A stretch of DNA of 64,000 bases from Lachnospiraceae bacterium (GTDB lineage Bacteria; Bacillota; Clostridia; Lachnospirales; Lachnospiraceae): contig JAQXTA010000044.1 in the NCBI GenBank assembly GCA_029219245.1, positions 1-64,000 of the forward strand. The letters run 5' to 3'. The notes beneath the pieces are model-generated. The model saw only the letters and a list, made by a program, of their open reading frames with translations. It made no database searches and had not been told where the DNA came from. Below are positions 1 to 64,000 of the stretch, one piece after another. The number at the start of each line of letters is the position of its first letter. Positions within the stretch are counted from its first letter, which is position 1. Made by a program: the position numbers and the translations under genes.

Positions 1-98
1 CATAACATGGTTTTGTCATTTTCCTAACATATAATAAGACTATAAGATAAATGATTAATCAGTGTGTTAATTATGTTATAGAAACTTTTTCATAATAA

Positions 99-139
99 AT
101 GCCGGGCAACCAAGTGTTGACCCGGCATCCTCCCTTTTT
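99..139 (+). terminator. Hairpin terminator of an upstream gene
   Basis: An inverted repeat ATGCCGGG (99-106) / CCCGGCAT (121-128), extended by CAAC/GTTG inside, is followed by a T5 run. It probably ends transcription of a gene lying to the left of the window. No convincing gene is seen between 1 and 637; a 99-codon open frame here runs through this hairpin and the next and has no ribosome binding site. Confidence 0.5.
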
Positions 140-225
140 AGACTTGTGTTTCCGATTTGTATCTTTGCCGCATCATACTTCGGTTTCTGACATTTCTATG
201 CGGCATGCTCACAAAGTATTTATTA

Positions 226-286
226 AATGCCCGGTTTCAAAACTCAGACTTCGTCTTCAGACAGTTGAAACCGGGCATTATTTTTG
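226..286 (+). terminator. Second GC-rich hairpin with T tract
   Basis: Perfect 15-bp arms, AATGCCCGGTTTCAA (226-240) and TTGAAACCGGGCATT (265-279), are followed by T-rich sequence. The loop itself contains a smaller imperfect hairpin around CAGACTTCGTCTTCAG. The GCCCGG core is shared with the hairpin at 99-128, so this may be a tandem terminator or a small structured RNA. Confidence 0.5.
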
Positions 287-387
287 TTCGCTTATGCCGC
301 TAAGAAATGGCAAGAAACCTCGTCAAATTCCGCGGGCAAAGATACATATTGGAAACGAAATCCAAAAAGGTTTAAAAAAGTTATGCG

Positions 388-411
388 AATTGTATTGATA
401 TAAATACAATT
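388..411. promoter_or_regulatory. AT-rich dyad upstream of amt promoter
   Basis: AATTGTATT (388-396) and AATACAATT (403-411) are perfect 9-bp inverted arms separated by six bases. The dyad ends 7 bp before the -35 box of the amt promoter. Its position fits an operator or activator site; it could also be a weak A+T terminator because T residues follow it. Confidence 0.35.
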
Positions 412-418
412 TTTTTGG

Positions 419-447
419 TTGACTTTTCAAATGTTCTGGTCTATACT
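419..447 (+). promoter_or_regulatory. Sigma-A promoter of amt
   Basis: TTGACT (419-424) and TATACT (442-447) are separated by exactly 17 bp. Transcription would start near 454, only a few bases before the leader terminator at 462-496, so most transcripts would end early unless that terminator is bypassed. Confidence 0.75.
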
Positions 448-461
448 CGACATTAAGCAAG

Positions 462-496
462 GGCGCTGAAGTAAATTCAGTGCCTTTTTCTTTTTT
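462..496 (+). terminator. Leader terminator (attenuator) of amt
   Basis: The stem GGCGCTGAA / TTCAGTGCC (one G-U pair), with a five-base loop, is followed by TTTTTCTTTTTT. It lies between the promoter and the amt start codon, which suggests transcription attenuation. A terminator with the same GGCG...GCGCC / TTTTTCTTTT design precedes the second glutamine synthetase at 37323-37361. Confidence 0.65.
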
Positions 497-637
497 GAGA
501 TACCGATACTCAGAAAGAAAGACAGAAGGACAGAAATGTTCAGTATAGTAAACAAAGGGTTAAAGTTTGTTACCACAAAGGCGTGGCTGTTGTGTGTAAT
601 AGACTTTATTTTTTTGTTCAATGAGGAGGAATGAATT

Positions 638-2383
638 ATGACAGAAGAGATTTTTGAGGCCGTTAACGGTCAAGTGTTTGGTGTCTGGTTTTTAATCGGT
701 GCCGCACTGGTATTCTGGATGCAGGCAGGTTTTGCCATGGTGGAAGCCGGATTTACCAGAGCAAAAAACGCAGGCAACATTATTATGAAAAACCTGATGG
801 ATTTCTGTATCGGTACAGTAACATTCATCTTAATCGGTTTTAGCTTGTTGCTGGGAGAAGATTTGATGGGCTTTATCGGTAAACCCGGATTTGATATCTT
901 CACAAATTATGCAAATTTTGATTGGTCTAACTTTGTATTTAACTTGGTGTTCTGTGCAACCACAGCAACCATCGTTTCCGGAGCAATGGCTGAAAGAACC
1001 AAATTCTTATCTTATTGTGTATATTCCGGTGTTATTTCCGCTTTGATTTATCCGATTGAAGCACACTGGATCTGGGGCGGCGGTTGGTTAGCACAGATGG
1101 GCTTCCATGATTTTGCCGGTTCCTGTGCAATTCATATGGTAGGCGGTATTTCCGCATTGATTGGTGCAAAAATATTAGGACCTCGTATCGGTAAATTTAC
1201 AAAAGACGGTGACAAAGTAAAAGTAAATGCATTTCCTGGTCATAACCTTCCAATCGGTTGTCTTGGCGTATTTATCTTATGGCTTGGCTGGTATGGATTT
1301 AATGGTGCAGCCTGCACGAGTGTAGCACAGTTGGGCTCCGTATTTGTAACAACAACAATCGCACCTGCAGTTGCAACCGTAGTTTGTATGGTATTTACCT
1401 GGGTTAAATATGGTAAACCGGATGTTTCTATGTGCTTGAATGCATCCTTGGCAGGTCTGGTTGCAATTACTGCTCCTTGCGATGTTACCGATGCAACAGG
1501 TTCCATCATCATTGGTGCTGTAGCAGGTTTGTTGGTTGTATTTGGTGTATGGTTCCTGGATTACAAATTACATATTGATGATCCGGTAGGTGCTGTAGCA
1601 GTTCACTGTTTAAATGGTATCTGGGGTACGATTGCAGTTGGTTTGTTCGCAACAACTTCTGCGCCTGGAAATGATACTTTGGTTGGTTTGTTCTATGGCG
1701 GCGGTTTTGAATTATTAGGTATCCAGCTACTTGGCTTTGTTGCAGTAGCAGCATGGACCGCAGTAACCATCACTATTACTTTCTTCGTTATTAAAGCAGT
1801 TGTTGGTCTTCGTGTCAGCGAAGAAGAAGAAATTGTTGGTCTGGATTCCTGTGAGCATGGTCTTGCATCTGCATACTCAGGCTTCAGTATCATGGATATT
1901 TCTAACACAATGACAATGGATGTAAATGAAAATACAAGTCTTGGTGTTGATGCATATGAAGAGGCTTCCACAGCGCAGAAGGATGCGGCTGTGAAGGTAG
2001 TGGAAGAACCAGCAATGGTTCCTGCAACCGGTATTCACAAAGTGGTTATTATTGCAAAACTTTCCAGATACGATCACTTAAAGAAAGCAATGAACGATCT
2101 TGGTGTAACAGGTATGACCGTAACTCAGGTTATGGGTTGTGGTGTTCAGAAGGGTGCCGGTGAAAGATATCGTGGTGTTGAAGTAGATGCTACCTTGCTT
2201 CCGAAGGTTAAAGTTGAAGTCATTATCAGTAAGATTCCGGTTGCTTCTGTTATTGAGGCGGCTAAGAAAGCTCTTTATACCGGCCACATCGGAGATGGTA
2301 AGATTTTCGTATACAATGTAGCAAAAGTTGTCAAAGTCCGTACAGGCGAAGAAGATTTCGATGCCTTACAGGATGTTGAATAA
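638..2383 (+). CDS. amt: Ammonium transporter with fused C-terminal PII domain
   Basis: This 581-residue protein imports ammonium across the cell membrane. Residues 1 to about 395 form an Amt/MEP/Rh channel; the two conserved pore histidines are seen in the segments AIHMVGG (about 167) and AVHCLNG (about 322). An acidic linker follows. From about residue 466 the chain is a PII (GlnB/GlnK) domain, with a T-loop containing the PII-like ERYRG tyrosine and the C-terminal IGDGKIFVYNV motif. PII normally blocks Amt as a separate trimer, so the fusion puts sensor and channel in one chain. No separate glnK is present nearby. The start has GAGGAGG eight bases upstream. Its leader carries a terminator, suggesting nitrogen-dependent attenuation. 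Confidence 0.95.
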   Translation: MTEEIFEAVNGQVFGVWFLIGAALVFWMQAGFAMVEAGFTRAKNAGNIIMKNLMDFCIGTVTFILIGFSLLLGEDLMGFIGKPGFDIFTNYANFDWSNFVFNLVFCATTATIVSGAMAERTKFLSYCVYSGVISALIYPIEAHWIWGGGWLAQMGFHDFAGSCAIHMVGGISALIGAKILGPRIGKFTKDGDKVKVNAFPGHNLPIGCLGVFILWLGWYGFNGAACTSVAQLGSVFVTTTIAPAVATVVCMVFTWVKYGKPDVSMCLNASLAGLVAITAPCDVTDATGSIIIGAVAGLLVVFGVWFLDYKLHIDDPVGAVAVHCLNGIWGTIAVGLFATTSAPGNDTLVGLFYGGGFELLGIQLLGFVAVAAWTAVTITITFFVIKAVVGLRVSEEEEIVGLDSCEHGLASAYSGFSIMDISNTMTMDVNENTSLGVDAYEEASTAQKDAAVKVVEEPAMVPATGIHKVVIIAKLSRYDHLKKAMNDLGVTGMTVTQVMGCGVQKGAGERYRGVEVDATLLPKVKVEVIISKIPVASVIEAAKKALYTGHIGDGKIFVYNVAKVVKVRTGEEDFDALQDVE

Positions 2384-2416
2384 TTAAGCGTTTACCTATA
2401 TCCCTTAGTTTGTATA

Positions 2417-2464
2417 TAAAACAGGCCCCTTGGTGCTTCCACCGCCGAGGGGCTTGTTTTATGG
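2417..2464 (+). terminator. Terminator after amt
   Basis: The arms AAACAGGCCCC and GGGGCTTGTTT flank an internal loop, and the hairpin ends in T-rich sequence 30 bases after the amt stop. It makes amt a single-gene transcription unit. Confidence 0.75.
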
Positions 2465-2536
2465 GGTAAGAAAATATTTCCGGAATATATTTTTTGCTAA
2501 AATATGGGGCTGCCGGTGGTGTATACAACTAAGTTA

Positions 2537-2545
2537 TGTTATAAT
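2537..2545 (+). promoter_or_regulatory. Extended -10 promoter of pyk
   Basis: A perfect TATAAT (2540-2545) is preceded by TGT, an extended -10 element. There is no good -35 box at 17 bp (TGGTGT). It lies 75 bp upstream of the pyruvate kinase start. Confidence 0.5.
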
Positions 2546-2619
2546 GCTTCTGTTTCGAAAGTGAATGAGTTTTTTCAATTTACGCAATAATAAAGAATAA
2601 AAAGGAATTGGAGGCAGGA

Positions 2620-4035
2620 ATGAGAAAAACAAAAATTGTATGTACATTAGGACCATCAACCGATAATGAGAAAGTATTAAAACAGCTTTTACTGGAGGGA
2701 ATGAATGTTGCAAGATGTAATTTTTCCCATGGAAGTTATGAAGAACATAAGAAACGCATGGATATGGTAAAAAAACTGCGTAAAGAGGTTCAAAAACCGG
2801 TTGCAATCCTTTTGGATACCAAAGGACCTGAGGTGCGGGTAAAGCAGTTTAAACAGGGTAAAGTCACCTTGAAGGAGGGACAGCTTTTTACCTTGACTTC
2901 GGAGGAAGTGGAAGGAACAGAAGAAAAGGTTTCTGTTACCTACAACCGCTTGTATGAAGATCTGGAAGTTGGGATGAAGGTTCTGATTGATGACGGTCTG
3001 ATTGAAATGAGGGTAGAGAAGGTTGAACAGACCAACATTGTCTGTCGCGTTATCAATGGCGGTGTGGTTTCCAATAACAAAGGAATTAATGTACCGGATG
3101 TGAATCTCTCCATGCCCTATTTAAGTGAAAAGGACAGAGAAGATATTCTCTTTGGCATTAAACAGGACGTAGATTTCATCGCAGCTTCCTTTGTTCAGTG
3201 TAAGGATGATATTTTACAGCTTCGGAAACTTCTAGATAAGAATGGTGGGGAAGCTATCAATATCATTGCAAAGATAGAAAATGTACAAGGTGTGGAAAAC
3301 ATTGATGAGATTATTGAGGCTTCCGATGGTATTATGATTGCCAGAGGCGATATGGGTGTTGAGATTCCTTACGAAGAAGTACCTGTTATTCAGAAAATGA
3401 TTATTAAAAAGGTATATGAGGCAGGCAAGCAGGTTATTACGGCAACGCAGATGTTGGAGTCCATGATTAAAAATCCAAGACCGACCAGAGCGGAAGCTAC
3501 CGATATAGCCAATGCAGTTTATGACGGCACCAGTGCTATCATGCTTTCCGGTGAGACGGCTGCCGGTGCGTATCCGGTGGAAGCTGTAAAAACCATGGTA
3601 AGGATTGCGGAACGTACCGAGCAGGATGTGGATTACCGTAAACGATTTTTCAACCATGACCGCAAAGCGAATCCGGATATTACCGATGCTATCTGCCATG
3701 CAACCTGTACAACAGCACATGATTTAAATGCGAAGGCGATTGTTACCGTAACCAAATCGGGACGTTCTGCCAGAATGATTTCCCGTTACCGTCCGTCAAG
3801 TGATATTATTGGCTGTGCTACCTCTGAGAAGGTGTGCAGACAGCTTAATTTATCCTGGGGCGTAATACCACTTATGATTAAGGAAGAAAAAGATGTTTTT
3901 GATCTTTTTGACAATGCCATTATGGCAGCAGAAAAAATCGGACTTCTGAAAAAAGGAGATTTAACGGTTATTACCTCCGGGGTACCAATTGGTATATCCG
4001 GTACGACAAATATGATTAAAGTACAGAACGTATAA
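2620..4035 (+). CDS. pyk: Pyruvate kinase
   Basis: This 471-residue cytoplasmic enzyme converts phosphoenolpyruvate and ADP to pyruvate and ATP, the last step of glycolysis. The N-terminus KTKIVCTLGPS and the motifs CNFSHG, AKIENVQG (catalytic Lys) and IARGDMGVEI are diagnostic. The length fits the short form without the extra C-terminal phosphotransferase-like domain found in Bacillus. ATG 2620 was chosen over an in-frame TTG at 2608 because GGAGG sits five bases before it. The gene is flanked by its own promoter and a terminator, so it appears monocistronic. Confidence 0.97.
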   Translation: MRKTKIVCTLGPSTDNEKVLKQLLLEGMNVARCNFSHGSYEEHKKRMDMVKKLRKEVQKPVAILLDTKGPEVRVKQFKQGKVTLKEGQLFTLTSEEVEGTEEKVSVTYNRLYEDLEVGMKVLIDDGLIEMRVEKVEQTNIVCRVINGGVVSNNKGINVPDVNLSMPYLSEKDREDILFGIKQDVDFIAASFVQCKDDILQLRKLLDKNGGEAINIIAKIENVQGVENIDEIIEASDGIMIARGDMGVEIPYEEVPVIQKMIIKKVYEAGKQVITATQMLESMIKNPRPTRAEATDIANAVYDGTSAIMLSGETAAGAYPVEAVKTMVRIAERTEQDVDYRKRFFNHDRKANPDITDAICHATCTTAHDLNAKAIVTVTKSGRSARMISRYRPSSDIIGCATSEKVCRQLNLSWGVIPLMIKEEKDVFDLFDNAIMAAEKIGLLKKGDLTVITSGVPIGISGTTNMIKVQNV

Positions 4036-4045
4036 GGATAAAGCC

Positions 4046-4086
4046 AAGAAGCAGTACTGCCATAAATGACAGATACTGCTTCTTTT
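4046..4086 (+). terminator. Terminator after pyk
   Basis: AAGAAGCAGTA (4046-4056) pairs with TACTGCTTCTT (4074-4084) and a T5 run follows. It separates pyk from the convergent permease gene ending at 4101. Confidence 0.8.
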
Positions 4087-4100
4087 TATGAAATGGTGTG

Positions 4101-5048
4101 TTAAGATATAAACAATGTCACTAACGGTATCGTAACTAAACTGAGGATTGTTGTCAAGATAATTCCTTGAGAAATTGTAGCTTCATCCACATTTAACTGT
4201 TTGGAAAGCATCAGGGGCATATTAGCTGCCGGCATGGCAAGCATCAGGGCACAGGTATTTAAAATTAAAGGATTTCTGATAAACAGCCCGAGCAGCAGAG
4301 TAATGACAACCGGAATAAGAATCTGACGGATCAGAGTAAAAAGATACAGCTTCGGGTGTGAAAAAATATCCTTTGGTGTCATCTGTGCTATCGATACACC
4401 CAGTACCAGCATGGATAAAAGCGTTGTTGCGCGGCCTACATAACTTAAGAAGGAAGAAAGGATTACCGGAACTTTAAAATTGCCCAAATAAAAAATAACG
4501 GTTAAAATGGCAGAAACTGTTCCGGCATTCACGAATTTAGTAACAATATTTTCAGAGCCTTCCGGGGCATCATAGACGCCTTGCTGTATTGCGGCTTTTT
4601 TCAAAGAAGAGAGTCCGTAGGTATAGATCAGTATGTTGAAAACAAGATTACATAAGGAGACAAAAATCAGGGAGCCGGAGCCTAATACAGCGGAAGCAAG
4701 GGGAATACCGATAAAACCTACATTACCGAAAATTGTTAACATACGATAAGAATAGTGCTCCCGTTTGGGAATGCGAAGTAGCAACGGAATTAGGTAAGCA
4801 GCCAGGATTAAGAATGCATAGGCAAGCATAAAAACAAGAATGCCGATTCCAAGCTCTTTCATGGAAACTTTAGGAACATCATCAAAAGCAGAGCAGAGGA
4901 GTACAGCAGGATTTGTGATGTTCACAATTAAGCCGGATAACTGTCTGGCAGTACTTTCACCAAGCATCTTTTTTCGAAAAAGAAAAATCCCCAATAATAT
5001 TAAGATAAAAATAATAATCATTTGTTCCAATACGATAGAAATACTCAT
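4101..5048 (-). CDS. AEC family transporter (auxin efflux carrier-like permease)
   Basis: A 315-residue integral membrane protein with about ten hydrophobic segments and the layout of the AEC family (malate/malonate permeases and auxin carriers). The conserved N-terminal pattern of an outward helix, then FRKKMLGESTARQLSGLIVN, then NPAVLL is characteristic. The substrate cannot be told from sequence; organic acids are the known substrates of bacterial members. AAGGAG lies 12 bases upstream of the start. It is divergent from glpK and shares the intergenic region 5049-5196 with it. Neighbours do not indicate a substrate. Confidence 0.85.
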   Translation of the reverse strand: MSISIVLEQMIIIFILILLGIFLFRKKMLGESTARQLSGLIVNITNPAVLLCSAFDDVPKVSMKELGIGILVFMLAYAFLILAAYLIPLLLRIPKREHYSYRMLTIFGNVGFIGIPLASAVLGSGSLIFVSLCNLVFNILIYTYGLSSLKKAAIQQGVYDAPEGSENIVTKFVNAGTVSAILTVIFYLGNFKVPVILSSFLSYVGRATTLLSMLVLGVSIAQMTPKDIFSHPKLYLFTLIRQILIPVVITLLLGLFIRNPLILNTCALMLAMPAANMPLMLSKQLNVDEATISQGIILTTILSLVTIPLVTLFIS

Positions 5049-5083
5049 AATGAAATAATCTCCTTTTTAGCCATAACAGACAT

Positions 5084-5111
5084 ATTGTAGCATGTTTTTG
5101 AAAAATTGGAA
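5084..5111 (-). promoter_or_regulatory. Probable promoter of the AEC transporter gene
   Basis: Read on the minus strand, TTCCAA and TACAAT are separated by 16 bp, about 36 bp upstream of the start codon. The -35 box is weak, so confidence is limited. Confidence 0.4.
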
Positions 5112-5116
5112 GAGAC

Positions 5117-5145
5117 TTAACAGAAGAATAAAAATATTATATACT
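5117..5145 (+). promoter_or_regulatory. Promoter of glpK
   Basis: TTAACA (5117-5122), 17 bp, then TATACT (5140-5145) is a near-consensus sigma-A promoter, 52 bp upstream of the glycerol kinase start. No catabolite-response element was recognised next to it. Confidence 0.65.
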
Positions 5146-5196
5146 ATAAAATGAATATTACAGTATGGATAGGGGTATCCGTAGAATGGGGGATAT

Positions 5197-6699
5197 ATGC
5201 AGAAATATATTATGGCACTTGACCAGGGAACGACAAGCTCGCGTTGCATTCTCTTTGATAAGCTTGGAAATGTTTGCAGTATGGCACAGAAGGAATTTGG
5301 ACAGATTTATCCGCAGCCTGGCTGGGTAGAACACAATCCAAGGGAAATCTGGGCATCCCAGCTTGCAGTCGCTACAGAGGCGATGGCAAATATCGGAGCA
5401 TCGGCACAGGACATTGTTGGTATTGGCATTACAAATCAGAGAGAAACGACGATAGTATGGGATAAAAAAACAGGAGAGCCTGTTTACAACGCAATTGTCT
5501 GGCAGTGTCGCAGAACGGCAGAAGAAATTGACAGGTTGAAAGAGCAGGGATTTGGCAAGATGATACAGGAGAAGACCGGACTGATACCGGATGCATATTT
5601 TTCTGCCAGTAAAATTGCATGGATTCTGGAACATGTAGAGGGAGCAAAGGAAAGGGCCAGAGCAGGAGAACTGGCTTTTGGTACCGTAGACAGCTGGCTT
5701 ATCTGGAATCTGACAAAAGGTGCGGTGCATGTAACGGATTATACCAATGCGTCCCGTACAATGCTTTTTAACATCCATAAGTTGTGCTGGGATAAAGAAT
5801 TGTTAGACTTATTTGATATACCGGAGAGTATGCTGCCGGAAGTAAAACCTTCCAGTTATTTATATGGAAAGACGGATGCCGTCTATTTTGGTGGAGAGAT
5901 TCCAATTGCAGGGGCAGCGGGTGACCAGCAGGCAGCTTTATTCGGACAATGCTGCTTTACACCCGGACAGGTAAAAAATACATACGGAACGGGCTGCTTT
6001 CTGCTGATGCACACCGGAAAGAAAGCAGTTGTTTCAAAAAGTGGATTGTTAACTACCATAGCGGCAGGAAACAGTGAAGAGGTAGAATATGCACTGGAAG
6101 GCAGTGTTTTTGTTGCGGGTGCGGTTGTACAATGGATGCGTGACAATATGCGGATGATGAAGTTTTCCTTTCATTCAGAGCGGTATGCGGAAAGGGTTCC
6201 GGATACGAACGGGGTTTACATTGTACCGGCATTTACCGGTTTGGGTGCTCCTTACTGGAATCCCTATGCGAGAGGCACCGTAGTAGGTATTACAAGAGGC
6301 TGCCAGAAGGAGCATTTTGTCAGAGCGGCTTTGGAATCGATAGCCTACCAGTCGGCGGATGTGTTACAGGCGATGGAAGAGGATATCGGGATGCCGTTAC
6401 AGGAATTGAAAGTAGATGGAGGAGCAAGTGCCAATAATTTTCTGATGCAGTTTCAGGCAAACATTATTGGGCAGGCGGTACATCGTCCTGGATGTATTGA
6501 AACAACTGCGCTGGGAGCTGCCTATCTGGCGGGACTTGCGGTGGGTTATTGGAAAGATAAAGACGAGATTTGCACAAACTGGAAGCTTGATATGCGGTTT
6601 GAAACGGTGATGGAAGAAAGCACCAGAAGAAAACTTCTGAAGGGATGGAAAAAAGCAGTAAAATGTGCTCTTGTCTGGGCAGAGGAAGAGGATATATAA
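5197..6699 (+). CDS. glpK: Glycerol kinase
   Basis: This 500-residue FGGY-family kinase phosphorylates glycerol to glycerol-3-phosphate. Hallmarks are the N-terminal [11 protein letters not shown] phosphate-binding loop, [23 protein letters not shown] and the FGGY signature around [17 protein letters not shown]. Many Gram-positive GlpKs carry a histidine near residue 230 that HPr phosphorylates; here the matching segment reads [14 protein letters not shown] and that histidine appears to be tyrosine. GGGGG lies five bases upstream of the start. No glpF or glpD gene is adjacent, and an alpha-galactosidase gene follows 38 bp downstream. Confidence 0.96.
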
Positions 6700-6737
6700 T
6701 AGAAAAATAAGATTAGCAAAAAGAAAGGATTAGAAGG

Positions 6738-8951
6738 ATGAATATTTCTTATAACGAACAAAATAGAATTTTTAAACTGGATACGGCAAATACGAGTTAT
6801 TGTATTGGAATTGTGGATGATGATAATTTTGTAGGACATGTATATTACGGAAGAAAACTGGAAGATGACAATCTGGCTTATCTGATGCGTACCGAAGAAG
6901 CACCTTTTGTTCCTTCCCGCAACAACCGGGACAGAACCTCTTTTTTAGATACCTTTCCGATGGAATACACAGGAAATGATTTAGGTGATTACAGAGAGGG
7001 CACCTTAAGCGTCAGAACAAAGGGCGGACATGTAGGAGTCTCTTTGTCTTATGTATCCCATAAAATTTACGATGGGAAGCCGGAACTCAAAGGGCTTCCG
7101 GCAACCTTTGGAAGTGCTGATGAATGTAAGACGTTAGAACTTGTCTGTGAAGATAGCTTTTTGAAATTACAGGTTGTATTACTTTATACGGTTTTTGCAG
7201 ATGTGGATATCATTACCAGAAGCGTGAGGATAGTGAATAACGGGGAGGATGCAATTTATCTGACCAAAGTATTATCCGCATGTATTGATATGGATAACGA
7301 TGATTATGAAATGATAACCTTGCATGGTTCATGGGCGAGGGAACGTGCTTTACAGTACCGGACAATTATGAAGGGCAAGCAGGGAGTAGCATCGGTGCGT
7401 GGTGAGTCCAGTCATCAGGAGCATCCGTTTATGGCCTGGAAAAAGAAAACAACAACGCAGGAAAACGGTGATATTTATGGTATGCATTTTGTATATTCCG
7501 GTAATTTTCTGGCACAGATTGAAATGACACAGTTTGACTCTATTCGCGCATTGATGGGAATTCATCCGGAGAATTTCTGCTGGAAACTGGAAAAGGGTGA
7601 AAGTTTCCAGGCACCGGAGGTTGTCTGTGTCTATTCCGCAGACGGTATCGGTGGTATGACAAGAAATCTGCATGATTTATATCGGAAGCATCTGATTCGC
7701 GGTGAATACAAAAACAAAAAGCGTCCTATTTTAATCAACAATTGGGAAGCAACTTATTTTGATTTTAATACGGAGAAGCTTCTTGATATTGCAAGGCAGG
7801 CATCTAAGCTTGGTATTGAAATGTTAGTGATGGATGATGGCTGGTTTGGCTATCGTAATGATGATAACACAAGTCTGGGTGACTGGCGGGTAAACGAGAA
7901 GAAAATTAATGGCGGTTTGAAGCATCTTGTAGAGGAAGTCAACAAGCTGGGGATGAAATTCGGTATCTGGTTTGAGCCGGAAATGATTTCTCCGGATTCT
8001 GATTTATATAGGGCGCATCCGGACTGGGCGATTGCTATTCCGGGAAGAACAGGAAGCCTTGCAAGAAATCAGTATGTTCTGGATCTGACACGTAAGGAAG
8101 TGAGGGATTATGTATTTGATCTGGTATCCGGTGTTTTGCATAGTGCAAATATCGAATATGTCAAATGGGATATGAACAGGCAGCTTTCTGATATCGGAAG
8201 CTATGGACTTCCGGCTGACAGACAGGGCGAATTATTCCATAGACAGGTGCTTGCTGTGTATGAGCTGCAGGACAGATTAACCAAAGAGTTCCCACATCTT
8301 CTTTTAGAGAACTGTTCCGGTGGCGGTGCCAGATTTGATCCGGGTATGTTATATTACAGTCCACAAATCTGGTGTTCGGATGATACTGATGCAGTCGAAA
8401 GACTTTCCATCCAGTCCGGTACAGCAATGATTTATCCGTTGTCTACTATGGGTGCGCATGTATCCGACTGCCCGAATCATACGGTAGGAAGAGTCACACC
8501 TTTTGAAACAAGAGGCTATGTGGCACTTGCGGGTACCTTTGGTTATGAATTGGATGTAACGAAGATTCCGGAGGAAGACAGATCCATGATTCCGGAACAG
8601 GTGGCTATGTATCATAAATACAACGACCTTGTTCGGGAAGGCGACTATTATCGTATTGCTTCTTATGCAGACAACCATTATTATGATTGCTATGAAGTGG
8701 TGGCAAAAGATAAATCAGAAGCACTGGTTACATACATTCAAGTGTTAAACAGACCAAATTACCACAGCAGAAGAGTCTGCATTCCGGGACTGGCACCGGA
8801 AAAAACCTATGTGATTGAGAATACACAGGACTGGCCGGAGATAAAGCAGATAGAATATACCGGTGAAACGCTGCATTATGCAGGACTCAATATCCCTCCG
8901 CTTTGGGGTGATTTCAAAGGAAGGTTACTTCATTTAGTAACAAAGAGTTGA
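6738..8951 (+). CDS. Alpha-galactosidase, glycoside hydrolase family 36
   Basis: This 737-residue enzyme removes terminal alpha-galactose from sugars such as raffinose and melibiose. The GH36 layout is seen: an N-terminal beta-sandwich, a catalytic barrel from about residue 330 and a C-terminal beta domain. KWDMNR near residue 478 holds the nucleophile Asp, and CSDDTDA near 545 holds the acid/base Asp. VMDDGWFGYR and WFEPEMISP are further conserved stretches. There is no signal peptide, so it acts inside the cell on imported sugar. AAAGGA precedes the start. It is probably co-transcribed with glpK (38-bp gap); no sugar transporter is adjacent. Confidence 0.93.
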   Translation: MNISYNEQNRIFKLDTANTSYCIGIVDDDNFVGHVYYGRKLEDDNLAYLMRTEEAPFVPSRNNRDRTSFLDTFPMEYTGNDLGDYREGTLSVRTKGGHVGVSLSYVSHKIYDGKPELKGLPATFGSADECKTLELVCEDSFLKLQVVLLYTVFADVDIITRSVRIVNNGEDAIYLTKVLSACIDMDNDDYEMITLHGSWARERALQYRTIMKGKQGVASVRGESSHQEHPFMAWKKKTTTQENGDIYGMHFVYSGNFLAQIEMTQFDSIRALMGIHPENFCWKLEKGESFQAPEVVCVYSADGIGGMTRNLHDLYRKHLIRGEYKNKKRPILINNWEATYFDFNTEKLLDIARQASKLGIEMLVMDDGWFGYRNDDNTSLGDWRVNEKKINGGLKHLVEEVNKLGMKFGIWFEPEMISPDSDLYRAHPDWAIAIPGRTGSLARNQYVLDLTRKEVRDYVFDLVSGVLHSANIEYVKWDMNRQLSDIGSYGLPADRQGELFHRQVLAVYELQDRLTKEFPHLLLENCSGGGARFDPGMLYYSPQIWCSDDTDAVERLSIQSGTAMIYPLSTMGAHVSDCPNHTVGRVTPFETRGYVALAGTFGYELDVTKIPEEDRSMIPEQVAMYHKYNDLVREGDYYRIASYADNHYYDCYEVVAKDKSEALVTYIQVLNRPNYHSRRVCIPGLAPEKTYVIENTQDWPEIKQIEYTGETLHYAGLNIPPLWGDFKGRLLHLVTKS

Positions 8952-9021
8952 GAGGGGATTCAAGCACAAAACGAGGTTTTTATAGGCTATAAAGCTGAAA
9001 GGAAGAAAGGATAAGAACGAT

Positions 9022-10206
9022 ATGATAGTACAGAAATATAAGGATATGTTACAGGGAAAATCGGTTATAAGACAGCTATCGGAGTTTGCAACTGCCAGAG
9101 GGGCAGAAATCGGCTATGAAAATGTATTTGATTACAGTCTTGGAAATCCGTCGGTTCCGACACCGCAGAAATTTACGGATACCATGATTGATATGCTGCA
9201 GCACCGTAACCCGATGGAGCTGCATGGCTACAGTCAGAGCCTTGGTATTCCGGCTGTCAGAGAGAAAGTGGCGGCATCCCTAAATAAGCGTTTTGACATG
9301 AATTACACCGGGAACCATATTTTTATGACCACTGGGGCAGCAGGTGCCATTGCCCATGCAATTCGCTGTGTGACACAGCCGGGCGATGAAATCCTGACCT
9401 TTGCTCCCTATTTCCCGGAATATCAGCCTTATATCAATCTGACAGGAGCTGTATTGAAAGTGGTGCCTGCAAATGTGGAAGATTTTCAGATTAATTTTGA
9501 AGCGTTTGAAGAAATGCTGACGGATAAGGTAATGGCAGTTTTGATTAATACACCCAATAATCCGTCGGGTATTGTCTATACAACAGAAACCATAAAAAAA
9601 TTAGCGGCACTGTTGACAGAGAAATCCAAAGAATATGGACACGATATTTTCCTTATTTCCGATGAACCATATCGTGAAATTGTTTTCGCGGGAACAGATG
9701 CTCCATATGTGTCAAAATTTTATCCTAATACCTTATCCTGCTATTCTTTCTCCAAATCCTTATCTCTGCCGGGCGAAAGAATTGGCTATATTGCTGTGAA
9801 TCCGACATGTACGGATGCGGAGTATATTACCAGCATGTGTGGACAGATTTCCAGAGGAACCGGGCATAACTGTCCGCCGTCCATTATTCAGTTAGCGGTA
9901 GCAGAGGTTCTGGATTTAACATCGGATTTATCCGTATACGAAAGGAATATGAACATATTATATAAAGAACTGACAGAACTTGGATTTGAATGTGTAAAAC
10001 CGGGCGGTACCTTCTATATGTTCCCGAAGGCGATGGAAGAGGATGCAATTGCTTTTAGTGAAAAGGCGAAAAAATATGACCTGATTCTGGTACCGAGTGA
10101 CAGTTTTGGGGTGCCGGGATATTTCCGACTGGCATACTGCATTGATACCGAGAAGGTGGAACGTTCTCTGGAGGCATTCCGTAAATTTGTGAAAGCAGAA
10201 TACTAA
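9022..10206 (+). CDS. PLP-dependent aminotransferase, class I/II
   Basis: A 394-residue fold-type I aminotransferase. The cofactor lysine lies in SFSKSLSLPGERIGY; NTPNNPSGIV and ISDEPYREIVF carry the Asn and Asp-x-x-Tyr residues that bind PLP, and the C-terminal FRLAYCID supplies the substrate-carboxylate Arg. Closest in style to the AspB/AlaT group, but the amino acid used cannot be decided from motifs. It begins 70 bp after the alpha-galactosidase gene and may be part of the same transcript. No terminator was seen between them. Confidence 0.88.
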   Translation: MIVQKYKDMLQGKSVIRQLSEFATARGAEIGYENVFDYSLGNPSVPTPQKFTDTMIDMLQHRNPMELHGYSQSLGIPAVREKVAASLNKRFDMNYTGNHIFMTTGAAGAIAHAIRCVTQPGDEILTFAPYFPEYQPYINLTGAVLKVVPANVEDFQINFEAFEEMLTDKVMAVLINTPNNPSGIVYTTETIKKLAALLTEKSKEYGHDIFLISDEPYREIVFAGTDAPYVSKFYPNTLSCYSFSKSLSLPGERIGYIAVNPTCTDAEYITSMCGQISRGTGHNCPPSIIQLAVAEVLDLTSDLSVYERNMNILYKELTELGFECVKPGGTFYMFPKAMEEDAIAFSEKAKKYDLILVPSDSFGVPGYFRLAYCIDTEKVERSLEAFRKFVKAEY

Positions 10207-10243
10207 ACAGGAATATAAATATAGAAAAGAAAGAGGGAATTGG

Positions 10244-11095
10244 ATGTATCAGGCAGGACTTGTATTAGAAGGCGGCGGTATGAAAGGAATCTATACGGCA
10301 GGAGTTCTGGATTTTTTTCTGGATAAAGATATCATGTTTTCTGACTGCTATGGCGTGTCCGCCGGAGCATGTACTATGTGCAGTTATCTTTCCAGACAGA
10401 AAAAGAGAGCATACCGTGTTAATGTAAACTATCTGGATCAGAAAGCATATTGCAGTGTCTCAAGTCTGTTGACAACAGGTGATATTTTTGGAGTGGATAT
10501 GTGTTACGGATTGATTCCCGATTATCTGGATCCGTATGATTTTGAAGCGTTTGAAAAATATGAAGGACGGGCATATGCAGTGGTAACAAATATCCGGACA
10601 GGCGAACCGGAGTATATGTTGCTGAAGGATATGCATAAAGATATTCTTGCGGTGAGGGCTTCCAGTTCCATGCCATTGGTATCCAGAAATGTAAAGATCG
10701 GTAACGAATTCTATTTGGATGGGGGTATATCGGACTCTATTCCAATCAGGCGTTCTATACAGGATGGCAATACGAAAAACGTAATTGTTATGACAAAGGA
10801 AGAAGGATATGTCCGGAAACCCATAGGAAAGGAACTTGCACTTATGAAACTGCGCTATGCAGGATATCCTAAGGTTTACGAACGGATGAGGGAGAGACAT
10901 CTTCATTATAATAATACAGTGCAGTTTATTGAGGAACAGAGGCAGCAGGGTAAGGTGTTTGTGATTCGCCCCAAACATGTCAGCAACGTTGGCAGAGTAG
11001 AAAAGGATAAAGCCAAATTAGATGCATTATATGAAGAAGGCTATCGGGATGCGGAAAGCTGCTATATGGAGTTGCTGGAATATCTGGAACAATAG
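10244..11095 (+). CDS. Patatin-like phospholipase family protein
   Basis: A 283-residue hydrolase of the patatin/RssA-YjjU group. The glycine-rich oxyanion loop LEGGGMKGIYTAG starts at residue 8, the nucleophile serine lies in GVSAG (about 45), and the catalytic Asp lies in DGGISDSIP (about 163). Such enzymes form a Ser-Asp dyad and cleave acyl esters of lipids; the substrate here is unknown. No signal peptide is visible. AGAGGG precedes the start by seven bases, and the gene follows the aminotransferase by 37 bp. Confidence 0.9.
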   Translation: MYQAGLVLEGGGMKGIYTAGVLDFFLDKDIMFSDCYGVSAGACTMCSYLSRQKKRAYRVNVNYLDQKAYCSVSSLLTTGDIFGVDMCYGLIPDYLDPYDFEAFEKYEGRAYAVVTNIRTGEPEYMLLKDMHKDILAVRASSSMPLVSRNVKIGNEFYLDGGISDSIPIRRSIQDGNTKNVIVMTKEEGYVRKPIGKELALMKLRYAGYPKVYERMRERHLHYNNTVQFIEEQRQQGKVFVIRPKHVSNVGRVEKDKAKLDALYEEGYRDAESCYMELLEYLEQ

Positions 11096-11130
11096 AATAA
11101 TGATTCATAAAAAAGGAGAATTTGGAAAAG

Positions 11131-11949
11131 ATGATAGAAATTTTAAAAGCGATATTGTTTGGTATCGTAGAAGGAATTACAGAGTGGCTGCCGATTAGCA
11201 GTACCGGACATATGATATTATTGGATGAATTTGTGAAGCTGGATGTATCGGCAGAATTTTGGGAAATGTTTCTGGTCGTTATACAGCTCGGTGCTATTCT
11301 GGCAGTTGTAGTTCTTTTTTGGAATCAGATTTTCCCGTTTGATCTGAAAAAGAAACCGCATATAAAAAAGGATATCTTTACTTTGTGGTTTAAAATCTTG
11401 GCAGCATGCATTCCGGCAGCCGTTATCGGTCTGGCATTTGATGATGTATTTGATGCCCTGTTTTACAATCCAGGGTGTGTGGCTATTGCACTGATTGTTT
11501 TTGGTATTGCTTTTATTCTAATAGAAAACAGGAATAAGAGTCTGAAACCTCATATTACGGAATTAGGACAGATTACTTATAAAACAGCATTGTTAATTGG
11601 TTTGTTTCAATTAATTGCAGCAATTTTCCCTGGAACTTCCCGTTCCGGTGCTACAATCGTAGGGGCGCTTTTGATAGGGGTATCCAGAACGGTAGCAGCA
11701 GAATTTACATTTTTCCTTGCAATTCCGGTTATGCTTGGAGCAAGTTTGTTAAAGATATTAAAATTCGGATTTGCATTTACCGGAATGGAATTAGCAATCC
11801 TGTTTACCGGTATGGTAGTTGCATTCCTGGTATCCGTTATTGTAATCCGTTTTTTGATGGGATACATCAAAAAACACGACTTTAAGGTTTTTGGTTGGTA
11901 CCGTATCATTTTAGGTGCGGTTGTCCTGCTTTATTTTGTATTTTTGTAA
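11131..11949 (+). CDS. uppP: Undecaprenyl-diphosphatase (BacA/UppP)
   Basis: A 272-residue integral membrane phosphatase that recycles undecaprenyl pyrophosphate to the lipid carrier used for peptidoglycan; overexpression in this family gives bacitracin resistance. The conserved EGITEWLPISSTGHM near the N-terminus and the second motif FPGTSRSGATI (about 175) are both complete. About eight membrane helices are predicted. ATG 11131 was preferred to TTG 11122, which sits only three bases from AAGGAG; the ATG start also matches the usual family N-terminus. Confidence 0.96.
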   Translation: MIEILKAILFGIVEGITEWLPISSTGHMILLDEFVKLDVSAEFWEMFLVVIQLGAILAVVVLFWNQIFPFDLKKKPHIKKDIFTLWFKILAACIPAAVIGLAFDDVFDALFYNPGCVAIALIVFGIAFILIENRNKSLKPHITELGQITYKTALLIGLFQLIAAIFPGTSRSGATIVGALLIGVSRTVAAEFTFFLAIPVMLGASLLKILKFGFAFTGMELAILFTGMVVAFLVSVIVIRFLMGYIKKHDFKVFGWYRIILGAVVLLYFVFL

Positions 11950-12012
11950 TATTTTATTGCATTTCGCATATATTTAGGTAGAAATATCGGTAGATTTGTT
12001 ACAGTTTGTTGG

Positions 12013-12041
12013 TTGACAAGATGATAAGCTTGGGTTAGAAT
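12013..12041 (+). promoter_or_regulatory. Strong promoter of the DUF6465 gene
   Basis: A perfect TTGACA (12013-12018), 17 bp, then TAGAAT (12036-12041). It lies about 94 bp upstream of the start codon and implies strong transcription. Confidence 0.75.
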
Positions 12042-12134
12042 GCTTTCATAATCAGTAGATTATGCGTATTTTTGCGACTAATAAATGTTACTTATAAAGC
12101 GAAAAAAGGTTTGTGTATCGAAAGGAGAACATTC

Positions 12135-12608
12135 ATGGCAGAAGTTAAGAAAACAGCAGTTGTGAAACCGGTTGCCAAGGCAGTAGTTGCTAAAGCAACT
12201 GAAGTGAAAAAGGAAGAAGTTAAGGTAGAAGCAGCACCGGTTGTTAAGGAAGAACCTAAGGCAGCGGAAGTAAAGAAGGAAGCTGTAAAGAAAGAGACCG
12301 TAAAGAAACCGGCCGCTAAAAAAACAACAGCTGCTAAGAAAACCGTAGAAAAGAAAGCACCTGCTAAGAAAGTAGCAGAGAAGAAAGAAGCACCGGCTAA
12401 AAAAGCTGAGAAAGCAACCGTTCACTTACAATTTGCTGGTAAATCTTATACAACAGAAGATCTTGTACAGAGCGCAAAGGATGTCTGGAAATATGATTTA
12501 AATCAGAAACCGGCAGACTTTAAGACTGTTGACCTTTATGTAAAACCGGAAGAGAACGTTGCTTACTATGTTATCAATGGTAATGTAACAGGAAGCTTCT
12601 TTATTTAA
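12135..12608 (+). CDS. Lys/Ala-rich protein with C-terminal DUF6465 domain
   Basis: A 157-residue protein in two parts. Residues 1 to about 95 are low-complexity Lys, Ala, Val and Glu with repeated KKxxAKK and PAKK motifs, resembling the tail of histone H1-like bacterial proteins. Residues about 98-157 form a small folded domain (from VHLQFAGKSY to NGNVTGSFFI) that matches my memory of DUF6465, common in Lachnospiraceae. The basic tail suggests nucleic-acid binding; this is inference. GAAAGGAGAA precedes the ATG. A strong promoter and terminator flank the gene, so it is monocistronic and likely abundant. Confidence 0.8.
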   Translation: MAEVKKTAVVKPVAKAVVAKATEVKKEEVKVEAAPVVKEEPKAAEVKKEAVKKETVKKPAAKKTTAAKKTVEKKAPAKKVAEKKEAPAKKAEKATVHLQFAGKSYTTEDLVQSAKDVWKYDLNQKPADFKTVDLYVKPEENVAYYVINGNVTGSFFI

Positions 12609-12639
12609 AAAAGTAAAAGTTTGAATTGTTTTAGTACAT

Positions 12640-12691
12640 AAAAAACAATCAGTTCTCACAACAATGTGTAACTGATTGTTTTTTTCTTTTT
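12640..12691. terminator. Terminator after the DUF6465 gene
   Basis: Perfect 15-bp arms AAAAAACAATCAGTT (12640-12654) and AACTGATTGTTTTTT (12670-12684) with T-rich flanks on both strands. It isolates the gene from the heat-shock operon. Confidence 0.9.
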
Positions 12692-12734
12692 TATTTTCTT
12701 CATAATTTTTTCACAAATTTTTTTCTATTATATG

Positions 12735-12763
12735 TTGACAACTAAATACCTAAGTGATAACTT
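12735..12763 (+). promoter_or_regulatory. Promoter of the hrcA-grpE-dnaK-dnaJ operon
   Basis: TTGACA (12735-12740), 17 bp, then TAACTT (12758-12763). The start point near 12770 puts CIRCE at the very 5' end of the message, as in other HrcA-controlled operons. Confidence 0.7.
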
Positions 12764-12769
12764 ATCACT
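12753..12769. promoter_or_regulatory. Second dyad overlapping the -10 of the heat-shock promoter
   Basis: AGTGATAA-C-TTATCACT is a perfect 8-bp inverted repeat centred on 12761, covering the -10 box. It is distinct from CIRCE, nine bases downstream. The placement would suit a repressor; I do not recognise the regulator. Confidence 0.4.
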
Positions 12770-12777
12770 AGAAGGTA

Positions 12778-12804
12778 TTAGCACTCTACTGAAATGAGTG
12801 CTAA
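12778..12804. promoter_or_regulatory. CIRCE operator (HrcA binding site)
   Basis: TTAGCACTC-N9-GAGTGCTAA matches the CIRCE consensus exactly. HrcA binds it to repress the heat-shock operon. It ends 17 bp before the hrcA start codon. Confidence 0.98.
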
Positions 12805-12821
12805 TAACAGGAGGAAATGGT

Positions 12822-13844
12822 ATGCAGTTAGATGAAAGAAAATATAAAATATTGCAAGCCATCATCCGGAACTATTTGGAAACGGGAGAACCGGTTGGAA
12901 GCAGGACAATTTCCAAGTATACCGATTTAAATCTCAGTTCCGCAACCATTCGTAATGAAATGGCAGATTTGGAGGAGCTTGGTTATATTTTACAGCCACA
13001 TACTTCTGCCGGACGTATTCCATCGGACAAAGGGTATCGTTTATATGTAGATAAGATGATGGAAGAGAAGGAACGCGAAGTAGAAGAGATGAGAGAAGTT
13101 CTTCTTGAGAAGGAAGACAAGATGGATCATCTTCTGAAACAGGCAGCGAAGCTTCTTGCAAACAATACCGAATATGCAGCAATGGTTTCGGCTCCGCAAT
13201 ATCATCGCAATAAATTGAAGTTTATCCAGCTTTCCCGCGTGGATGTGAATCAGATTCTTGCGGTTATTGTTGTAGAAGGAAATGTAATTAAAAATACCAT
13301 GTTATCGGTATCCGATGAATTGAATGATGAAACACTGCTAAAGCTGAACATTTTATTGAATACGCATTTAAACGGATTGTCTTTAGAAGAAATTAATCTT
13401 GGAATGATATCGGCAATGAAGCAGCAGGCGGGAATCCACAGCGAAATAGTAGCCAATGTGATTGATGCAGTTGCAGAAGCTATTAAAGCGGATGAGGATT
13501 TGGAAATTTACACAAGCGGAGCGAAGAATTTCTTTAAATATCCTGAACTGTCAGACCACGAAAGAGCCAGTGAACTGATTACTACTTTTGAGGAGAAACA
13601 GATATTAAATGAATTGGTTCAGGAAAATCTTGCCGATGAAAATACAGGAATTCAGGTCTATATCGGTAATGAGACACCAATTCGGGGGATGAATGACTGC
13701 AGCGTGGTTACCGCTACTTATGAACTGGATGAAGGAATGAAGGGAACCATTGGTATCATCGGACCGAAACGTATGGATTATGAGAAAGTTGTAAATAATT
13801 TAAAAATGTTAAAAAGCCAGTTGGATGATTTGTATAAGAAGTAA
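12822..13844 (+). CDS. hrcA: Heat-inducible transcription repressor HrcA
   Basis: A 340-residue repressor that binds CIRCE and needs GroEL for activity. The N-terminal winged helix (residues 1-80) contains GEPVGSRTISK and SSATIRNEMADLEELGY; the rest is the inserted dimerisation region and GAF-like core. ATG 12822 has CAGGAGG upstream and gives the usual family N-terminus; a GTG at 12798 would lie inside CIRCE. First gene of hrcA-grpE-dnaK-dnaJ, with a perfect CIRCE just before it, so it represses itself and the chaperones. Confidence 0.97.
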   Translation: MQLDERKYKILQAIIRNYLETGEPVGSRTISKYTDLNLSSATIRNEMADLEELGYILQPHTSAGRIPSDKGYRLYVDKMMEEKEREVEEMREVLLEKEDKMDHLLKQAAKLLANNTEYAAMVSAPQYHRNKLKFIQLSRVDVNQILAVIVVEGNVIKNTMLSVSDELNDETLLKLNILLNTHLNGLSLEEINLGMISAMKQQAGIHSEIVANVIDAVAEAIKADEDLEIYTSGAKNFFKYPELSDHERASELITTFEEKQILNELVQENLADENTGIQVYIGNETPIRGMNDCSVVTATYELDEGMKGTIGIIGPKRMDYEKVVNNLKMLKSQLDDLYKK

Positions 13845-13890
13845 ATATAGAGGCTGATGAGAGTTTTATATAAAGAAAGGGATGATAATC

Positions 13891-16451
<2,561 letters not shown>

Positions 16452-16459
16452 GGTGAAAA

Positions 16460-16534
16460 GAAGTTCTAAGGTGCCGGAATACGGCACCTAAGGACTTCTA
16501 TGTTTCGTCCGAAGGAAATTGTCTGAGCAATTTC
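16460..16534 (+). other. Two intercistronic hairpins between dnaK and dnaJ
   Basis: The first is an 18-bp imperfect stem with the core AGGTGCCG-GAATA-CGGCACCT (about 16469-16489). The second is GAAATTG-TCTGAG-CAATTTC (16515-16534). Neither is followed by a good T tract, so they look like RNA processing, stability or partial-termination elements. Confidence 0.55.
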
Positions 16535-16570
16535 TTCCCGAGGTTGAGAATAGATAGAAAGGTTACGATT

Positions 16571-17740
16571 ATGGCAGAACAAAAAAGAGATTATTATGAG
16601 GTTCTCGGTGTAGATAAAAACGCTGATGATGCAGCGCTGAAAAAAGCATATAGAGTTCTGGCTAAAAAATATCATCCCGATATGAATCCCGGGGATGCAG
16701 AAGCAGAGAAAAAATTCAAAGAGGCATCGGAAGCATATGCGGTACTGAGCGATCCTGAAAAAAGACGTCAGTATGATCAATATGGTCATGCTGCATTTGA
16801 AGGCGGAGCAGGTGGCGGCGGCTTTGGCGGCTTTGATTTTAACAGTGCAGATTTCAGTGATATTTTCGGCGATATTTTTGGAGATTTCTTCGGTGGTGGT
16901 CGTCGCAGCGGCGGCAGGAGCAACGGACCGATGAAGGGTGCCAATATTCGTACCAGCGTGCGAATTACCTTTGAAGAGGCAGTTTTCGGCACAGAAAAGG
17001 AAATAGAACTTACTTTGAAGGATGAATGTAAGACCTGTCATGGAAGTGGTGCAAAACAGGGAACCAGCCCGGAAACGTGTACAAAATGTGGTGGTAAAGG
17101 GCAGGTAGTATTTACACAGCAGTCTTTCTTTGGAACGGTCAGAAATGTACAGACCTGTCCGGATTGCCATGGAACCGGTAAGGTCATTAAGGAAAAATGT
17201 CCGGATTGTCATGGAACCGGTTATATTGCAAATAAGAAGAAAATTCAGGTATCGATTCCTGCGGGAATTGACAATGGACAGAGTGTCAGAATTCGTGATA
17301 AAGGAGAGCCGGGAAGCAACGGCGGACCGAGAGGAGATTTACTGGTAGAGGTAATCGTAGGACGGCATCCTATTTTCCAGAGACAGGACTACAATATTTA
17401 TTCAACCGTACCAATGTCATTTGCGGTAGCGGCACTTGGCGGCGAGATTATGATTGACACAGTAGATGGCAAGGTTATTTATGATGTGAAACCGGGTACT
17501 CAGACTGATACCAAAGTCCGTTTAAAGGGCAAAGGTGTTCCGTCCCTTCGCAATAAAGAAGTGCGAGGTGACCATTATGTTACTCTGGTAGTCCAGGTAC
17601 CGGATAAGTTGTCCCATGAGGCAAAAGAACTCTTAAAGCAATTTGATGAACATACCGGGGATACTTTGAATGCCGTAAAACAGGCAGGAGCCGGTACAAC
17701 AGAGGAACCGAAGGGCAAAAAGAAATTTTGGAAACAGTAA
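16571..17740 (+). CDS. dnaJ: Chaperone DnaJ (Hsp40, type I)
   Basis: A 389-residue co-chaperone that delivers substrates to DnaK and stimulates its ATPase. It has the J domain (residues 5-70) with HPD in [10 protein letters not shown], a Gly/Phe-rich linker (about 75-120), four CxxCxGxG zinc repeats ([16 protein letters not shown], and two of CPDCHGTG) and the C-terminal substrate domain. ATG 16571 follows AAAGG by eight bases and gives the standard [14 protein letters not shown] start; an upstream in-frame ATG at 16544 has no binding site. Last gene of the operon; a terminator follows. Confidence 0.98.
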
Positions 17741-17776
17741 GTAGGAAGCAGTCCTATAAAATGTGGATTAAGAATC

Positions 17777-17817
17777 AGACCTATTTAGAAAAAAATCTAA
17801 ATAGGTCTTGTTTTTTA
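17777..17817 (+). terminator. Terminator of the heat-shock operon
   Basis: AGACCTATTTAGA (17777-17789) and TCTAAATAGGTCT (17796-17808) pair over 13 bp, then TGTTTTTT. The stem contains the ATTTAGA half-site that recurs in the operator at 17838-17857. Confidence 0.9.
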
Positions 17818-17857
17818 TAATCCATGTGATAAAATGTATTTAGAAAATCTTCTAAAT
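17808..17857 (+). promoter_or_regulatory. Promoter and operator of the SdpR-like operon
   Basis: TTGTTT (17808-17813), 16 bp, TAAAAT (17830-17835) is a plausible promoter. Immediately downstream, ATTTAGAA-AATC-TTCTAAAT (17838-17857) is a perfect 8-bp dyad, well placed for repression at the transcription start by the ArsR-type regulator encoded next. Confidence 0.6.
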
Positions 17858-17907
17858 AGTTGTGGGTATGCAATAAAAAAGAAAAGAAGATAAAGTGAGG
17901 TAGGTAG

Positions 17908-18186
17908 ATGGCATTTGCAGATACTTTTAAAGCATTGTCCGATCCGGTCAGGAGAGAAATACTTATGCTGCTCCGTTCTGGGAAAATGTCGGCGGGAGAG
18001 ATTGCGGAGCATTTTGATATGACAAATGCAACGGTTTCCTATCATTTGTCACAACTGGAAAAAGCAGACCTGGTATTTAAAAATAAATATAAAAATTATA
18101 TATATTATGAATTAAATACATCCATTTTTGAAGAGATTATGCTATGGTTTTCACAATTTAGGAGTGAAGAAACGAAGGAGGATTAA
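17908..18186 (+). CDS. SdpR-like ArsR-family transcriptional repressor
   Basis: A 92-residue winged-helix protein. The ArsR/SdpR pattern is clear: FKALSDPVRREILMLLRSG, then a recognition helix region NATVSYHLSQLEKADLV and a beta wing ending YIYYELN. No metal-binding cysteines are present, in line with autorepressors of the SdpR type rather than metal sensors. It begins a four-gene operon with an ABC ATPase (2-bp gap), a permease and an SdpI-like protein. The dyad at 17838-17857 is its likely operator. The signal it senses is unknown. Confidence 0.85.
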   Translation: MAFADTFKALSDPVRREILMLLRSGKMSAGEIAEHFDMTNATVSYHLSQLEKADLVFKNKYKNYIYYELNTSIFEEIMLWFSQFRSEETKED

Positions 18187-18188
18187 AT

Positions 18189-18914
18189 ATGCTTACGATT
18201 CAAAATCTGACAAAACATTATAAAGGAAGCCATAAAGGGATTACCAATCTTACACTGGAGATTGAAGCAGGAGATATCTATGGATTTATTGGGCACAACG
18301 GAGCGGGCAAGACCACTACCATTAAGTGTATTGCCGGTATCCATGGATTTGATGAAGGGGAAATATGGATCGATGGTTTATCGGTAAAAACAGATCCCTT
18401 TGCATGCAAACAAAGGCTCGCCTATATACCGGATAATCCGGATTTGTATGAATATATGACAGGAATCCAATACTTGAATTTTATTGCGGATATTTTCAGG
18501 GTATCGGCAGCAGAACGGGAAGCTCGGATACAGAAATATGCAGATGCTTTTGATATTACAGCATCCCTGGGGGACTTAATTTCTTCTTATTCGCATGGAA
18601 TGAAGCAGAAGCTTGCCATTATTTCTGCGCTGGTGCACAAACCGAAGCTGTTGATTCTGGATGAACCTTTTGTGGGATTGGATCCCAAAGCATCCGTTGC
18701 TTTAAAAGAAATCATGCACCAGATTTGCGAAGATGGGGGAGCGATTTTTTTCTCCACGCATGTGCTGGATGTAGCAGAGAAACTCTGCAATAAGGTTGCT
18801 ATTATAAAAGACGGCAAGTTAATTGCATCTGGTGATATGGACAAAATGGTAACGGAAGGGACAACATTGGAATCCATTTTCATGGAGGTGGTTCGTGATG
18901 ATAAGACAGATTAA
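18189..18914 (+). CDS. ABC transporter ATP-binding protein
   Basis: A 241-residue ATPase of the ABC-2 exporter type. Walker A is GHNGAGKTTTIK (about 37-48), the signature region reads SYSHGMKQKLAI, so the usual LSGGQ is replaced by SYSHG, and Walker B is LLILDEPFVGLD, followed by the switch-loop His in FFSTHVLD. It pairs with the permease encoded downstream, which overlaps its 3' end by 17 bp. In context with an SdpI-like gene it may take part in antimicrobial-peptide tolerance or export; this is inference. Confidence 0.9.
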   Translation: MLTIQNLTKHYKGSHKGITNLTLEIEAGDIYGFIGHNGAGKTTTIKCIAGIHGFDEGEIWIDGLSVKTDPFACKQRLAYIPDNPDLYEYMTGIQYLNFIADIFRVSAAEREARIQKYADAFDITASLGDLISSYSHGMKQKLAIISALVHKPKLLILDEPFVGLDPKASVALKEIMHQICEDGGAIFFSTHVLDVAEKLCNKVAIIKDGKLIASGDMDKMVTEGTTLESIFMEVVRDDKTD

Positions 18915-20487
18915 GATTTTAACCAAAGCGCAATTATGTAATTTCTTAAATATCAATATATTTCGCTATACAAAGGATAAAAAGAAAAAAAGAAATGTAG
19001 TTTCTGTAGGCACAGGATGGCTTATGCTGATTGCCATGTTGTGTTTTTATGTTGGAGCATTTTCTTATGGGTATCATAAAATAGGCATGGGTCAGGTAAT
19101 CCCCATGTATTTGATTATGATTTCCGGTATTCTTATCCTGTTTTTTGGCATATTTAAAGCCGGCAGTGTTATCTTTCAACAAAATTTTTATGAAATATTA
19201 TGCTCGCTTCCTGTCTCACAGACAGCCATTGTAATCAGCCGTTTCCTGAGCATGTATTTGGGAAATGTTATTCTTTCTCTGGCAGTTATGCTTCCGGGAA
19301 TAGCCGTCTATGGTTGTTTTTATCATCCGGGGATTGGTTTTTACATTGTGGGGATACTTGGCACCTTGTTTATTCCGCTTCTTCCGATGACAGTTGCAAC
19401 CTTGTTTGGTGCGCTGATTACAGGTATTTCTGCCAGAATGAAACACAAAAGTCTGGTAGCAACGACTCTTTCTCTTTTGCTGGTGATTGGTATTATGGTG
19501 TTTAGTCAGATGCTTCCCGGAGTAGAGAAAACCATAACAGAGGAAATGCTTGCAAATTTTTCAGAAGTTCTAAGTAATATGATTGCAAAGATATATCCTC
19601 CCGCACTCTGGCTTGGGAATGCGATGACAGAGGGAAACATTTTACAGGGAATATTGTATTTCGGCGTATCCATTGTGGTATTTGCCGTTATGGTGGTTTT
19701 GGTGGCAGGACATTTCCACAGCATTTGCCAGAGCCTTTTCAGTACATCTGCAAAACATAATTACCGGATGAAGGCGATGAAAACAGATACTGCTTTGATG
19801 GCTCTCTATCGTAAGGAAGTAAAACGATACTTTGCATCCACCATTTATACGGTGAATACGATTATTGGACCGATTATGATGGTATTGCTGGCGATGGGAA
19901 TCCTGATTACCGGAGTGGATAAGATAGAAAGCGCCTTGCCGCTACAGGGTGGCATTACCGGATTGGTGCCGTTCGTACTGGCGGCAACCGCATGTATTAT
20001 GACGACGACCGCCACCTCTGTTTCTATGGAAGGAAAACAGTGGTGGATTCTCCAGAGTCTTCCGGTTGAACCCAAGACGGTATTTGACAGCAAAATTCTG
20101 CTAAATCTGACTATCATAGCACCCTTTTATGTAGTAGCGGAAGGATTGATTATTGTTGCATTAAAACCGGCTTTGCCGGATTTGCTATGGCTGTTGCTTC
20201 TACCTATTGTTTTTATTTTGTTTGCATGTGTCTTTGGAATTACGGTTAATTTACACTTGCCGGTACTTCAGTGGGACAATGAAGTTACGATTGTAAAACA
20301 GAGTGCATCTGCCATGATTGGCGGACTGGGAGGCTGCCTGGTTATCATCTTATGTGCGGTTCCGGTTGTATTTGTGACAGGATTGGCAGAGGAAATTGTA
20401 AAGTTGGTGATAGCTGTTATCATTATAGGAATCACGATTGTTTTGTATAAGAAGAATGCCAAAATGGATTTGGCGAAAATAGAATAG
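18898..20487 (+). CDS. ABC transporter permease, large ABC-2-like
   Basis: A 529-residue membrane protein with about twelve hydrophobic segments: a cluster from residue 40 to 240 and another from 320 to 525, with a soluble patch near 270-310. It looks like two ABC-2-type halves in one chain. No family-specific substrate motif was recognised. GGAGG lies nine bases before ATG 18898 and six before an adjacent in-frame GTG at 18895, so the exact start is uncertain by one codon. Partner of the ATPase just upstream. Confidence 0.82.
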   Translation: MIRQIKILTKAQLCNFLNINIFRYTKDKKKKRNVVSVGTGWLMLIAMLCFYVGAFSYGYHKIGMGQVIPMYLIMISGILILFFGIFKAGSVIFQQNFYEILCSLPVSQTAIVISRFLSMYLGNVILSLAVMLPGIAVYGCFYHPGIGFYIVGILGTLFIPLLPMTVATLFGALITGISARMKHKSLVATTLSLLLVIGIMVFSQMLPGVEKTITEEMLANFSEVLSNMIAKIYPPALWLGNAMTEGNILQGILYFGVSIVVFAVMVVLVAGHFHSICQSLFSTSAKHNYRMKAMKTDTALMALYRKEVKRYFASTIYTVNTIIGPIMMVLLAMGILITGVDKIESALPLQGGITGLVPFVLAATACIMTTTATSVSMEGKQWWILQSLPVEPKTVFDSKILLNLTIIAPFYVVAEGLIIVALKPALPDLLWLLLLPIVFILFACVFGITVNLHLPVLQWDNEVTIVKQSASAMIGGLGGCLVIILCAVPVVFVTGLAEEIVKLVIAVIIIGITIVLYKKNAKMDLAKIE

Positions 20488-20514
20488 ATGAAAATAAAAC
20501 AAGTGGAGGAAAAT

Positions 20515-21156
20515 ATGGAAGAGGAGAAGAAAATTTATTCACATGAAATAGTTATTACATCGATTCTTACCTTATGTCCGATTCTGGTGGGTGTATTTTT
20601 ATGGAATCGGCTGCCGGATATGGTAGCAACGCATTTTGATGCCCAAAATGTGCCAAATGGATGGAGTTCTAAAGTTTTTGCCGTATTCGGTATTCCTTTG
20701 ATCTTATTCTTAATGCAAATTTTATGCATCGCTGTGACCAAATTTGATCCGAAAAACAAAAATATGTCGCGTAAAATGATTTCTATCATTATATGGATTA
20801 TTCCAATAATATCTATCGTTGCGAATGGTACTATTCTATTGTATGCCATAGGAAAAACAATCGATGTAGGTCTGATTGTCAATCTGGTGTGTGGTATTTT
20901 ATTTCTGGCAATTGGCAACTATCTACCTAAATGCAGACAAAATTATACAGTTGGTGTAAAGACGCCATGGACACTGGAAAACGAGGAAAACTGGAACAAA
21001 ACCAACCGCTTTGCCGGCTGGTGTTTCCTGTTTACCGGAGTGTGTTTTCTGGTAAACAGCCTATTTACGCTGACCGCTGTGTTGTTTTTGGTCATACCGG
21101 TATGCGGATTGCTGCCGGTAGGCTACTCGTTTTGGCTGTATAGGAAAGAAAAATAA
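20515..21156 (+). CDS. SdpI-like protein with DUF1648 domain
   Basis: A 213-residue membrane protein with six probable helices. The N-terminal DUF1648 motif LPDMVATHFDAQNVPNGWSS is followed by the SdpI-type segment GNYLPKCRQNYTVGVKTPWT and ENEENWNKTNR. In Bacillus subtilis SdpI is the immunity and signalling receptor for the SdpC toxin and sequesters SdpR; the same pairing of regulator and SdpI-like protein occurs here, but with an ABC transporter between them and no sdpC-like toxin gene. ATG 20515 is chosen because GTGGAGG lies five bases upstream. Confidence 0.85.
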   Translation: MEEEKKIYSHEIVITSILTLCPILVGVFLWNRLPDMVATHFDAQNVPNGWSSKVFAVFGIPLILFLMQILCIAVTKFDPKNKNMSRKMISIIIWIIPIISIVANGTILLYAIGKTIDVGLIVNLVCGILFLAIGNYLPKCRQNYTVGVKTPWTLENEENWNKTNRFAGWCFLFTGVCFLVNSLFTLTAVLFLVIPVCGLLPVGYSFWLYRKEK

Positions 21157-21179
21157 GAGTGCACAAAGGCACTCTTATT
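21152..21179. terminator. Bidirectional terminator, overlaps a stop codon
   Basis: AATAAGAGTGC (21152-21162) and GCACTCTTATT (21169-21179) form an 11-bp stem. It ends the SdpI-like gene on the plus strand and, with TTATTTTTCTTT behind it on the minus strand, the DUF3048 gene. The stop codon of the latter (21175-21177) lies within the stem. Confidence 0.75.
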
Positions 21180-22359
21180 CATACTCCACAAATTCGCCAT
21201 ATTCCTGCCAGATATTACATACCCATGTTTTGCCTTGATTGACAATGATTTCATTCCCTTCCTCGTCAAAGAACCTTGCAGGAGTAAAATCGCCGTCATA
21301 GCGCATCCACTTACAGGGAATCACCTTACCGTTTGTAAAAATAATTGCATCCCCTTCACCATGTACACCGAAAGCGAGGTAATCATGGTCATCCCGGACT
21401 TCGCCATGACAATATTGGAAAATAACGTTGGTAACGGCTAATTGTTCGCCGTTGTATTCGTCAATCTGTGCTTCGTCATCCTGATAACGATAATAAAGAT
21501 GATCATCTTCATGGTATTCAAAATATGGGTGATAAGCACCGTAACCGCCGGAATTCTCACCGGATTTTCCACCCGGGTAAATCATGGTGGCGGACTCATT
21601 TTCCGGATAATCGGCAATCACATCATCGGCAGCAAAAAGGAATGGCGGTACATAATTTTCATCATAGTTCCAGTCATAACCAAGTCGTTCTACTGCATCC
21701 CACAGCCCGTCAATCATCAGATACCCGGTAAACTCGGTTGCATAACCGGGACGACTGACTCTGGCGTAAGCTTCATCTGCCGGTTTGTGGATACCGTCTA
21801 CGGCAGCACTGACATTATAGACATTATCGCGGTTGATCAATTCTTCTACATAAGGTTTGGCAAGACCCCAGTTACAATAAATGGATTCATACCCCATTGC
21901 CACATATAAGAAGTAATCCCGACAGCTTCTGACCGGGCCGATTCTGTCCAGATCATCAAAGTTCTCGAAGACTGCCATTAGTCTGGTAATACGTCCCTCA
22001 ACAGGTGCCTCGTAAATGATACCTGCCTGAGAAAGACCGTATTGCGGCATTGCCGGTGCATTGTTTGGAATCATGACAGCGATAGGTCTTCTGGTAGCAA
22101 CTTTTTCGGCTGTCCATTCACCGGTTAAATAACTCTGCATTTTGCCGTCAACAACTTCTCTTTCTTCAATAACCGGATAGGCGGTAGCCGGTTCCTCCGG
22201 GATTTCTTCCACCGGTTCTTCGACGACTTCCTCTGGTTCATCTGCAACTTCTTCCTGCACTGCTTCCGGCTCTGGCTCGGTACCTGCACCACAGCCTGTC
22301 AGAAAAGAAAAAGTAAGTATAACGGAAGTTAACAGTAAAGCAATTCTTTTTTGATACAT
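21175..22359 (-). CDS. DUF3048 (YerB-like) lipoprotein
   Basis: A 394-residue secreted lipoprotein. A signal peptide with lipobox LTGC (Cys about 23) is followed by an acidic Glu/Pro-rich linker (25-65) and a DUF3048 region beginning RRPIAVMIPNNAPAMPQYGLSQAG and containing RIGPVRSCRDYF. The second half, from about residue 230, holds YHPYFEYHEDDHLYYRYQ and ends GKTWVCNIW. YerB-type proteins have no firmly known function. CGGAG lies seven bases before the ATG. The gene stands alone between two plus-strand blocks and ends in a shared terminator. Confidence 0.88.
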   Translation of the reverse strand: MYQKRIALLLTSVILTFSFLTGCGAGTEPEPEAVQEEVADEPEEVVEEPVEEIPEEPATAYPVIEEREVVDGKMQSYLTGEWTAEKVATRRPIAVMIPNNAPAMPQYGLSQAGIIYEAPVEGRITRLMAVFENFDDLDRIGPVRSCRDYFLYVAMGYESIYCNWGLAKPYVEELINRDNVYNVSAAVDGIHKPADEAYARVSRPGYATEFTGYLMIDGLWDAVERLGYDWNYDENYVPPFLFAADDVIADYPENESATMIYPGGKSGENSGGYGAYHPYFEYHEDDHLYYRYQDDEAQIDEYNGEQLAVTNVIFQYCHGEVRDDHDYLAFGVHGEGDAIIFTNGKVIPCKWMRYDGDFTPARFFDEEGNEIIVNQGKTWVCNIWQEYGEFVEYE

Positions 22360-22595
22360 CTTTTTTCTCCGTTCTAAAATAGTATTCTTTGGAAAGGATT
22401 CTTTTGCAAGAATCTCTTATATTATACTTGAAATTCAATAATCTGTATACTGTTTAAATCAGGGAAAAAACTTTGGGTTTCATGTATGCAGGATATGTGG
22501 TAAAATCATGGTTATGGAAATGCAGAAGTTTTTTCGTGCGCAGAGGTATGCCTGTGCCCCAAAGTTTGCAGGTTGAGAGAAAGGCATGGTTTTTT

Positions 22596-23585
22596 ATGAA
22601 ATGGATGAAATTTAAAATCAAAACAATAACAGAGGCAGAAGACATTATTATCAGCACTTTGTACGATATCGGTCTGGAAGGTGCGCAGATTGAAGATAAG
22701 ATTCCGCTGACAGCATGGGAGAAGGAGCAGATGTTTGTGGATATTCCTCCGCTCAGCGGAGAAGATGACGGCATCGCCTATCTCAGCTTTTTTGTCGAGG
22801 AAAAAGAAGACGGCAGTCTGGAAGTAAACGGAGAAGTAACCGACAAAGAAACCATCTTAAAGCAGGTGGAAACCGAGCTGGAAGACTTGAAAATGTTTAT
22901 GGATATCGGAGAAGGAACGATTACGATAGAAGAAACCGAAGACATTGACTGGATTAACAATTGGAAAGAATTTTTCCATCAGTTCTATATTGATGACCTT
23001 CTGGTAATTCCTTCCTGGGAAGAAGTGAAAGAAGAAGATAAAGGTAAAAAGATTCTGCATATTGATCCGGGAACGGCATTCGGTACCGGTATGCACGAAA
23101 CGACACAGCTTTGTATTCGCCAGATTAAGAAATTTCTGACACCGGAAACAGTACTTCTGGATGTGGGAACCGGAAGTGGTATTCTGGCAATCCTTGCATT
23201 GATGTACGGGGCAAAAAAAGCGGTGGGAACGGATTTGGATCCATGTGCGGTAGAAGCTGTTGCGCAGAATATGGAAGCCAACGGCATCTGCAAAGATGAT
23301 TTTACTATGATGATTGGGAATATTATTACTGAGAAAGAAGTGCAGGACAAAGTCGGTTATGAGTGTTATGATATCGTGGTGGCAAATATTCTGGCAGATG
23401 TCCTGGTACCGCTTACACCGGTCATTGTAAACCAGATGAAAAAAGGCGGTATCTATATTACCTCCGGCATTATCAATGACAAGGAAGAAACCGTTGTAAA
23501 TGCGGTAAAGGCTGCCGGACTGGAGGTGCTGGAAGTGACATATCAGGGCGAGTGGGTATCGGTAACAGCGCGTAAAAATGCCTGA
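22596..23585 (+). CDS. prmA: Ribosomal protein L11 methyltransferase
   Basis: A 329-residue enzyme that trimethylates ribosomal protein L11 using S-adenosylmethionine. The N-terminal substrate domain is followed by the Rossmann fold with motif LLDVGTGSGILAI (about 190), acidic TDLDP and the NPPY-like VVANILADVLV. ATG 22596 is chosen because the family begins MKWxKxxIxT; a longer open frame reaches back to 22473 but its extra 41 residues look non-coding and no binding site precedes it. AAAGG lies about 13 bases upstream. First gene of prmA-vanZ-rsmE. Confidence 0.93.
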   Translation: MKWMKFKIKTITEAEDIIISTLYDIGLEGAQIEDKIPLTAWEKEQMFVDIPPLSGEDDGIAYLSFFVEEKEDGSLEVNGEVTDKETILKQVETELEDLKMFMDIGEGTITIEETEDIDWINNWKEFFHQFYIDDLLVIPSWEEVKEEDKGKKILHIDPGTAFGTGMHETTQLCIRQIKKFLTPETVLLDVGTGSGILAILALMYGAKKAVGTDLDPCAVEAVAQNMEANGICKDDFTMMIGNIITEKEVQDKVGYECYDIVVANILADVLVPLTPVIVNQMKKGGIYITSGIINDKEETVVNAVKAAGLEVLEVTYQGEWVSVTARKNA

Positions 23586-23638
23586 GAGAATCGGCACCGT
23601 TTTGAGAAAACAGGCAGAATGAAGGGACAAAAGGCAGG

Positions 23639-24142
23639 ATGAAAAAGGTCAGGACGTTTGCGGGGATTCTGGCATTGTTCTGGATGTGTATTATCTTTTC
23701 TTTTTCTGCGCAGGAAAAAGAGGAGTCCAGTGAGGTCAGTGAAGCAATCAGCTACCGGATGGTAAGTTCTACAGGTATTTTATTTCACCTGCATCTGGAC
23801 GAAGAGCAGGTGCAGAAGATAGCGGCTGCGATTGAAAACAGCGTAAGAAAAACAGCGCATATGGCGGAATTTGGGATTTTGGCAGTTTTGCTTTATATCT
23901 GGCTGGGCAAATGGCCATATACTACTGGAAGAAAAAGTGTGATGTCTGCCACGTTTGCAGTATTTTATGCCGCCAGTGATGAAATACACCAGTTGTTTGT
24001 ACCGGGGCGTGCCGGAATGGTAAAGGATGTTTTGATAGACAGTATCGGTGCCGTTTTAGGAATCCTTGTCTTTTTAGGAGTGAAAAAATGTATCAGTTTT
24101 TTGTGGAACCGTCGCAAATACAAGGCAACAGAGTTGTTATAA
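23639..24142 (+). CDS. VanZ family protein
   Basis: A 167-residue membrane protein with four probable helices. The VanZ-like hallmarks are an N-terminal helix ending in FSFSAQ, the conserved RKTAHMAEFGILAVLLY and the segment ASDEIHQLFVPGRAGMVKDV followed by DSIGAVLGI. VanZ gives low-level teicoplanin resistance in enterococci; most chromosomal relatives have no assigned role. The gene overlaps the start of rsmE by 55 bp in another frame, so the two are surely co-transcribed. Confidence 0.88.
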   Translation: MKKVRTFAGILALFWMCIIFSFSAQEKEESSEVSEAISYRMVSSTGILFHLHLDEEQVQKIAAAIENSVRKTAHMAEFGILAVLLYIWLGKWPYTTGRKSVMSATFAVFYAASDEIHQLFVPGRAGMVKDVLIDSIGAVLGILVFLGVKKCISFLWNRRKYKATELL

Positions 24143-24828
24143 CCGGAAAGGACGTCAATCATATTAAAAATGTACTCCGTATGAAACCGGGAGAGGAAAT
24201 TGCTGTAAGCAACGGGATGGATGGAAAAGAATACCGATGTGGGATTGAAGAATATACAGAAGAAGAGGTTGTCTGTAGTCTTCGCTTTATTAAAGAGGAT
24301 GGTGTGGAGCTTCCTTCCAGAATTTATCTCTTTCAGGGACTTCCCAAAGCAGATAAAATGGAACTGATTATTCAGAAGGCTGTCGAGCTGGGGGTATACG
24401 AGGTCATCCCGGTTGCCTGCGGAAGATCGGTTGTAAAATTAGATGAAAAAAAAGCCAAAAGTAAGCTGGCTCGTTGGCAGGGAATTGCAGAAGCGGCAGC
24501 CAAACAGAGTAAGCGGGGCATCATTCCGGAAATGAAGCATGTGATGAGCATGAAGGAAGCAATTGCGTATGCAAAGGATATCGATGTGAAGCTGATTCCC
24601 TATGAATTGGCAGAAAATATGAACAAAACAAAAGAGATTATAAACGGCATAGAACCTGGACAGTCGATAGCAATTTTTATCGGACCGGAAGGCGGTTTTG
24701 AAGAAAAAGAGATTGCGGATGCCATGGAACAGGGTGTGATTCCGATTACGCTTGGAAAACGGATATTAAGAACCGAAACCGCAGGCTTTACGGTACTGTC
24801 CTGGCTGATGTATCATTTAGAAGAATAA
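24088..24828 (+). CDS. rsmE: 16S rRNA (uracil-1498-N3)-methyltransferase
   Basis: A 246-residue SPOUT-family enzyme that methylates U1498 of 16S rRNA. The N-terminal PUA-like domain contains DVNHIKNVLRMKPGEEI; the trefoil-knot domain shows QGLPKADKMELIIQKAVELGV, FIGPEGGFEEKEI and LGKRILRTETAG. TTAGGAG lies seven bases before the ATG, inside the end of the VanZ gene. The prmA-rsmE neighbourhood is conserved in many Firmicutes. Confidence 0.96.
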   Translation: MYQFFVEPSQIQGNRVVITGKDVNHIKNVLRMKPGEEIAVSNGMDGKEYRCGIEEYTEEEVVCSLRFIKEDGVELPSRIYLFQGLPKADKMELIIQKAVELGVYEVIPVACGRSVVKLDEKKAKSKLARWQGIAEAAAKQSKRGIIPEMKHVMSMKEAIAYAKDIDVKLIPYELAENMNKTKEIINGIEPGQSIAIFIGPEGGFEEKEIADAMEQGVIPITLGKRILRTETAGFTVLSWLMYHLEE

Positions 24829-24950
24829 TTGTCAAACAGCATGTATCTGCCATATACTACATTATAGGAAGCTGACGGCATAGAACATGTTTGGATAAAT
24901 GTTTTGTGAATGATTCAGAAAAGGAACAAAATATAGAAATAGGAGCTGTT

Positions 24951-26105
24951 ATGGAAGTATATTTGGATAATTCGGCTACAACCAGATGCTTTGATGAAGT
25001 AGCGCAGCTTATGACGAAAATAATGTGTGAAGATTACGGTAATCCTTCCAGTATGCATCATAAGGGCGTCGAAGCGGAGCACTATTTACGATATGCGGGA
25101 GAAACCCTCGCAAAAATATTGAAAGTGAACGAAAAAGAGATTCTTTTTACCTCAGGAGGAACGGAATCGGATAATATTGCTTTAATCGGAACGGCAATGG
25201 CAAATCATAGAACAGGCAGACATTTGATTACGACACAGATAGAGCATCCTGCTATTATGCAGACGATGCGGTATCTGGAGGATCAGGGATTTCGTGTAAC
25301 GTATTTACCGGTGGATAAACAGGGCAGAATCAGCCTGGATGATTTGGAAAAAGCGATAGAAAAGGATACTATTCTAGTATCCATTATGCATACAAATAAT
25401 GAAATTGGCACGTTAGAGCCGATTGCACAGGCAGGTGAACTGATTAAGAGAATAAATCCGAAAACGGCTTTTCATGTAGATGCTGTGCAGGGATTTGGTA
25501 AATTCCGGATATATCCGTCACGTATGAAAATAGATCTGCTTTCGGTCAGTGCTCATAAGATTCATGGACCAAAGGGTGTAGGATTTCTCTATAAGAATGA
25601 TAAGCTGAAAATCAGTCCCATTATGTATGGAGGCGGGCAACAGAAAGGAATGCGTTCCGGAACAGAAAATGTTCCTGGTATTGCCGGACTTGCCAGAGCT
25701 GCGGAGCTTATCTATGAAAATCTGGATGAAGACATGGCAAGACTTTATGACTTGCGTAAATTGTTTGTGGATGGTGTTTCCGGGATGGAGGATGTGAAAG
25801 TCAATGGCTGTACGGGAGAAGAAAGCGCTGCCCATATTGTCAGCCTGTCAGTCAGAGGAATTCGGAGTGAAGTACTGCTGCACGCACTGGAAGAGAGAGG
25901 TATTTATGTTTCGGCAGGAAGTGCCTGCTCCTCCAATAAGCCGCAGACTTCTGCAACTCTGAAGGCAATCGGAGTAGAGAAAGATTTGTTGGATTCCACA
26001 ATACGGTTCAGTTTTTCGATTTTTACAACGGAAGAAGAAATTCAGTATACGTTGCAGGCGTTATATGATATAATACCGGCGTTAAGAAGATATACAAGAC
26101 ACTAA
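24951..26105 (+). CDS. Cysteine desulfurase, NifS/IscS family
   Basis: A 384-residue PLP enzyme that takes sulfur from cysteine as a persulfide. It begins MEVYLDNSATT; the cofactor lysine lies in SVSAHKIHGPKG (about 204) and the acceptor cysteine in AGSACSS (about 325). ATG 24951 has AGGAG five bases upstream; a longer frame from 24891 adds 20 residues that the family lacks. It precedes thiI, as NifZ does in Bacillus, so its likely main job is to feed sulfur to ThiI for tRNA 4-thiouridine; that partnership is inferred from position. Confidence 0.93.
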   Translation: MEVYLDNSATTRCFDEVAQLMTKIMCEDYGNPSSMHHKGVEAEHYLRYAGETLAKILKVNEKEILFTSGGTESDNIALIGTAMANHRTGRHLITTQIEHPAIMQTMRYLEDQGFRVTYLPVDKQGRISLDDLEKAIEKDTILVSIMHTNNEIGTLEPIAQAGELIKRINPKTAFHVDAVQGFGKFRIYPSRMKIDLLSVSAHKIHGPKGVGFLYKNDKLKISPIMYGGGQQKGMRSGTENVPGIAGLARAAELIYENLDEDMARLYDLRKLFVDGVSGMEDVKVNGCTGEESAAHIVSLSVRGIRSEVLLHALEERGIYVSAGSACSSNKPQTSATLKAIGVEKDLLDSTIRFSFSIFTTEEEIQYTLQALYDIIPALRRYTRH

Positions 26106-26117
26106 ATAATAGGATAT

Positions 26118-26193
26118 AAATTCACAATCCAAAGACAGGCACGCTTTCGCTGTTTGGTGTTTAGAAGTACCTGCCTTTTGGATTTGTGAAATT
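26118..26193. repeat. Long imperfect inverted repeat between nifS and thiI
   Basis: The arms about 26118-26142 and 26167-26193 pair over roughly 25 bases with a few mismatches (cores ATCCAAA/TTTGGAT and CAGG/CCTG) around a 24-base loop. No T tract follows. It could be an RNA processing or attenuation hairpin in the nifS-thiI message or a small palindromic repeat element. Confidence 0.5.
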
Positions 26194-26245
26194 GCAAATC
26201 CGATGAAAACATCTATTTAAAATGACTTAGATAAGAGGAGAAATC

Positions 26246-27427
26246 ATGTTGTTTACTGCTTTTTTGATTAAGTACGCAGAAATCGGTGTAAAAGGGAAAA
26301 ACAGGTATCTTTTTGAAGATGCACTGGTAAAACAGATTAAATATGCTTTGAAAAAATGCGAGGGAGAATTTACCGTCCGTAAGACAGACGGCAGAATCTA
26401 TGTGGATGCGGTTTCAGATTTTGACTTTGAAGAGACGGTAGCTGCACTGCAGAAGGTATTCGGTATTTCCGGTATCTGTCCGGTGGTTTATGTGGAGGAC
26501 GAAGGCTTTGAAAAGCTGGGCGAGCGGGTTGTGCAATACCTGGACGAAGTGTATCCGGACAAGCATAAGACCTTTAAAGTTGCAGCCAGAAGAGCGCGGA
26601 AAAATTATCCGATGAACTCTATGGAAATCAATGTGGAAATGGGCGGTATTATTCTGGATGCTTATCCGGAGATGCAGGTGGATGTGCACAAGCCGGATAT
26701 TATGTTGAACATTGAAGTACGCGACAAAATCTATATTTATTCGGAGATTATTCCGGGACCGGGAGGCATGCCGGTAGGAACCGGTGGGAAAGCGATGCTG
26801 CTTTTATCCGGTGGTATTGATTCACCGGTTGCCGGCTATATGATTGCCAAGCGGGGCGTGAAACTGGATGCGGTTTATTTCCATGCACCGCCGTATACAA
26901 GCGAGCGTGCGAAGCAGAAGGTAGTGGATTTGGCGAAAAAGGTTGCGCAGTATACCGGGCCGATTTATTTGCATGTCATTAATTTTACCGACATACAGCT
27001 TTATATCTATGATAAATGTCCGCATGATGAACTGACGATTATCATGCGCCGCTATATGATGCGGATTGCCGAGCACATTGCGAGAGAAAACGAGTGCCTT
27101 GGTCTGATTACCGGAGAAAGTATCGGGCAGGTAGCGTCCCAGACGATGCACAGTCTGGTAGCGACGAACGAGGTGTGCGAGCTTCCGGTTTACAGACCGT
27201 TAATCGGTTTCGATAAAATGGAAATTGTGGATATTTCTGAGAAAATTGACACATATGAAACATCCATTTTGCCTTATGAGGATTGTTGTACTATTTTTGT
27301 GGCAAAACATCCGGTTACCAAACCGAATCTGAATATTATCAGAAAACATGAGCAGAATCTTCATGAGAAAATAGAAGAGTTAGTACAGACGGCATTAGAT
27401 ACGGATGAAGTGATTATTGTTTCTTAA
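26246..27427 (+). CDS. thiI: tRNA 4-thiouridine synthase ThiI
   Basis: A 393-residue enzyme that adenylates tRNA U8 and inserts sulfur to make 4-thiouridine; it can also serve thiamine synthesis. Residues 1-60 are the ferredoxin-like N-terminal domain, about 60-165 the THUMP domain, and the PP-loop SGGIDSPVAGYM begins near 189. The chain ends without the C-terminal rhodanese domain, as is normal in Gram-positive ThiI. AGAGGAG precedes the ATG. It follows a cysteine desulfurase, its presumed sulfur donor. Confidence 0.96.
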   Translation: MLFTAFLIKYAEIGVKGKNRYLFEDALVKQIKYALKKCEGEFTVRKTDGRIYVDAVSDFDFEETVAALQKVFGISGICPVVYVEDEGFEKLGERVVQYLDEVYPDKHKTFKVAARRARKNYPMNSMEINVEMGGIILDAYPEMQVDVHKPDIMLNIEVRDKIYIYSEIIPGPGGMPVGTGGKAMLLLSGGIDSPVAGYMIAKRGVKLDAVYFHAPPYTSERAKQKVVDLAKKVAQYTGPIYLHVINFTDIQLYIYDKCPHDELTIIMRRYMMRIAEHIARENECLGLITGESIGQVASQTMHSLVATNEVCELPVYRPLIGFDKMEIVDISEKIDTYETSILPYEDCCTIFVAKHPVTKPNLNIIRKHEQNLHEKIEELVQTALDTDEVIIVS

Positions 27428-27445
27428 GTCAGAGAATAAAATCAG

Positions 27446-27497
27446 AAAAGAAAAATGGTACCACAAGAATTTTGTGATACCATTCCTTTTCTTTTTG
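27446..27497. terminator. Bidirectional terminator after thiI
   Basis: AATGGTA..CACAA pairs with TTGTG..TACCATT, extended by AAAAGAAA/TTTTCTTTT arms. It separates thiI from the convergent HPr-like gene. Confidence 0.85.
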
Positions 27498-27532
27498 TTT
27501 AATTCTGATTGTTGTTGCTATGTAGCTGAAAC

Positions 27533-27763
27533 TTACATAATGTAAGGTTTCAGAGCTTCCATAACTTCTTCAGCACCATCTTCTGCGTGGATATTCAAAT
27601 CGATAGGTTTTGATAAATCCAGACTGAAGATACCCATGATAGATTTTGCATCGATAACGTATCTTCCGGATACTAAATCGAAATCATAATCAAATTTTGT
27701 AATATCATTTACAAAAGATTTTACCTTATCAATAGAATTTAAAGAAATTTGTACTGTTTTCAT
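27533..27763 (-). CDS. HPr-like protein lacking the active-site histidine
   Basis: A 76-residue protein with the size and strand/helix order of the phosphocarrier HPr. The regulatory-serine region is kept (DAKSIMGIFSLDLSKP, matching the AKSLFKLQTLGL zone of HPr with Ser46). The segment that should contain His15 (GLHTRPA in E. coli) reads NSIDKVKSFVNDI, with Asp where His would be. It therefore cannot relay phosphate through His15 but might be phosphorylated on serine, like Bacillus Crh. AAGGAGG precedes the start. A single-gene unit divergent from mtaB. Confidence 0.8.
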   Translation of the reverse strand: MKTVQISLNSIDKVKSFVNDITKFDYDFDLVSGRYVIDAKSIMGIFSLDLSKPIDLNIHAEDGAEEVMEALKPYIM

Positions 27764-27801
27764 TAAGAATTACCTCCTTCTTTTTCATACCTTCTGCTAT
27801 A

Positions 27802-27830
27802 ATACTAAATGTTGGAAGCGCAAAAGTCAA
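27802..27830 (-). promoter_or_regulatory. Promoter of the HPr-like gene
   Basis: On the minus strand TTGACT, 17 bp, TAGTAT lies about 40 bp upstream of the start codon. A shifted TATTAT at 20-bp spacing is an alternative -10. Confidence 0.55.
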
Positions 27831-27863
27831 TGATAAAACAATACAAAAAATGCGGAGATTACT

Positions 27864-29222
27864 ATGAAAAGTGTAGCATTACATAATCTTGGATGTAAAG
27901 TAAACGGCTATGAAATGGACGTTATGCAACAAATGTTACAAGAAAATGGTTATAAAATTGTACCATTTGATGAACAAGCCGATATTTATATTGTAAATAC
28001 CTGTACGGTAACAAATATTGCAGACCGGAAAAGCAGGCAGATGCTTCATCGGGCAAAAAAGAAAAATCCGGATGCTGTTGTTGTGGCAGTCGGGTGTTAT
28101 GTACAAACCGGGGAAGAAACCATTGAAAAGGATGAAGCGATTGATTTGGCAATCGGCAATAACCGGAAAAAGGATATTGTATCTATTTTGAATCGGTATC
28201 TTGCCGAAAGAGAAGGACAGACCGCCGATGTAACAGAACCTTACAAGCAGAAGGACATTATTGACATCAATCATACAGATGAATATGAAGAAATGATTTT
28301 GAACGAAACAGCAGAGCATACAAGAGCCTATGTAAAAATACAGGATGGCTGTAACCAGTTTTGTTCCTACTGTATCATTCCTTATGCCAGAGGAAGAGTC
28401 AGAAGCCGCAGGGAAGAAGACATTCTGACAGAGGTGGAAGGTATTGTGAAGCTTGGTTATAAAGAGATTGTACTTACGGGAATTCATATCAGCTCGTATG
28501 GAGTGGATCGGGGGGAGCCACAGCTCTTATCACTGATAGAGAAGCTGAATCAGATAGAAGGGCTGAAAAGAATACGGATAGGCTCTTTGGAACCGAGAAT
28601 CATTACGGAAGAATTTGCAGAACGAATCAGTAGGCTGACAAAAATCTGTCCGCATTTCCATTTGTCGCTGCAGAGCGGATGTGATGAAACATTGCGCCGG
28701 ATGAATAGACATTACACCACAGGGGAATACTTGGAAAAAGTAGAACTATTACGGAAGTATTTTGATAATCCTGCCATTACGACAGATGTGATTGTAGGTT
28801 TTCCGGGAGAAACGGAAGAAGAATTTGCTACAACGGCAAAATTTCTGGAGCAGGTGCATTTTTTTGAAATGCATATTTTCAAATACTCTAAACGACAGGG
28901 TACCAGGGCGGCGGTAATGGAGGGTCAGGTTCCGGATCCGATAAAAAGTGAGCGTAGCAATATTCTGATGAAATTGGAAGAAAAAATGTCAAAGGAATAT
29001 CGACAGTCCTTAATTGGCAAAGAAGTTGAGGTGTTATTTGAAGAAGCTAAGGAAATGGATGGCAGAATATATCAGATTGGGCACACAAGACAATATGTAA
29101 AGGTTGTGAAGGAAACAACAGAGGATTTGAGTAATCATATTGTTTGTGGAGAAATTTCGGGCTTTTTAAAAGAAAACATGATGAAACTGGAACATAAGGG
29201 CGGAATTGGAATGAATGATTGA
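27864..29222 (+). CDS. mtaB: tRNA (t6A37) C2-methylthiotransferase MtaB
   Basis: A 452-residue radical-SAM methylthiotransferase that converts t6A37 to ms2t6A in tRNAs reading ANN codons. The N-terminal domain has the three cluster cysteines in LGCKVNGYE, NTCTVTN and VGCYVQ; the radical-SAM motif CNQFCSYC starts near residue 162; a TRAM domain forms the C-terminus. The LGCKVN start and order of motifs fit MtaB rather than MiaB or RimO. No close ribosome binding site was picked out. It heads a block of RNA-related and conserved genes. Confidence 0.93.
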   Translation: MKSVALHNLGCKVNGYEMDVMQQMLQENGYKIVPFDEQADIYIVNTCTVTNIADRKSRQMLHRAKKKNPDAVVVAVGCYVQTGEETIEKDEAIDLAIGNNRKKDIVSILNRYLAEREGQTADVTEPYKQKDIIDINHTDEYEEMILNETAEHTRAYVKIQDGCNQFCSYCIIPYARGRVRSRREEDILTEVEGIVKLGYKEIVLTGIHISSYGVDRGEPQLLSLIEKLNQIEGLKRIRIGSLEPRIITEEFAERISRLTKICPHFHLSLQSGCDETLRRMNRHYTTGEYLEKVELLRKYFDNPAITTDVIVGFPGETEEEFATTAKFLEQVHFFEMHIFKYSKRQGTRAAVMEGQVPDPIKSERSNILMKLEEKMSKEYRQSLIGKEVEVLFEEAKEMDGRIYQIGHTRQYVKVVKETTEDLSNHIVCGEISGFLKENMMKLEHKGGIGMND

Positions 29223-29294
29223 ATTTTATTCCTGAATGGAGTATTATAAGACAATAGGGGTAATTTTCAAAACTATAGATAAGGGCGTGAGAAA

Positions 29295-29558
29295 ATGCAG
29301 GATTTGGAGAATACACAATTTTTCAGAGTAGAAACAGAACCGGAAACAGGGGTGAAACTGGTACTCTCAACAGTTTACGAAGCACTGACGGAGAAGGGAT
29401 ATAATCCGGTCAATCAGATTGTCGGATACATTATGTCCGGTGATCCGACATACATTACCAGTCATAAAAATGCAAGAAGCCTTATTATGAAGGTAGAACG
29501 GGATGAACTGGTAGAAGAGATGCTGACGGAATATATTAAAAACTCTTTGAAAAAATAA
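29295..29558 (+). CDS. ireB: IreB family regulatory phosphoprotein (UPF0297)
   Basis: An 87-residue protein of the UPF0297/IreB family. In Enterococcus faecalis IreB is phosphorylated by the kinase IreK and affects cephalosporin resistance. The conserved core [20 protein letters not shown] and [13 protein letters not shown] is intact, and a short N-terminus with ENTQFF holds the Thr residue phosphorylated in E. faecalis-type proteins. Followed by ruvX and a DUF1292 gene, the same order as yrzL-yrrK-yrzB in Bacillus. Confidence 0.95.
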
Positions 29559-29579
29559 AATGGATATCAGGGTACGATT

Positions 29580-30014
29580 ATGAGAATCATGGGCTTGGAT
29601 TTCGGATCAAAAACAGTGGGTGTAGCAATTAGCGATCCCCTTTTGATTACAGCACAGGGCATTGAAATTATCAGAAGAAAAGATGAAAATAAGTTACGTC
29701 AGACATTGGCACGCATTGAAGAACTGATTGTGGAATACGAAGTGGGAGAAATTGTTTTAGGACTTCCAAAGAATATGAATGATACCCTGGGAGTGAGGGC
29801 AGAGCTTTCTTTGGAGTTTCAAGAGAAACTGGAACGCAGAACCGGACTTGCGGTAACGATGTGGGATGAAAGACTGACGACGGTAGCGGCAGATAAGACC
29901 ATGATGGAGGCAGGTATCCGGAGGGAACATCGGAAAGAGTATGTGGACAAGATAGCGGCAGTCTTTATTTTGCAGGGATATCTGGATTATCTTGCCAATA
30001 AGGAGAAGAAGTAA
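29580..30014 (+). CDS. ruvX: Putative pre-16S rRNA nuclease / Holliday junction resolvase YqgF
   Basis: A 144-residue RNase H-fold nuclease. [20 protein letters not shown] carries the first catalytic Asp; [12 protein letters not shown] and [18 protein letters not shown] hold the remaining acidic residues and conserved Thr. YqgF acts in 16S rRNA 5' maturation in E. coli, and relatives have been called Holliday junction resolvases. Part of the ireB-ruvX-DUF1292 block; the next gene begins immediately after its stop. Confidence 0.95.
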
Positions 30015-30269
30015 GTGGAGAAAATTGTTTTCAGACCGGATGGCGAAGAACCGGTAGATTTTTATATTTTGGAGCAGACAAGAATCGGTGGAATTAACTA
30101 TATTCTTGTGACCGATACGGAAGAGGACGATGGAGAAGCTTTGATTCTGAAGGATATTTCGATGCCGGAAGAAGAGGAAGCTGTCTACGAAATTGTATCA
30201 GAGGATGAAGAGTTAAATGCAGTTGCGGCTGTATTTGAAAATATGCTTGAAGATATTGAACTGTCATAA
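30015..30269 (+). CDS. DUF1292 domain protein (YrzB-like)
   Basis: An 84-residue acidic protein of the DUF1292/YrzB family. Typical features are FYILEQTRIGGINYILVTD and clusters of Asp and Glu through the second half. Function is unknown. It starts with GTG directly after the ruvX stop; AAGGAG nine bases upstream lies within the end of ruvX. The genetic linkage with ireB and ruvX is conserved across Firmicutes. Confidence 0.9.
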   Translation: MEKIVFRPDGEEPVDFYILEQTRIGGINYILVTDTEEDDGEALILKDISMPEEEEAVYEIVSEDEELNAVAAVFENMLEDIELS

Positions 30270-30518
30270 TAGGAACCTTGGCAGGAAAATTTATTTTTCT
30301 ATATAAAAGTAAAAGAAATTAAAGTAAAAGAATTATTAAAAATATTAAAATTTGCAGATACATATGTGTAACACAAGAATGATTTTGGCGGCTGAAGAAG
30401 CAGCATGAAGCGGGATAAGAACGGAGCCTGTGCGCAGGAAATGCCCGGGAGCTTTGAACAGCAGAAAACCAGTCTGTGTAACGCTATGCCAGATGCAGAG
30501 AATATGGAGGAATTTTGC

Positions 30519-32192
30519 TTGAAAAAAAATGAACAGGGAACGGTTTCCAAGCTGAAGATTATTCCGTTAGGAGGCTTGGGACAGATTGGACTTAACATTA
30601 CTGCCTTTGAGTACGAGGACAGTATTATTGTTGTGGATTGCGGATTGTCATTTCCGGAGGATGAAATGCTGGGAATTGACCTGGTTATTCCGGATGTTAC
30701 TTATCTGACGGACAATATTGAAAAAGTAAAAGGCTTTATGATTACACACGGACATGAAGACCATATCGGTGCACTGCCCTATGTGTTGAAGGAGTTGAAC
30801 ATACCGATTTATGCGACGAAGCTGACGATGGGTATTATTGAAAACAAGTTAAAAGAACATGAGTTGATGAACTGTACAAAACGTAAAGTAGTAAAATTTG
30901 GACAGTCCATAAATCTGGGAAAATTCCGGATTGAGTTTATCAAGACAAATCACAGTATTGCGGATGCTGCTGCACTTGCCATTTATTCTCCGGCAGGTAT
31001 TGTAGTGCATACCGGTGATTTTAAAGTTGATTATACACCGGTATTCGGGGATGCCATTGACTTGCAGCGTTTTGCGGAAATCGGTAAAAAAGGGGTACTG
31101 GCCTTAATGTGCGACAGTACCAATGCGGAGCGCCAGGGTTTTACACCGTCCGAGAAAACAGTTGGAAAGACCTTTGATACGCTCTTTTCAGAACATAAGA
31201 ATACACGAATTATTATTGCAACCTTTGCTTCTAATGTGGACAGGGTACAGCAGATTATCAATTCAGCGGATAAGTTCGGCAGAAAAGTAGTCGTAGAAGG
31301 CCGTAGTATGGTCAGCATCATGGAAACGGCTTCTACTCTGGGATATCTGAATATTCCGGAAAATACGTTAATTGATGTAGAACAGTTAAAAAATTATCCG
31401 AATGAGAAAACGGTTATTATTACCACCGGAAGTCAGGGGGAAAGCATGGCGGCCCTCAGTCGTATGGCAAGTGACATGCACAAAAAGATTTCAATTGTTC
31501 CGGGCGATACGGTTATTTTCTCATCGAATCCGATACCGGGAAATGAAAAAGCGGTTACCAATGTCATTAATGAGCTTTTGATGAAGGGTGCAGATGTGAT
31601 TTTTCAGGATGTGCATGTTTCCGGACATGCCTGTCAGGAGGAGATTAAACTGCTTTATACGCTGGTGCATCCGAAATATGCGATTCCGGTGCATGGGGAA
31701 TATAAGCACCTGAAGGCACAGGCCAAGATAGCCCATGAACTTGGTATTGAAAAAGAAAACATTTTCATTCTTCATTCGGGAGATGTCCTGGAAATCAGTG
31801 AAGAACAGGCAGAAGTGACCGGGAAAGTGCCGGTTGGAGCAATTCTGGTAGACGGTCTGGGTGTTGGTGACGTCGGAAACGTCGTATTACGTGACAGACA
31901 GCATCTGGCACAGGATGGTATTCTGATTGTTGTACTGGCCCTTGATTCTTATAATAGTCAGTTAGTTTCCGGACCGGATATTGTATCCAGAGGCTTCGTC
32001 TATGTGAGGGAATCCGATGAACTGCTGGAGGAAGCAAGACTTTTGGTAAACAGTGCTATTATGGGCTGCCTGGATAAAGGACAGACCGATTGGGGAAAGT
32101 TAAAGTCCACGATTAAAGATGTATTAAGTGATTATGTATGGAAGAAAACCAAGAGGCGTCCGATGATACTTCCGATTATTATGGAAGTTTAA
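30519..32192 (+). CDS. Ribonuclease J
   Basis: A 557-residue metallo-beta-lactamase/beta-CASP nuclease that matures and degrades RNA (5' exonuclease and endonuclease). KIIPLGGLGQIGLN opens the domain, THGHEDHIGA (about 76-85) binds the zinc ions, TGDFKVD and GHACQEEIK follow, and the C-terminal domain ends RPMILPIIMEV. TTG 30519 is preferred because GGAGG lies eight bases upstream and the length then equals the family norm. An ATG at 30405 would add 38 residues with no binding site. Which of RNase J1 or J2 it matches cannot be told. Confidence 0.93.
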   Translation: MKKNEQGTVSKLKIIPLGGLGQIGLNITAFEYEDSIIVVDCGLSFPEDEMLGIDLVIPDVTYLTDNIEKVKGFMITHGHEDHIGALPYVLKELNIPIYATKLTMGIIENKLKEHELMNCTKRKVVKFGQSINLGKFRIEFIKTNHSIADAAALAIYSPAGIVVHTGDFKVDYTPVFGDAIDLQRFAEIGKKGVLALMCDSTNAERQGFTPSEKTVGKTFDTLFSEHKNTRIIIATFASNVDRVQQIINSADKFGRKVVVEGRSMVSIMETASTLGYLNIPENTLIDVEQLKNYPNEKTVIITTGSQGESMAALSRMASDMHKKISIVPGDTVIFSSNPIPGNEKAVTNVINELLMKGADVIFQDVHVSGHACQEEIKLLYTLVHPKYAIPVHGEYKHLKAQAKIAHELGIEKENIFILHSGDVLEISEEQAEVTGKVPVGAILVDGLGVGDVGNVVLRDRQHLAQDGILIVVLALDSYNSQLVSGPDIVSRGFVYVRESDELLEEARLLVNSAIMGCLDKGQTDWGKLKSTIKDVLSDYVWKKTKRRPMILPIIMEV

Positions 32193-32220
32193 CAAGATAC
32201 GCAGGAAGGCGGGAAAGAAT

Positions 32221-32553
32221 ATGACAGATGACATCATAGTGAAGGCAGTGGGAAGATTTGTAGAAGAAATCAAAAAATCAGAAATTTATGTTGAATATGA
32301 TTTCCAGCGTGATAAACTGAAAAAACAGCCTGAATTATTTGAAAAGGTGAAAGAATACCGGCAAAAAAATTTTGAATTGCAGAATTCTGCGCAGGGAGAA
32401 GACCTGTTTGAGAAAATGGATGCTTTTGAAAAAGAATATGAGAAATTCAGGGAGATTCCTCTGGTAGATGATTTCTTACGGGCAGAGCTTGCATTTTGCC
32501 GTATGATGCAGGAAGTAAATGCACAGATTACAGCAGAACTTGATTTTGAGTAG
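32221..32553 (+). CDS. YlbF/YmcA family protein
   Basis: A 110-residue all-helical protein of the YlbF family. Typical are the N-terminal IVKAVGRFVEEIKKSEIYVEY, the central QPELFEKVKEYRQKNFELQ and the C-terminal FLRAELAFCRMMQEVNAQI. In B. subtilis YlbF, YmcA and YaaT form the Ric complex, which works with RNase Y in mRNA maturation; position directly after RNase J is suggestive of an RNA role. Only one member is present here. It precedes an MltG-like gene by 26 bp. Confidence 0.88.
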   Translation: MTDDIIVKAVGRFVEEIKKSEIYVEYDFQRDKLKKQPELFEKVKEYRQKNFELQNSAQGEDLFEKMDAFEKEYEKFREIPLVDDFLRAELAFCRMMQEVNAQITAELDFE

Positions 32554-32578
32554 ACGGAATAAAAACGGAGGTTTTGGT

Positions 32579-32962
32579 ATGAACATAAAACAATTGGTGG
32601 CCTCAATAGTAGAAACCATCCTTAAAGTGGTTGCGGTCGTTTTTATTGTAATGTTTGTTTATCGAACAACAGTGAAAGCATATGATTTCGGTTATCGTGT
32701 CTTTGCAGAAGAACCGATGACAACCGGCGAGGGCAGAATTATCAGCGTTTATGTAGAAGAAGGCGATTCTGCGAAGGAAATCGGAGAGGACTTGCAGGAA
32801 AAAGGTTTGATTCGGGATGCGAAATTGTTTTATGTGCAGGAACTTCTTTCGGAGCATCATGGTGAGCTGAAGCCGGGAATCTATGATTTGAATACTTCTA
32901 TGAGCAGCAGTGAGATGTTAGCTGTTATGTCATCGGAGCCTGAAGAAACCGAGGAAGAATAA
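32579..32962 (+). CDS. MltG N-terminal domain-like membrane protein (no catalytic domain)
   Basis: A 127-residue protein with one N-terminal membrane helix (about 8-30) and an extracellular segment resembling the LysM-like domain of the transglycosylase MltG: IISVYVEEGDSAKEIGEDLQ, then KGLIRDAKLFYVQELL and KPGIYDLNTSMSSSEML. MltG needs a further roughly 200-residue domain with a catalytic Glu, absent here; the chain ends in an acidic EETEEE tail. ATG 32579 has CGGAGG upstream. Position matches yrrL (mltG) before trmR in Bacillus, so it may be a shortened ortholog. Confidence 0.75.
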   Translation: MNIKQLVASIVETILKVVAVVFIVMFVYRTTVKAYDFGYRVFAEEPMTTGEGRIISVYVEEGDSAKEIGEDLQEKGLIRDAKLFYVQELLSEHHGELKPGIYDLNTSMSSSEMLAVMSSEPEETEEE

Positions 32963-32979
32963 AGGGAACGGAGGATACC

Positions 32980-33624
32980 ATGATAGTAGATGAGCGTACC
33001 GTGGCGTTTATCAACTCTCTGGATACGGGCAATACTCCTTTTTTAAATGAAATAGAGAAGGAAGCGAAGAAAACCAATGTACCGATTATCCGGACAGAGA
33101 TGCAGAGCTTTATGAAAGTGCTTTTGGCAATGCATAAGCCTATGTCAATTCTGGAAGTTGGATGTGCCATTGGTTTTTCTGCGTTATTGATGAGTGAATA
33201 TGCCCCGGCGGGATGTAAGATAACAACGATTGAAAAATATGAAAAAAGAATCCCGATTGCAAGGGAGAATTTTAAAAGAGCGGGGAAAGAGGAGTCGATT
33301 ACCCTTCTGGAAGGTGATGCCATGGACTGGCTGAAAAAGCTGGAGGGACCTTACGATTTCATCTTTATGGATGCGGCAAAAGGCCAGTATATTCATTTCC
33401 TGCCGGATATTTTGCGGCTTCTTAAGCCGGAAGGAATTCTTTTATCAGATAATGTGCTTCAGGACGGGGATATTATCCAGTCAAGGTATGCGGTAACGCG
33501 GAGAAACCGGACGATACACACCCGCATGCGGGATTATTTATATGAATTGAAGCACCATCCGCAGTTGGAAACGGCAATCCTACCGGTGGGGGATGGTATT
33601 ACGCTGAGTGTCCGGAAAGTATGA
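32980..33624 (+). CDS. trmR: Class I SAM O-methyltransferase, TrmR-like
   Basis: A 214-residue methyltransferase of the COG4122 group. SAM-binding motif LEVGCAIGFSALL (about 46), acidic TIEKYEK, and a metal-site Asp in FMDAAKGQY are visible. In B. subtilis TrmR (YrrM) methylates 5-hydroxyuridine at tRNA position 34 to 5-methoxyuridine, and it sits before the U32 genes yrrN/yrrO. The same order here (MltG-like, methyltransferase, U32 peptidase) supports that role. Motifs alone would fit a generic caffeoyl-CoA-type O-methyltransferase. Confidence 0.82.
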   Translation: MIVDERTVAFINSLDTGNTPFLNEIEKEAKKTNVPIIRTEMQSFMKVLLAMHKPMSILEVGCAIGFSALLMSEYAPAGCKITTIEKYEKRIPIARENFKRAGKEESITLLEGDAMDWLKKLEGPYDFIFMDAAKGQYIHFLPDILRLLKPEGILLSDNVLQDGDIIQSRYAVTRRNRTIHTRMRDYLYELKHHPQLETAILPVGDGITLSVRKV

Positions 33625-33675
33625 GAACTGATATAGTATGGACGGGAAGCAGAAAAGAAAGGTAAGAATATTGCT

Positions 33676-34953
33676 ATGAGAAAACCTGAACTATTGATTC
33701 CGGCAAGCAGTCTGGAAGTATTAAAAACAGCAGTCATGTTTGGGGCAGATGCTGTTTATATTGGAGGAGAAGCATTTGGACTGCGTGCCAAAGCGAAGAA
33801 TTTTACCAGAGAAGAGATGGCGCAGGGAATTGCTTTTGCCCATGAGCATGGTGTCCGCGTGCATGTAACAGCGAACATTTTAGCCCATAATTATGATTTG
33901 GATGGCGCAAGAGAATATTTCAAGGAATTAAAGGAAATGAAACCGGATGCGTTGATTATTGCGGACCCCGGTATGTTTACATTAGCAAAGGAAATCTGTC
34001 CGGAAATCGATATTCATATATCCACACAGGCCAATAATACGAATTACATGACCTATCTGTTCTGGTATAAGCAAGGGGCAAAGCGTGTGGTATCCGCGCG
34101 GGAACTTTCTTTGCGGGAAATTAAGGAAATCCGGGAACATATTCCGGACGAACTGGAAATTGAAAGTTTTATCCATGGGGCGATGTGTATTTCTTATTCC
34201 GGCAGATGCCTGCTTAGCAGCTATTTTACCGGGAGAGATGCAAATCATGGCGCCTGCACACACCCGTGTCGTTGGAAATATGCAGTCGTAGAGGAAAAAC
34301 GTCCGGGAGAATATCTGCCGGTTTATGAAAATGAAAGAGGCACCTATATTTTTAACTCCAAGGATTTATGTATGATAGAACACATTCCCGAGATGATAGA
34401 GGCAGGAATTGACAGCTTCAAGATTGAAGGAAGAATGAAAACGGCACTTTATGTGGCAACGGTTGCACGTACTTACCGCAAGGCAATTGACGATTATCTG
34501 GAGTCGGAGGAAAAGTACCGCAACAATATGGAATGGTACAAAGCGGAAATCGCAAAGTGTACTTATCGTCAGTTTACGACAGGATTTTATTTCGGCAGAC
34601 CGGATGAAACGACACAGATATATGACAATAATACCTATGTGAATGAATATATTTATCTTGGAATTGCGGGAAGTCTTGTGCCGGAACCTGGTAACGTTAA
34701 TATACCCGTCGAAGAGAATACGGAATCGGTCTGTGCACGCATTGAACAGCGCAACAAGTTCTGCGTGGGTGATGAAATAGAAATTATGAAGCCTGATGGA
34801 ACCAATATACCGGTAAAGGTGCTTGCCATGTATAATGAGGATGGTGAAGCGGTAGAGTCCTGTCCACATTCCAAACAGGTGATTGATGTAAAACTGTCGG
34901 AAATTCCTGCGCAGTATGATATCCTGCGTGTCTGCAATACCGCACAGCAGTGA
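33676..34953 (+). CDS. trhP: U32 family protein, tRNA 5-hydroxyuridine synthesis (TrhP-like)
   Basis: A 425-residue U32 protein. The barrel begins PELLIPASSLEVLKTAVMFGADAVYIGG; the U32 signature ESFIHGAMCISYSGRCLLS (about 160-180) and the later CTHPCRWKY provide the conserved cysteines that bind an iron-sulfur cluster in relatives. TrhP makes 5-hydroxyuridine in tRNA; the adjacent trmR would methylate the product. Only one U32 gene is present, against two (yrrN, yrrO) in B. subtilis. The older family name is collagenase-like peptidase. Confidence 0.88.
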   Translation: MRKPELLIPASSLEVLKTAVMFGADAVYIGGEAFGLRAKAKNFTREEMAQGIAFAHEHGVRVHVTANILAHNYDLDGAREYFKELKEMKPDALIIADPGMFTLAKEICPEIDIHISTQANNTNYMTYLFWYKQGAKRVVSARELSLREIKEIREHIPDELEIESFIHGAMCISYSGRCLLSSYFTGRDANHGACTHPCRWKYAVVEEKRPGEYLPVYENERGTYIFNSKDLCMIEHIPEMIEAGIDSFKIEGRMKTALYVATVARTYRKAIDDYLESEEKYRNNMEWYKAEIAKCTYRQFTTGFYFGRPDETTQIYDNNTYVNEYIYLGIAGSLVPEPGNVNIPVEENTESVCARIEQRNKFCVGDEIEIMKPDGTNIPVKVLAMYNEDGEAVESCPHSKQVIDVKLSEIPAQYDILRVCNTAQQ

Positions 34954-34970
34954 AAACTGGGAAAATGAGG

Positions 34971-35000
34971 TTGACCGTTATAACGCTCATATTGTACAAT
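34971..35000 (+). promoter_or_regulatory. Promoter of the first glutamine synthetase gene
   Basis: TTGACC (34971-34976), 18 bp, TACAAT (34995-35000). The -10 is part of the palindrome ATTGTACAAT. Downstream, GCAGACTTTA (35008-35017) can pair with TAAAGTTTGC (35030-35039) in the leader; no T tract follows. Confidence 0.6.
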
Positions 35001-35062
35001 GTAAACGGCAGACTTTAGAATGATAAATTTAAAGTTTGCAGACTGAGAGGCATGGTACAAAT

Positions 35063-37174
35063 ATGAGCGATATTTTTAATGTAGAAGAAATCTTTGCACA
35101 GAATGTTTTTACATCCGGCAAAATGAAAGAACGTCTGCCGAAAAATGTGTACAAAGAAGTAATCAATGTCATGGAGGAAGGCGGCGAGCTGTCTATGGGG
35201 ACAGCAAATGTAGTTGCCAAAGCCATGAAGGATTGGGCAGTTGAACATGGGGCAACCCATTATACACACTGGTTTCAGCCACTTACCGGTATTACGGCTG
35301 AAAAACATGATTCTTTTGTGACACATCCGGACGAAACCGGAAAAATGATTACGGAATTTTCCGGCAAGGAACTAATCAAAGGGGAACCGGATGCCTCTTC
35401 TTTTCCATCGGGTGGTCTTCGTGCGACTTTTGAAGCAAGAGGTTATACGACCTGGGATATTACATCCCCTGCTTTTATCAAAGAAACAGCAACCGGGCCA
35501 ACGCTTTGTATTCCTACCGCATTCTGTTCCTATAAAGGAGAGGCACTGGATAAGAAAACACCGCTTCTTCGTTCAATGGAAGCATTGAGTAAACAGGCAA
35601 TACGAATTGTCAGATTGTTCGGTAATACGGATGCCAAAAAAGTCATTCCCTCTGTTGGAGCTGAGCAGGAATATTTTCTGGTAGACCAGAAAAAGGCTTT
35701 GCAGAGAGAGGATATCATTTTTGCCGGTAGAACACTGTTTGGTGCACCGGCACCGAAAGGACAGGAGATGGATGACCATTACTTTGGCGTCATCCGGGAA
35801 CGTGTCGGTGCTTACATGCATGATGTGAATATGGAACTCTGGAAATTAGGGGTTACTTCCAAAACACAGCACAATGAAGCAGCCCCGGCACAGCATGAGC
35901 TGGCACCGATTTATGAATCTGCTAATGTGGCGGTAGATCACAACCAGCTTGTGATGGAAACCTTGAAAAGAGTTGCCGGTAAGCATGGTCTGCGTTGTAT
36001 GCTGCATGAGAAACCATTTGCCGGTGTGAATGGCTCTGGTAAGCATAATAACTGGTCCATTACAACCGATACCGGTGTGAATCTACTGGAACCGGGACAG
36101 ACACCAAATGAAAACATCCAATTTTTGTTAGTACTTGCCTGCATTATGAAAGCCGTAGATATCCATGCAGATCTGCTCCGACAGAGCGCATCCAACGTGG
36201 GAAATGACCATAGGCTTGGCGGGTATGAAGCACCGCCTGCTATTATTTCCATTTTCTTAGGTGAGCAGCTTGAGGATGTGGTAGAACAGCTGGTAGAAAC
36301 CGGAAAAGCCGATTCGTTAAAGAAAGGCGGCGTATTACGGACCGGTGTTTCCACATTGCCTGATTTTGTCAAAGATGCAACGGATAGAAACCGTACTTCC
36401 CCGTTTGCCTTTACCGGTAATAAATTTGAATTCCGTATGGTGGGAAGTGAGGATTCCATCGGCAGTCCGAACACAACGTTGAATGCGATTGTGGCGGAAG
36501 CTTTCTGCGAGGCTGCTGACCGCTTGGAAGCAGCAGAGGATTTTGAACTGACAGTGCATGACTTGATTAAGGAATATATGACAAAACACCAGCGGATTAT
36601 TTTCAATGGCAACGGTTATGCAAAGGAATGGGAAGAAGAAGCAGCAAGAAGAGGACTTCCTAACATTCCATCTATGGTGGAGGCAGTGGATACACTGACA
36701 ACTCCGAAAGCCATTCATCTGTTTGAAAAATTCGGTATCTTTACCGAAGCAGAGCTTCGTTCCCGGGCGGAAATCCTGTATGAAACCTATGCCAAGACAA
36801 TCAACATCGAAGCGCTTACGATGTTAGACATGGCAAATAAACAGATTATTCCGGCGGTTATCCGTTTCTGCAAAACTTTGGCGGACAGCACAATGGCAAT
36901 CAAAGAAGCGGGCGGTGATACTTCCGTTTCAGCAGACCTGTTAAAAACTGTATCAGAGAAGCTTACTGAAATGAAGAATGCAGCCAAGCATCTGGAGGAG
37001 ACCGAAAAGAAAGCATCTTCCATGCTGCGTGGAAAAGAACAGGCTTTTTATTATTACCATACTGTCACAGAGGCTATGAAAGCATTGCGTGAGCCTGCGG
37101 ACGAGTTGGAAAAACTGGTGGATAAAAAAGACTGGCCTTTTCCGACTTATGCGGATTTGTTGTTTGAAGTCTGA
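35063..37174 (+). CDS. glnN: Glutamine synthetase type III (first copy)
   Basis: A 703-residue GSIII enzyme that makes glutamine from glutamate, ammonium and ATP; type III forms large dodecamers and is common in Bacteroides and Clostridia. Conserved stretches include [34 protein letters not shown], the active-site region [13 protein letters not shown] and [20 protein letters not shown] 35063 gives the same length as the paralog 247 bp downstream, which is about 80% identical by eye. GAGAGG lies about 12 bases upstream, a weak binding site. It has its own promoter but no leader terminator, unlike copy two. Confidence 0.95.
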
Positions 37175-37203
37175 TTTAAGAATCGGCTGAGCAATACAAA
37201 AAA

Positions 37204-37247
37204 TTTTAAAATTAGGGGTTGCAATTTTAAAAATTATGTTGTATTGT
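37204..37247 (+). promoter_or_regulatory. Promoter and dyad of the second glutamine synthetase gene
   Basis: TTGCAA (37219-37224), 17 bp, TATTGT (37242-37247). A perfect 10-bp inverted repeat TTTTAAAATT (37204-37213) / AATTTTAAAA (37223-37232) brackets the -35 box and may be an operator. Confidence 0.55.
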
Positions 37248-37322
37248 AGTGAACAAGGGAAATACATTACTAAGAAGAGTACTTCTCAAAATAATTACTG
37301 AATATGATGATTGGATAAACGA

Positions 37323-37361
37323 AGGCGTTTACACAGATATTGTGTAGCGCCTTTTTCTTTT
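37323..37361 (+). terminator. Leader terminator (attenuator) of the second glutamine synthetase gene
   Basis: AGGCGTTTACACA pairs with TGTGTAGCGCCT around a GATAT loop, followed by TTTTTCTTTT. It lies about 70 bases after the transcription start and 60 bases before the start codon. The GGCG/CGCC base and TTTTTCTTTT tract match the amt leader terminator. An upstream hairpin AGAAG-AGTA-CTTCT (about 37274-37287) could belong to an antiterminator. Confidence 0.7.
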
Positions 37362-37420
37362 GTCTGATTATCACAATAAAAGTAAAAACATTAAGGGAAT
37401 CGAGTTAAGGAGGAAGTAGT

Positions 37421-39532
37421 ATGAGTGAAGCATTTAACGTGGAAGAGATTTTTGGACAGAACTTGTTTACACTTGGAAAAATGAAAGAGCGTTTACCGAA
37501 AAACGTTTACAAAGAAGTTGTTAAGGTTATGGACCAGGGCGGCGAACTGTCTATGGAAACCGCAAATGTAGTTGCCAAGGCAATGAAGGACTGGGCTGTT
37601 GAACATGGCGCAACCCATTACACACACTGGTTTCAGCCACTTACGGGCATTACAGCAGAAAAACATGATGCATTCGTAGCACATCCGGACGAATCCGGAA
37701 AGATGTTAACAGAATTTTCCGGTAAAGAATTGATTAAAGGTGAGCCGGATGCATCCTCCTTCCCTTCCGGTGGTCTTCGTGCTACCTTTGAGGCAAGAGG
37801 CTATACAGCATGGGATATTACATCCCCGGCTTTCTTAAAAGAATCCGGATGTGGTACTATTCTTTGCATTCCGACTGCTTTCTGTTCCTATACAGGAGAA
37901 GCACTGGATAAAAAGACACCGCTTCTTCGTTCCATGGAAGCATTAAGCGAACAGGCACTTCGTATTGTACGTCTGTTTGGTAATACAGAGGCTACGAAAG
38001 TAACCGCTTCCGTAGGACCGGAACAGGAATATTTCTTAGTTGATAAAGATTTATATTTAAAGAGAACAGACCTTATGTTTGCAGGACGTACTTTGTTTGG
38101 CGCACCGGCTCCGAAAGGACAGGAAATGGAAGATCATTATTTCGGTGTTATCAGAGAACGTGTCGGCGAATACATGAAGGATTTGAATGAAGAACTCTGG
38201 AAACTGGGTGTGACAGCCAAGACACAGCATAACGAAGTTGCTCCCGCACAGCATGAACTGGCACCGATTTATGAAACTGCCAATATTGCGGTAGACCACA
38301 ACCAGTTGGTTATGGAGACGATGAAAAGAGTGGCTGTGCATCATGGTATGAGATGTCTTTTACATGAAAAACCATATGCAGGTGTAAACGGTTCCGGTAA
38401 ACACAATAACTGGTCTATTACAACCGATAATGGTGTGAATCTTCTGGATCCGGGCGATACACCGAATGAAAATGTTCAGTTCCTGTTAGTTTTGGCATGT
38501 ATCATGAAAGCGGTAGATACTCATGCTGATCTGCTTCGTCAGTCTGCTTCTGACGTTGGTAATGATCACAGATTAGGAGCAAACGAAGCACCGCCGGCAA
38601 TTATTTCCATCTTCTTAGGCGAGCAGCTTGAGGATGTTGTAAAACAGTTAATCGAGACCGGTTCTGCGACCTCCGTAAAGGAAGGCGGTAAGCTCTTAAC
38701 AGGTGTTAAGACGCTTCCGGATTTTGTAAAGGATGCTACCGATCGAAACAGAACTTCACCGTTTGCATTTACCGGTAACAAATTTGAGTTCCGTATGGTT
38801 GGTTCTGCAGACTCTATCGCAAGCCCGAATACGACTTTGAATGCCATTGTTGCAGAAGCGTTCTGCGAAGCTGCTGACAGATTGGAAAAAGCAGATGATT
38901 TGGAGGCCGCTATTCATGATTTGATTAAAGAATATATGACAGAGCATCAGAGAATTATCTTCAATGGTAACGGCTACTCTGATGAATGGGTTGAGGAGGC
39001 AGAAAAACGCGGTCTTCCGAATATTAAATCCATGATTGAAGCTGCAGGTACCATTACAACCGATAAAGCAGTTAAGTTATTTGAAAAATTCGGTATCTTT
39101 ACAAAAGTGGAACTAGAGTCCCGCGAAGAGATTATCTACGAAACTTATGCAAAAACCATTAATATTGAAGCACTTACCATGATTGACATGGCAGGCAAAC
39201 AGATTATTCCTGCGGTTGTGAAATATACAAAATCACTTGCAGATACGGTAAATGCTGTTAAAGAAGCAGGCGCAGATGCATCTACTCAGACAGAACTGCT
39301 CAAGGCAGTCAGCACCAAATTAGCAGCTATGCAGGTTGCACTTACCAAATTGGAGAAAGCAGAAGCAGAGGCATCTGCTATCGAGGATGTAAAGGAACAG
39401 GCATTCTTCTACAAAGATACTGTAAAAGTTGCTATGGAAGAGCTTCGTGCTCCGGCAGATGAACTGGAAATGATTGTAGATAAGGATATCTGGCCGATTC
39501 CTACTTATGGTGAGTTAATGTTTGAAATTTAG
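37421..39532 (+). CDS. glnN: Glutamine synthetase type III (second copy)
   Basis: A 703-residue GSIII paralog of the gene just upstream, same length and collinear throughout, with the same catalytic motifs ([26 protein letters not shown]). Codon choice looks more biased and the binding site AAGGAGG is strong, so this may be the main, highly expressed copy. Its message starts with a terminator that must be bypassed, unlike copy one, so the two are probably regulated differently. A hairpin (39547-39572) ends the gene and a tRNA-Gln follows. Confidence 0.95.
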
Positions 39533-39546
39533 TCCTTTTTCTTTAG

Positions 39547-39572
39547 TGGGCAGAAATTCATTTTTCTGCCCA
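39547..39572 (+). terminator. Hairpin after the second glutamine synthetase gene
   Basis: TGGGCAGAAA (39547-39556) / TTTCTGCCCA (39563-39572). The following T tract is short (TTCTCCCT), so termination may be partial. The stretch 39573-39636 is A/T-rich with nothing else recognised. Confidence 0.55.
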
Positions 39573-39636
39573 TTCTCCCTATAATGGCATAAAAAAATTT
39601 TTTTTGAGAAAAAATATAAAAAAATGAAAAAAAGGC

Positions 39637-39665
39637 TTGCAAACAGATAAAAGATAATGTATAAT
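39637..39665 (+). promoter_or_regulatory. Promoter of tRNA-Gln
   Basis: TTGCAA (39637-39642), 17 bp, perfect TATAAT (39660-39665), starting transcription about 12 bases before the tRNA. Confidence 0.75.
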
Positions 39666-39683
39666 TCCAAATTGTAGTGCTGA

Positions 39684-39755
39684 TGGGCTATCGCCAAACG
39701 GTAAGGCAACGGACTCTGACTCCGTCATTTCAAGGTTCGAATCCTTGTAGCCCAG
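39684..39755 (+). tRNA. tRNA-Gln (anticodon CTG)
   Basis: A 72-base cloverleaf: acceptor TGGGCTA/TAGCCCA with discriminator G, anticodon stem ACGGA/TCCGT enclosing the loop CTCTGAC (anticodon CTG), and T arm GGTTCGAATCC. The 3' CCA is not encoded. It reads CAG codons and lies directly after two glutamine synthetase genes. Confidence 0.96.
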
Positions 39756-39762
39756 CGAATAG

Positions 39763-39794
39763 ACCCCGATGAATATTCTTCATCGGGGTTTTGT
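39763..39794 (+). terminator. Terminator after tRNA-Gln
   Basis: ACCCCGATGAA and TTCATCGGGGT form an 11-bp stem followed by TTTG. It begins eight bases after the tRNA. Confidence 0.85.
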
Positions 39795-39854
39795 TAATAT
39801 ATGCCTGTATGGTAAAATAGTTCCGAATGAGAAAATACAGAAAGAAGGCAGCTC

Positions 39855-40580
39855 ATGTATACATTTAAAAGTAGAATACGATATAGCGAAGTAGGAATTG
39901 ATGGCAATCTTACTCTGGAATCCTTGCTGGACTATTTTCAGGATTGCTCTACTTTTCATTCAGAAGACCTGGGACTGGGTGTGGACTATTTGAAAGAACA
40001 TCATCTGGCATGGGTACTTTCTGCATGGCAGATTGTGGTAGAACGCTATCCGCATCTGAATGAACATGTGGTAATCGGAACAGCACCTTATGAATTCAAA
40101 GGTTTTATCGGATGCAGGAATTTTCAGATGAATACCGAGGCAGGAGAAACACTGGCATATGCGAATTCTATATGGACTTTGATGGATATTGATAAAATGA
40201 TGCCTTCCAAACCGACACATGAAATGTTGGAAGGATATGTTCTGGAAAAGAAGCTGGAGATGAACTATGCGCCCCGTAAAATCACAGTGCCGCAGAATGG
40301 AACAGTGGAAGAAAATATAGTGGTCCGCCCACATCATCTGGATACAAACGGACATGTCAATAACGGACAGTATGTACGGATAGCGATGGATTATATACCG
40401 GAGGAGTTTCAAATAAAACAGCTTCGCACCGAATATAAAAGACAGGCCGTATTACAGGATAGAATTATTCCGTTTGTAGCTGTGAACGAGGAAAAAACTT
40501 GTTATACCATATGTCTGAACGGAGAAGATGGAAAGCCTTATAGCATTATTGAACTGGAAGGCGAAAGGGGTATGAGATGA
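39855..40580 (+). CDS. Acyl-ACP thioesterase
   Basis: A 241-residue double hot-dog thioesterase that releases fatty acids from acyl carrier protein, of the FatA/FatB type (Pfam Acyl-ACP_TE). The N-terminal half begins SRIRYSEVGIDGNLTLESLLDYFQD; the second half holds the catalytic LDTNGHVNNGQYV with Asn and His. WVLSAWQIVVERYP is a further family feature. The acyl chain length it prefers cannot be read. Its last four bases overlap the start of the next gene (ATGA), so the two are translationally coupled. Confidence 0.9.
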   Translation: MYTFKSRIRYSEVGIDGNLTLESLLDYFQDCSTFHSEDLGLGVDYLKEHHLAWVLSAWQIVVERYPHLNEHVVIGTAPYEFKGFIGCRNFQMNTEAGETLAYANSIWTLMDIDKMMPSKPTHEMLEGYVLEKKLEMNYAPRKITVPQNGTVEENIVVRPHHLDTNGHVNNGQYVRIAMDYIPEEFQIKQLRTEYKRQAVLQDRIIPFVAVNEEKTCYTICLNGEDGKPYSIIELEGERGMR

Positions 40581-41413
40581 TAGTATTAGGTGAAGTACAA
40601 ACATTGGAAATTGTAAAAAAGGTAGAATTTGGTGTTTATCTGGCAGAATCAAAAGAAAAGCAGGAGGAGCGGGTACTTCTTCCGTTAAAACAGGTTCCGC
40701 CAGAAGCAAAATTGGGCGATCTGGTAGAAGTATTTCTCTATAAGGACTCTAAGGACCGCTTGATAGCTACAACCAATATGCCGAAGGTGACCTTGGGAAA
40801 GGTGGCCCGCCTGCAGGTAGTGCAAATTAGCAAAGTGGGTGCTTTCCTAGACTGGGGACTGGAAAAAGACCTGTTACTTCCGTTTAAAGAACAGACAAAG
40901 AAGGTACGTGAGGGGGAAACATATCTTGTAGCACTCTATATTGATAAAAGCAGCCGTCTTTGCGCTACAATGAACGTGTATCCCTATCTGCGCCAGGATA
41001 GTTCCTATAAAAAGGATGACCGCGTGAAGGGTACCGTTTATGAAATCAGTGAGAATTTCGGTGCTTTTGTGGCAGTGGATGATACGTTTTCCGGATTAAT
41101 TCCCAAAAAGGAATTATACGGCGAGGTACAAATAGGAGAAGAGATTACAGCAAGAGTGACCGATGTCAAAGAGGATGGAAAGCTGAATCTGAGTATTCGC
41201 GAGAAGGCTTATCTCCAGATTGAAAAGGATGCGGAGAAGGTAATGAAAATCATTGAAAGTTTTGATGGGGTATTGCCTTTTTCGGACAAGGCCTCACCGG
41301 AAACCATCAGGCGTGAAACACAGATGAGCAAAAATGAATTTAAGAGAGCGGTAGGACATCTTTTAAAGGAAGGAAAAATTTCTATCGGCGAGAAATGCAT
41401 TCGGAAACTATAG
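40577..41413 (+). CDS. CvfB-like S1 RNA-binding protein
   Basis: A 278-residue protein with three S1-type OB folds (about 1-65, 70-135, 145-215) and a C-terminal winged helix (about 225-278), the architecture of CvfB/YitL. Telling pieces are KVGAFLDWGLEKDLLLPFKEQ and ENFGAFVAVDDTFSGLIPKKEL. CvfB affects virulence-factor expression in Staphylococcus aureus and binds RNA. The start codon overlaps the stop of the thioesterase gene, so the two form an operon. Confidence 0.9.
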   Translation: MIVLGEVQTLEIVKKVEFGVYLAESKEKQEERVLLPLKQVPPEAKLGDLVEVFLYKDSKDRLIATTNMPKVTLGKVARLQVVQISKVGAFLDWGLEKDLLLPFKEQTKKVREGETYLVALYIDKSSRLCATMNVYPYLRQDSSYKKDDRVKGTVYEISENFGAFVAVDDTFSGLIPKKELYGEVQIGEEITARVTDVKEDGKLNLSIREKAYLQIEKDAEKVMKIIESFDGVLPFSDKASPETIRRETQMSKNEFKRAVGHLLKEGKISIGEKCIRKL

Positions 41414-41417
41414 AAAC

Positions 41418-41445
41418 TTGCAACTTTTTTATAATATAGTATAAT
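41418..41445 (+). promoter_or_regulatory. Promoter of the small HPr-like gene
   Basis: TTGCAA (41418-41423), 16 bp, perfect TATAAT (41440-41445). An imperfect inverted repeat CTTGCAACTTT / AAAGTGCAAG brackets the whole promoter (41417-41456) and may be an operator or a weak hairpin. Confidence 0.6.
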
Positions 41446-41510
41446 CAAAGTGCAAGAAAAAATTATATCAAAAGAAAGGAAATTACCGCATAGACGGTAT
41501 AGGTGAAAAC

Positions 41511-41744
41511 ATGAAAATTCAGAATATCAAAGACATAGACAAGTTTTTTAAGGTTGTAGACAGCTGCAAGGGAAGAGTAGAGCTGGTAACAGGCGAAGGA
41601 GACAGACTGAACCTGAAATCGAAACTTTCCCAGTATGTATCTTTGGCTAACATTTTTTCAGATGGAACAATTGATGAATTGGAGGTCATTGCATATGAAC
41701 CGGAGGATGCGGGTAAACTGGTTGATTTTATGATAGAAGGATAA
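41511..41744 (+). CDS. Small protein, possibly a divergent HPr-like fold
   Basis: A 77-residue acidic protein I cannot assign firmly. Its pattern (strand MKIQNI, helix DIDKFFKVVDSC, strand RVELVTGEG, then LNLKSKLSQYVSLANIF and strand ELEVIAY with a final helix EDAGKLVDFM) follows that of HPr and of the protein at 27533-27763: VELVTGEGDRLNLKSKLSQ aligns with FDLVSGRYVIDAKSIMG. No His15 equivalent exists, but a serine sits at the Ser46-like position. It is followed after 7 bp by a CPBP protease gene. Function unknown. Confidence 0.6.
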   Translation: MKIQNIKDIDKFFKVVDSCKGRVELVTGEGDRLNLKSKLSQYVSLANIFSDGTIDELEVIAYEPEDAGKLVDFMIEG

Positions 41745-41751
41745 ATGGTAT

Positions 41752-42684
41752 ATGAACAGTAAAAAGGCAAATTGGCTGTTTCTCAGCACTGTTCTCATAA
41801 CCTTGACAGTCATTGTGCTGATTAATGTGTTTTACTTACTGACAGCAGGAAAACTGGAAATTGGAATTATACTGAATCTGGTAATCAGCCAGCTTACGAT
41901 AGTAATTCCGGCACTCTTTTTTGCATTGTTTTCCAAGAGTGGTTTGAATGAGATGCTGGGATATCATAAGATAAAAATATCATCAGCTCTCATGGCAGTG
42001 CTTTTTTCCTATCTGCTTATGCCGCTAGTAACTGCAGTAAATGCCATATCAATGCTGTTTGTGGATAATACGGTAAATGCCATGAGCGGAGATATTCTGC
42101 AGATATCGTTCCCGGTTATGCTGTTCCTGATAGGCATTTTTGGGCCCTTTTGCGAAGAGTTTGTATGCCGGGGAATGATTTTCGGGGGATATAAGAAATC
42201 CGGTTCAGTTTTCAAGGCAATTGTTTTGTCTTCTTTGGTGTTTGGACTGTTGCATCTGAACTTTAATCAGGCAACATATGCCATTGTTTTGGGTGTGTGT
42301 TTTTCCCTTTTGGTGGAAGCAACCGGAAGTTTATGGGCATCAACAATTGCCCACATGGTAATTAACACAACGGAAGTCTGTATGATGTTTCTGGTGGAAC
42401 GTCTGCTGCCGGGAATTTATACGACTGGTCAGACGGAAGACATGCTGACAACGCAGACACTGTTGGCGGCAATCGGTCCATATCTTTTGGTGGCAACCAT
42501 TACAACTGCTCTGGCAGGCTGTGTGCTGGTGTGGATTGCTAAAAATGAAAACCGCGAAGAACATTTAAAGGATATTTGGACAAAAAGGAAAGAAAAAAAG
42601 GAACGACTGATTACGGTTCCTCTGATTATTGCTATGGTATTAAGTATTGCTTTTATGATTTTTGATGTGATATTGATGGTTTAA
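41752..42684 (+). CDS. CPBP family intramembrane metalloprotease
   Basis: A 310-residue membrane protein with about eight helices. Motif 1 EEFVCRGMIFGGYKK (about 138) has the catalytic EExxxR; motif 2 FGLLHLNFNQ (about 167) and motif 3 IAHMVINTTE (about 200) bring the zinc-ligand histidines. CPBP (CAAX protease/bacteriocin-processing) members act in peptide processing or bacteriocin self-immunity; the role here is unknown. AGAAGGA precedes the start; likely co-transcribed with the small gene just upstream. The C-terminus carries a charged KRKEKKER loop before a last helix. Confidence 0.88.
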   Translation: MNSKKANWLFLSTVLITLTVIVLINVFYLLTAGKLEIGIILNLVISQLTIVIPALFFALFSKSGLNEMLGYHKIKISSALMAVLFSYLLMPLVTAVNAISMLFVDNTVNAMSGDILQISFPVMLFLIGIFGPFCEEFVCRGMIFGGYKKSGSVFKAIVLSSLVFGLLHLNFNQATYAIVLGVCFSLLVEATGSLWASTIAHMVINTTEVCMMFLVERLLPGIYTTGQTEDMLTTQTLLAAIGPYLLVATITTALAGCVLVWIAKNENREEHLKDIWTKRKEKKERLITVPLIIAMVLSIAFMIFDVILMV

Positions 42685-42691
42685 TATTTAT

Positions 42692-42731
42692 GAGAAATGC
42701 CACTGTCTAAGGTGCGACAGTGGCATTTCTC
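42692..42731. terminator. Bidirectional terminator, CPBP gene / YjfB gene
   Basis: Perfect 16-bp arms GAGAAATGCCACTGTC (42692-42707) and GACAGTGGCATTTCTC (42716-42731) with an eight-base loop between convergent genes. Confidence 0.85.
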
Positions 42732-42745
42732 TATAAACACAGTGA

Positions 42746-42937
42746 TTAAATATACATATCAAAATTTGCACCAACGGCAGGATTTACAGAACGTTCCATT
42801 GCGGAAGCATCAATCATATCTGTTATCTGCGCTCCGGTAACAGAAGCGGTGTCGAGAGTTTTGCTCAGCATTGCAGCACCGAAAGCTGTCTGTACCTGTG
42901 ATGCGGACATTGCTGTGGATAATTGTGCGATATCCAT
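42746..42937 (-). CDS. YjfB family putative motility protein
   Basis: A 63-residue protein. It starts MDIAQLSTAMSASQVQ and continues LSKTLDTASVTGAQITDMID, the pattern of Pfam YjfB_motility; it ends with NPAVGANFDMYI. In B. subtilis yjfB is controlled by the motility sigma factor, but no flagellar genes lie in this window and no sigma-D-like promoter was recognised upstream. An upstream in-frame ATG would add 12 residues; the inner ATG was chosen because it matches the family start and follows AAGGGTGG. Confidence 0.8.
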   Translation of the reverse strand: MDIAQLSTAMSASQVQTAFGAAMLSKTLDTASVTGAQITDMIDASAMERSVNPAVGANFDMYI

Positions 42938-43045
42938 AGACACACCACCCTTCTTTCTAAAGTTTTCTATCATAACTTTCTTTACAAGTAATCAAGAATC
43001 AGTTACTATAAGAAAAGTATAACATATAAGTGTTGAGAAAGCCAT

Positions 43046-43711
43046 ATGAAAAATATAAATATTTTAGGAATAAAACTGCAGGATCGTTATGTGAAAGAGT
43101 CATTGAATATGGCAGAACGGTTTCTGAACGAAGGTGCAGTTCATACAATTTTATATATAACCATTTCAGTGTTGTTAGAGGCCGGTAAAAATGAGGCATG
43201 CAAGGAATGGGTTGAGTCTGCAGACTTGACCTTATGGGGTGATATGGAAATTCTGAAGGCTGCAGAGATTACTGCCAGAGGACGATACCGCGAGGTAACA
43301 GAGAAAGAATTTCTGAAAAGCTTTTTACGCAGAATAGCACGCACTCATAAGTCGGTTCTGGTGCTTTCGGATTCAGAAGAACATGCAGAAGTATTGAAGC
43401 AGGAACTTGTGGAACTGCAGGAAGGCATTACGGTAGTCGGTACACTGGCAATTCCGGATTCAGAGGAGAAAAAAGAAGAGGTTATTAACAAAATTAATAT
43501 GATAGCACCTGTGGTTACCGTAGCAAGGATGCCTTTTTCCCAACAGCAAAGATGGCTGGAACAAACAAAACCTTACTTGAATACGGGAATCTGGATTGGT
43601 CTGCCGGAGCATTTAACCTGTATCCGCAAAAGGGAGATGCCAACAGAAAAGTTAGGCAGAAGGATTTTGAAAATGCTATTTAAAAGACAGGTTTATAAAT
43701 ATAAAAAATAG
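43046..43711 (+). CDS. Degenerate WecG/TagA/CpsF-like glycosyltransferase
   Basis: A 221-residue protein whose layout resembles WecG/TagA glycosyltransferases: INILGIKLQDRYVKESLNMAERFL matches the family N-terminus, ADLTLWGDMEILKAAEI matches the ADLVLPDGMGIVWA region, and INKINMIAPVVTVARMPFSQQQRWL matches the INxAxPDILFVALGxPKQExWI region. Several usual active-site residues are changed (for example PDG to WGD, GxPKQE to MPFSQQQ), so it may be inactive or have a new role. It stands alone and ends in a hairpin terminator. Confidence 0.6.
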   Translation: MKNINILGIKLQDRYVKESLNMAERFLNEGAVHTILYITISVLLEAGKNEACKEWVESADLTLWGDMEILKAAEITARGRYREVTEKEFLKSFLRRIARTHKSVLVLSDSEEHAEVLKQELVELQEGITVVGTLAIPDSEEKKEEVINKINMIAPVVTVARMPFSQQQRWLEQTKPYLNTGIWIGLPEHLTCIRKREMPTEKLGRRILKMLFKRQVYKYKK

Positions 43712-43738
43712 AGAGGAAATATCTTCTCTATTTTTTTG
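43703..43738 (+). terminator. Terminator after the WecG-like gene
   Basis: AAATAGAGA / TCTCTATTT arms with a T7 run; the stem overlaps the end of the gene. Confidence 0.75.
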
Positions 43739-43967
43739 TATAGTTTGTCTAAAAGCTTTTATCAAGAAAAAATGACCTTTTCGTTGAAAAATACACAAAA
43801 AAATCATGATTAAAGGTAGATTTTTTTGTTAATATAGATTAAAATAATAAACAGATGTGGTATTTTGCAGAAATTAGTAGTGGGCGTTGTTGTATAAATT
43901 GCTTAAAAGAGAAGGAAAGGCAGCATAAAGCCAGCTTGCTAATGTATATTAAAGGGGTGGGACCATT

Positions 43968-45056
43968 ATGATTTCAAATCAGATTTTACAGAACACAATT
44001 GAGGGCTTAAAAGCGATTGCGCGAGTGGAACTTTGCGTAATGGATGTTGACGGTAAAGCGGTGGCCATGACAGATGATGAAATGGAGAAGTGTGGCAAAC
44101 CGGCAGCCGAGTTCGCAAAATCACCTGCAGATTCACAGGAGATACAAGGATATCAGTATTTTAAGATATTTGATGAACAGCAGTTAGAGTATATTCTGAT
44201 TGCGGGTGGTATTGGTGAAGATGTTTATATGGTTGGCAAGATGGTGACATTCCAGATTCAGAATTTATTGGTTGCTTACAAGGAGCGATTTGATAAGGAT
44301 AATTTTATTAAGAATCTTTTGTTAGATAATCTGCTGCTGGTAGACATATACAGCCGCGCGAAGAAATTACATATCCAGACAGATGATAAGCGTGTTGCCA
44401 TGATTATTGAAACGGATAATGCGAAGGACAGTAATGTGCTGGAAGTAATGCGCACTTACTTTGGTGCAAACAGTAAGGATTTCATTACGGCAGTAGATGA
44501 GAATAATGTTATTGTTGTAAAAGATTTATCCGAAGGAGACAGTGTCAGGGAAATCGAGAAGACAGCTGCCGGTATCGAAGCATTCTTAGAAAAAGAAAAT
44601 ATGAAGAATGTCCGTATTGCATACGGTACGATTGTGAATGAAATCAAGGAAGTAAGCCGTTCTTATAAGGAAGCCAAAATGGCGCTTGATGTTGGTAAAA
44701 TCTTTTTTGGAGAAAGAAATATAATTGCGTACAGTGAACTTGGCATCGGACGTTTGATATATCAGTTGCCGATTCCGCTTTGTAAAATGTTTATTAAAGA
44801 AATTTTTGATGGTAAAAGTCCGGATGACTTCGATGAAGAAACATTGACTACGATTAATAAATTTTTTGAAAACAGTCTGAATGTATCGGAGACCTCCAGA
44901 CAGCTTTTTATCCACAGAAATACACTTGTTTACAGGCTGGATAAATTACAGAAAAGTACCGGATTGGATTTGAGGGTATTTGAAGATGCAATTACTTTTA
45001 AAATCGCATTAATGGTCGTTAAATATATGAAATACATGGAGAGTTTTGAGTACTAA
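43968..45056 (+). CDS. CdaR/PucR family transcriptional regulator
   Basis: A 362-residue regulator of the sugar-diacid-regulator group. The N-terminal 120 residues are a sensor-like domain, the middle (about 140-270) a GGDEF-like CdaR domain (YGTIVNEIKEVSRSYKEAKMAL), and the end a PucR-type helix-turn-helix (NVSETSRQLFIHRNTLVYRLDKL, near 305-330). The ligand is unknown. It is followed by ftsE after 12 bp, so it is probably in one transcript with the cell-division genes. A 256-bp region with A/T-rich sequence lies upstream; no clear promoter was fixed there. AGGGGTGG precedes the ATG. Confidence 0.85.
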   Translation: MISNQILQNTIEGLKAIARVELCVMDVDGKAVAMTDDEMEKCGKPAAEFAKSPADSQEIQGYQYFKIFDEQQLEYILIAGGIGEDVYMVGKMVTFQIQNLLVAYKERFDKDNFIKNLLLDNLLLVDIYSRAKKLHIQTDDKRVAMIIETDNAKDSNVLEVMRTYFGANSKDFITAVDENNVIVVKDLSEGDSVREIEKTAAGIEAFLEKENMKNVRIAYGTIVNEIKEVSRSYKEAKMALDVGKIFFGERNIIAYSELGIGRLIYQLPIPLCKMFIKEIFDGKSPDDFDEETLTTINKFFENSLNVSETSRQLFIHRNTLVYRLDKLQKSTGLDLRVFEDAITFKIALMVVKYMKYMESFEY

Positions 45057-45068
45057 GAGGTGAACACA

Positions 45069-45839
45069 GTGGGAGAAAAAAAGAGTAAGAGTGAAGGCAC
45101 GACGGCACCTGCCCGTAAAAAAAAGAAAAAAGCGGTTGCTGAGAGTAATGAGATTATTACATTGACGAATGTCAGCAAGGCATATTCAACAGGTGCACCA
45201 GCACTGAAAGAAGTGAACCTTCATATTAACCGGGGAGAATTTGTTTTTATCGTAGGTGACAGCGGTTCTGGAAAATCCACGTTGATTAAGCTGTTGTTGC
45301 GTGAACTGACGATTTCGGATGGCTATATCAATGTTATGGGATATGATCTGTCTAAAATCAAGCATAGAAAGATACCGAAATTCAGACGTAACATAGGTAT
45401 CGTCTTTCAGGATTTCCGTTTGTTGAAGGACAGAAATGTATATGAGAATGTGGCTTTTGCCCAGAGAATTATACACAAATCAAATAAAGAAATTAAGAAA
45501 AATGTACCGAGTATTCTGGCGATTGTCGGATTGGCAGGTAAATATAAAGCAAAACCGAAACAACTTTCCGGTGGTGAGCAGCAGAGAGTTGCACTTGCCA
45601 GAGCTTTGATTAATCAGCCAACGATTCTCCTTGCCGATGAGCCTACTGGTAATCTGGATCCGAAGAATTCATGGGAAATTATGAAGCTATTAGAACAGAT
45701 TAACGAAAATGGCACAACAGTATTGGTTGTTACGCATAATAGGGAAATTGTAAATGCGATGCAGAAAAGAGTGGTTACACTGAAAAAGGGCGTAATTGTA
45801 AGCGACGAGGAAAAAGGAGGATACATTGATGAGGATTAG
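45069..45839 (+). CDS. ftsE: Cell division ATP-binding protein FtsE
   Basis: A 256-residue ABC ATPase that powers FtsX to activate cell-wall hydrolases at the septum. Walker A is GDSGSGKSTLIK (about 61), the signature LSGGEQQRVALARAL, Walker B ILLADEPTGNLDP. About 25 extra residues at the N-terminus are Lys-rich (RKKKKKA) and absent from typical FtsE. GTG 45069 lies eight bases from AAGAGG; a GTG at 45060 would overlap that site. It overlaps ftsX by 11 bp. Confidence 0.94.
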   Translation: MGEKKSKSEGTTAPARKKKKKAVAESNEIITLTNVSKAYSTGAPALKEVNLHINRGEFVFIVGDSGSGKSTLIKLLLRELTISDGYINVMGYDLSKIKHRKIPKFRRNIGIVFQDFRLLKDRNVYENVAFAQRIIHKSNKEIKKNVPSILAIVGLAGKYKAKPKQLSGGEQQRVALARALINQPTILLADEPTGNLDPKNSWEIMKLLEQINENGTTVLVVTHNREIVNAMQKRVVTLKKGVIVSDEEKGGYIDED

Positions 45840-46725
45840 TGCACTTTTTTATACGCTTCGTCAGGGATTCAGTAATCTTTTCCGGAACAAATGGTTTACA
45901 CTTGCATCTATTGCTACAATCAGTGCGTGTTTATTTTTATTTGGATTGTTTTATGCGATTATTATTAATTTTCAGCATATCGTAAAGACAGCAGAGCAGG
46001 GTGTATCGGTTACGGTCTTTTTTGATGAAGGAATAGAGGATAGCAGAATCCAGGAAATTGGCGAATTGATTTCCAAGAGACCGGAAGTAGCAGATATTCA
46101 TTATGTATCTGCAGAAGAAGCATGGGAAACCTTTAAGGAAGAATATCTTGGCGAGTATGCAGATGGATTTACCGAAAATCCGCTTGCTGATTCTGCCAAC
46201 TATGAAATTTATTTGAATGATGTTTCCATGCAGTCGGCACTGGTAACTTATTTGGAATCTGTTGATGGAGTCAGAATGGTAAACAGGTCTGAAATTACAG
46301 CAACGACACTGACCGGTGTGAATGCGCTGGTAGCATATGTTTCTGTTGGTATTATTGCGATTTTGTTTGCGGTATCTGTATTCTTAATCAGCAATACGGT
46401 TACAATCGGTATCTCCGTCAGAAAAGAAGAAATCAACATTATGAAATATATTGGTGCAACGGACCTTTTTGTAAGATCTCCGTTTGTGATTGAAGGTATG
46501 TTGATTGGTCTGATTGGTGCAGCGATTCCACTGGGAATTATCTATATTTTATATAATATCGTAATGGAGTATATATTGGAAAGATTTTCCATGCTTTCCA
46601 CTTTGCTTAGTTTTTTGACGGTAGAGGAAATTTTCAATGTGCTGACGCCGGTATCGCTTGGCATCGGTGTGGGTATTGGTTTCCTGGGTAGTATTGTTAC
46701 TGTTAGAAAACATCTTAGAGTATAA
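45829..46725 (+). CDS. ftsX: Cell division protein FtsX
   Basis: A 298-residue membrane protein with four helices: one near residue 25-45 and three in 170-295, with a large extracellular loop between. The N-terminus reads LRQGFSNLFRNKWFTLASIATI, typical of FtsX. The loop (about 50-165) is expected to contact the hydrolase encoded next. AAGGAGG lies eight bases before ATG 45829. Its stop overlaps an ATG of the following frame by one base. Confidence 0.95.
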   Translation: MRISALFYTLRQGFSNLFRNKWFTLASIATISACLFLFGLFYAIIINFQHIVKTAEQGVSVTVFFDEGIEDSRIQEIGELISKRPEVADIHYVSAEEAWETFKEEYLGEYADGFTENPLADSANYEIYLNDVSMQSALVTYLESVDGVRMVNRSEITATTLTGVNALVAYVSVGIIAILFAVSVFLISNTVTIGISVRKEEINIMKYIGATDLFVRSPFVIEGMLIGLIGAAIPLGIIYILYNIVMEYILERFSMLSTLLSFLTVEEIFNVLTPVSLGIGVGIGFLGSIVTVRKHLRV

Positions 46726-46763
46726 TGGAAGATGGTTGTAACGACGAAAGGCAGTATGACCGA

Positions 46764-47972
46764 ATGAAGTTTTTGAAAAAAATATTATGTGTAACAGTCT
46801 GTATTAGTATGATACTTCTTTGTCCGCCGGAAACCGTACAGGCAATAACAAATGCCAGTATTCAGGAGAAGGAGAAAGAGATTGAGGAAGCTAAAAAAGA
46901 AGTAGAAACATTAAAATCCAGTCTTACAGATGTAGAACAGGTAAAAAAAGAACTTGAAAAATCCAAAAGCGATCTGACGGCCTATGTAACACAGCTGGAT
47001 ATGGAACTTGGTACGATTCAGGAGAAAATTGAAGAGTATAAACAACTGATTACCGATAAGGAAGCTGAAATTACGGAGACGACAGAAGAATTGAATGATG
47101 CAATTGCCAGACAGGAAGAACAGTATGAGGCAATGAAGCGGCGTATCAAATTTATGTATGAAAAAGGAGATACGCTATACTTAGAGCTTATCTTTTCATC
47201 AGAAGGTTTTTCCGACTCAATGAATAAGGCAGATTATATTGAGGCATTATCCTCATATGACAGGAAGAAGCTGGATGAATATATAGAAACAAAAGAAATG
47301 ATTGCGCTTTGTAAAGAAGAACTGGAGGCTGAAAAAGAAATTTTGGATGAGGCAAGGGCGGCTGTGGAAGACGAAGAGGCAGCAGTCAGTAGTCTGATTT
47401 CTGAGAAGGAAGCACAGATTAATTCCGTATCTGCGGACATTACCAATAAAGAAGCGGCAATTAAGGAATATGAAGATATGATAGCGGCTGAAAATGCCGA
47501 GATTGCTGCGTTGGAAAAAGCAGTTGCAGAAGAAAAAGCAAGGTTGGCAGCAGCAAATGCTTCTGCCAGAACTTATGATGGTGGTATGTTTGCATGGCCA
47601 TGTCCTGGATATAAAAGAATTTCGGATGATTATGGAAACCGTATGCACCCGACACTGGGTATCCAGAAATTCCATAATGGCATAGACCTTGCAGCACCTG
47701 CCGGGACACCAATATTGGCTGCCTATAACGGAGATGTTGTGGCGGCAGCCTATAGCTCTACGATGGGAAATTATATTATGATAGATCATGGAGATGGACT
47801 CTATACTATTTACATGCATGCATCAGCATTATATGTATCAAAGGGGCAGACCGTAACAAAAGGACAGACGATTGCAGGGGTTGGAACAACAGGACGTTCT
47901 ACCGGAAATCATCTGCATTTTGGGGTGCGTTTGAATGGCAGTTATGTAAGTCCATGGAACTATTTAAAATAA
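46764..47972 (+). CDS. M23 peptidase with coiled coil (PcsB/EnvC-like hydrolase)
   Basis: A 402-residue secreted protein: signal peptide (about 1-28, cut near VQA), a long coiled coil rich in Glu and Lys (about 30-265) with Ala-rich stretches, then a LytM/M23 domain. Zinc ligands are visible in FHNGIDLAAPAG, and in TGNHLHFGVRL at the end. The build is that of PcsB/EnvC-type proteins that FtsEX opens up through the coiled coil, and it directly follows ftsEX. ATG 46764 is chosen because it starts a proper signal peptide; ATG 46725 would add 13 polar residues. Whether it cuts septal wall itself or activates another enzyme is unknown. Confidence 0.92.
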   Translation: MKFLKKILCVTVCISMILLCPPETVQAITNASIQEKEKEIEEAKKEVETLKSSLTDVEQVKKELEKSKSDLTAYVTQLDMELGTIQEKIEEYKQLITDKEAEITETTEELNDAIARQEEQYEAMKRRIKFMYEKGDTLYLELIFSSEGFSDSMNKADYIEALSSYDRKKLDEYIETKEMIALCKEELEAEKEILDEARAAVEDEEAAVSSLISEKEAQINSVSADITNKEAAIKEYEDMIAAENAEIAALEKAVAEEKARLAAANASARTYDGGMFAWPCPGYKRISDDYGNRMHPTLGIQKFHNGIDLAAPAGTPILAAYNGDVVAAAYSSTMGNYIMIDHGDGLYTIYMHASALYVSKGQTVTKGQTIAGVGTTGRSTGNHLHFGVRLNGSYVSPWNYLK

Positions 47973-47982
47973 ATGGAGATGA

Positions 47983-49347
47983 ATGATTTTGGATAATTCT
48001 GGATATAGTAATAATAAAACAAATCAGGGAGCTGTGAATAACTTGTATCCAAATGTCCCACAACAACAGACACCGCAATCGCAGCCTCCGCAACAGGAAC
48101 AACACCAGACCGGCGGAATGTTTCTGTTCGGTCTGTTAACCGGTGTTATTGCTACGACATTAGTAACCGGTTGCGTTTATATCGGAATGAAGCTGAAAGA
48201 TACCATGCAGCTTACCGCAGCGAAACAGACCAGTACAGACGGAAAAGCAGAAACATCGGAAGAAGATGTTATAAATGAAGAGTCTCTGGCGAAACTGAAA
48301 GCGATTGAAGACGTTATTAATGAGTATTACTATAAAGAGGAAGACATTGATACGGATGAAATGGTAGAAGGCATGTATGCCGGAATGGTAGATGCATTAG
48401 GAGATCCCTATTCTGTTTATTATTCAGAGGAGGAATGGAATCAACTGATGGAAGAAACCGAGGGCATTTATTACGGAATCGGTGCGTATGTCAGTCTGGA
48501 TGAAACAACGGGATTTGGAAAAATCAGTGGTGTGATTGATAATACACCGGCACAGGAAGCCGGATTACGCGAGAATGATCTGATTTATCAGGTGGATGGC
48601 GAATCCATGCAGGGAAAGGACTTATCGGGAATCGTTTCTTATATTAAAGGAGAGGAAGGAACCATTGTTCATCTGACTTTATACAGAGAAGGAGAACCGG
48701 ACTTTCTGGAGATAGATATTGAAAGAAGAAAGATAGAAGCACCTACGGTCAATTATGAAATGCTGGATAATGGAATCGGTTATATTCAGATAACGGAGTT
48801 TGATGAGGTAACAGTAGACCAGTTTACTGAAGCAATGGCAGTAATAAAAGGTTCGGATGCCAAAGGTCTTATTCTTGATTTACGAAGTAATCCGGGCGGA
48901 AGTCTTTCGGCAGTTGTTGACATTGCAAGACAGATTTTACCGTCAGGACTGATTGTATATACAGAGGATCGTAACGGTGAACGGACGGAATATAGTTGTG
49001 ATGGTAAAAATGAATTACAGATACCTATGATTGTTCTTGTAAATGGAAATTCAGCCAGTGCATCAGAGATTCTGGCTGGTGCAATTAAAGATTATGGAAC
49101 AGGTACATTGATTGGGACAACAACGTTTGGTAAGGGCATTGTGCAGAGAGTTTTACCGCTTACGGATGGAACAGCATTGAAATTAACTGTCAGCGCTTAT
49201 TATACGCCCAAAGGAAATAATATTCATGGTATTGGTATAGAACCGGATATTGTCTGCGAGTTTGATGCAGATTCCTATTATGATAATGGAGAGGATAATC
49301 AACTGGAACGTGCCAAAGAAGAAGTGACGAAGATGATAACGGAATAA
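47983..49347 (+). CDS. S41 carboxy-terminal processing protease (CtpA-like)
   Basis: A 454-residue membrane-anchored protease. A Gln/Pro-rich cytosolic start (1-45) leads into one helix (about 46-70), then a PDZ domain (about 160-250, with AGLRENDLIYQVDGESM) and the S41 core. The catalytic Ser is in NGNSASASEI and the Lys in FGKGIVQ. Follows the M23 protein by 10 bp, so it is likely in the same operon; such proteases can process cell-wall enzymes. The start could be ATG 47983 or TTG 47989. A terminator follows. Confidence 0.93.
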   Translation: MILDNSGYSNNKTNQGAVNNLYPNVPQQQTPQSQPPQQEQHQTGGMFLFGLLTGVIATTLVTGCVYIGMKLKDTMQLTAAKQTSTDGKAETSEEDVINEESLAKLKAIEDVINEYYYKEEDIDTDEMVEGMYAGMVDALGDPYSVYYSEEEWNQLMEETEGIYYGIGAYVSLDETTGFGKISGVIDNTPAQEAGLRENDLIYQVDGESMQGKDLSGIVSYIKGEEGTIVHLTLYREGEPDFLEIDIERRKIEAPTVNYEMLDNGIGYIQITEFDEVTVDQFTEAMAVIKGSDAKGLILDLRSNPGGSLSAVVDIARQILPSGLIVYTEDRNGERTEYSCDGKNELQIPMIVLVNGNSASASEILAGAIKDYGTGTLIGTTTFGKGIVQRVLPLTDGTALKLTVSAYYTPKGNNIHGIGIEPDIVCEFDADSYYDNGEDNQLERAKEEVTKMITE

Positions 49348-49383
49348 TTGAAACAAGGTTATGCATTAAGAGAAATGATAAGT

Positions 49384-49433
49384 AAAAATACCACATATTT
49401 ATAGGCAGTAAATGCGGAATATGTGGTATTTTT
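49384..49433 (+). terminator. Terminator of the ftsEX-ctp operon
   Basis: AAAATACCACATATT and AATATGTGGTATTTT arms (49384-49398, 49418-49432) followed by TTTG. The loop is 19 bases. Confidence 0.75.
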
Positions 49434-49455
49434 GTGCCTTTTTTCTCTATGCCAG

Positions 49456-49484
49456 TTGACATAAGGCTTGAGAAATAGTAACAT
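49456..49484 (+). promoter_or_regulatory. Promoter of the large glucosaminidase-like gene
   Basis: TTGACA (49456-49461), 17 bp, TAACAT (49479-49484), about 83 bp before the start codon. An inverted repeat ACATTA...TAATGT (49481-49504) overlaps the start site. Confidence 0.65.
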
Positions 49485-49566
49485 TAAATACGTTAACATA
49501 ATGTGGCAATATGCCTTTCAAACTAGCACAAAACAATGAATGGAGTGCGAAAGGGTCTTATTACAA

Positions 49567-52500
49567 ATGAAAAAGAATAGAAGTATCAGTAGAAAAATCA
49601 AGTCTTTATCCTATATATTAGTAGCTGTAATAGGGATGCTTCAGCCATGTACAGCATTGGCAATCGCACCGGATGGAACAGTAACAGAAAGTACAGATGA
49701 GAAAGATAATAATATCCAAAATGTGAAAAATATCATTGCTTTTGAAGAATTATCAGAGGATGATTCCTATTTTTCTTGTATGTATAAGCCAACGTTGGAA
49801 GAACTTTTAGAAGTATTTCCGATGACACTTTTCGTACAATTTGAAGGGGAGGAAGCTCAGGAAGAAATAGAAGTTTTCTGGGAATGTGAGGAGGATTTTG
49901 ATAACTCTGAGTCTTTGCTCTATACCTTTTACCCCAAATGGGATGAAACAGAATATGTGATCGCCGATACTGTGAAAGATACAATAGAGATTCCTTCCAT
50001 AACGGTAGAAGTACAGGCCGGATTGATTAAAGATTTGGAAGAGGCACAGAATGCGCTAGGGGATATTCTGGAAGAAAAGAGTATTCTTGCGCTTGTATAT
50101 TTATGTGATAAATATGAAGTAAAAGAAAATGCTGCTTATGAAGGAACAAGTATTGCTACGGTAACCTGTGGACAGTCTGTAATGATTACCGGTGTTGATT
50201 TAGATGAAAACGGAAATATATGGTATCAGATAACTTTCTATCAGAATGGTACGGAATATACAGGCTTTATTGAAAGAGATTATCTGGCAACCTCAGATGA
50301 GGACCTGGCAGTATGGGAAGAAATCTATATTAACTTTGAGGCAATGCCGATGGTAATGGCGTTATCAGCAGGTTGCCCGGATATAGACCAGTTCCCTGCT
50401 TCTTATCAGAATGCCCTTTATGCACTGAAAGAGACTCACCCTAACTGGATTTTTGTCAAAATGGATACCGGACTGGATTGGAATACGGTAATTGCAAATG
50501 AACTGGGAGATAAGAGTCTGATTCATTCATCCAGTCCCGGTTCCTGGCAGAATGGTACATACGGGCAGGGATGGAGTTATGCATCGGAAGGAATCCTGAA
50601 GTACTATATGGATCCCAGAAATTTCTTGTCTGATCCTGCTATTTTTCAGTTTGAACAGTTAACCTATAATGGTTCTTATCATACAACAGAGGCGGTACAG
50701 GAGATTATCAAAAATTCTTTTATGTATTCGACCATTCCGGGAGACAGTAAGACTTATGCACAAGCCTTTAAAGATATCGGACAGAGCCTTGGTATCAGCC
50801 CGTTCCATCTGGCATCCCGGGTATTACAGGAACAGGGAGCACAGGGAACTTCACCACTGATTTCCGGCTCTTATAGTGGCTATGTGGGGTATTATAATTA
50901 TTTTAATGTGGGAGCTTCCGGTAAGACAAATACGGAAGTGATTGTCAGCGGACTGGAAACAGCCAAAAATAGAGGATGGAATACGCGGTATAAATCTTTA
51001 AATGGCGGTGCATCTGTCATTGGTCAAAACTATATTACCAAAGGACAGGATACTCTTTACCTGGAAAAATTTAATGTATCAAACGGACAGCATGCAAATT
51101 TTACACACCAGTATATGCAGAATATAAAGGCACCGACTTCCGAAGCACCCAATGTTCGCAAGGCTTATTATAACGCCGGAGCCTTGGAGAACAGTTTTGT
51201 TTTCAAAATACCGGTTTATAGAAATATGCCGGCATCCGCATGCGCTAAGCCGGATACAACAGATTCCCTTACTTTAGATAAAACCAGTATTAGTAATCTG
51301 GAAGTGGATAAAACTGCAAAAATAACACCCTATATCAATGGCGCAAAAGTCGACAGCGTAAGTGATATGAAATTTACAACGAGTAATGCAACAGTTGCTA
51401 CGGTTGACAGCCAGGGAAAGATTACGGCTGTTGCACCGGGAACGGCAACTATCAGCTGCTCCAGAAGCGGTGCAAATACGGCAAGTTGCAGTGTAACAGT
51501 AATAAAAGCAACACCAAGTGTAACAACACCTACCCTTTCACCGGTTACTTATAAAGAAGGATTGAAGATTTCAGATGTCAGCTTACCGGATGGCTGGACT
51601 TGGGAAAAAGGCGATACGGCAATTAAGGCAGGAACAATTTCCTATCCGGCTGTTTATACACCTTCGGATTCAACAAAATATAATATGGTGACAAAGGAAA
51701 TCAGCTTTACCGTTACAAAGGCAATTCCCGATTGCCAGATGCCGAAAAATCTGACTACAGAAACCGGTTCAAGACTTGGAGATATTACACTGCCGAATGG
51801 ATTCACATGGGAAAGTAATACAGAAACAGAGTTAAAAGAGGCCGGAGAGTATACTTTCTATGTTTCTTATAATCCGGATACAGATAACTATTATACAGTG
51901 AGCCATATTCCGGTTGTTGTTCAGGCAATCGGGGAAGATATTGAGGATGAAGATGATGAGGATAATGCCTCATCTTCCGGCAGTACAGTGTCAAGTAGCG
52001 GAAGTACAGGTGGCGGAAGCGGTACCGGTACAAACGGCGGAAGCAACACAAATACGGGCACCGGAAGTGGCACAGTAACGAGCAGTGGAAGTACGAATAA
52101 CGGAAGTAGTACAACGACAAGCAGTGGAAGTACAGGAAACGGCACGATTACCAGTAGCGGAAGCAGTACGACAACAAGCAGCGGAAGTAGTACCAATACA
52201 AGCAACGGAAGCAGTACGACAACAAGTAGCGGAAGTAGTACGATAACGAGCAGTGCAAGCAGTACCAATACAAGCAACGGAAGCAGTACGACAACGAGCA
52301 GCGGAAGTAGTACCACTACAAGCAACGGAAGCAGTACGACAACCAGCAGCGGAAGCAGTACAACGACAAGTAGTGGAAGTACAGGAAACGGCACGACTAC
52401 CAGTAGCGGAAGCAGTACGACAACAAGCAGCGGAAGCGGCACGACCACAAGCAGTGGTAACGGAAGCAGTACAACGACGAGCAGTGCAAGCAGTACCAAT

Positions 52501-54183
52501 ACAAGCAACGGAAGCAGTACGACAACGAACAGCGGAAGCAGTACCAATACCAATACAAGCAGCGGAAGTACAGGAAACGGCACGATTACCAGTAGCGGAA
52601 GCAGCACAGTAACGAGCAGCGAAAGCAGCACGACAACGAGCAGTGCAAGCAGTACCAATACAAGCAGCGGAAGCAGTACGACAACGAGCAGCGGAAGCAG
52701 CACAGTGACGAGCAGTGCAAGCAGTACCAATACAAGCAGCGGAAGCAGTACGACAACGAGCAGTGGAAGTACAGGAAACGGCACGATTACCAGTAGCGGA
52801 AGCAGCACAGTAACGAGCAGCGGAAGCAGCACGACAACGAGCAGTGCAAGCAGTACCAATACAAGCAGCGGAAGCAGTACGACAACGAGCAGTGCAAGCA
52901 GTACGACAACAAGTAGCGGAAGCAGCACAGTAACGAGCAGCGGAAGCAGTACGACTACCAGTAGCGGAAGCGGTACGACAACGAGCAGTGCAAGCAGTAC
53001 GACAACAAGTAACGGAAGTAGCACGACAACAAGTAATGCAAGTGCAGGAAATAGTGTGAATACGACAAACGGAATTACAAATAATAATATTGAGTCAGTT
53101 CCAAATGTCGGAAATACAAGTACCGGAACAAGCAAGAAGAATAAGCCTGCAGCAAATGGAGCAGTAGCGGTAGATTCACAGACTGTTTTAAGTGCAGAGG
53201 ATTTTCAGGTGGAAGAAAGTGCACAGGAAACAGAAGAGGTAACTTTTACGAAACCATCCGTAGCAATTGAAATGGATGATACTACCATTCTGACGGTTGA
53301 AAAGCTCCAGATGGCAAAGGGAAAAGATTTCATATTAGAGCTGAATATGGGAAATCAAGCTGCATGGAGTATTGATGTCGCCTCGGCAGATTTGAATACC
53401 CTGACTTCGGTTGATATGGGTATTACATTTGGTGCAAATGATATTCCGATAGAATTGATTGATGAATTCGCAGATGGAAATGAATATTTGCAGTTTACGC
53501 TAGCACATGATGGACCGTTTGGATTTGATGCAATATTAGAGGTCACATTAAATCCGGAGGATTGCGGCAGATATGCAAATCTGTTCTATTATAATCCGGA
53601 AACAAAACAGTTGGAATTTGTCTGTGATGCAATTATCGATGCAGAGGGCAAAGCTCACTTCCAGATGGATCATGCTTCCAGCTATGTTATTATTGTAAGC
53701 GACCAATCCTTGTCAGGATTACTGGAAACGGGTGGAGATAATGGTATAATCAAATGGATTATTATTGGTGTATTCATTTTCATGCTTTTGGTAGTAACAG
53801 GCTATGGTGTTTTCTTCTTCTGGAAAAGGAAACAGGAAGAAGATGAGGAAGAAGAAAAACCTGCACGAAAGAATCCCACAAGGGAAAAAGAGCAGATAGT
53901 CAAGAAGAAAGTAGAACAGCAAGAGCTTGAAGCGGTAGAAATGAGCCTCTCTACAGAAGATGACTGGATTGAAGATAAGGACTGGAAGGAACCTGTAGAT
54001 ACAGAAGAACCGAAGTCTGATTCCGAGCCGGAACCGGAGATGGGCAGTGAATTTGCGGATGACCATGCAGAGGATGACTGGATAGACGATGATGAGTGGG
54101 ATATCGGGAATGACTGGATGGACGATGCAGAATGGGAGAAAAAGAAGCAAGCCGATAAGGCGAAAGAACAGAAGAAAGAATAA
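49567..54183 (+). CDS. Membrane-anchored glucosaminidase-like surface protein with Ser/Thr/Gly repeats
   Basis: A 1538-residue secreted protein. In order: signal peptide (1-32), acidic region, SH3-like domain (about 175-255), LytG/LytD-type glucosaminidase domain (about 272-558; candidate catalytic Glu near 422 in VLQEQGAQG), BIG2-like Ig domain (565-650), two beta repeats (651-790), a Ser/Thr/Gly low-complexity stalk (about 800-1165), an unassigned ectodomain (about 1212-1378), one transmembrane helix (about 1394-1419), KRK stop-transfer, and a 120-residue acidic cytoplasmic tail with repeated DDW/DEW motifs. There is no LPxTG. It would cut peptidoglycan glycan strands. ATG 49567 starts the signal peptide; AAAGGG lies 11 bases upstream. 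It follows the ftsEX operon with its own promoter. Confidence 0.85.
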   Translation: MKKNRSISRKIKSLSYILVAVIGMLQPCTALAIAPDGTVTESTDEKDNNIQNVKNIIAFEELSEDDSYFSCMYKPTLEELLEVFPMTLFVQFEGEEAQEEIEVFWECEEDFDNSESLLYTFYPKWDETEYVIADTVKDTIEIPSITVEVQAGLIKDLEEAQNALGDILEEKSILALVYLCDKYEVKENAAYEGTSIATVTCGQSVMITGVDLDENGNIWYQITFYQNGTEYTGFIERDYLATSDEDLAVWEEIYINFEAMPMVMALSAGCPDIDQFPASYQNALYALKETHPNWIFVKMDTGLDWNTVIANELGDKSLIHSSSPGSWQNGTYGQGWSYASEGILKYYMDPRNFLSDPAIFQFEQLTYNGSYHTTEAVQEIIKNSFMYSTIPGDSKTYAQAFKDIGQSLGISPFHLASRVLQEQGAQGTSPLISGSYSGYVGYYNYFNVGASGKTNTEVIVSGLETAKNRGWNTRYKSLNGGASVIGQNYITKGQDTLYLEKFNVSNGQHANFTHQYMQNIKAPTSEAPNVRKAYYNAGALENSFVFKIPVYRNMPASACAKPDTTDSLTLDKTSISNLEVDKTAKITPYINGAKVDSVSDMKFTTSNATVATVDSQGKITAVAPGTATISCSRSGANTASCSVTVIKATPSVTTPTLSPVTYKEGLKISDVSLPDGWTWEKGDTAIKAGTISYPAVYTPSDSTKYNMVTKEISFTVTKAIPDCQMPKNLTTETGSRLGDITLPNGFTWESNTETELKEAGEYTFYVSYNPDTDNYYTVSHIPVVVQAIGEDIEDEDDEDNASSSGSTVSSSGSTGGGSGTGTNGGSNTNTGTGSGTVTSSGSTNNGSSTTTSSGSTGNGTITSSGSSTTTSSGSSTNTSNGSSTTTSSGSSTITSSASSTNTSNGSSTTTSSGSSTTTSNGSSTTTSSGSSTTTSSGSTGNGTTTSSGSSTTTSSGSGTTTSSGNGSSTTTSSASSTNTSNGSSTTTNSGSSTNTNTSSGSTGNGTITSSGSSTVTSSESSTTTSSASSTNTSSGSSTTTSSGSSTVTSSASSTNTSSGSSTTTSSGSTGNGTITSSGSSTVTSSGSSTTTSSASSTNTSSGSSTTTSSASSTTTSSGSSTVTSSGSSTTTSSGSGTTTSSASSTTTSNGSSTTTSNASAGNSVNTTNGITNNNIESVPNVGNTSTGTSKKNKPAANGAVAVDSQTVLSAEDFQVEESAQETEEVTFTKPSVAIEMDDTTILTVEKLQMAKGKDFILELNMGNQAAWSIDVASADLNTLTSVDMGITFGANDIPIELIDEFADGNEYLQFTLAHDGPFGFDAILEVTLNPEDCGRYANLFYYNPETKQLEFVCDAIIDAEGKAHFQMDHASSYVIIVSDQSLSGLLETGGDNGIIKWIIIGVFIFMLLVVTGYGVFFFWKRKQEEDEEEEKPARKNPTREKEQIVKKKVEQQELEAVEMSLSTEDDWIEDKDWKEPVDTEEPKSDSEPEPEMGSEFADDHAEDDWIDDDEWDIGNDWMDDAEWEKKKQADKAKEQKKE
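51970..53075 (+). repeat. Ser/Thr/Gly-coding minisatellite
   Basis: About 1.1 kb of tandem, imperfect repeats with a basic 24-base unit AGCAGCGGAAGCAGTACGAC plus AACG, encoding SSGSSTTT and variants (SSASSTNT, SNGSSTTT, STGNGTIT). All changes keep the frame. The antisense strand is open over 404 codons only because of the repeat composition. The repeat forms a flexible, probably glycosylatable stalk. Confidence 0.95.
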
Positions 54184-54202
54184 TCATAAAAAATAAGCGA
54201 TA

Positions 54203-54245
54203 AAATAAAGTGTGTAAGTCGGTATGACATTACACACTTTATTTG
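54203..54245. terminator. Bidirectional terminator between convergent genes
   Basis: AAATAAAGTGTGTAA (54203-54217) and TTACACACTTTATTT (54230-54244) form a perfect 15-bp stem ending the glucosaminidase-like gene and the minus-strand ECF operon. Confidence 0.9.
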
Positions 54246-54252
54246 TGTCCGG

Positions 54253-55080
54253 TTACAGAAACGGATTGTAAAATCTGCTGCCGTCCGAAAAGGTAATCAG
54301 AAATGCAGTAATTGTAAAAGCAATGGTTACGACAAGAGTCAGATAATCATTTCGTTTAAACGGTTTGGCAGAATACCAGGTTCTCTTTTTGTATTTTCCA
54401 AAGCCACGAAGCTCCATAGCATTGCTGACAACGTCGATTCGTTCCATGCTGGAGAAAATAAGTGGGAAAATAATTGCTGCCATGCTTTTTATCCGGTTAG
54501 TAAAAAAGGCTTTTTTAGACATTTCAATTCCCCGGGCTTCCTGTGCATGTTTGATTTTGGAGAAATCATCCTGTACATCGGGAATGTAGCGGAGTGCTAT
54601 GGCAACAGCATAACCTATATTATAATGGATTCCTACTTTATTCATCGAAGCGGCAAACTCACTTGGATTTGTCGTAACGATAAACATAAAGACTGCCGGA
54701 ATTACTGTCAGATATTTCAACATGACATTAAATTCATAGAAAAGCTGCTCTTTGGTAAGCGTGTAATTACCGAACAGATGCCATAATGGTGTCTCGGTGC
54801 CATAAATTTTGCACCCTTGTCTGGGTGAAAAGAAAAAAATGGCAATCAGATTGATGCATAGAAACAGCATAATAAATTTAAATACAGTTCCAACCTGTTT
54901 CCATTTTGTTTTGGACATGGCGAAGATTATGAGGCTTAGCAGCAGCATGACGAGCAACACCCGGGTGTCATAGGATATCATGCTGGTAATCGACCAAAGC
55001 AGAAAGAAAATCAGCTTAGTAACACCACTTAGTCTGTGAATCCATGTATCTTTTTCTTCATAAGATAGTACACGTGACAC
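54253..55080 (-). CDS. ecfT: ECF transporter transmembrane component EcfT
   Basis: A 275-residue membrane protein that couples ATP hydrolysis to the substrate-binding S component of an energy-coupling factor importer. It has about five helices and the two Ala-Arg-Gly-type coupling motifs, AQEARGIEMS (about 175) and AMELRGFGKY (about 225). It starts with GTG; AAGGAGG lies seven bases upstream, and the codon overlaps the stop of the ATPase gene (TAGTG). Last gene of the ECF operon. Confidence 0.92.
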   Translation of the reverse strand: MSRVLSYEEKDTWIHRLSGVTKLIFFLLWSITSMISYDTRVLLVMLLLSLIIFAMSKTKWKQVGTVFKFIMLFLCINLIAIFFFSPRQGCKIYGTETPLWHLFGNYTLTKEQLFYEFNVMLKYLTVIPAVFMFIVTTNPSEFAASMNKVGIHYNIGYAVAIALRYIPDVQDDFSKIKHAQEARGIEMSKKAFFTNRIKSMAAIIFPLIFSSMERIDVVSNAMELRGFGKYKKRTWYSAKPFKRNDYLTLVVTIAFTITAFLITFSDGSRFYNPFL

Positions 55081-56801
55081 TATTCAGCCTCCTTTCCCTT
55101 TCGATTGTTTTCCTGTTCATAAGCTATAAAACATTCTACAAAATCGGATGGAGAAGCGATGCCACACCTTACAGCAAGATCATAGAGCGATGTCTTTTTT
55201 AAATAGGCTTTTTTCGTCAATTCATCATCCGTTAAAACTTCACTTGGACGTTTATCCGCCAACAGGTGTCCGTCAGAAATTACCAGAACACGGTTCGTAT
55301 ATTCTAACATTAGATGCATATCATGCGTAACCATGATAATCGTAATACCGCGGCTCTTATTCAGTGCCTTTAAAAATTCCATGATTTCAGTGTAATGGCG
55401 GTAATCTTGTCCTGCTGTTGGCTCGTCTAAAATAATAATATCAGGATTCATCACCAGAATCGATGCAATGGTAACACGCTTTTTTTGTCCATAGCTTAAT
55501 GCCGATATCGGCCAGTTGCGGAAAGGATATAAGCCACAGATTTTCAAGGTTTCATGAACACGCTTTTCTATTTCTTCCGGAGCGACACCGCGTACTTTTA
55601 GACCAAGTGCCACTTCCTCGAAAATCATTGTTTTGCTTATCATCTGGTTCGGATTTTGCATGACCAGACCAATTTTTTCGCCTCTTTCTTTGATGGACCA
55701 TGTAAGAAGGTTTTCTCCATGAAGAGAAATACTGCCGTTATCCGGCATGAAAAAGCCGCAAATCAGATTGGATAAGGTTGACTTTCCGGCACCATTTTTT
55801 CCGACGATACTGAGCATTTCTCCTTTATGTATCTGAAAGGAAATATCCTGTAAAACCGGTTTATCGGGCTGATAAGCAAAATCCAGATGATTTACTTCCA
55901 GAATTATTTCATGGTCAGGCTCTTTCTTTGACAAAATTACCTGTTGAAACCATTTCTTCACAGGCTCTTTGTAATTATCCAGATGCATTTTTTTGATGTC
56001 CGAGGGCATGTTTTCTACCGTAATCTGGCAGCCGGCATGTTTTAGTGCCGTTACATACAGAGGTTCACGTATTCCCTCTTCCACAAGAACATTTGTTGAT
56101 AATAGTTCATCCGGTGTCATATCTGCTACGATTCCACCATTACCTACTACGATAATGCGATCGGCACCGCAGGTCAGAGCATCCTCCAGACGGTGCTCAA
56201 TGATAACAACGGTTGTGTTTTCTTTTCTGTGAATTTCATCAATCAGTTCAATCGCATGTTTGCCGGTTGCCGGGTCAAGATTGGCTAACGGTTCATCAAA
56301 TAAAAGGATATCCACATGATTAATCATAACACCAGCCATGGATACCCTTTGTTTCTGTCCACCCGAAAGAGCCCCCGGAGCATGATCCAGTACGGACTGC
56401 ACCTCTACCAATTCAGCGGTTTTGGCAACTCTCTCAAACATTTCCGGTTGCGGAATCTTGTCATTTTCCAGTGCAAATGCAATATCCTCTGCAACCGTAA
56501 GTCCGATAAACTGTCCGTCCGTATCCTGTAGTACGGTTCCTACAATTTTTGATAATCCGAAAATCCCTAATTGTTCAGGATTTTGTCCGGCAATGGTGTA
56601 GGTTCCCTCAATCTCTCCTTTGTAGAAAAAGGGAACCAGTCCGTTAATGCAGTTTGCCAGTGTTGATTTGCCGGAACCGGATGGTCCCACAATCAGCACT
56701 TTTTCACCCGGATAAATCGCCAGATTTATATCTTTTATAGTAGGCTCTTTCTGGGAACGATATTTAAAAGAAAAATTTTTGAATTCAATTATTGGTTTCA
56801 T
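55080..56801 (-). CDS. ECF transporter ATPase, two ABC domains in one chain
   Basis: A 573-residue protein holding both ATPase domains of an ECF importer. Domain 1: Walker A GPSGSGKST (about 40), signature LSGGQKQR, Walker B LLFDEPLANLD. Domain 2: Walker A GKNGAGKST (about 335), signature LSYGQKKR, Walker B IILDEPTAGQD. Separate EcfA and EcfA' genes are the more usual arrangement; fused forms resemble YkoD of Bacillus. A 45-residue linker and a C-terminal extension of about 45 residues are extra. It overlaps the upstream S-component gene by 4 bp. Confidence 0.92.
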   Translation of the reverse strand: MKPIIEFKNFSFKYRSQKEPTIKDINLAIYPGEKVLIVGPSGSGKSTLANCINGLVPFFYKGEIEGTYTIAGQNPEQLGIFGLSKIVGTVLQDTDGQFIGLTVAEDIAFALENDKIPQPEMFERVAKTAELVEVQSVLDHAPGALSGGQKQRVSMAGVMINHVDILLFDEPLANLDPATGKHAIELIDEIHRKENTTVVIIEHRLEDALTCGADRIIVVGNGGIVADMTPDELLSTNVLVEEGIREPLYVTALKHAGCQITVENMPSDIKKMHLDNYKEPVKKWFQQVILSKKEPDHEIILEVNHLDFAYQPDKPVLQDISFQIHKGEMLSIVGKNGAGKSTLSNLICGFFMPDNGSISLHGENLLTWSIKERGEKIGLVMQNPNQMISKTMIFEEVALGLKVRGVAPEEIEKRVHETLKICGLYPFRNWPISALSYGQKKRVTIASILVMNPDIIILDEPTAGQDYRHYTEIMEFLKALNKSRGITIIMVTHDMHLMLEYTNRVLVISDGHLLADKRPSEVLTDDELTKKAYLKKTSLYDLAVRCGIASPSDFVECFIAYEQENNRKGKEAE

Positions 56802-57355
56802 TCGTCCTCTTTGCTCAGGCTGGATGATTTGCCGCCAATCTTGGAATAACCGACAGCAATTAAGCTACCTAAAATGCCTGCGATGATGATGTTGCCTAAA
56901 AATGCCCATGCACCCTGTGCGAAAACTTTGTTAGCAGGCTCAGCATAGATAACGATATCTAAAACCGGTGCTACGACAATCCATGCAATGGCATTGGCAA
57001 TTACTTGTACCACATTAAATAATACAATATTTTTCTTGTCGAATCCACCATCTTTAATTGCGAATTTTTTGGCAAATAACCCGACTATGATACCAAAAAC
57101 AGCTTCCGGGAATACCCAACTCCACCAAATACTTCCATAAAACAATGCATCACCAAGTGCATGACCAAGCAGACCGACTACACCACCCACAATAGGACCA
57201 AATACGGCTGCCAAAAATGCTAATAATGCTGCTCGTGGCTGCAATGCTGTGTTCGGGATAAATCCCAAAGGAATCTGTACCTCAGTTAAGGCTACAAATA
57301 ATGCTGTTCCGATACCAATTGCAACTACTTCCTTAATACCAAATTTGTTTTTCAT
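56798..57355 (-). CDS. ECF transporter S component, UPF0397 family
   Basis: A 185-residue membrane protein with about five or six helices that binds the transported nutrient. KEVVAIGIGTALFVALTEVQIPLG, FGPIVGGVVGLLGHALGDAL and GSIWWSWVFPEAVFGI are the UPF0397 pattern. The substrate of this family is not settled. ATG at 57355 is chosen because AACGGAGG lies eight bases upstream; an earlier ATG (57403) overlaps the leader dyad. First gene of the S-ATPase-EcfT operon. Confidence 0.9.
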   Translation of the reverse strand: MKNKFGIKEVVAIGIGTALFVALTEVQIPLGFIPNTALQPRAALLAFLAAVFGPIVGGVVGLLGHALGDALFYGSIWWSWVFPEAVFGIIVGLFAKKFAIKDGGFDKKNIVLFNVVQVIANAIAWIVVAPVLDIVIYAEPANKVFAQGAWAFLGNIIIAGILGSLIAVGYSKIGGKSSSLSKEDE

Positions 57356-57394
57356 CTCTTTATCCTCCGTTATGAAGTATTGTTTTATATTTGA

Positions 57395-57416
57395 ATGATG
57401 CATAAATATGCATCAT
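57395..57416. promoter_or_regulatory. Dyad in the leader of the ECF operon
   Basis: ATGATGCATA-AA-TATGCATCAT is a perfect 10-bp inverted repeat about 40 bases before the S-component start and 50 downstream of the transcription start. It could be an operator or a leader hairpin. No riboswitch of a family I know is visible. Confidence 0.5.
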
Positions 57417-57468
57417 CAAAGTACAAATCCCAGTAACAATGTATACTTACTATACTTTGCTAAATCAA

Positions 57469-57497
57469 ATATTACTATCAAACACTCTACTTGTCAA
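57469..57497 (-). promoter_or_regulatory. Promoter of the ECF operon
   Basis: On the minus strand a perfect TTGACA, 17 bp, TAATAT. It gives a leader of about 105 bases containing the dyad at 57395-57416. Confidence 0.7.
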
Positions 57498-57582
57498 TTT
57501 CTTTAGATAAATATTTTGATTGTTTCAGGCGTGAAAATAACATATAATAGGAAAAAGTAATTCTGAGCTGTGAGAGGTTATT

Positions 57583-58266
57583 ATGTTAAAGGCGATAATT
57601 TTTGATTTTGATTATACATTAGGAGATTCTACAAACGGCATTGCCATCTGTATCAACTATGCCTTGGGAAAATTAGGGTATTCTGCACGAAATCTTTCGG
57701 ACATAAGGAGAACAGTAGGCTTATCTTTAAAAGATACATATGCCGCATTGACATTCGATGAGAATTTGGATAAAGCGGAGAAATTCGCAAAGCTTTTTAT
57801 AGAAAAAGCGGATGAGGTCATGGTGGATAATACAGAATTGTATACAGGTGTAAAGGATGTTTTACATAAGCTGAAGGTGAAAGGCTATCAGACCGGTATT
57901 GTCACAACAAAATTTCGTTATAGGATTGAAAAGATATTAAATAAATTTGATGCAGAGGAATTGATAGATATTATTGTTGGTGCGGACGACGTAAAGGTGG
58001 AAAAACCGAATCCGGAGGGTTTGCTTTGGACGGTTGCACACTTAAACCTGAGAAAAGAAAATGTTCTCTATGTAGGTGACAGCCTTGTTGATGCAAAAAC
58101 TGCGGAAAACGCAAAGGTTGACTTCGCAGGAGTATTAACAGGAACCACTACGAAAGAGGAATTTGAAAAACATCCGAGTGTTTATATAGGCAAAGACATA
58201 ACAGAGATCTATGATTTTATTTTGAAATTGGAGCAGAGTCATGGTACATTTAAAAAAATTAAATGA
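57583..58266 (+). CDS. HAD family hydrolase (phosphoglycolate phosphatase-like)
   Basis: A 227-residue phosphatase of the HAD superfamily. Motif I is IIFDFDYTLGDS (nucleophile Asp near residue 8), motif II the GIVTTK segment (about 106), motif III Lys in KVEKPNPEGL and motif IV GDSLVDAKTAENA. A helical cap lies between motifs I and II. Substrate unknown. GAGAGG precedes the start. It overlaps the following GNAT gene by 26 bp, so the two are an operon. Confidence 0.92.
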   Translation: MLKAIIFDFDYTLGDSTNGIAICINYALGKLGYSARNLSDIRRTVGLSLKDTYAALTFDENLDKAEKFAKLFIEKADEVMVDNTELYTGVKDVLHKLKVKGYQTGIVTTKFRYRIEKILNKFDAEELIDIIVGADDVKVEKPNPEGLLWTVAHLNLRKENVLYVGDSLVDAKTAENAKVDFAGVLTGTTTKEEFEKHPSVYIGKDITEIYDFILKLEQSHGTFKKIK

Positions 58267-58675
58267 AGATAATTGGCTTGAAGTATCCAATTTGTCAGTG
58301 ACGCAGGAGCAAAAAGAGGTATTTCCGATACCCAATGTATATTGGCTTGGAATCAGCCGGTATGAGGAGCATACTACATTATTTGCCATAATGCTTGACG
58401 ATAGTAACATTGGTCTTATTGGTATGGGATATGATGAGGATGGAGTTTCCGGTTTTCTTAATCCACTTATGATTGATGAAAGATATCAGGGTAAGGGTTA
58501 TGCAAAGGAGGCTATGCGATTGGCGGTTGACTACTTAAAAACAGAGCTTGGCGTTTCTGAAATTCATATAGGACATCGTAAATCCAATGTGGCTGCAGGG
58601 AAACTATACGAAAGCATGGGATTTGCTATTGTCGGAGAAGATGAACAGGACTATTTCCGGTGCCTGAGCTTGTAA
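58241..58675 (+). CDS. GNAT family N-acetyltransferase
   Basis: A 144-residue acetyltransferase. The acetyl-CoA loop region is MIDERYQGKGYAKEAMRLAV (about 83-102, Q/R-x-x-G-x-G), with the C-terminal IGHRKSNVAAGKLYESMGF motif. Strands before it (TTLFAIMLDDSNIGLIGMGY) fit the fold. Substrate unknown. Overlaps the HAD gene by 26 bp. The next frame starts 14 bp after its stop and looks like a broken second acetyltransferase. Confidence 0.88.
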   Translation: MVHLKKLNEDNWLEVSNLSVTQEQKEVFPIPNVYWLGISRYEEHTTLFAIMLDDSNIGLIGMGYDEDGVSGFLNPLMIDERYQGKGYAKEAMRLAVDYLKTELGVSEIHIGHRKSNVAAGKLYESMGFAIVGEDEQDYFRCLSL

Positions 58676-58688
58676 AAGGAGAAACAAG

Positions 58689-58985
58689 GTGGTTCAGTTA
58701 TGTGTAGAAAAACTTACAGAATACAGGCGGTATATCTGTGATACCAACAGCCTTTATTTTTCCTGCATCTTAAAGGGAGATGTAGCGGGATTCTATGGGG
58801 AGACCGGCTAGATTCGCCGGACTATTTTACCCTTCTTAAAAGAGCAAAGGATAGATTTTTTGAGTTCGTTGCAGATACCGGTATGGGATTGTACAGAGAG
58901 TAATATTACTTTGGAAAGAACTGCAAAAAAGTGTGGTTCCCAAAAGATTCGGGAGGAGGTCATCATATGGCAATTGATAAAGTAA
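58689..58985 (+). pseudogene. Interrupted small GNAT-like ORF
   Basis: A GTG at 58689 with AAGGAG seven bases upstream opens a frame that reads VVQLCVEKLTEYRRYICDT and on to an in-frame TAG at 58809-58811. The same frame then continues without a stop to 58983-58985, ending with NITLERTAKKCGSQKI, which resembles the C-terminal GNAT motif. The total of about 98 codons is short for a GNAT, so it looks truncated as well as interrupted. Its 3' end overlaps the next gene. The assignment is tentative. Confidence 0.5.
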
Positions 58986-59440
58986 AAGCGTATTTTAGAA
59001 ATTATGGAATGGAAAACCGCGTATTGGAATTTGATGTATCAAGCGCAACGGTGGAGTTGGCTGCTGAGGCATTACATTGCGAACCTTGTAGAATTGCCAA
59101 GACACTTTCGTTTACAGTGGTAAACAATCCGATACTGATTGTGACCGCTGGTGATGCCAAAATTGATAATGCAAAATACAAAGCACAGTTTGGAACAAAA
59201 GCCAAAATGCTGATGCCGGAAGAAGTGGAGACAATCATAGGACATGCCGTTGGCGGCGTTTGCCCGTTCGCAATTAATAATGATGTTACTGTTTATCTGG
59301 ACAAATCACTGCAAAGATTTCGGACAGTATTTCCGGCCTGCGGCAGCGGTAACAGTGCAATCGAATTGACTATACCCGAACTGGAACAGTATTCCTCTTT
59401 CAAAGAATGGGTTGATGTCTGTAAAGGGTGGAATGAGTAG
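58967..59440 (+). CDS. YbaK/EbsC family aminoacyl-tRNA deacylase
   Basis: A 157-residue protein of the YbaK/ProX family that hydrolyses mischarged tRNA (Cys-tRNA(Pro) in YbaK). CEPCRIAKTLSF (with the conserved Lys), GDAKIDNAKYKAQFG and GHAVGGVCPFAIN followed by VYLDKSLQRF and GSGNSAIELTI fit the family. ATG 58967 has GGAGGAGG upstream; a GTG at 58931 has no binding site. The start lies within the tail of the interrupted ORF before it. A terminator follows. Confidence 0.92.
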   Translation: MAIDKVKAYFRNYGMENRVLEFDVSSATVELAAEALHCEPCRIAKTLSFTVVNNPILIVTAGDAKIDNAKYKAQFGTKAKMLMPEEVETIIGHAVGGVCPFAINNDVTVYLDKSLQRFRTVFPACGSGNSAIELTIPELEQYSSFKEWVDVCKGWNE

Positions 59441-59462
59441 GAGCAAAAGCGGTAAGTTAATG

Positions 59463-59497
59463 ATCCACAGGATAAAAAATGTCCTGTGGATTTTTTA
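59463..59497 (+). terminator. Terminator after the YbaK-like gene
   Basis: ATCCACAGGA (59463-59472) / TCCTGTGGAT (59482-59491) followed by TTTTT. Confidence 0.9.
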
Positions 59498-59628
59498 GGT
59501 CTATACATTTGAAAAAAAATGTGGCATACTAAAAGAACATATATTCGATTTACGAATAAGGAATTTAGATTTGCACAATAATATTTAGTTAAAAGTAGGT
59601 TGTGGAAGTAATACGAGAGGAACCTCAT

Positions 59629-59946
59629 ATGCAGATGATGGAACAGGAGTATCGAATTTCGTGCATGCCTAAAAAAGATGAGAATGGCAAAGTAAAAGTA
59701 AGTGACATTAAATTTAGAACAAATAGTGAATCGATTATTCCTTATATAGAAGTTAATTTTGATGCATCAAAACACAACATAGTGAAAAGTATAATAGTTG
59801 GGCCTAAGTCGAATATGAATAATAGAAATTTATGGCTACTTATGAAAAGTCAAGGATTTAAATGGGTAGAGCAGGGAGAAGATTGGACTTTAGATGATAG
59901 ACGTTGGCAACAACATGTGAAAATATCAAAGGCAACATATCGATGA
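59629..59946 (+). CDS. C-terminal fragment of a DUF2971-like protein
   Basis: A 105-residue product. From about residue 35 it resembles the C-terminal part of DUF2971 proteins: IIPYIEVNFDASKHNIVKSI, IIVGPKSNMNNRN, LLMKSQGFKWVE and a final ISKATYR. Intact DUF2971 proteins are about 250-300 residues and have an N-terminal half missing here, so this is probably a gene remnant, or a small gene derived from one. GAGAGGAA lies about seven bases before the ATG, so it may still be translated. Codon use is A/T-richer than that of the core neighbours, suggesting acquired DNA. Confidence 0.55.
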   Translation: MQMMEQEYRISCMPKKDENGKVKVSDIKFRTNSESIIPYIEVNFDASKHNIVKSIIVGPKSNMNNRNLWLLMKSQGFKWVEQGEDWTLDDRRWQQHVKISKATYR

Positions 59947-60145
59947 TAAATAGCTTTGTGAGCCTAAATAAACCAACATCTGTAATTACATATGGTAAAC
60001 GCGGGAAGGACAAATTTATGGGAATTCTTCCTCAAAATATAGTGGAATATACCTATATGACTTTATAATATAGGTGCTTCGAAAGCAAAGGCTAAAAATA
60101 TATTATTTAAGAGACAAAGGAAATAGATTCTTTCGTAAATGTCTG
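59947..60145. other. A/T-rich stretch without a recognised gene
   Basis: No open frame with coding character was found. A weak hairpin ACCTATA/TATAGGT lies near 60049-60076. The region probably consists of decayed accessory DNA between the DUF2971 fragment and the RNA unit. Confidence 0.4.
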
Positions 60146-60174
60146 TTGAAAATAAGGTAAATATCTGATATTAT
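60146..60174 (+). promoter_or_regulatory. Promoter of the structured RNA
   Basis: TTGAAA (60146-60151), 17 bp, TATTAT (60169-60174): a near-consensus sigma-A promoter with its start about 60181, directly in front of the structured region and not close to any start codon. Confidence 0.7.
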
Positions 60175-60180
60175 CATATT

Positions 60181-60328
60181 GAACAGTGAAGGCGATGGTC
60201 GTTCGGCTCATCGTTGGAGTTCCCAACAGAGAGTTGGTTCGCTCTCCCGAATAGGCGAAAGCTGAAAGCAAAGGAACCATTTTTACGAAAGCCAGAATGC
60301 TCCTAGTCGAAAGATTAGGAGCATTTTA
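60181..60328 (+). ncRNA. Candidate structured small RNA with pseudoknot and terminator
   Basis: A transcript of about 145 bases is bounded by a consensus promoter and a strong terminator. Hairpins seen: CGATG/CATCG (60193-60197, 60209-60213), GTTGG/CCAAC (60213-60217, 60223-60227), and GAGAG/CTCTC (60229-60233, 60242-60246). The last loop contains TGGTTC (60235-60240), which can pair with GAACCA (60274-60279) as a pseudoknot. The terminator is AATGCTCCTAGTC-GAAA-GATTAGGAGCATT followed by TT. I could not match it to a known RNA family. The interrupted PBECR4-like nuclease gene begins 18 bases after the terminator, as toxin genes do after type III antitoxin RNAs; the link in function is inference. 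Confidence 0.6.
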
Positions 60329-60345
60329 CATTATGGAGGGAAATA

Positions 60346-60930
60346 TTGAATCCATTATTAGAGAAATATGATGATTATATGCGCCTGAATGGGTTTGCAA
60401 TAAAGTACGAGTTGTCCGATGGAACATGTATTGAAGTTACATATAAAGAAGAAAATTTCCTTCACTTGCTTGGACTACATAAACTGCAAGATATACAGCT
60501 TATTTAATTCTGGACAGATAGAAATAATAAAACAGTTAAATTAAAAGATGTTATCAGGAAGATTAGGAATGAAGATTTTACAGATAGTGATGTCAGAGCG
60601 AGTTGTTTCTTTAAAGATATAGAGTATAGATATAATAATTTTACCTATGATAATCTAACTACTTTAAATTATACGGATGTCATTATAAATTTTAATGCCA
60701 AATTGATACATTCGGTTTTAAAAGGCGATTATATTTTGTTTGAAGAAAGACCAACAGGTGAATATAATCACATGAGTGTAGCACTTGATAAAAATACTGG
60801 GAATAGATATGTGGAAAGTTTTTTTCATGAGCAGGGAAACAAATATTTAAATGGGCAAAGGGTTCTCCCAATAAAGAAATTTGTATTACTAGATGATAAA
60901 GGAAATGAATTTCTATCTGATACATTTTAA
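60346..60930 (+). pseudogene. PBECR4-like nuclease gene with in-frame stop
   Basis: TTG 60346 with GGAGGG five bases upstream opens a frame of 194 codons broken once, by TAA at 60505-60507 (a CAA codon would need one change). Before the stop the product holds IEVTYKEENFLHLLGLHKLQ, the characteristic start of the PBECR4 domain (phage Barnase-EndoU-colicin E5/D-RelE-like nuclease 4). After it come VKLKDVIRKI, FFKDIEYRYNNF, NFNAKLIHSVLKGDYILFEE and HMSVALDKNTGNRYVESFFH. The family call is from memory of such proteins. Codon use is A/T-rich, unlike the core genes. Readthrough or restart at 60763 would give only a fragment. It is probably an inactivated toxin or phage-defence gene. Confidence 0.6.
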
Positions 60931-60965
60931 TGTAAAAAGGCATAATATTTGACACATCATCCGCC

Positions 60966-60977
60966 GAACAAGTGTTC
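60966..60977. promoter_or_regulatory. LexA (SOS) box
   Basis: CGAACAAGTGTTCT contains GAAC-N4-GTTC, the Gram-positive LexA/DinR operator. It lies nine bp upstream of the uvrB -35 box, placing uvrB and probably uvrA under SOS control. Confidence 0.88.
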
Positions 60978-60986
60978 TGAAATTTG

Positions 60987-61015
60987 TGGACAAAATGGAC
61001 TGTGTATGGTATGAT
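60987..61015 (+). promoter_or_regulatory. Promoter of uvrB
   Basis: TGGACA (60987-60992), 17 bp, TATGAT (61010-61015), with the LexA box just upstream. The leader is about 60 bases. Confidence 0.65.
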
Positions 61016-61082
61016 GTATAAAATTGTGTTAATGATAAAAACAGATGTTTTTTACGATAATTTCTTGAAAGAAGATGATTAA

Positions 61083-63125
61083 ATGGAAAATAGAGGATAT
61101 TCGCAATCGGCTCCGCTATTTGCTTATAAAAACAGAGATGCTGTTTTCAAATTACATGCGCCTTACCAGCCAACCGGTGACCAGCCACAGGCAATTCAGG
61201 AATTGGTAGATGGCTTTAAAGCTGGCAACCAGTTTCAGACCTTGCTTGGTGTGACCGGCTCCGGTAAGACTTTTACTATGGCAAATATTATTGCCGCACT
61301 GAATAAACCGACTCTTGTGATTGCACATAACAAAACGCTGGCGGGACAGCTTTATGGAGAATTTAAAGAATTTTTCCCTGAGAACGCTGTAGAGTATTTT
61401 GTGTCCTATTATGATTACTATCAGCCGGAGGCATATGTTCCCTCTACGGATACTTATATTGCCAAGGATTCTTCGATTAACGATGAGATTGATAAATTAC
61501 GGCTCTCGGCAACGGCTTCACTGGCAGAGCGGAAAGATGTCGTCGTAGTTGCCAGTGTTTCCTGTATCTATGGTCTGGGCAGCCCGGATGACTATGCTGG
61601 GATGATTGTGTCACTCCGTCCGGGCATGATGAAGGATCGGGATCAGGTAATTCGGGAACTGATTGATATTCAATATACCAGAAATGATATGGATTTAGAC
61701 CGCGCCTGTTTCCGGGTGCGCGGAGATGTATTGGAAGTATATCCGGCAGAAGGCGGTGATTTTGTAATCCGAATAGAATTCTTTGGGGACGAAATAGACC
61801 GGATTGCCCAGATAGATCCACTGACGGGACAGGTTCATGCCACGCTGGAGCATGTAGCTATTTTTCCGGCATCCCATTATGTTGTACCGCAGGAAAAAAT
61901 CAATGCGGCATGCAAAAATATCGAGAAAGAACTGGAAGAAAGAGTAAGGTATTTTAAAGGAGAAGATAAACTTTTAGAGGCACAGCGCATTGCGGAGCGT
62001 ACCAATTTTGATATCGAGATGCTGCGGGAAACCGGATTCTGTTCCGGTATTGAGAACTATTCCAGACATCTGAACGGTATGCCGGAAGGAGCTACGCCGT
62101 TTACTTTGATGGATTACTTTAAGGATGACTATCTGATTATCATCGATGAATCCCATATGACAGTGCCGCAGATTCGTGGTATGTATGCCGGTGACCGTTC
62201 CCGTAAAAATACACTGGTAGATTATGGATTTCGTCTGCCGTCTGCGCTGGATAACAGACCGCTTAATTTTGAAGAGTTTGAGCAGCATATTGACCAGATG
62301 CTGTTTGTATCTGCAACTCCCTCCGAATACGAAGCAGCACATGAACTGCTCCGTACGGAGCAGATTATCCGTCCGACAGGTCTGCTTGACCCTGAGGTGG
62401 ACGTCCGACCGGTAGAGGGCCAGATTGACGATTTGATTTCCGAAGTGAATAAAGAAATAGAGAAAAAGAACAAGGTTCTTGTCACGACCTTAACCAAACG
62501 GATGGCAGAAGATTTAACGGATTATATGAAAGAGGTTGGTATCCGCGTAAAATATCTGCATTCGGATATTGATACACTGGAAAGAGCACAGATTATCCGG
62601 GATATGCGACTGGATGTTTTTGATGTCCTGGTAGGAATTAATCTTTTGCGGGAAGGTCTGGACATACCGGAAATCTCACTGGTGGCGATTCTGGATGCCG
62701 ATAAAGAAGGTTTCCTGCGTTCGGAAACTTCACTGATACAGACAATCGGACGAGCCGCCCGGAATGCGGAAGGGCATGTCATTATGTATGCAGATAATAT
62801 GACCGATTCCATGAAGGCTGCCATATTTGAAACCAACAGAAGGCGCGAGATACAACAGAAGTATAACGAGGAACATGGTATTACACCACAGACTATTAAG
62901 AAGGCGGTTCGGGATTTGATTAGTATTTCCAAAGTCATTGCAAAGGAAGAAATGCGCTTTGAAAAGGATCCGGAGTCTATGAACCGTCAGGAACTGGAAA
63001 AACTGATTAAGGATGTGGAGAAGCAGATGAAAAAGGCTGCGGCAGATCTTAACTTTGAAGCGGCAGCAGAATTGCGTGACCGGATGGTTGATCTGAAAAA
63101 GATACTGCATGATATGGATGAATAA
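61083..63125 (+). CDS. uvrB: Excinuclease ABC subunit UvrB
   Basis: A 680-residue helicase-like subunit that verifies DNA damage and loads UvrC in nucleotide excision repair. Walker A is [13 protein letters not shown] (about 58), the beta-hairpin region [21 protein letters not shown], helicase motif II DESHM, motif [11 protein letters not shown], and the C-terminal UVR domain [21 protein letters not shown] for UvrC/UvrA contact. Length is normal. It follows a LexA box and is followed after 38 bp by uvrA. The ribosome binding site is weak (GAAAGAAG). Confidence 0.98.
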
Positions 63126-63163
63126 CAACATTAGAAATGATAAGAAACGAGTGAGGAATCAAA

Positions 63164-64000
63164 ATGAGTGATACAGTAAAAATGCGACCGAGAGAATATA
63201 TTAAAATCCGGGGTGCTAACGAACACAACCTGAAAAACCTGAATGTAGATATTCCAAGAAATGAATTTGTGGTACTGACCGGACTTTCCGGTTCCGGGAA
63301 ATCTTCTCTGGCATTTGATACTATTTATGCAGAGGGACAACGAAGATATATGGAATCGCTTTCCTCCTATGCAAGACAGTTTTTGGGACAGATGGAGAAG
63401 CCAAATGTAGAAAAGATTGAGGGTCTGTCGCCTGCAATCTCTATCGATCAGAAATCCACGAACCGCAATCCACGTTCTACGGTGGGAACCGTAACGGAAA
63501 TTTATGATTATTTCCGTCTGCTTTATGCCAGAATTGGCATACCGCATTGTCCGAATTGCGGAAAAGAGATTAAGAAACAGTCGGTGGATCAGATGGTGGA
63601 TCAGATTATGGCACTTCCGCAGGGAACCAAGATTCAATTACTGGCGCCTGTTGTACGGGGACGTAAGGGCGAGCACGCAAAGGTTTTTGACCGCGCAAAG
63701 AAAAGTGGATATGTCAGAGTGCGTGTGGATGGTAATTTATATGAGCTTTCGGAAGAAATAAAACTGGATAAAAATATTAAGCATAATATTGAAATTATTG
63801 TAGACCGTCTGGTGGTAAAAGAAGGAATTGAAAGACGATTGACGGATTCGATTGAAAATGTATTGAGCCTGGCAGAGGGTTTGATGATTTTAGATGTTAT
63901 CGATGGAGAACCGATAACTTTCAGCGAAAGCTTTTCCTGTCCGGATTGCGGTATCAGTATCGGAGAAATTGAACCGAGAAGTTTTTCTTTCAACAATCCT
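63164..64000 (+). CDS. uvrA: Excinuclease ABC subunit UvrA (5' part, runs off the window)
   Basis: The first 279 codons of UvrA, the damage-recognition ATPase of excision repair; the full protein is about 940 residues. Visible are [20 protein letters not shown], Walker [15 protein letters not shown] (about 42), [14 protein letters not shown], the UvrB-binding segment (about 130-240) starting HCPNCGKEI and the first zinc-finger pair [20 protein letters not shown] at the window end. The frame is open to base 64000. A GTGAGGAA site precedes ATG 63164. Co-transcribed with uvrB. Confidence 0.97.

Follow-up and report, generated by a model that had tools for sequence, protein, structure and literature searches.

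A drum-related RNA upstream of PBECR4-family genes in Lachnospiraceae and other Firmicutes: a putative type III-like toxin–antitoxin unit

Results

Organisation of the locus

The window, by which we mean the whole 64,000-nt stretch of a Lachnospiraceae bacterium genome analysed here (GCA_029219245.1, contig JAQXTA010000044.1, positions 1 to 64,000), carries on its forward strand, between positions 60146 and 60930, a promoter followed by a structured RNA, a hairpin and a broken open reading frame (ORF). The promoter (TTGAAA-N17-TATTAT, 60146–60174, with TTGAAA at 60146–60151 and TATTAT at 60169–60174) is present as originally predicted. The RNA (60181–60280) is composed of helix P1 (60181–60184/60219–60222), a kink-turn (60185–60190/60216–60218), P2 (60191–60198/60208–60215), P3 (60229–60233/60242–60246) and P5 (60254–60256/60261–60263), with two pseudoknots. 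Pseudoknot 1 (60235–60279) pairs the P3 loop UGGUUC (60235–60240) with GAACCA (60274–60279) and had been proposed from the sequence beforehand; pseudoknot 2 (60202–60251), which pairs the apical loop of P2, UUCGG (60202–60206), with CCGAA (60247–60251), was absent from that proposal, and it covaries. When RNA and terminator were folded together as 151 nt (60180–60330), stability exceeded that of shuffled sequences (z = −3.5; 1/200 shuffles as stable).

The terminator-like hairpin (60296–60325) has the anticipated 13-bp stem (60296–60308/60313–60325) and GAAA loop; its U tract is short and weak, and a consensus terminator scan gave 0 sites. The ORF adjoins this hairpin as stated, with a gap of 20 nt, not 18, between hairpin and start codon. 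It starts with TTG at 60346, reaches an in-frame stop at 60505–60507 after 53 codons (first piece, 60346–60507) and thereafter remains open to 60930 (remainder, 60508–60930, 140 codons). Directly upstream of the RNA–ORF pair lies a 114-aa ORF (59602–59946) with 0 Pfam matches at E up to 1, which may be debris of a lost gene.

The broken ORF belongs to the PBECR4 family

The suspicion that this ORF is a PBECR4-like nuclease gene carrying a stop was borne out by Pfam PF18813: the first piece alone scored 25.6 bits against a cut-off of 27, and the frame including its stop 32.4 bits, over that threshold. The second piece alone had no Pfam match; it is homologous to the C-terminal parts of intact relatives, matching two genomes of the same genus at 46% and 45% identity, with a weaker third match at 30%. 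PF18813 was found at 27–103 bits in 7/8 scanned proteins of relatives (31.0 in L133, 42.9 in L135), and the scan of L140 gave no match. Across 75 full-length PBECR4 proteins the His and Gly of an HLxG motif are invariant, and a later position is Ser or Thr in 67 and another residue in 8. PBECR nucleases are described in the available text of PMC5512222 as predicted RNases with a His plus Ser/Thr active site; the conserved His and Ser/Thr columns of PBECR4 would correspond to this site, and PBECR4 is a predicted endoribonuclease. The window keeps the His of HLxG in the first piece and a Ser in the second. Its stop may be real decay or an assembly error, because the quality of metagenome-assembled genomes varies.

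As had been noted from the sequence, the protein is not ToxN-like: comparison of sequence profiles of PBECR4 (13 proteins) and ToxN (6) gave an hhalign probability of 0.3%. Scanning four proteins against known defence and NCBIfam families yielded only ZorC, at E 0.05, and a PDB sequence search with PBECR4 returned no significantly similar solved structure. Among 14 control genomes, PBECR4 was present in Lactococcus lactis alone.

The window RNA is a divergent relative of drum

The window RNA region matched no Rfam family at Rfam's own cut-offs. In a permissive scan of 371 nt (60050–60420), RF02958 (drum) matched 60181–60280 with 29.7 bits (E = 7.5e − 4), failing the covariance-model gathering score of 43, and the remaining matches to other families were at chance level. 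Two relatives of the same subfamily were likewise below threshold (L137, 30.0 bits; L142, 29.5 bits), and for L134, L139, L140 and L150 no RF02958 match was listed at E up to 1. Nevertheless, the RNA shows the drum architecture, namely P1/kink-turn/P2, a P3 loop pseudoknot, and UAG plus P5. The kink-turn signature given for drum in the available part of PMC8191799 (Table 1: C:G at −1b:−1n, A:G at 3b:3n, G:U at 4b:4n) is also that of the window subfamily, whereas the sequences of P1, P3 and the pseudoknots differ from those of canonical drum.

Four proteins related to that of the window, used as queries against named genomes, recovered 28 loci, mostly in Lachnospiraceae; cultured hosts included Acetivibrio ethanolgignens, Anaerovorax odorimutans and [Clostridium] aminophilum. 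A window-type RNA stood at the expected place in 26/28 loci, and 20 of these RNAs precede an open frame of 191–198 codons, in keeping with the forecast of intact relatives elsewhere. Of the other two, L159 has a canonical drum (74.9 bits) in place of the window-type RNA, and upstream of L160 no RNA was seen. Two neighbourhoods deserve mention in their own right: a Rfam 6A RNA, exactly at cut-off, lies about 65 nt before the window-type RNA of L139 (2219–2269), and two tRNA genes, a possible integration site, are found directly upstream of the RNA–PBECR4 pair of L142 (1944–2243).

For alignment A4 we left out L148, which contains N, and the two loci without a window-type RNA, L159 and L160. With both pseudoknots included, the structure paired 95.6% of cells across 26 sequences, the window among them, and 17/31 pairs changed on both sides; the covariation score was 0.398 against 0.180 (sd 0.010) for shuffles, with 0/500 as high. 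The conserved stems with compensatory changes, at a constant distance from intact genes, that the original prediction called for are thus present. Slid versions of the structure paired 25–52% of cells, a comparison that favours the proposed structure as it was read off the same sequences; on the other side, MAFFT shifted the 5' strand of P3 by one column in the window-type rows, lowering P3 to 86%. Pseudoknot 1 was paired in 94.9% of cells; one of its six pairs is double-changed (UA to CG, 9 cells) and the rest are nearly invariant. Three pairs of pseudoknot 2 are double-changed, each in one sequence, with support coming from L140 and L150 only. Canonical drums show many distinct complementary versions of this second helix: it scored at least 5 in 28 of 33 sequences (31 over cut-off and 2 below, near-copies included) versus 21.6% of 1004 cross-pairings, with anchors picked to suit each sequence's own loop and therefore favouring own pairings.

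A covariance model of the window subfamily (R1), built from sequences that include the window, matched five canonical-type drums (E 1.6e − 6 to 1e − 3), the best background match in 18 × 20 kb having E 1.1. Among 30 canonical drum sources it gave E below 1 in only 11, and 1e − 3 or better in 5. The proteins encoded behind window-type and canonical drums matched each other with an hhalign probability of 97.8%. Judged by the sub-threshold RF02958 match, the covariation in 26 sequences and the reach of the subfamily model into some canonical drums, the window RNA is a divergent relative of Rfam drum.

Drum and PBECR4 are linked across genomes and plasmids

Drum and PBECR4 were searched for independently of each other. 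Drum was found at 10 places in 6 genomes out of 41 relatives, and at 25 places in 20 genomes out of 392 of the order, where search filters lose weak matches. Pooled, these 35 places, which are database draws with near-copies present, include 31 that reach the Rfam cut-off. PBECR4 lies directly downstream on the same strand in 25/31, according to an HMM built from Pfam-found genes including these loci; the Pfam model itself finds all of these but L054 (24/25). The distance from drum to the start of the HMM match was 36–68 nt; in a tandem arrangement of two drums, the outer one (L012) lies 298 nt away. By eye, PBECR4 remnants follow two further over-cut-off drums (L050, L052), and four of the 31 (L006, L013, L062, L059) have no trace of PBECR4 nearby; of the four drums below cut-off, two have PBECR4. 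The tandem pair (L009/L012, G001:C25:28335–28691, minus strand), the sole one among the 31, has a terminator-like hairpin after each drum and one PBECR4 gene behind.

Viewed from the protein, the linkage was complete within one clade. A drum-like RNA precedes each of the 28 drum-clade PBECR4 genes whose frame is intact and whose upstream DNA could be read, and the situation envisaged as damaging to the prediction, intact homologues lacking any such RNA, was not encountered there. The RNAs comprise 21 found by RF02958 in the two genome searches (20 over cut-off, one at 42.8 bits), two more by RF02958 (43.0 and 38.0 bits), one by model R1 and four window-type RNAs. The drum clade is here a 36-protein branch of the PBECR4 tree, whose member L116 has only 46 nt upstream. 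Two truncated genes of the clade, L111 and L125, have no RNA. Just outside it, on long branches, are L119, an intact protein with no recognisable RNA upstream, and L035, whose upstream DNA is too short; L114, L028 and L110 have no upstream RNA assignable to any class.

Counting the tandem pair as one, 30 drum loci over cut-off divide into 20 with an intact nuclease, 6 with a broken one (L005, L048, L050, L052, L054, L064) and 4 with none. An RNA with a broken or absent nuclease thus occurs at 10/30 drum loci, and an intact drum-clade nuclease without RNA in 0/28. Among 398 phylum-wide genomes, drum occurred in two, once followed by PBECR4 and once as an orphan (L183), and PBECR4 in four, the window and G052 included. 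Several of the orphan RNAs (drums L006, L013, L062, L059 and L183, together with L210 and L217 of class T, described below) have a terminator-like hairpin; by eye their next genes vary and include RadC-like, membrane protein, MATE and GNAT genes.

With one drum-type protein as query, PBECR4 was found in 21 plasmid records, 19 of them from Enterococcus. In all four plasmid records examined, two of which are near-identical, a drum over cut-off stands directly upstream of PBECR4 (46.4–51.8 bits); the plasmid hosts of the pair are Enterococcus and Streptococcus suis. On the E. faecalis plasmid pEFM9-2 (L164) the pair is directly followed by a gene whose annotation is AbiH family, which hints at a defence cluster. 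Phage carriage was considered and rejected: viral contigs yielded 0 loci related to the window subfamily, and 0 phage records matched the one drum-type query.

Other PBECR4 clades carry other RNAs in the same place

Upstream of PBECR4 genes that have no drum, further structured RNAs occupy the same place. Class T, recognised by eye at 31 loci, is built of three hairpins (H1, H2, H3); behind every hairpin come an A-rich segment and one short strand (x1, x2 and x3, respectively), with loop pairings H1–x3, H2–x2 and H3–x1. Alignment A5 comprises 28 of the 31 and omits L087, whose first hairpin could not be seen, L085, which lies at a contig edge, and L072, a duplicate of L071. Across these 28 sequences 98.5% of cells were paired and 15/26 pairs changed on both sides; the covariation score was 0.354 against 0.141 (sd 0.010) in shuffles (0/500 as high), slid versions paired 26–48%, and the number of further pair types was not above that in shuffles (275/500). 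For both the window subfamily and class T, chance structure as the source of the folds was rejected on the basis of shuffles and slid pairings. Class U (6 loci) has two tandem H-type pseudoknots, with 7-bp loop helices in both units of four loci and in one unit of L118, and of only 4 bp in L126. The original remark that tandem RNA repeats are lacking accordingly holds for drum and fails for sister PBECR4 clades, which do have tandem pseudoknot units. Neither class gave an Rfam match of note (one scan covered 15/31 T and 3/6 U loci, and another covered more).

A class T model, searched in 100 genomes, found 11 places in 8 genomes, two of which had contributed to the model. At four of the seven places scoring 70 bits or more, PBECR4 lies 69–80 nt downstream (one with a stop); of the other three, L212 has a remnant by eye, and L210 and L217 have no PBECR4, both with a terminator-like hairpin. 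Among the four weaker places, L218 is followed by PBECR4 with one stop, the only PBECR4 near L213 is 1.2 kb off on the opposite strand, and L214 and L215 have none.

The RNA class follows the PBECR4 protein clade. On a tree of 75 proteins, RNA class labels assigned by eye changed 11 times, against 40.9 in shuffles (0/200 as low), and drum and window-type drum share one branch (support 99/93). Neither label T (5 changes) nor label W (2) forms a single clade, as unclassified proteins or class V are interspersed. Classes W (L099, L104, L105, L115, L117) and V (L022, L025, L033) are further leader RNAs before PBECR4; the members of sufficient length to enter the tree (3 and 2) group together in one branch. 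Two separate observations concern L186 (G712:C1:2472687), where a PBECR4 of another lineage of the phylum is preceded by yet another leader and, 28 nt ahead of its start, by a strong terminator-like hairpin, and L032 (2267–2361), where a truncated PBECR4 gene is followed at a distance of about 800 nt by a skipping-rope RNA.

Promoters and terminators

In the window subfamily, a −10 hexamer (at least 5/6 matches) begins exactly 12 nt upstream of the base at which RNA pairing starts in 25/26 sequences, the window included, compared with 16/130 control windows, and the RNA therefore probably starts at P1; a −35 hexamer (at least 4/6) was found in only 12/26. Canonical drums have a −10 at that place in 0/29; their best offsets, in at most 10/29, are 38–43 nt before P1, leaving room for an additional leader hairpin. 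An extra hairpin outside the Rfam model was seen by eye between promoter and drum P1 in L161–L164.

A fold-based finder placed a terminator-like hairpin 3–45 nt before the start codon in 60/80 PBECR4 genes, 17/19 ToxN genes and 16/247 background genes (from 18 stretches). The same finder gave 22/26 for the window subfamily, with L154 and L158 left out, and 2/45 for genes of the window. The PBECR4 set derives from 92 extracted places (25/27 and 65/68 from two Pfam-model scans, plus 2 from another search), after removal of G086, of the window where it recurred and of second fragments from a gene already included; 12/92, with proteins shorter than 90 aa or less than 120 nt of upstream DNA, fall outside the count. 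A cruder finder, later replaced, had reported strong hairpins at 45/80 PBECR4 genes versus 9/292 genes.

Discussion

Starting from the observed parts and their order, the linkage and co-inheritance of RNA and protein, and an RNA structure established by covariation, we consider it likely that the locus represents a type III-like toxin–antitoxin unit, in which the drum RNA neutralises PBECR4, a predicted nuclease unrelated to ToxN by profile. Transcription from its own promoter would yield a short, doubly pseudoknotted drum RNA ending mostly at the terminator, with occasional read-through controlling the supply of PBECR4 mRNA. The RNA would bind PBECR4 and keep the nuclease inactive, and loss of the RNA or of its transcription, as might follow phage attack or plasmid loss, would free the nuclease. 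In the window the nuclease gene has a stop, but the promoter, all RNA helices and the terminator hairpin are kept, so that probably the RNA half alone works there.

An unlikely, though not trivial, alternative is that the RNA acts only in cis, as an attenuator, riboswitch or autoregulatory protein-binding site governing read-through into PBECR4, with no role in trans. Its position in the 5' leader, with a terminator ahead of the gene, is that of attenuators, and the available text of PMC8191799 reports folding of the drum kink-turn in Mg2+ and its binding to an L7Ae protein in vitro. Yet the RNA family found at this position changes from one PBECR4 clade to another; such clade-specific RNAs, pseudoknotted in the three classes whose structure was resolved, look more like protein-binding partners than like sensors. 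Moreover, Rfam classes drum as sRNA and not as cis-reg, and the RNAs, several with a terminator, persist after the gene has been lost or broken. This one-sided decay (10/30 versus 0/28) favours an antitoxin over a leader, as an antitoxin may outlive its toxin but not the reverse, and is suggestive only, because homology searches favour intact genes. A cis-acting role may also be partly true, since type III antitoxins do both jobs.

It is more improbable still that the RNA acts as a positive partner, with PBECR4 needing it as a guide or cofactor for activity. Co-inheritance and the 28/28 intact drum-clade proteins with RNA would fit such a role equally well, but an RNA that outlives its protein at 10/30 drum loci is unexpected of a cofactor, and RNA variation falls largely in pairing partners, not in a free guide-like stretch. 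Mere co-carriage on mobile elements without interaction, suggested by the scattered distribution of the pairs and their presence on plasmids, is strongly disfavoured by an order, strand and 36–68-nt spacing that stay constant across families and onto plasmids, and by the match of RNA class to protein clade.

The type III-like reading invites comparison with ToxIN, CptIN and TenpIN. According to the available text of PMC5086642, type III loci consist, in order, of a promoter, a pseudoknotted RNA, a Rho-independent terminator and a nuclease gene. The drum–PBECR4 locus has the same promoter–RNA–terminator–nuclease order, and drum, class T and class U RNAs are all pseudoknotted. The differences are that drum normally occurs as one copy, containing a kink-turn and two pseudoknots, where the known systems have an array of short repeats, although the sister PBECR4 classes T and U do have repeated units, and that PBECR4 is not homologous to ToxN by profile comparison. 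In C. difficile AbiF–RCd22, the Rfam abiF RNA is an antitoxin that neutralises AbiF by direct binding (PMC12373285, available text). That system likewise has an Rfam RNA motif and a terminator upstream of a toxin gene, here a putative one; the protein family and RNA differ, and AbiF was characterised experimentally, whereas the drum–PBECR4 pairing comes from sequence analysis. For PBECR, the available text of PMC5512222 describes RNases within the polyvalent proteins of phages and conjugative elements, which also occur solo. By comparison, the PBECR4 genes considered here are solo, have an upstream RNA, and are both chromosomal and plasmid-borne.

Drum RNA was reportedly first described by Weinberg in 2017. 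The first description lies outside the literature covered, and an earlier remark on its neighbour or pseudoknots is possible. We found no published function for drum, and no partner gene or toxin is named in the available text of PMC8191799, PMC7657543, PMC7779021 and PMC11974997, nor is a link of drum to a toxin or neighbouring gene made in the titles and abstract openings of the partly covered literature, in which PBECR4 is likewise not mentioned by name. The objection that the window RNA might belong to an Rfam family unrelated to toxins does not apply, as the family is drum, with PBECR4 as its regular neighbour.

Extending this reading beyond drum, we think it fairly probable, with somewhat less confidence than for the locus itself, that PBECR4 serves as the toxin in a second superfamily of RNA-neutralised nucleases, one independent of ToxN and equipped with at least three different pseudoknotted antitoxins, namely drum, the class T ring and class U. 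In the uncatalogued class T, three hairpins with one local and two swapped pseudoknots would let the chain ends close a ring, a one-molecule counterpart of the ToxIN triangle that would hold several nucleases; in the equally uncatalogued class U, two tandem H-type pseudoknots would serve as the antitoxin.

With drum found ahead of PBECR4 in many gut bacteria and on plasmids, an orphan Rfam RNA gains a partner and hence a testable function; two covarying RNA structures that match nothing in Rfam 15 are added. A nuclease family described as cargo of phages and conjugative elements becomes linked to putative toxin–antitoxin or phage-defence modules on plasmids and chromosomes of Firmicutes. Taken together, this suggests that RNA-neutralised nucleases arose more than once, from unrelated proteins and with different RNAs.
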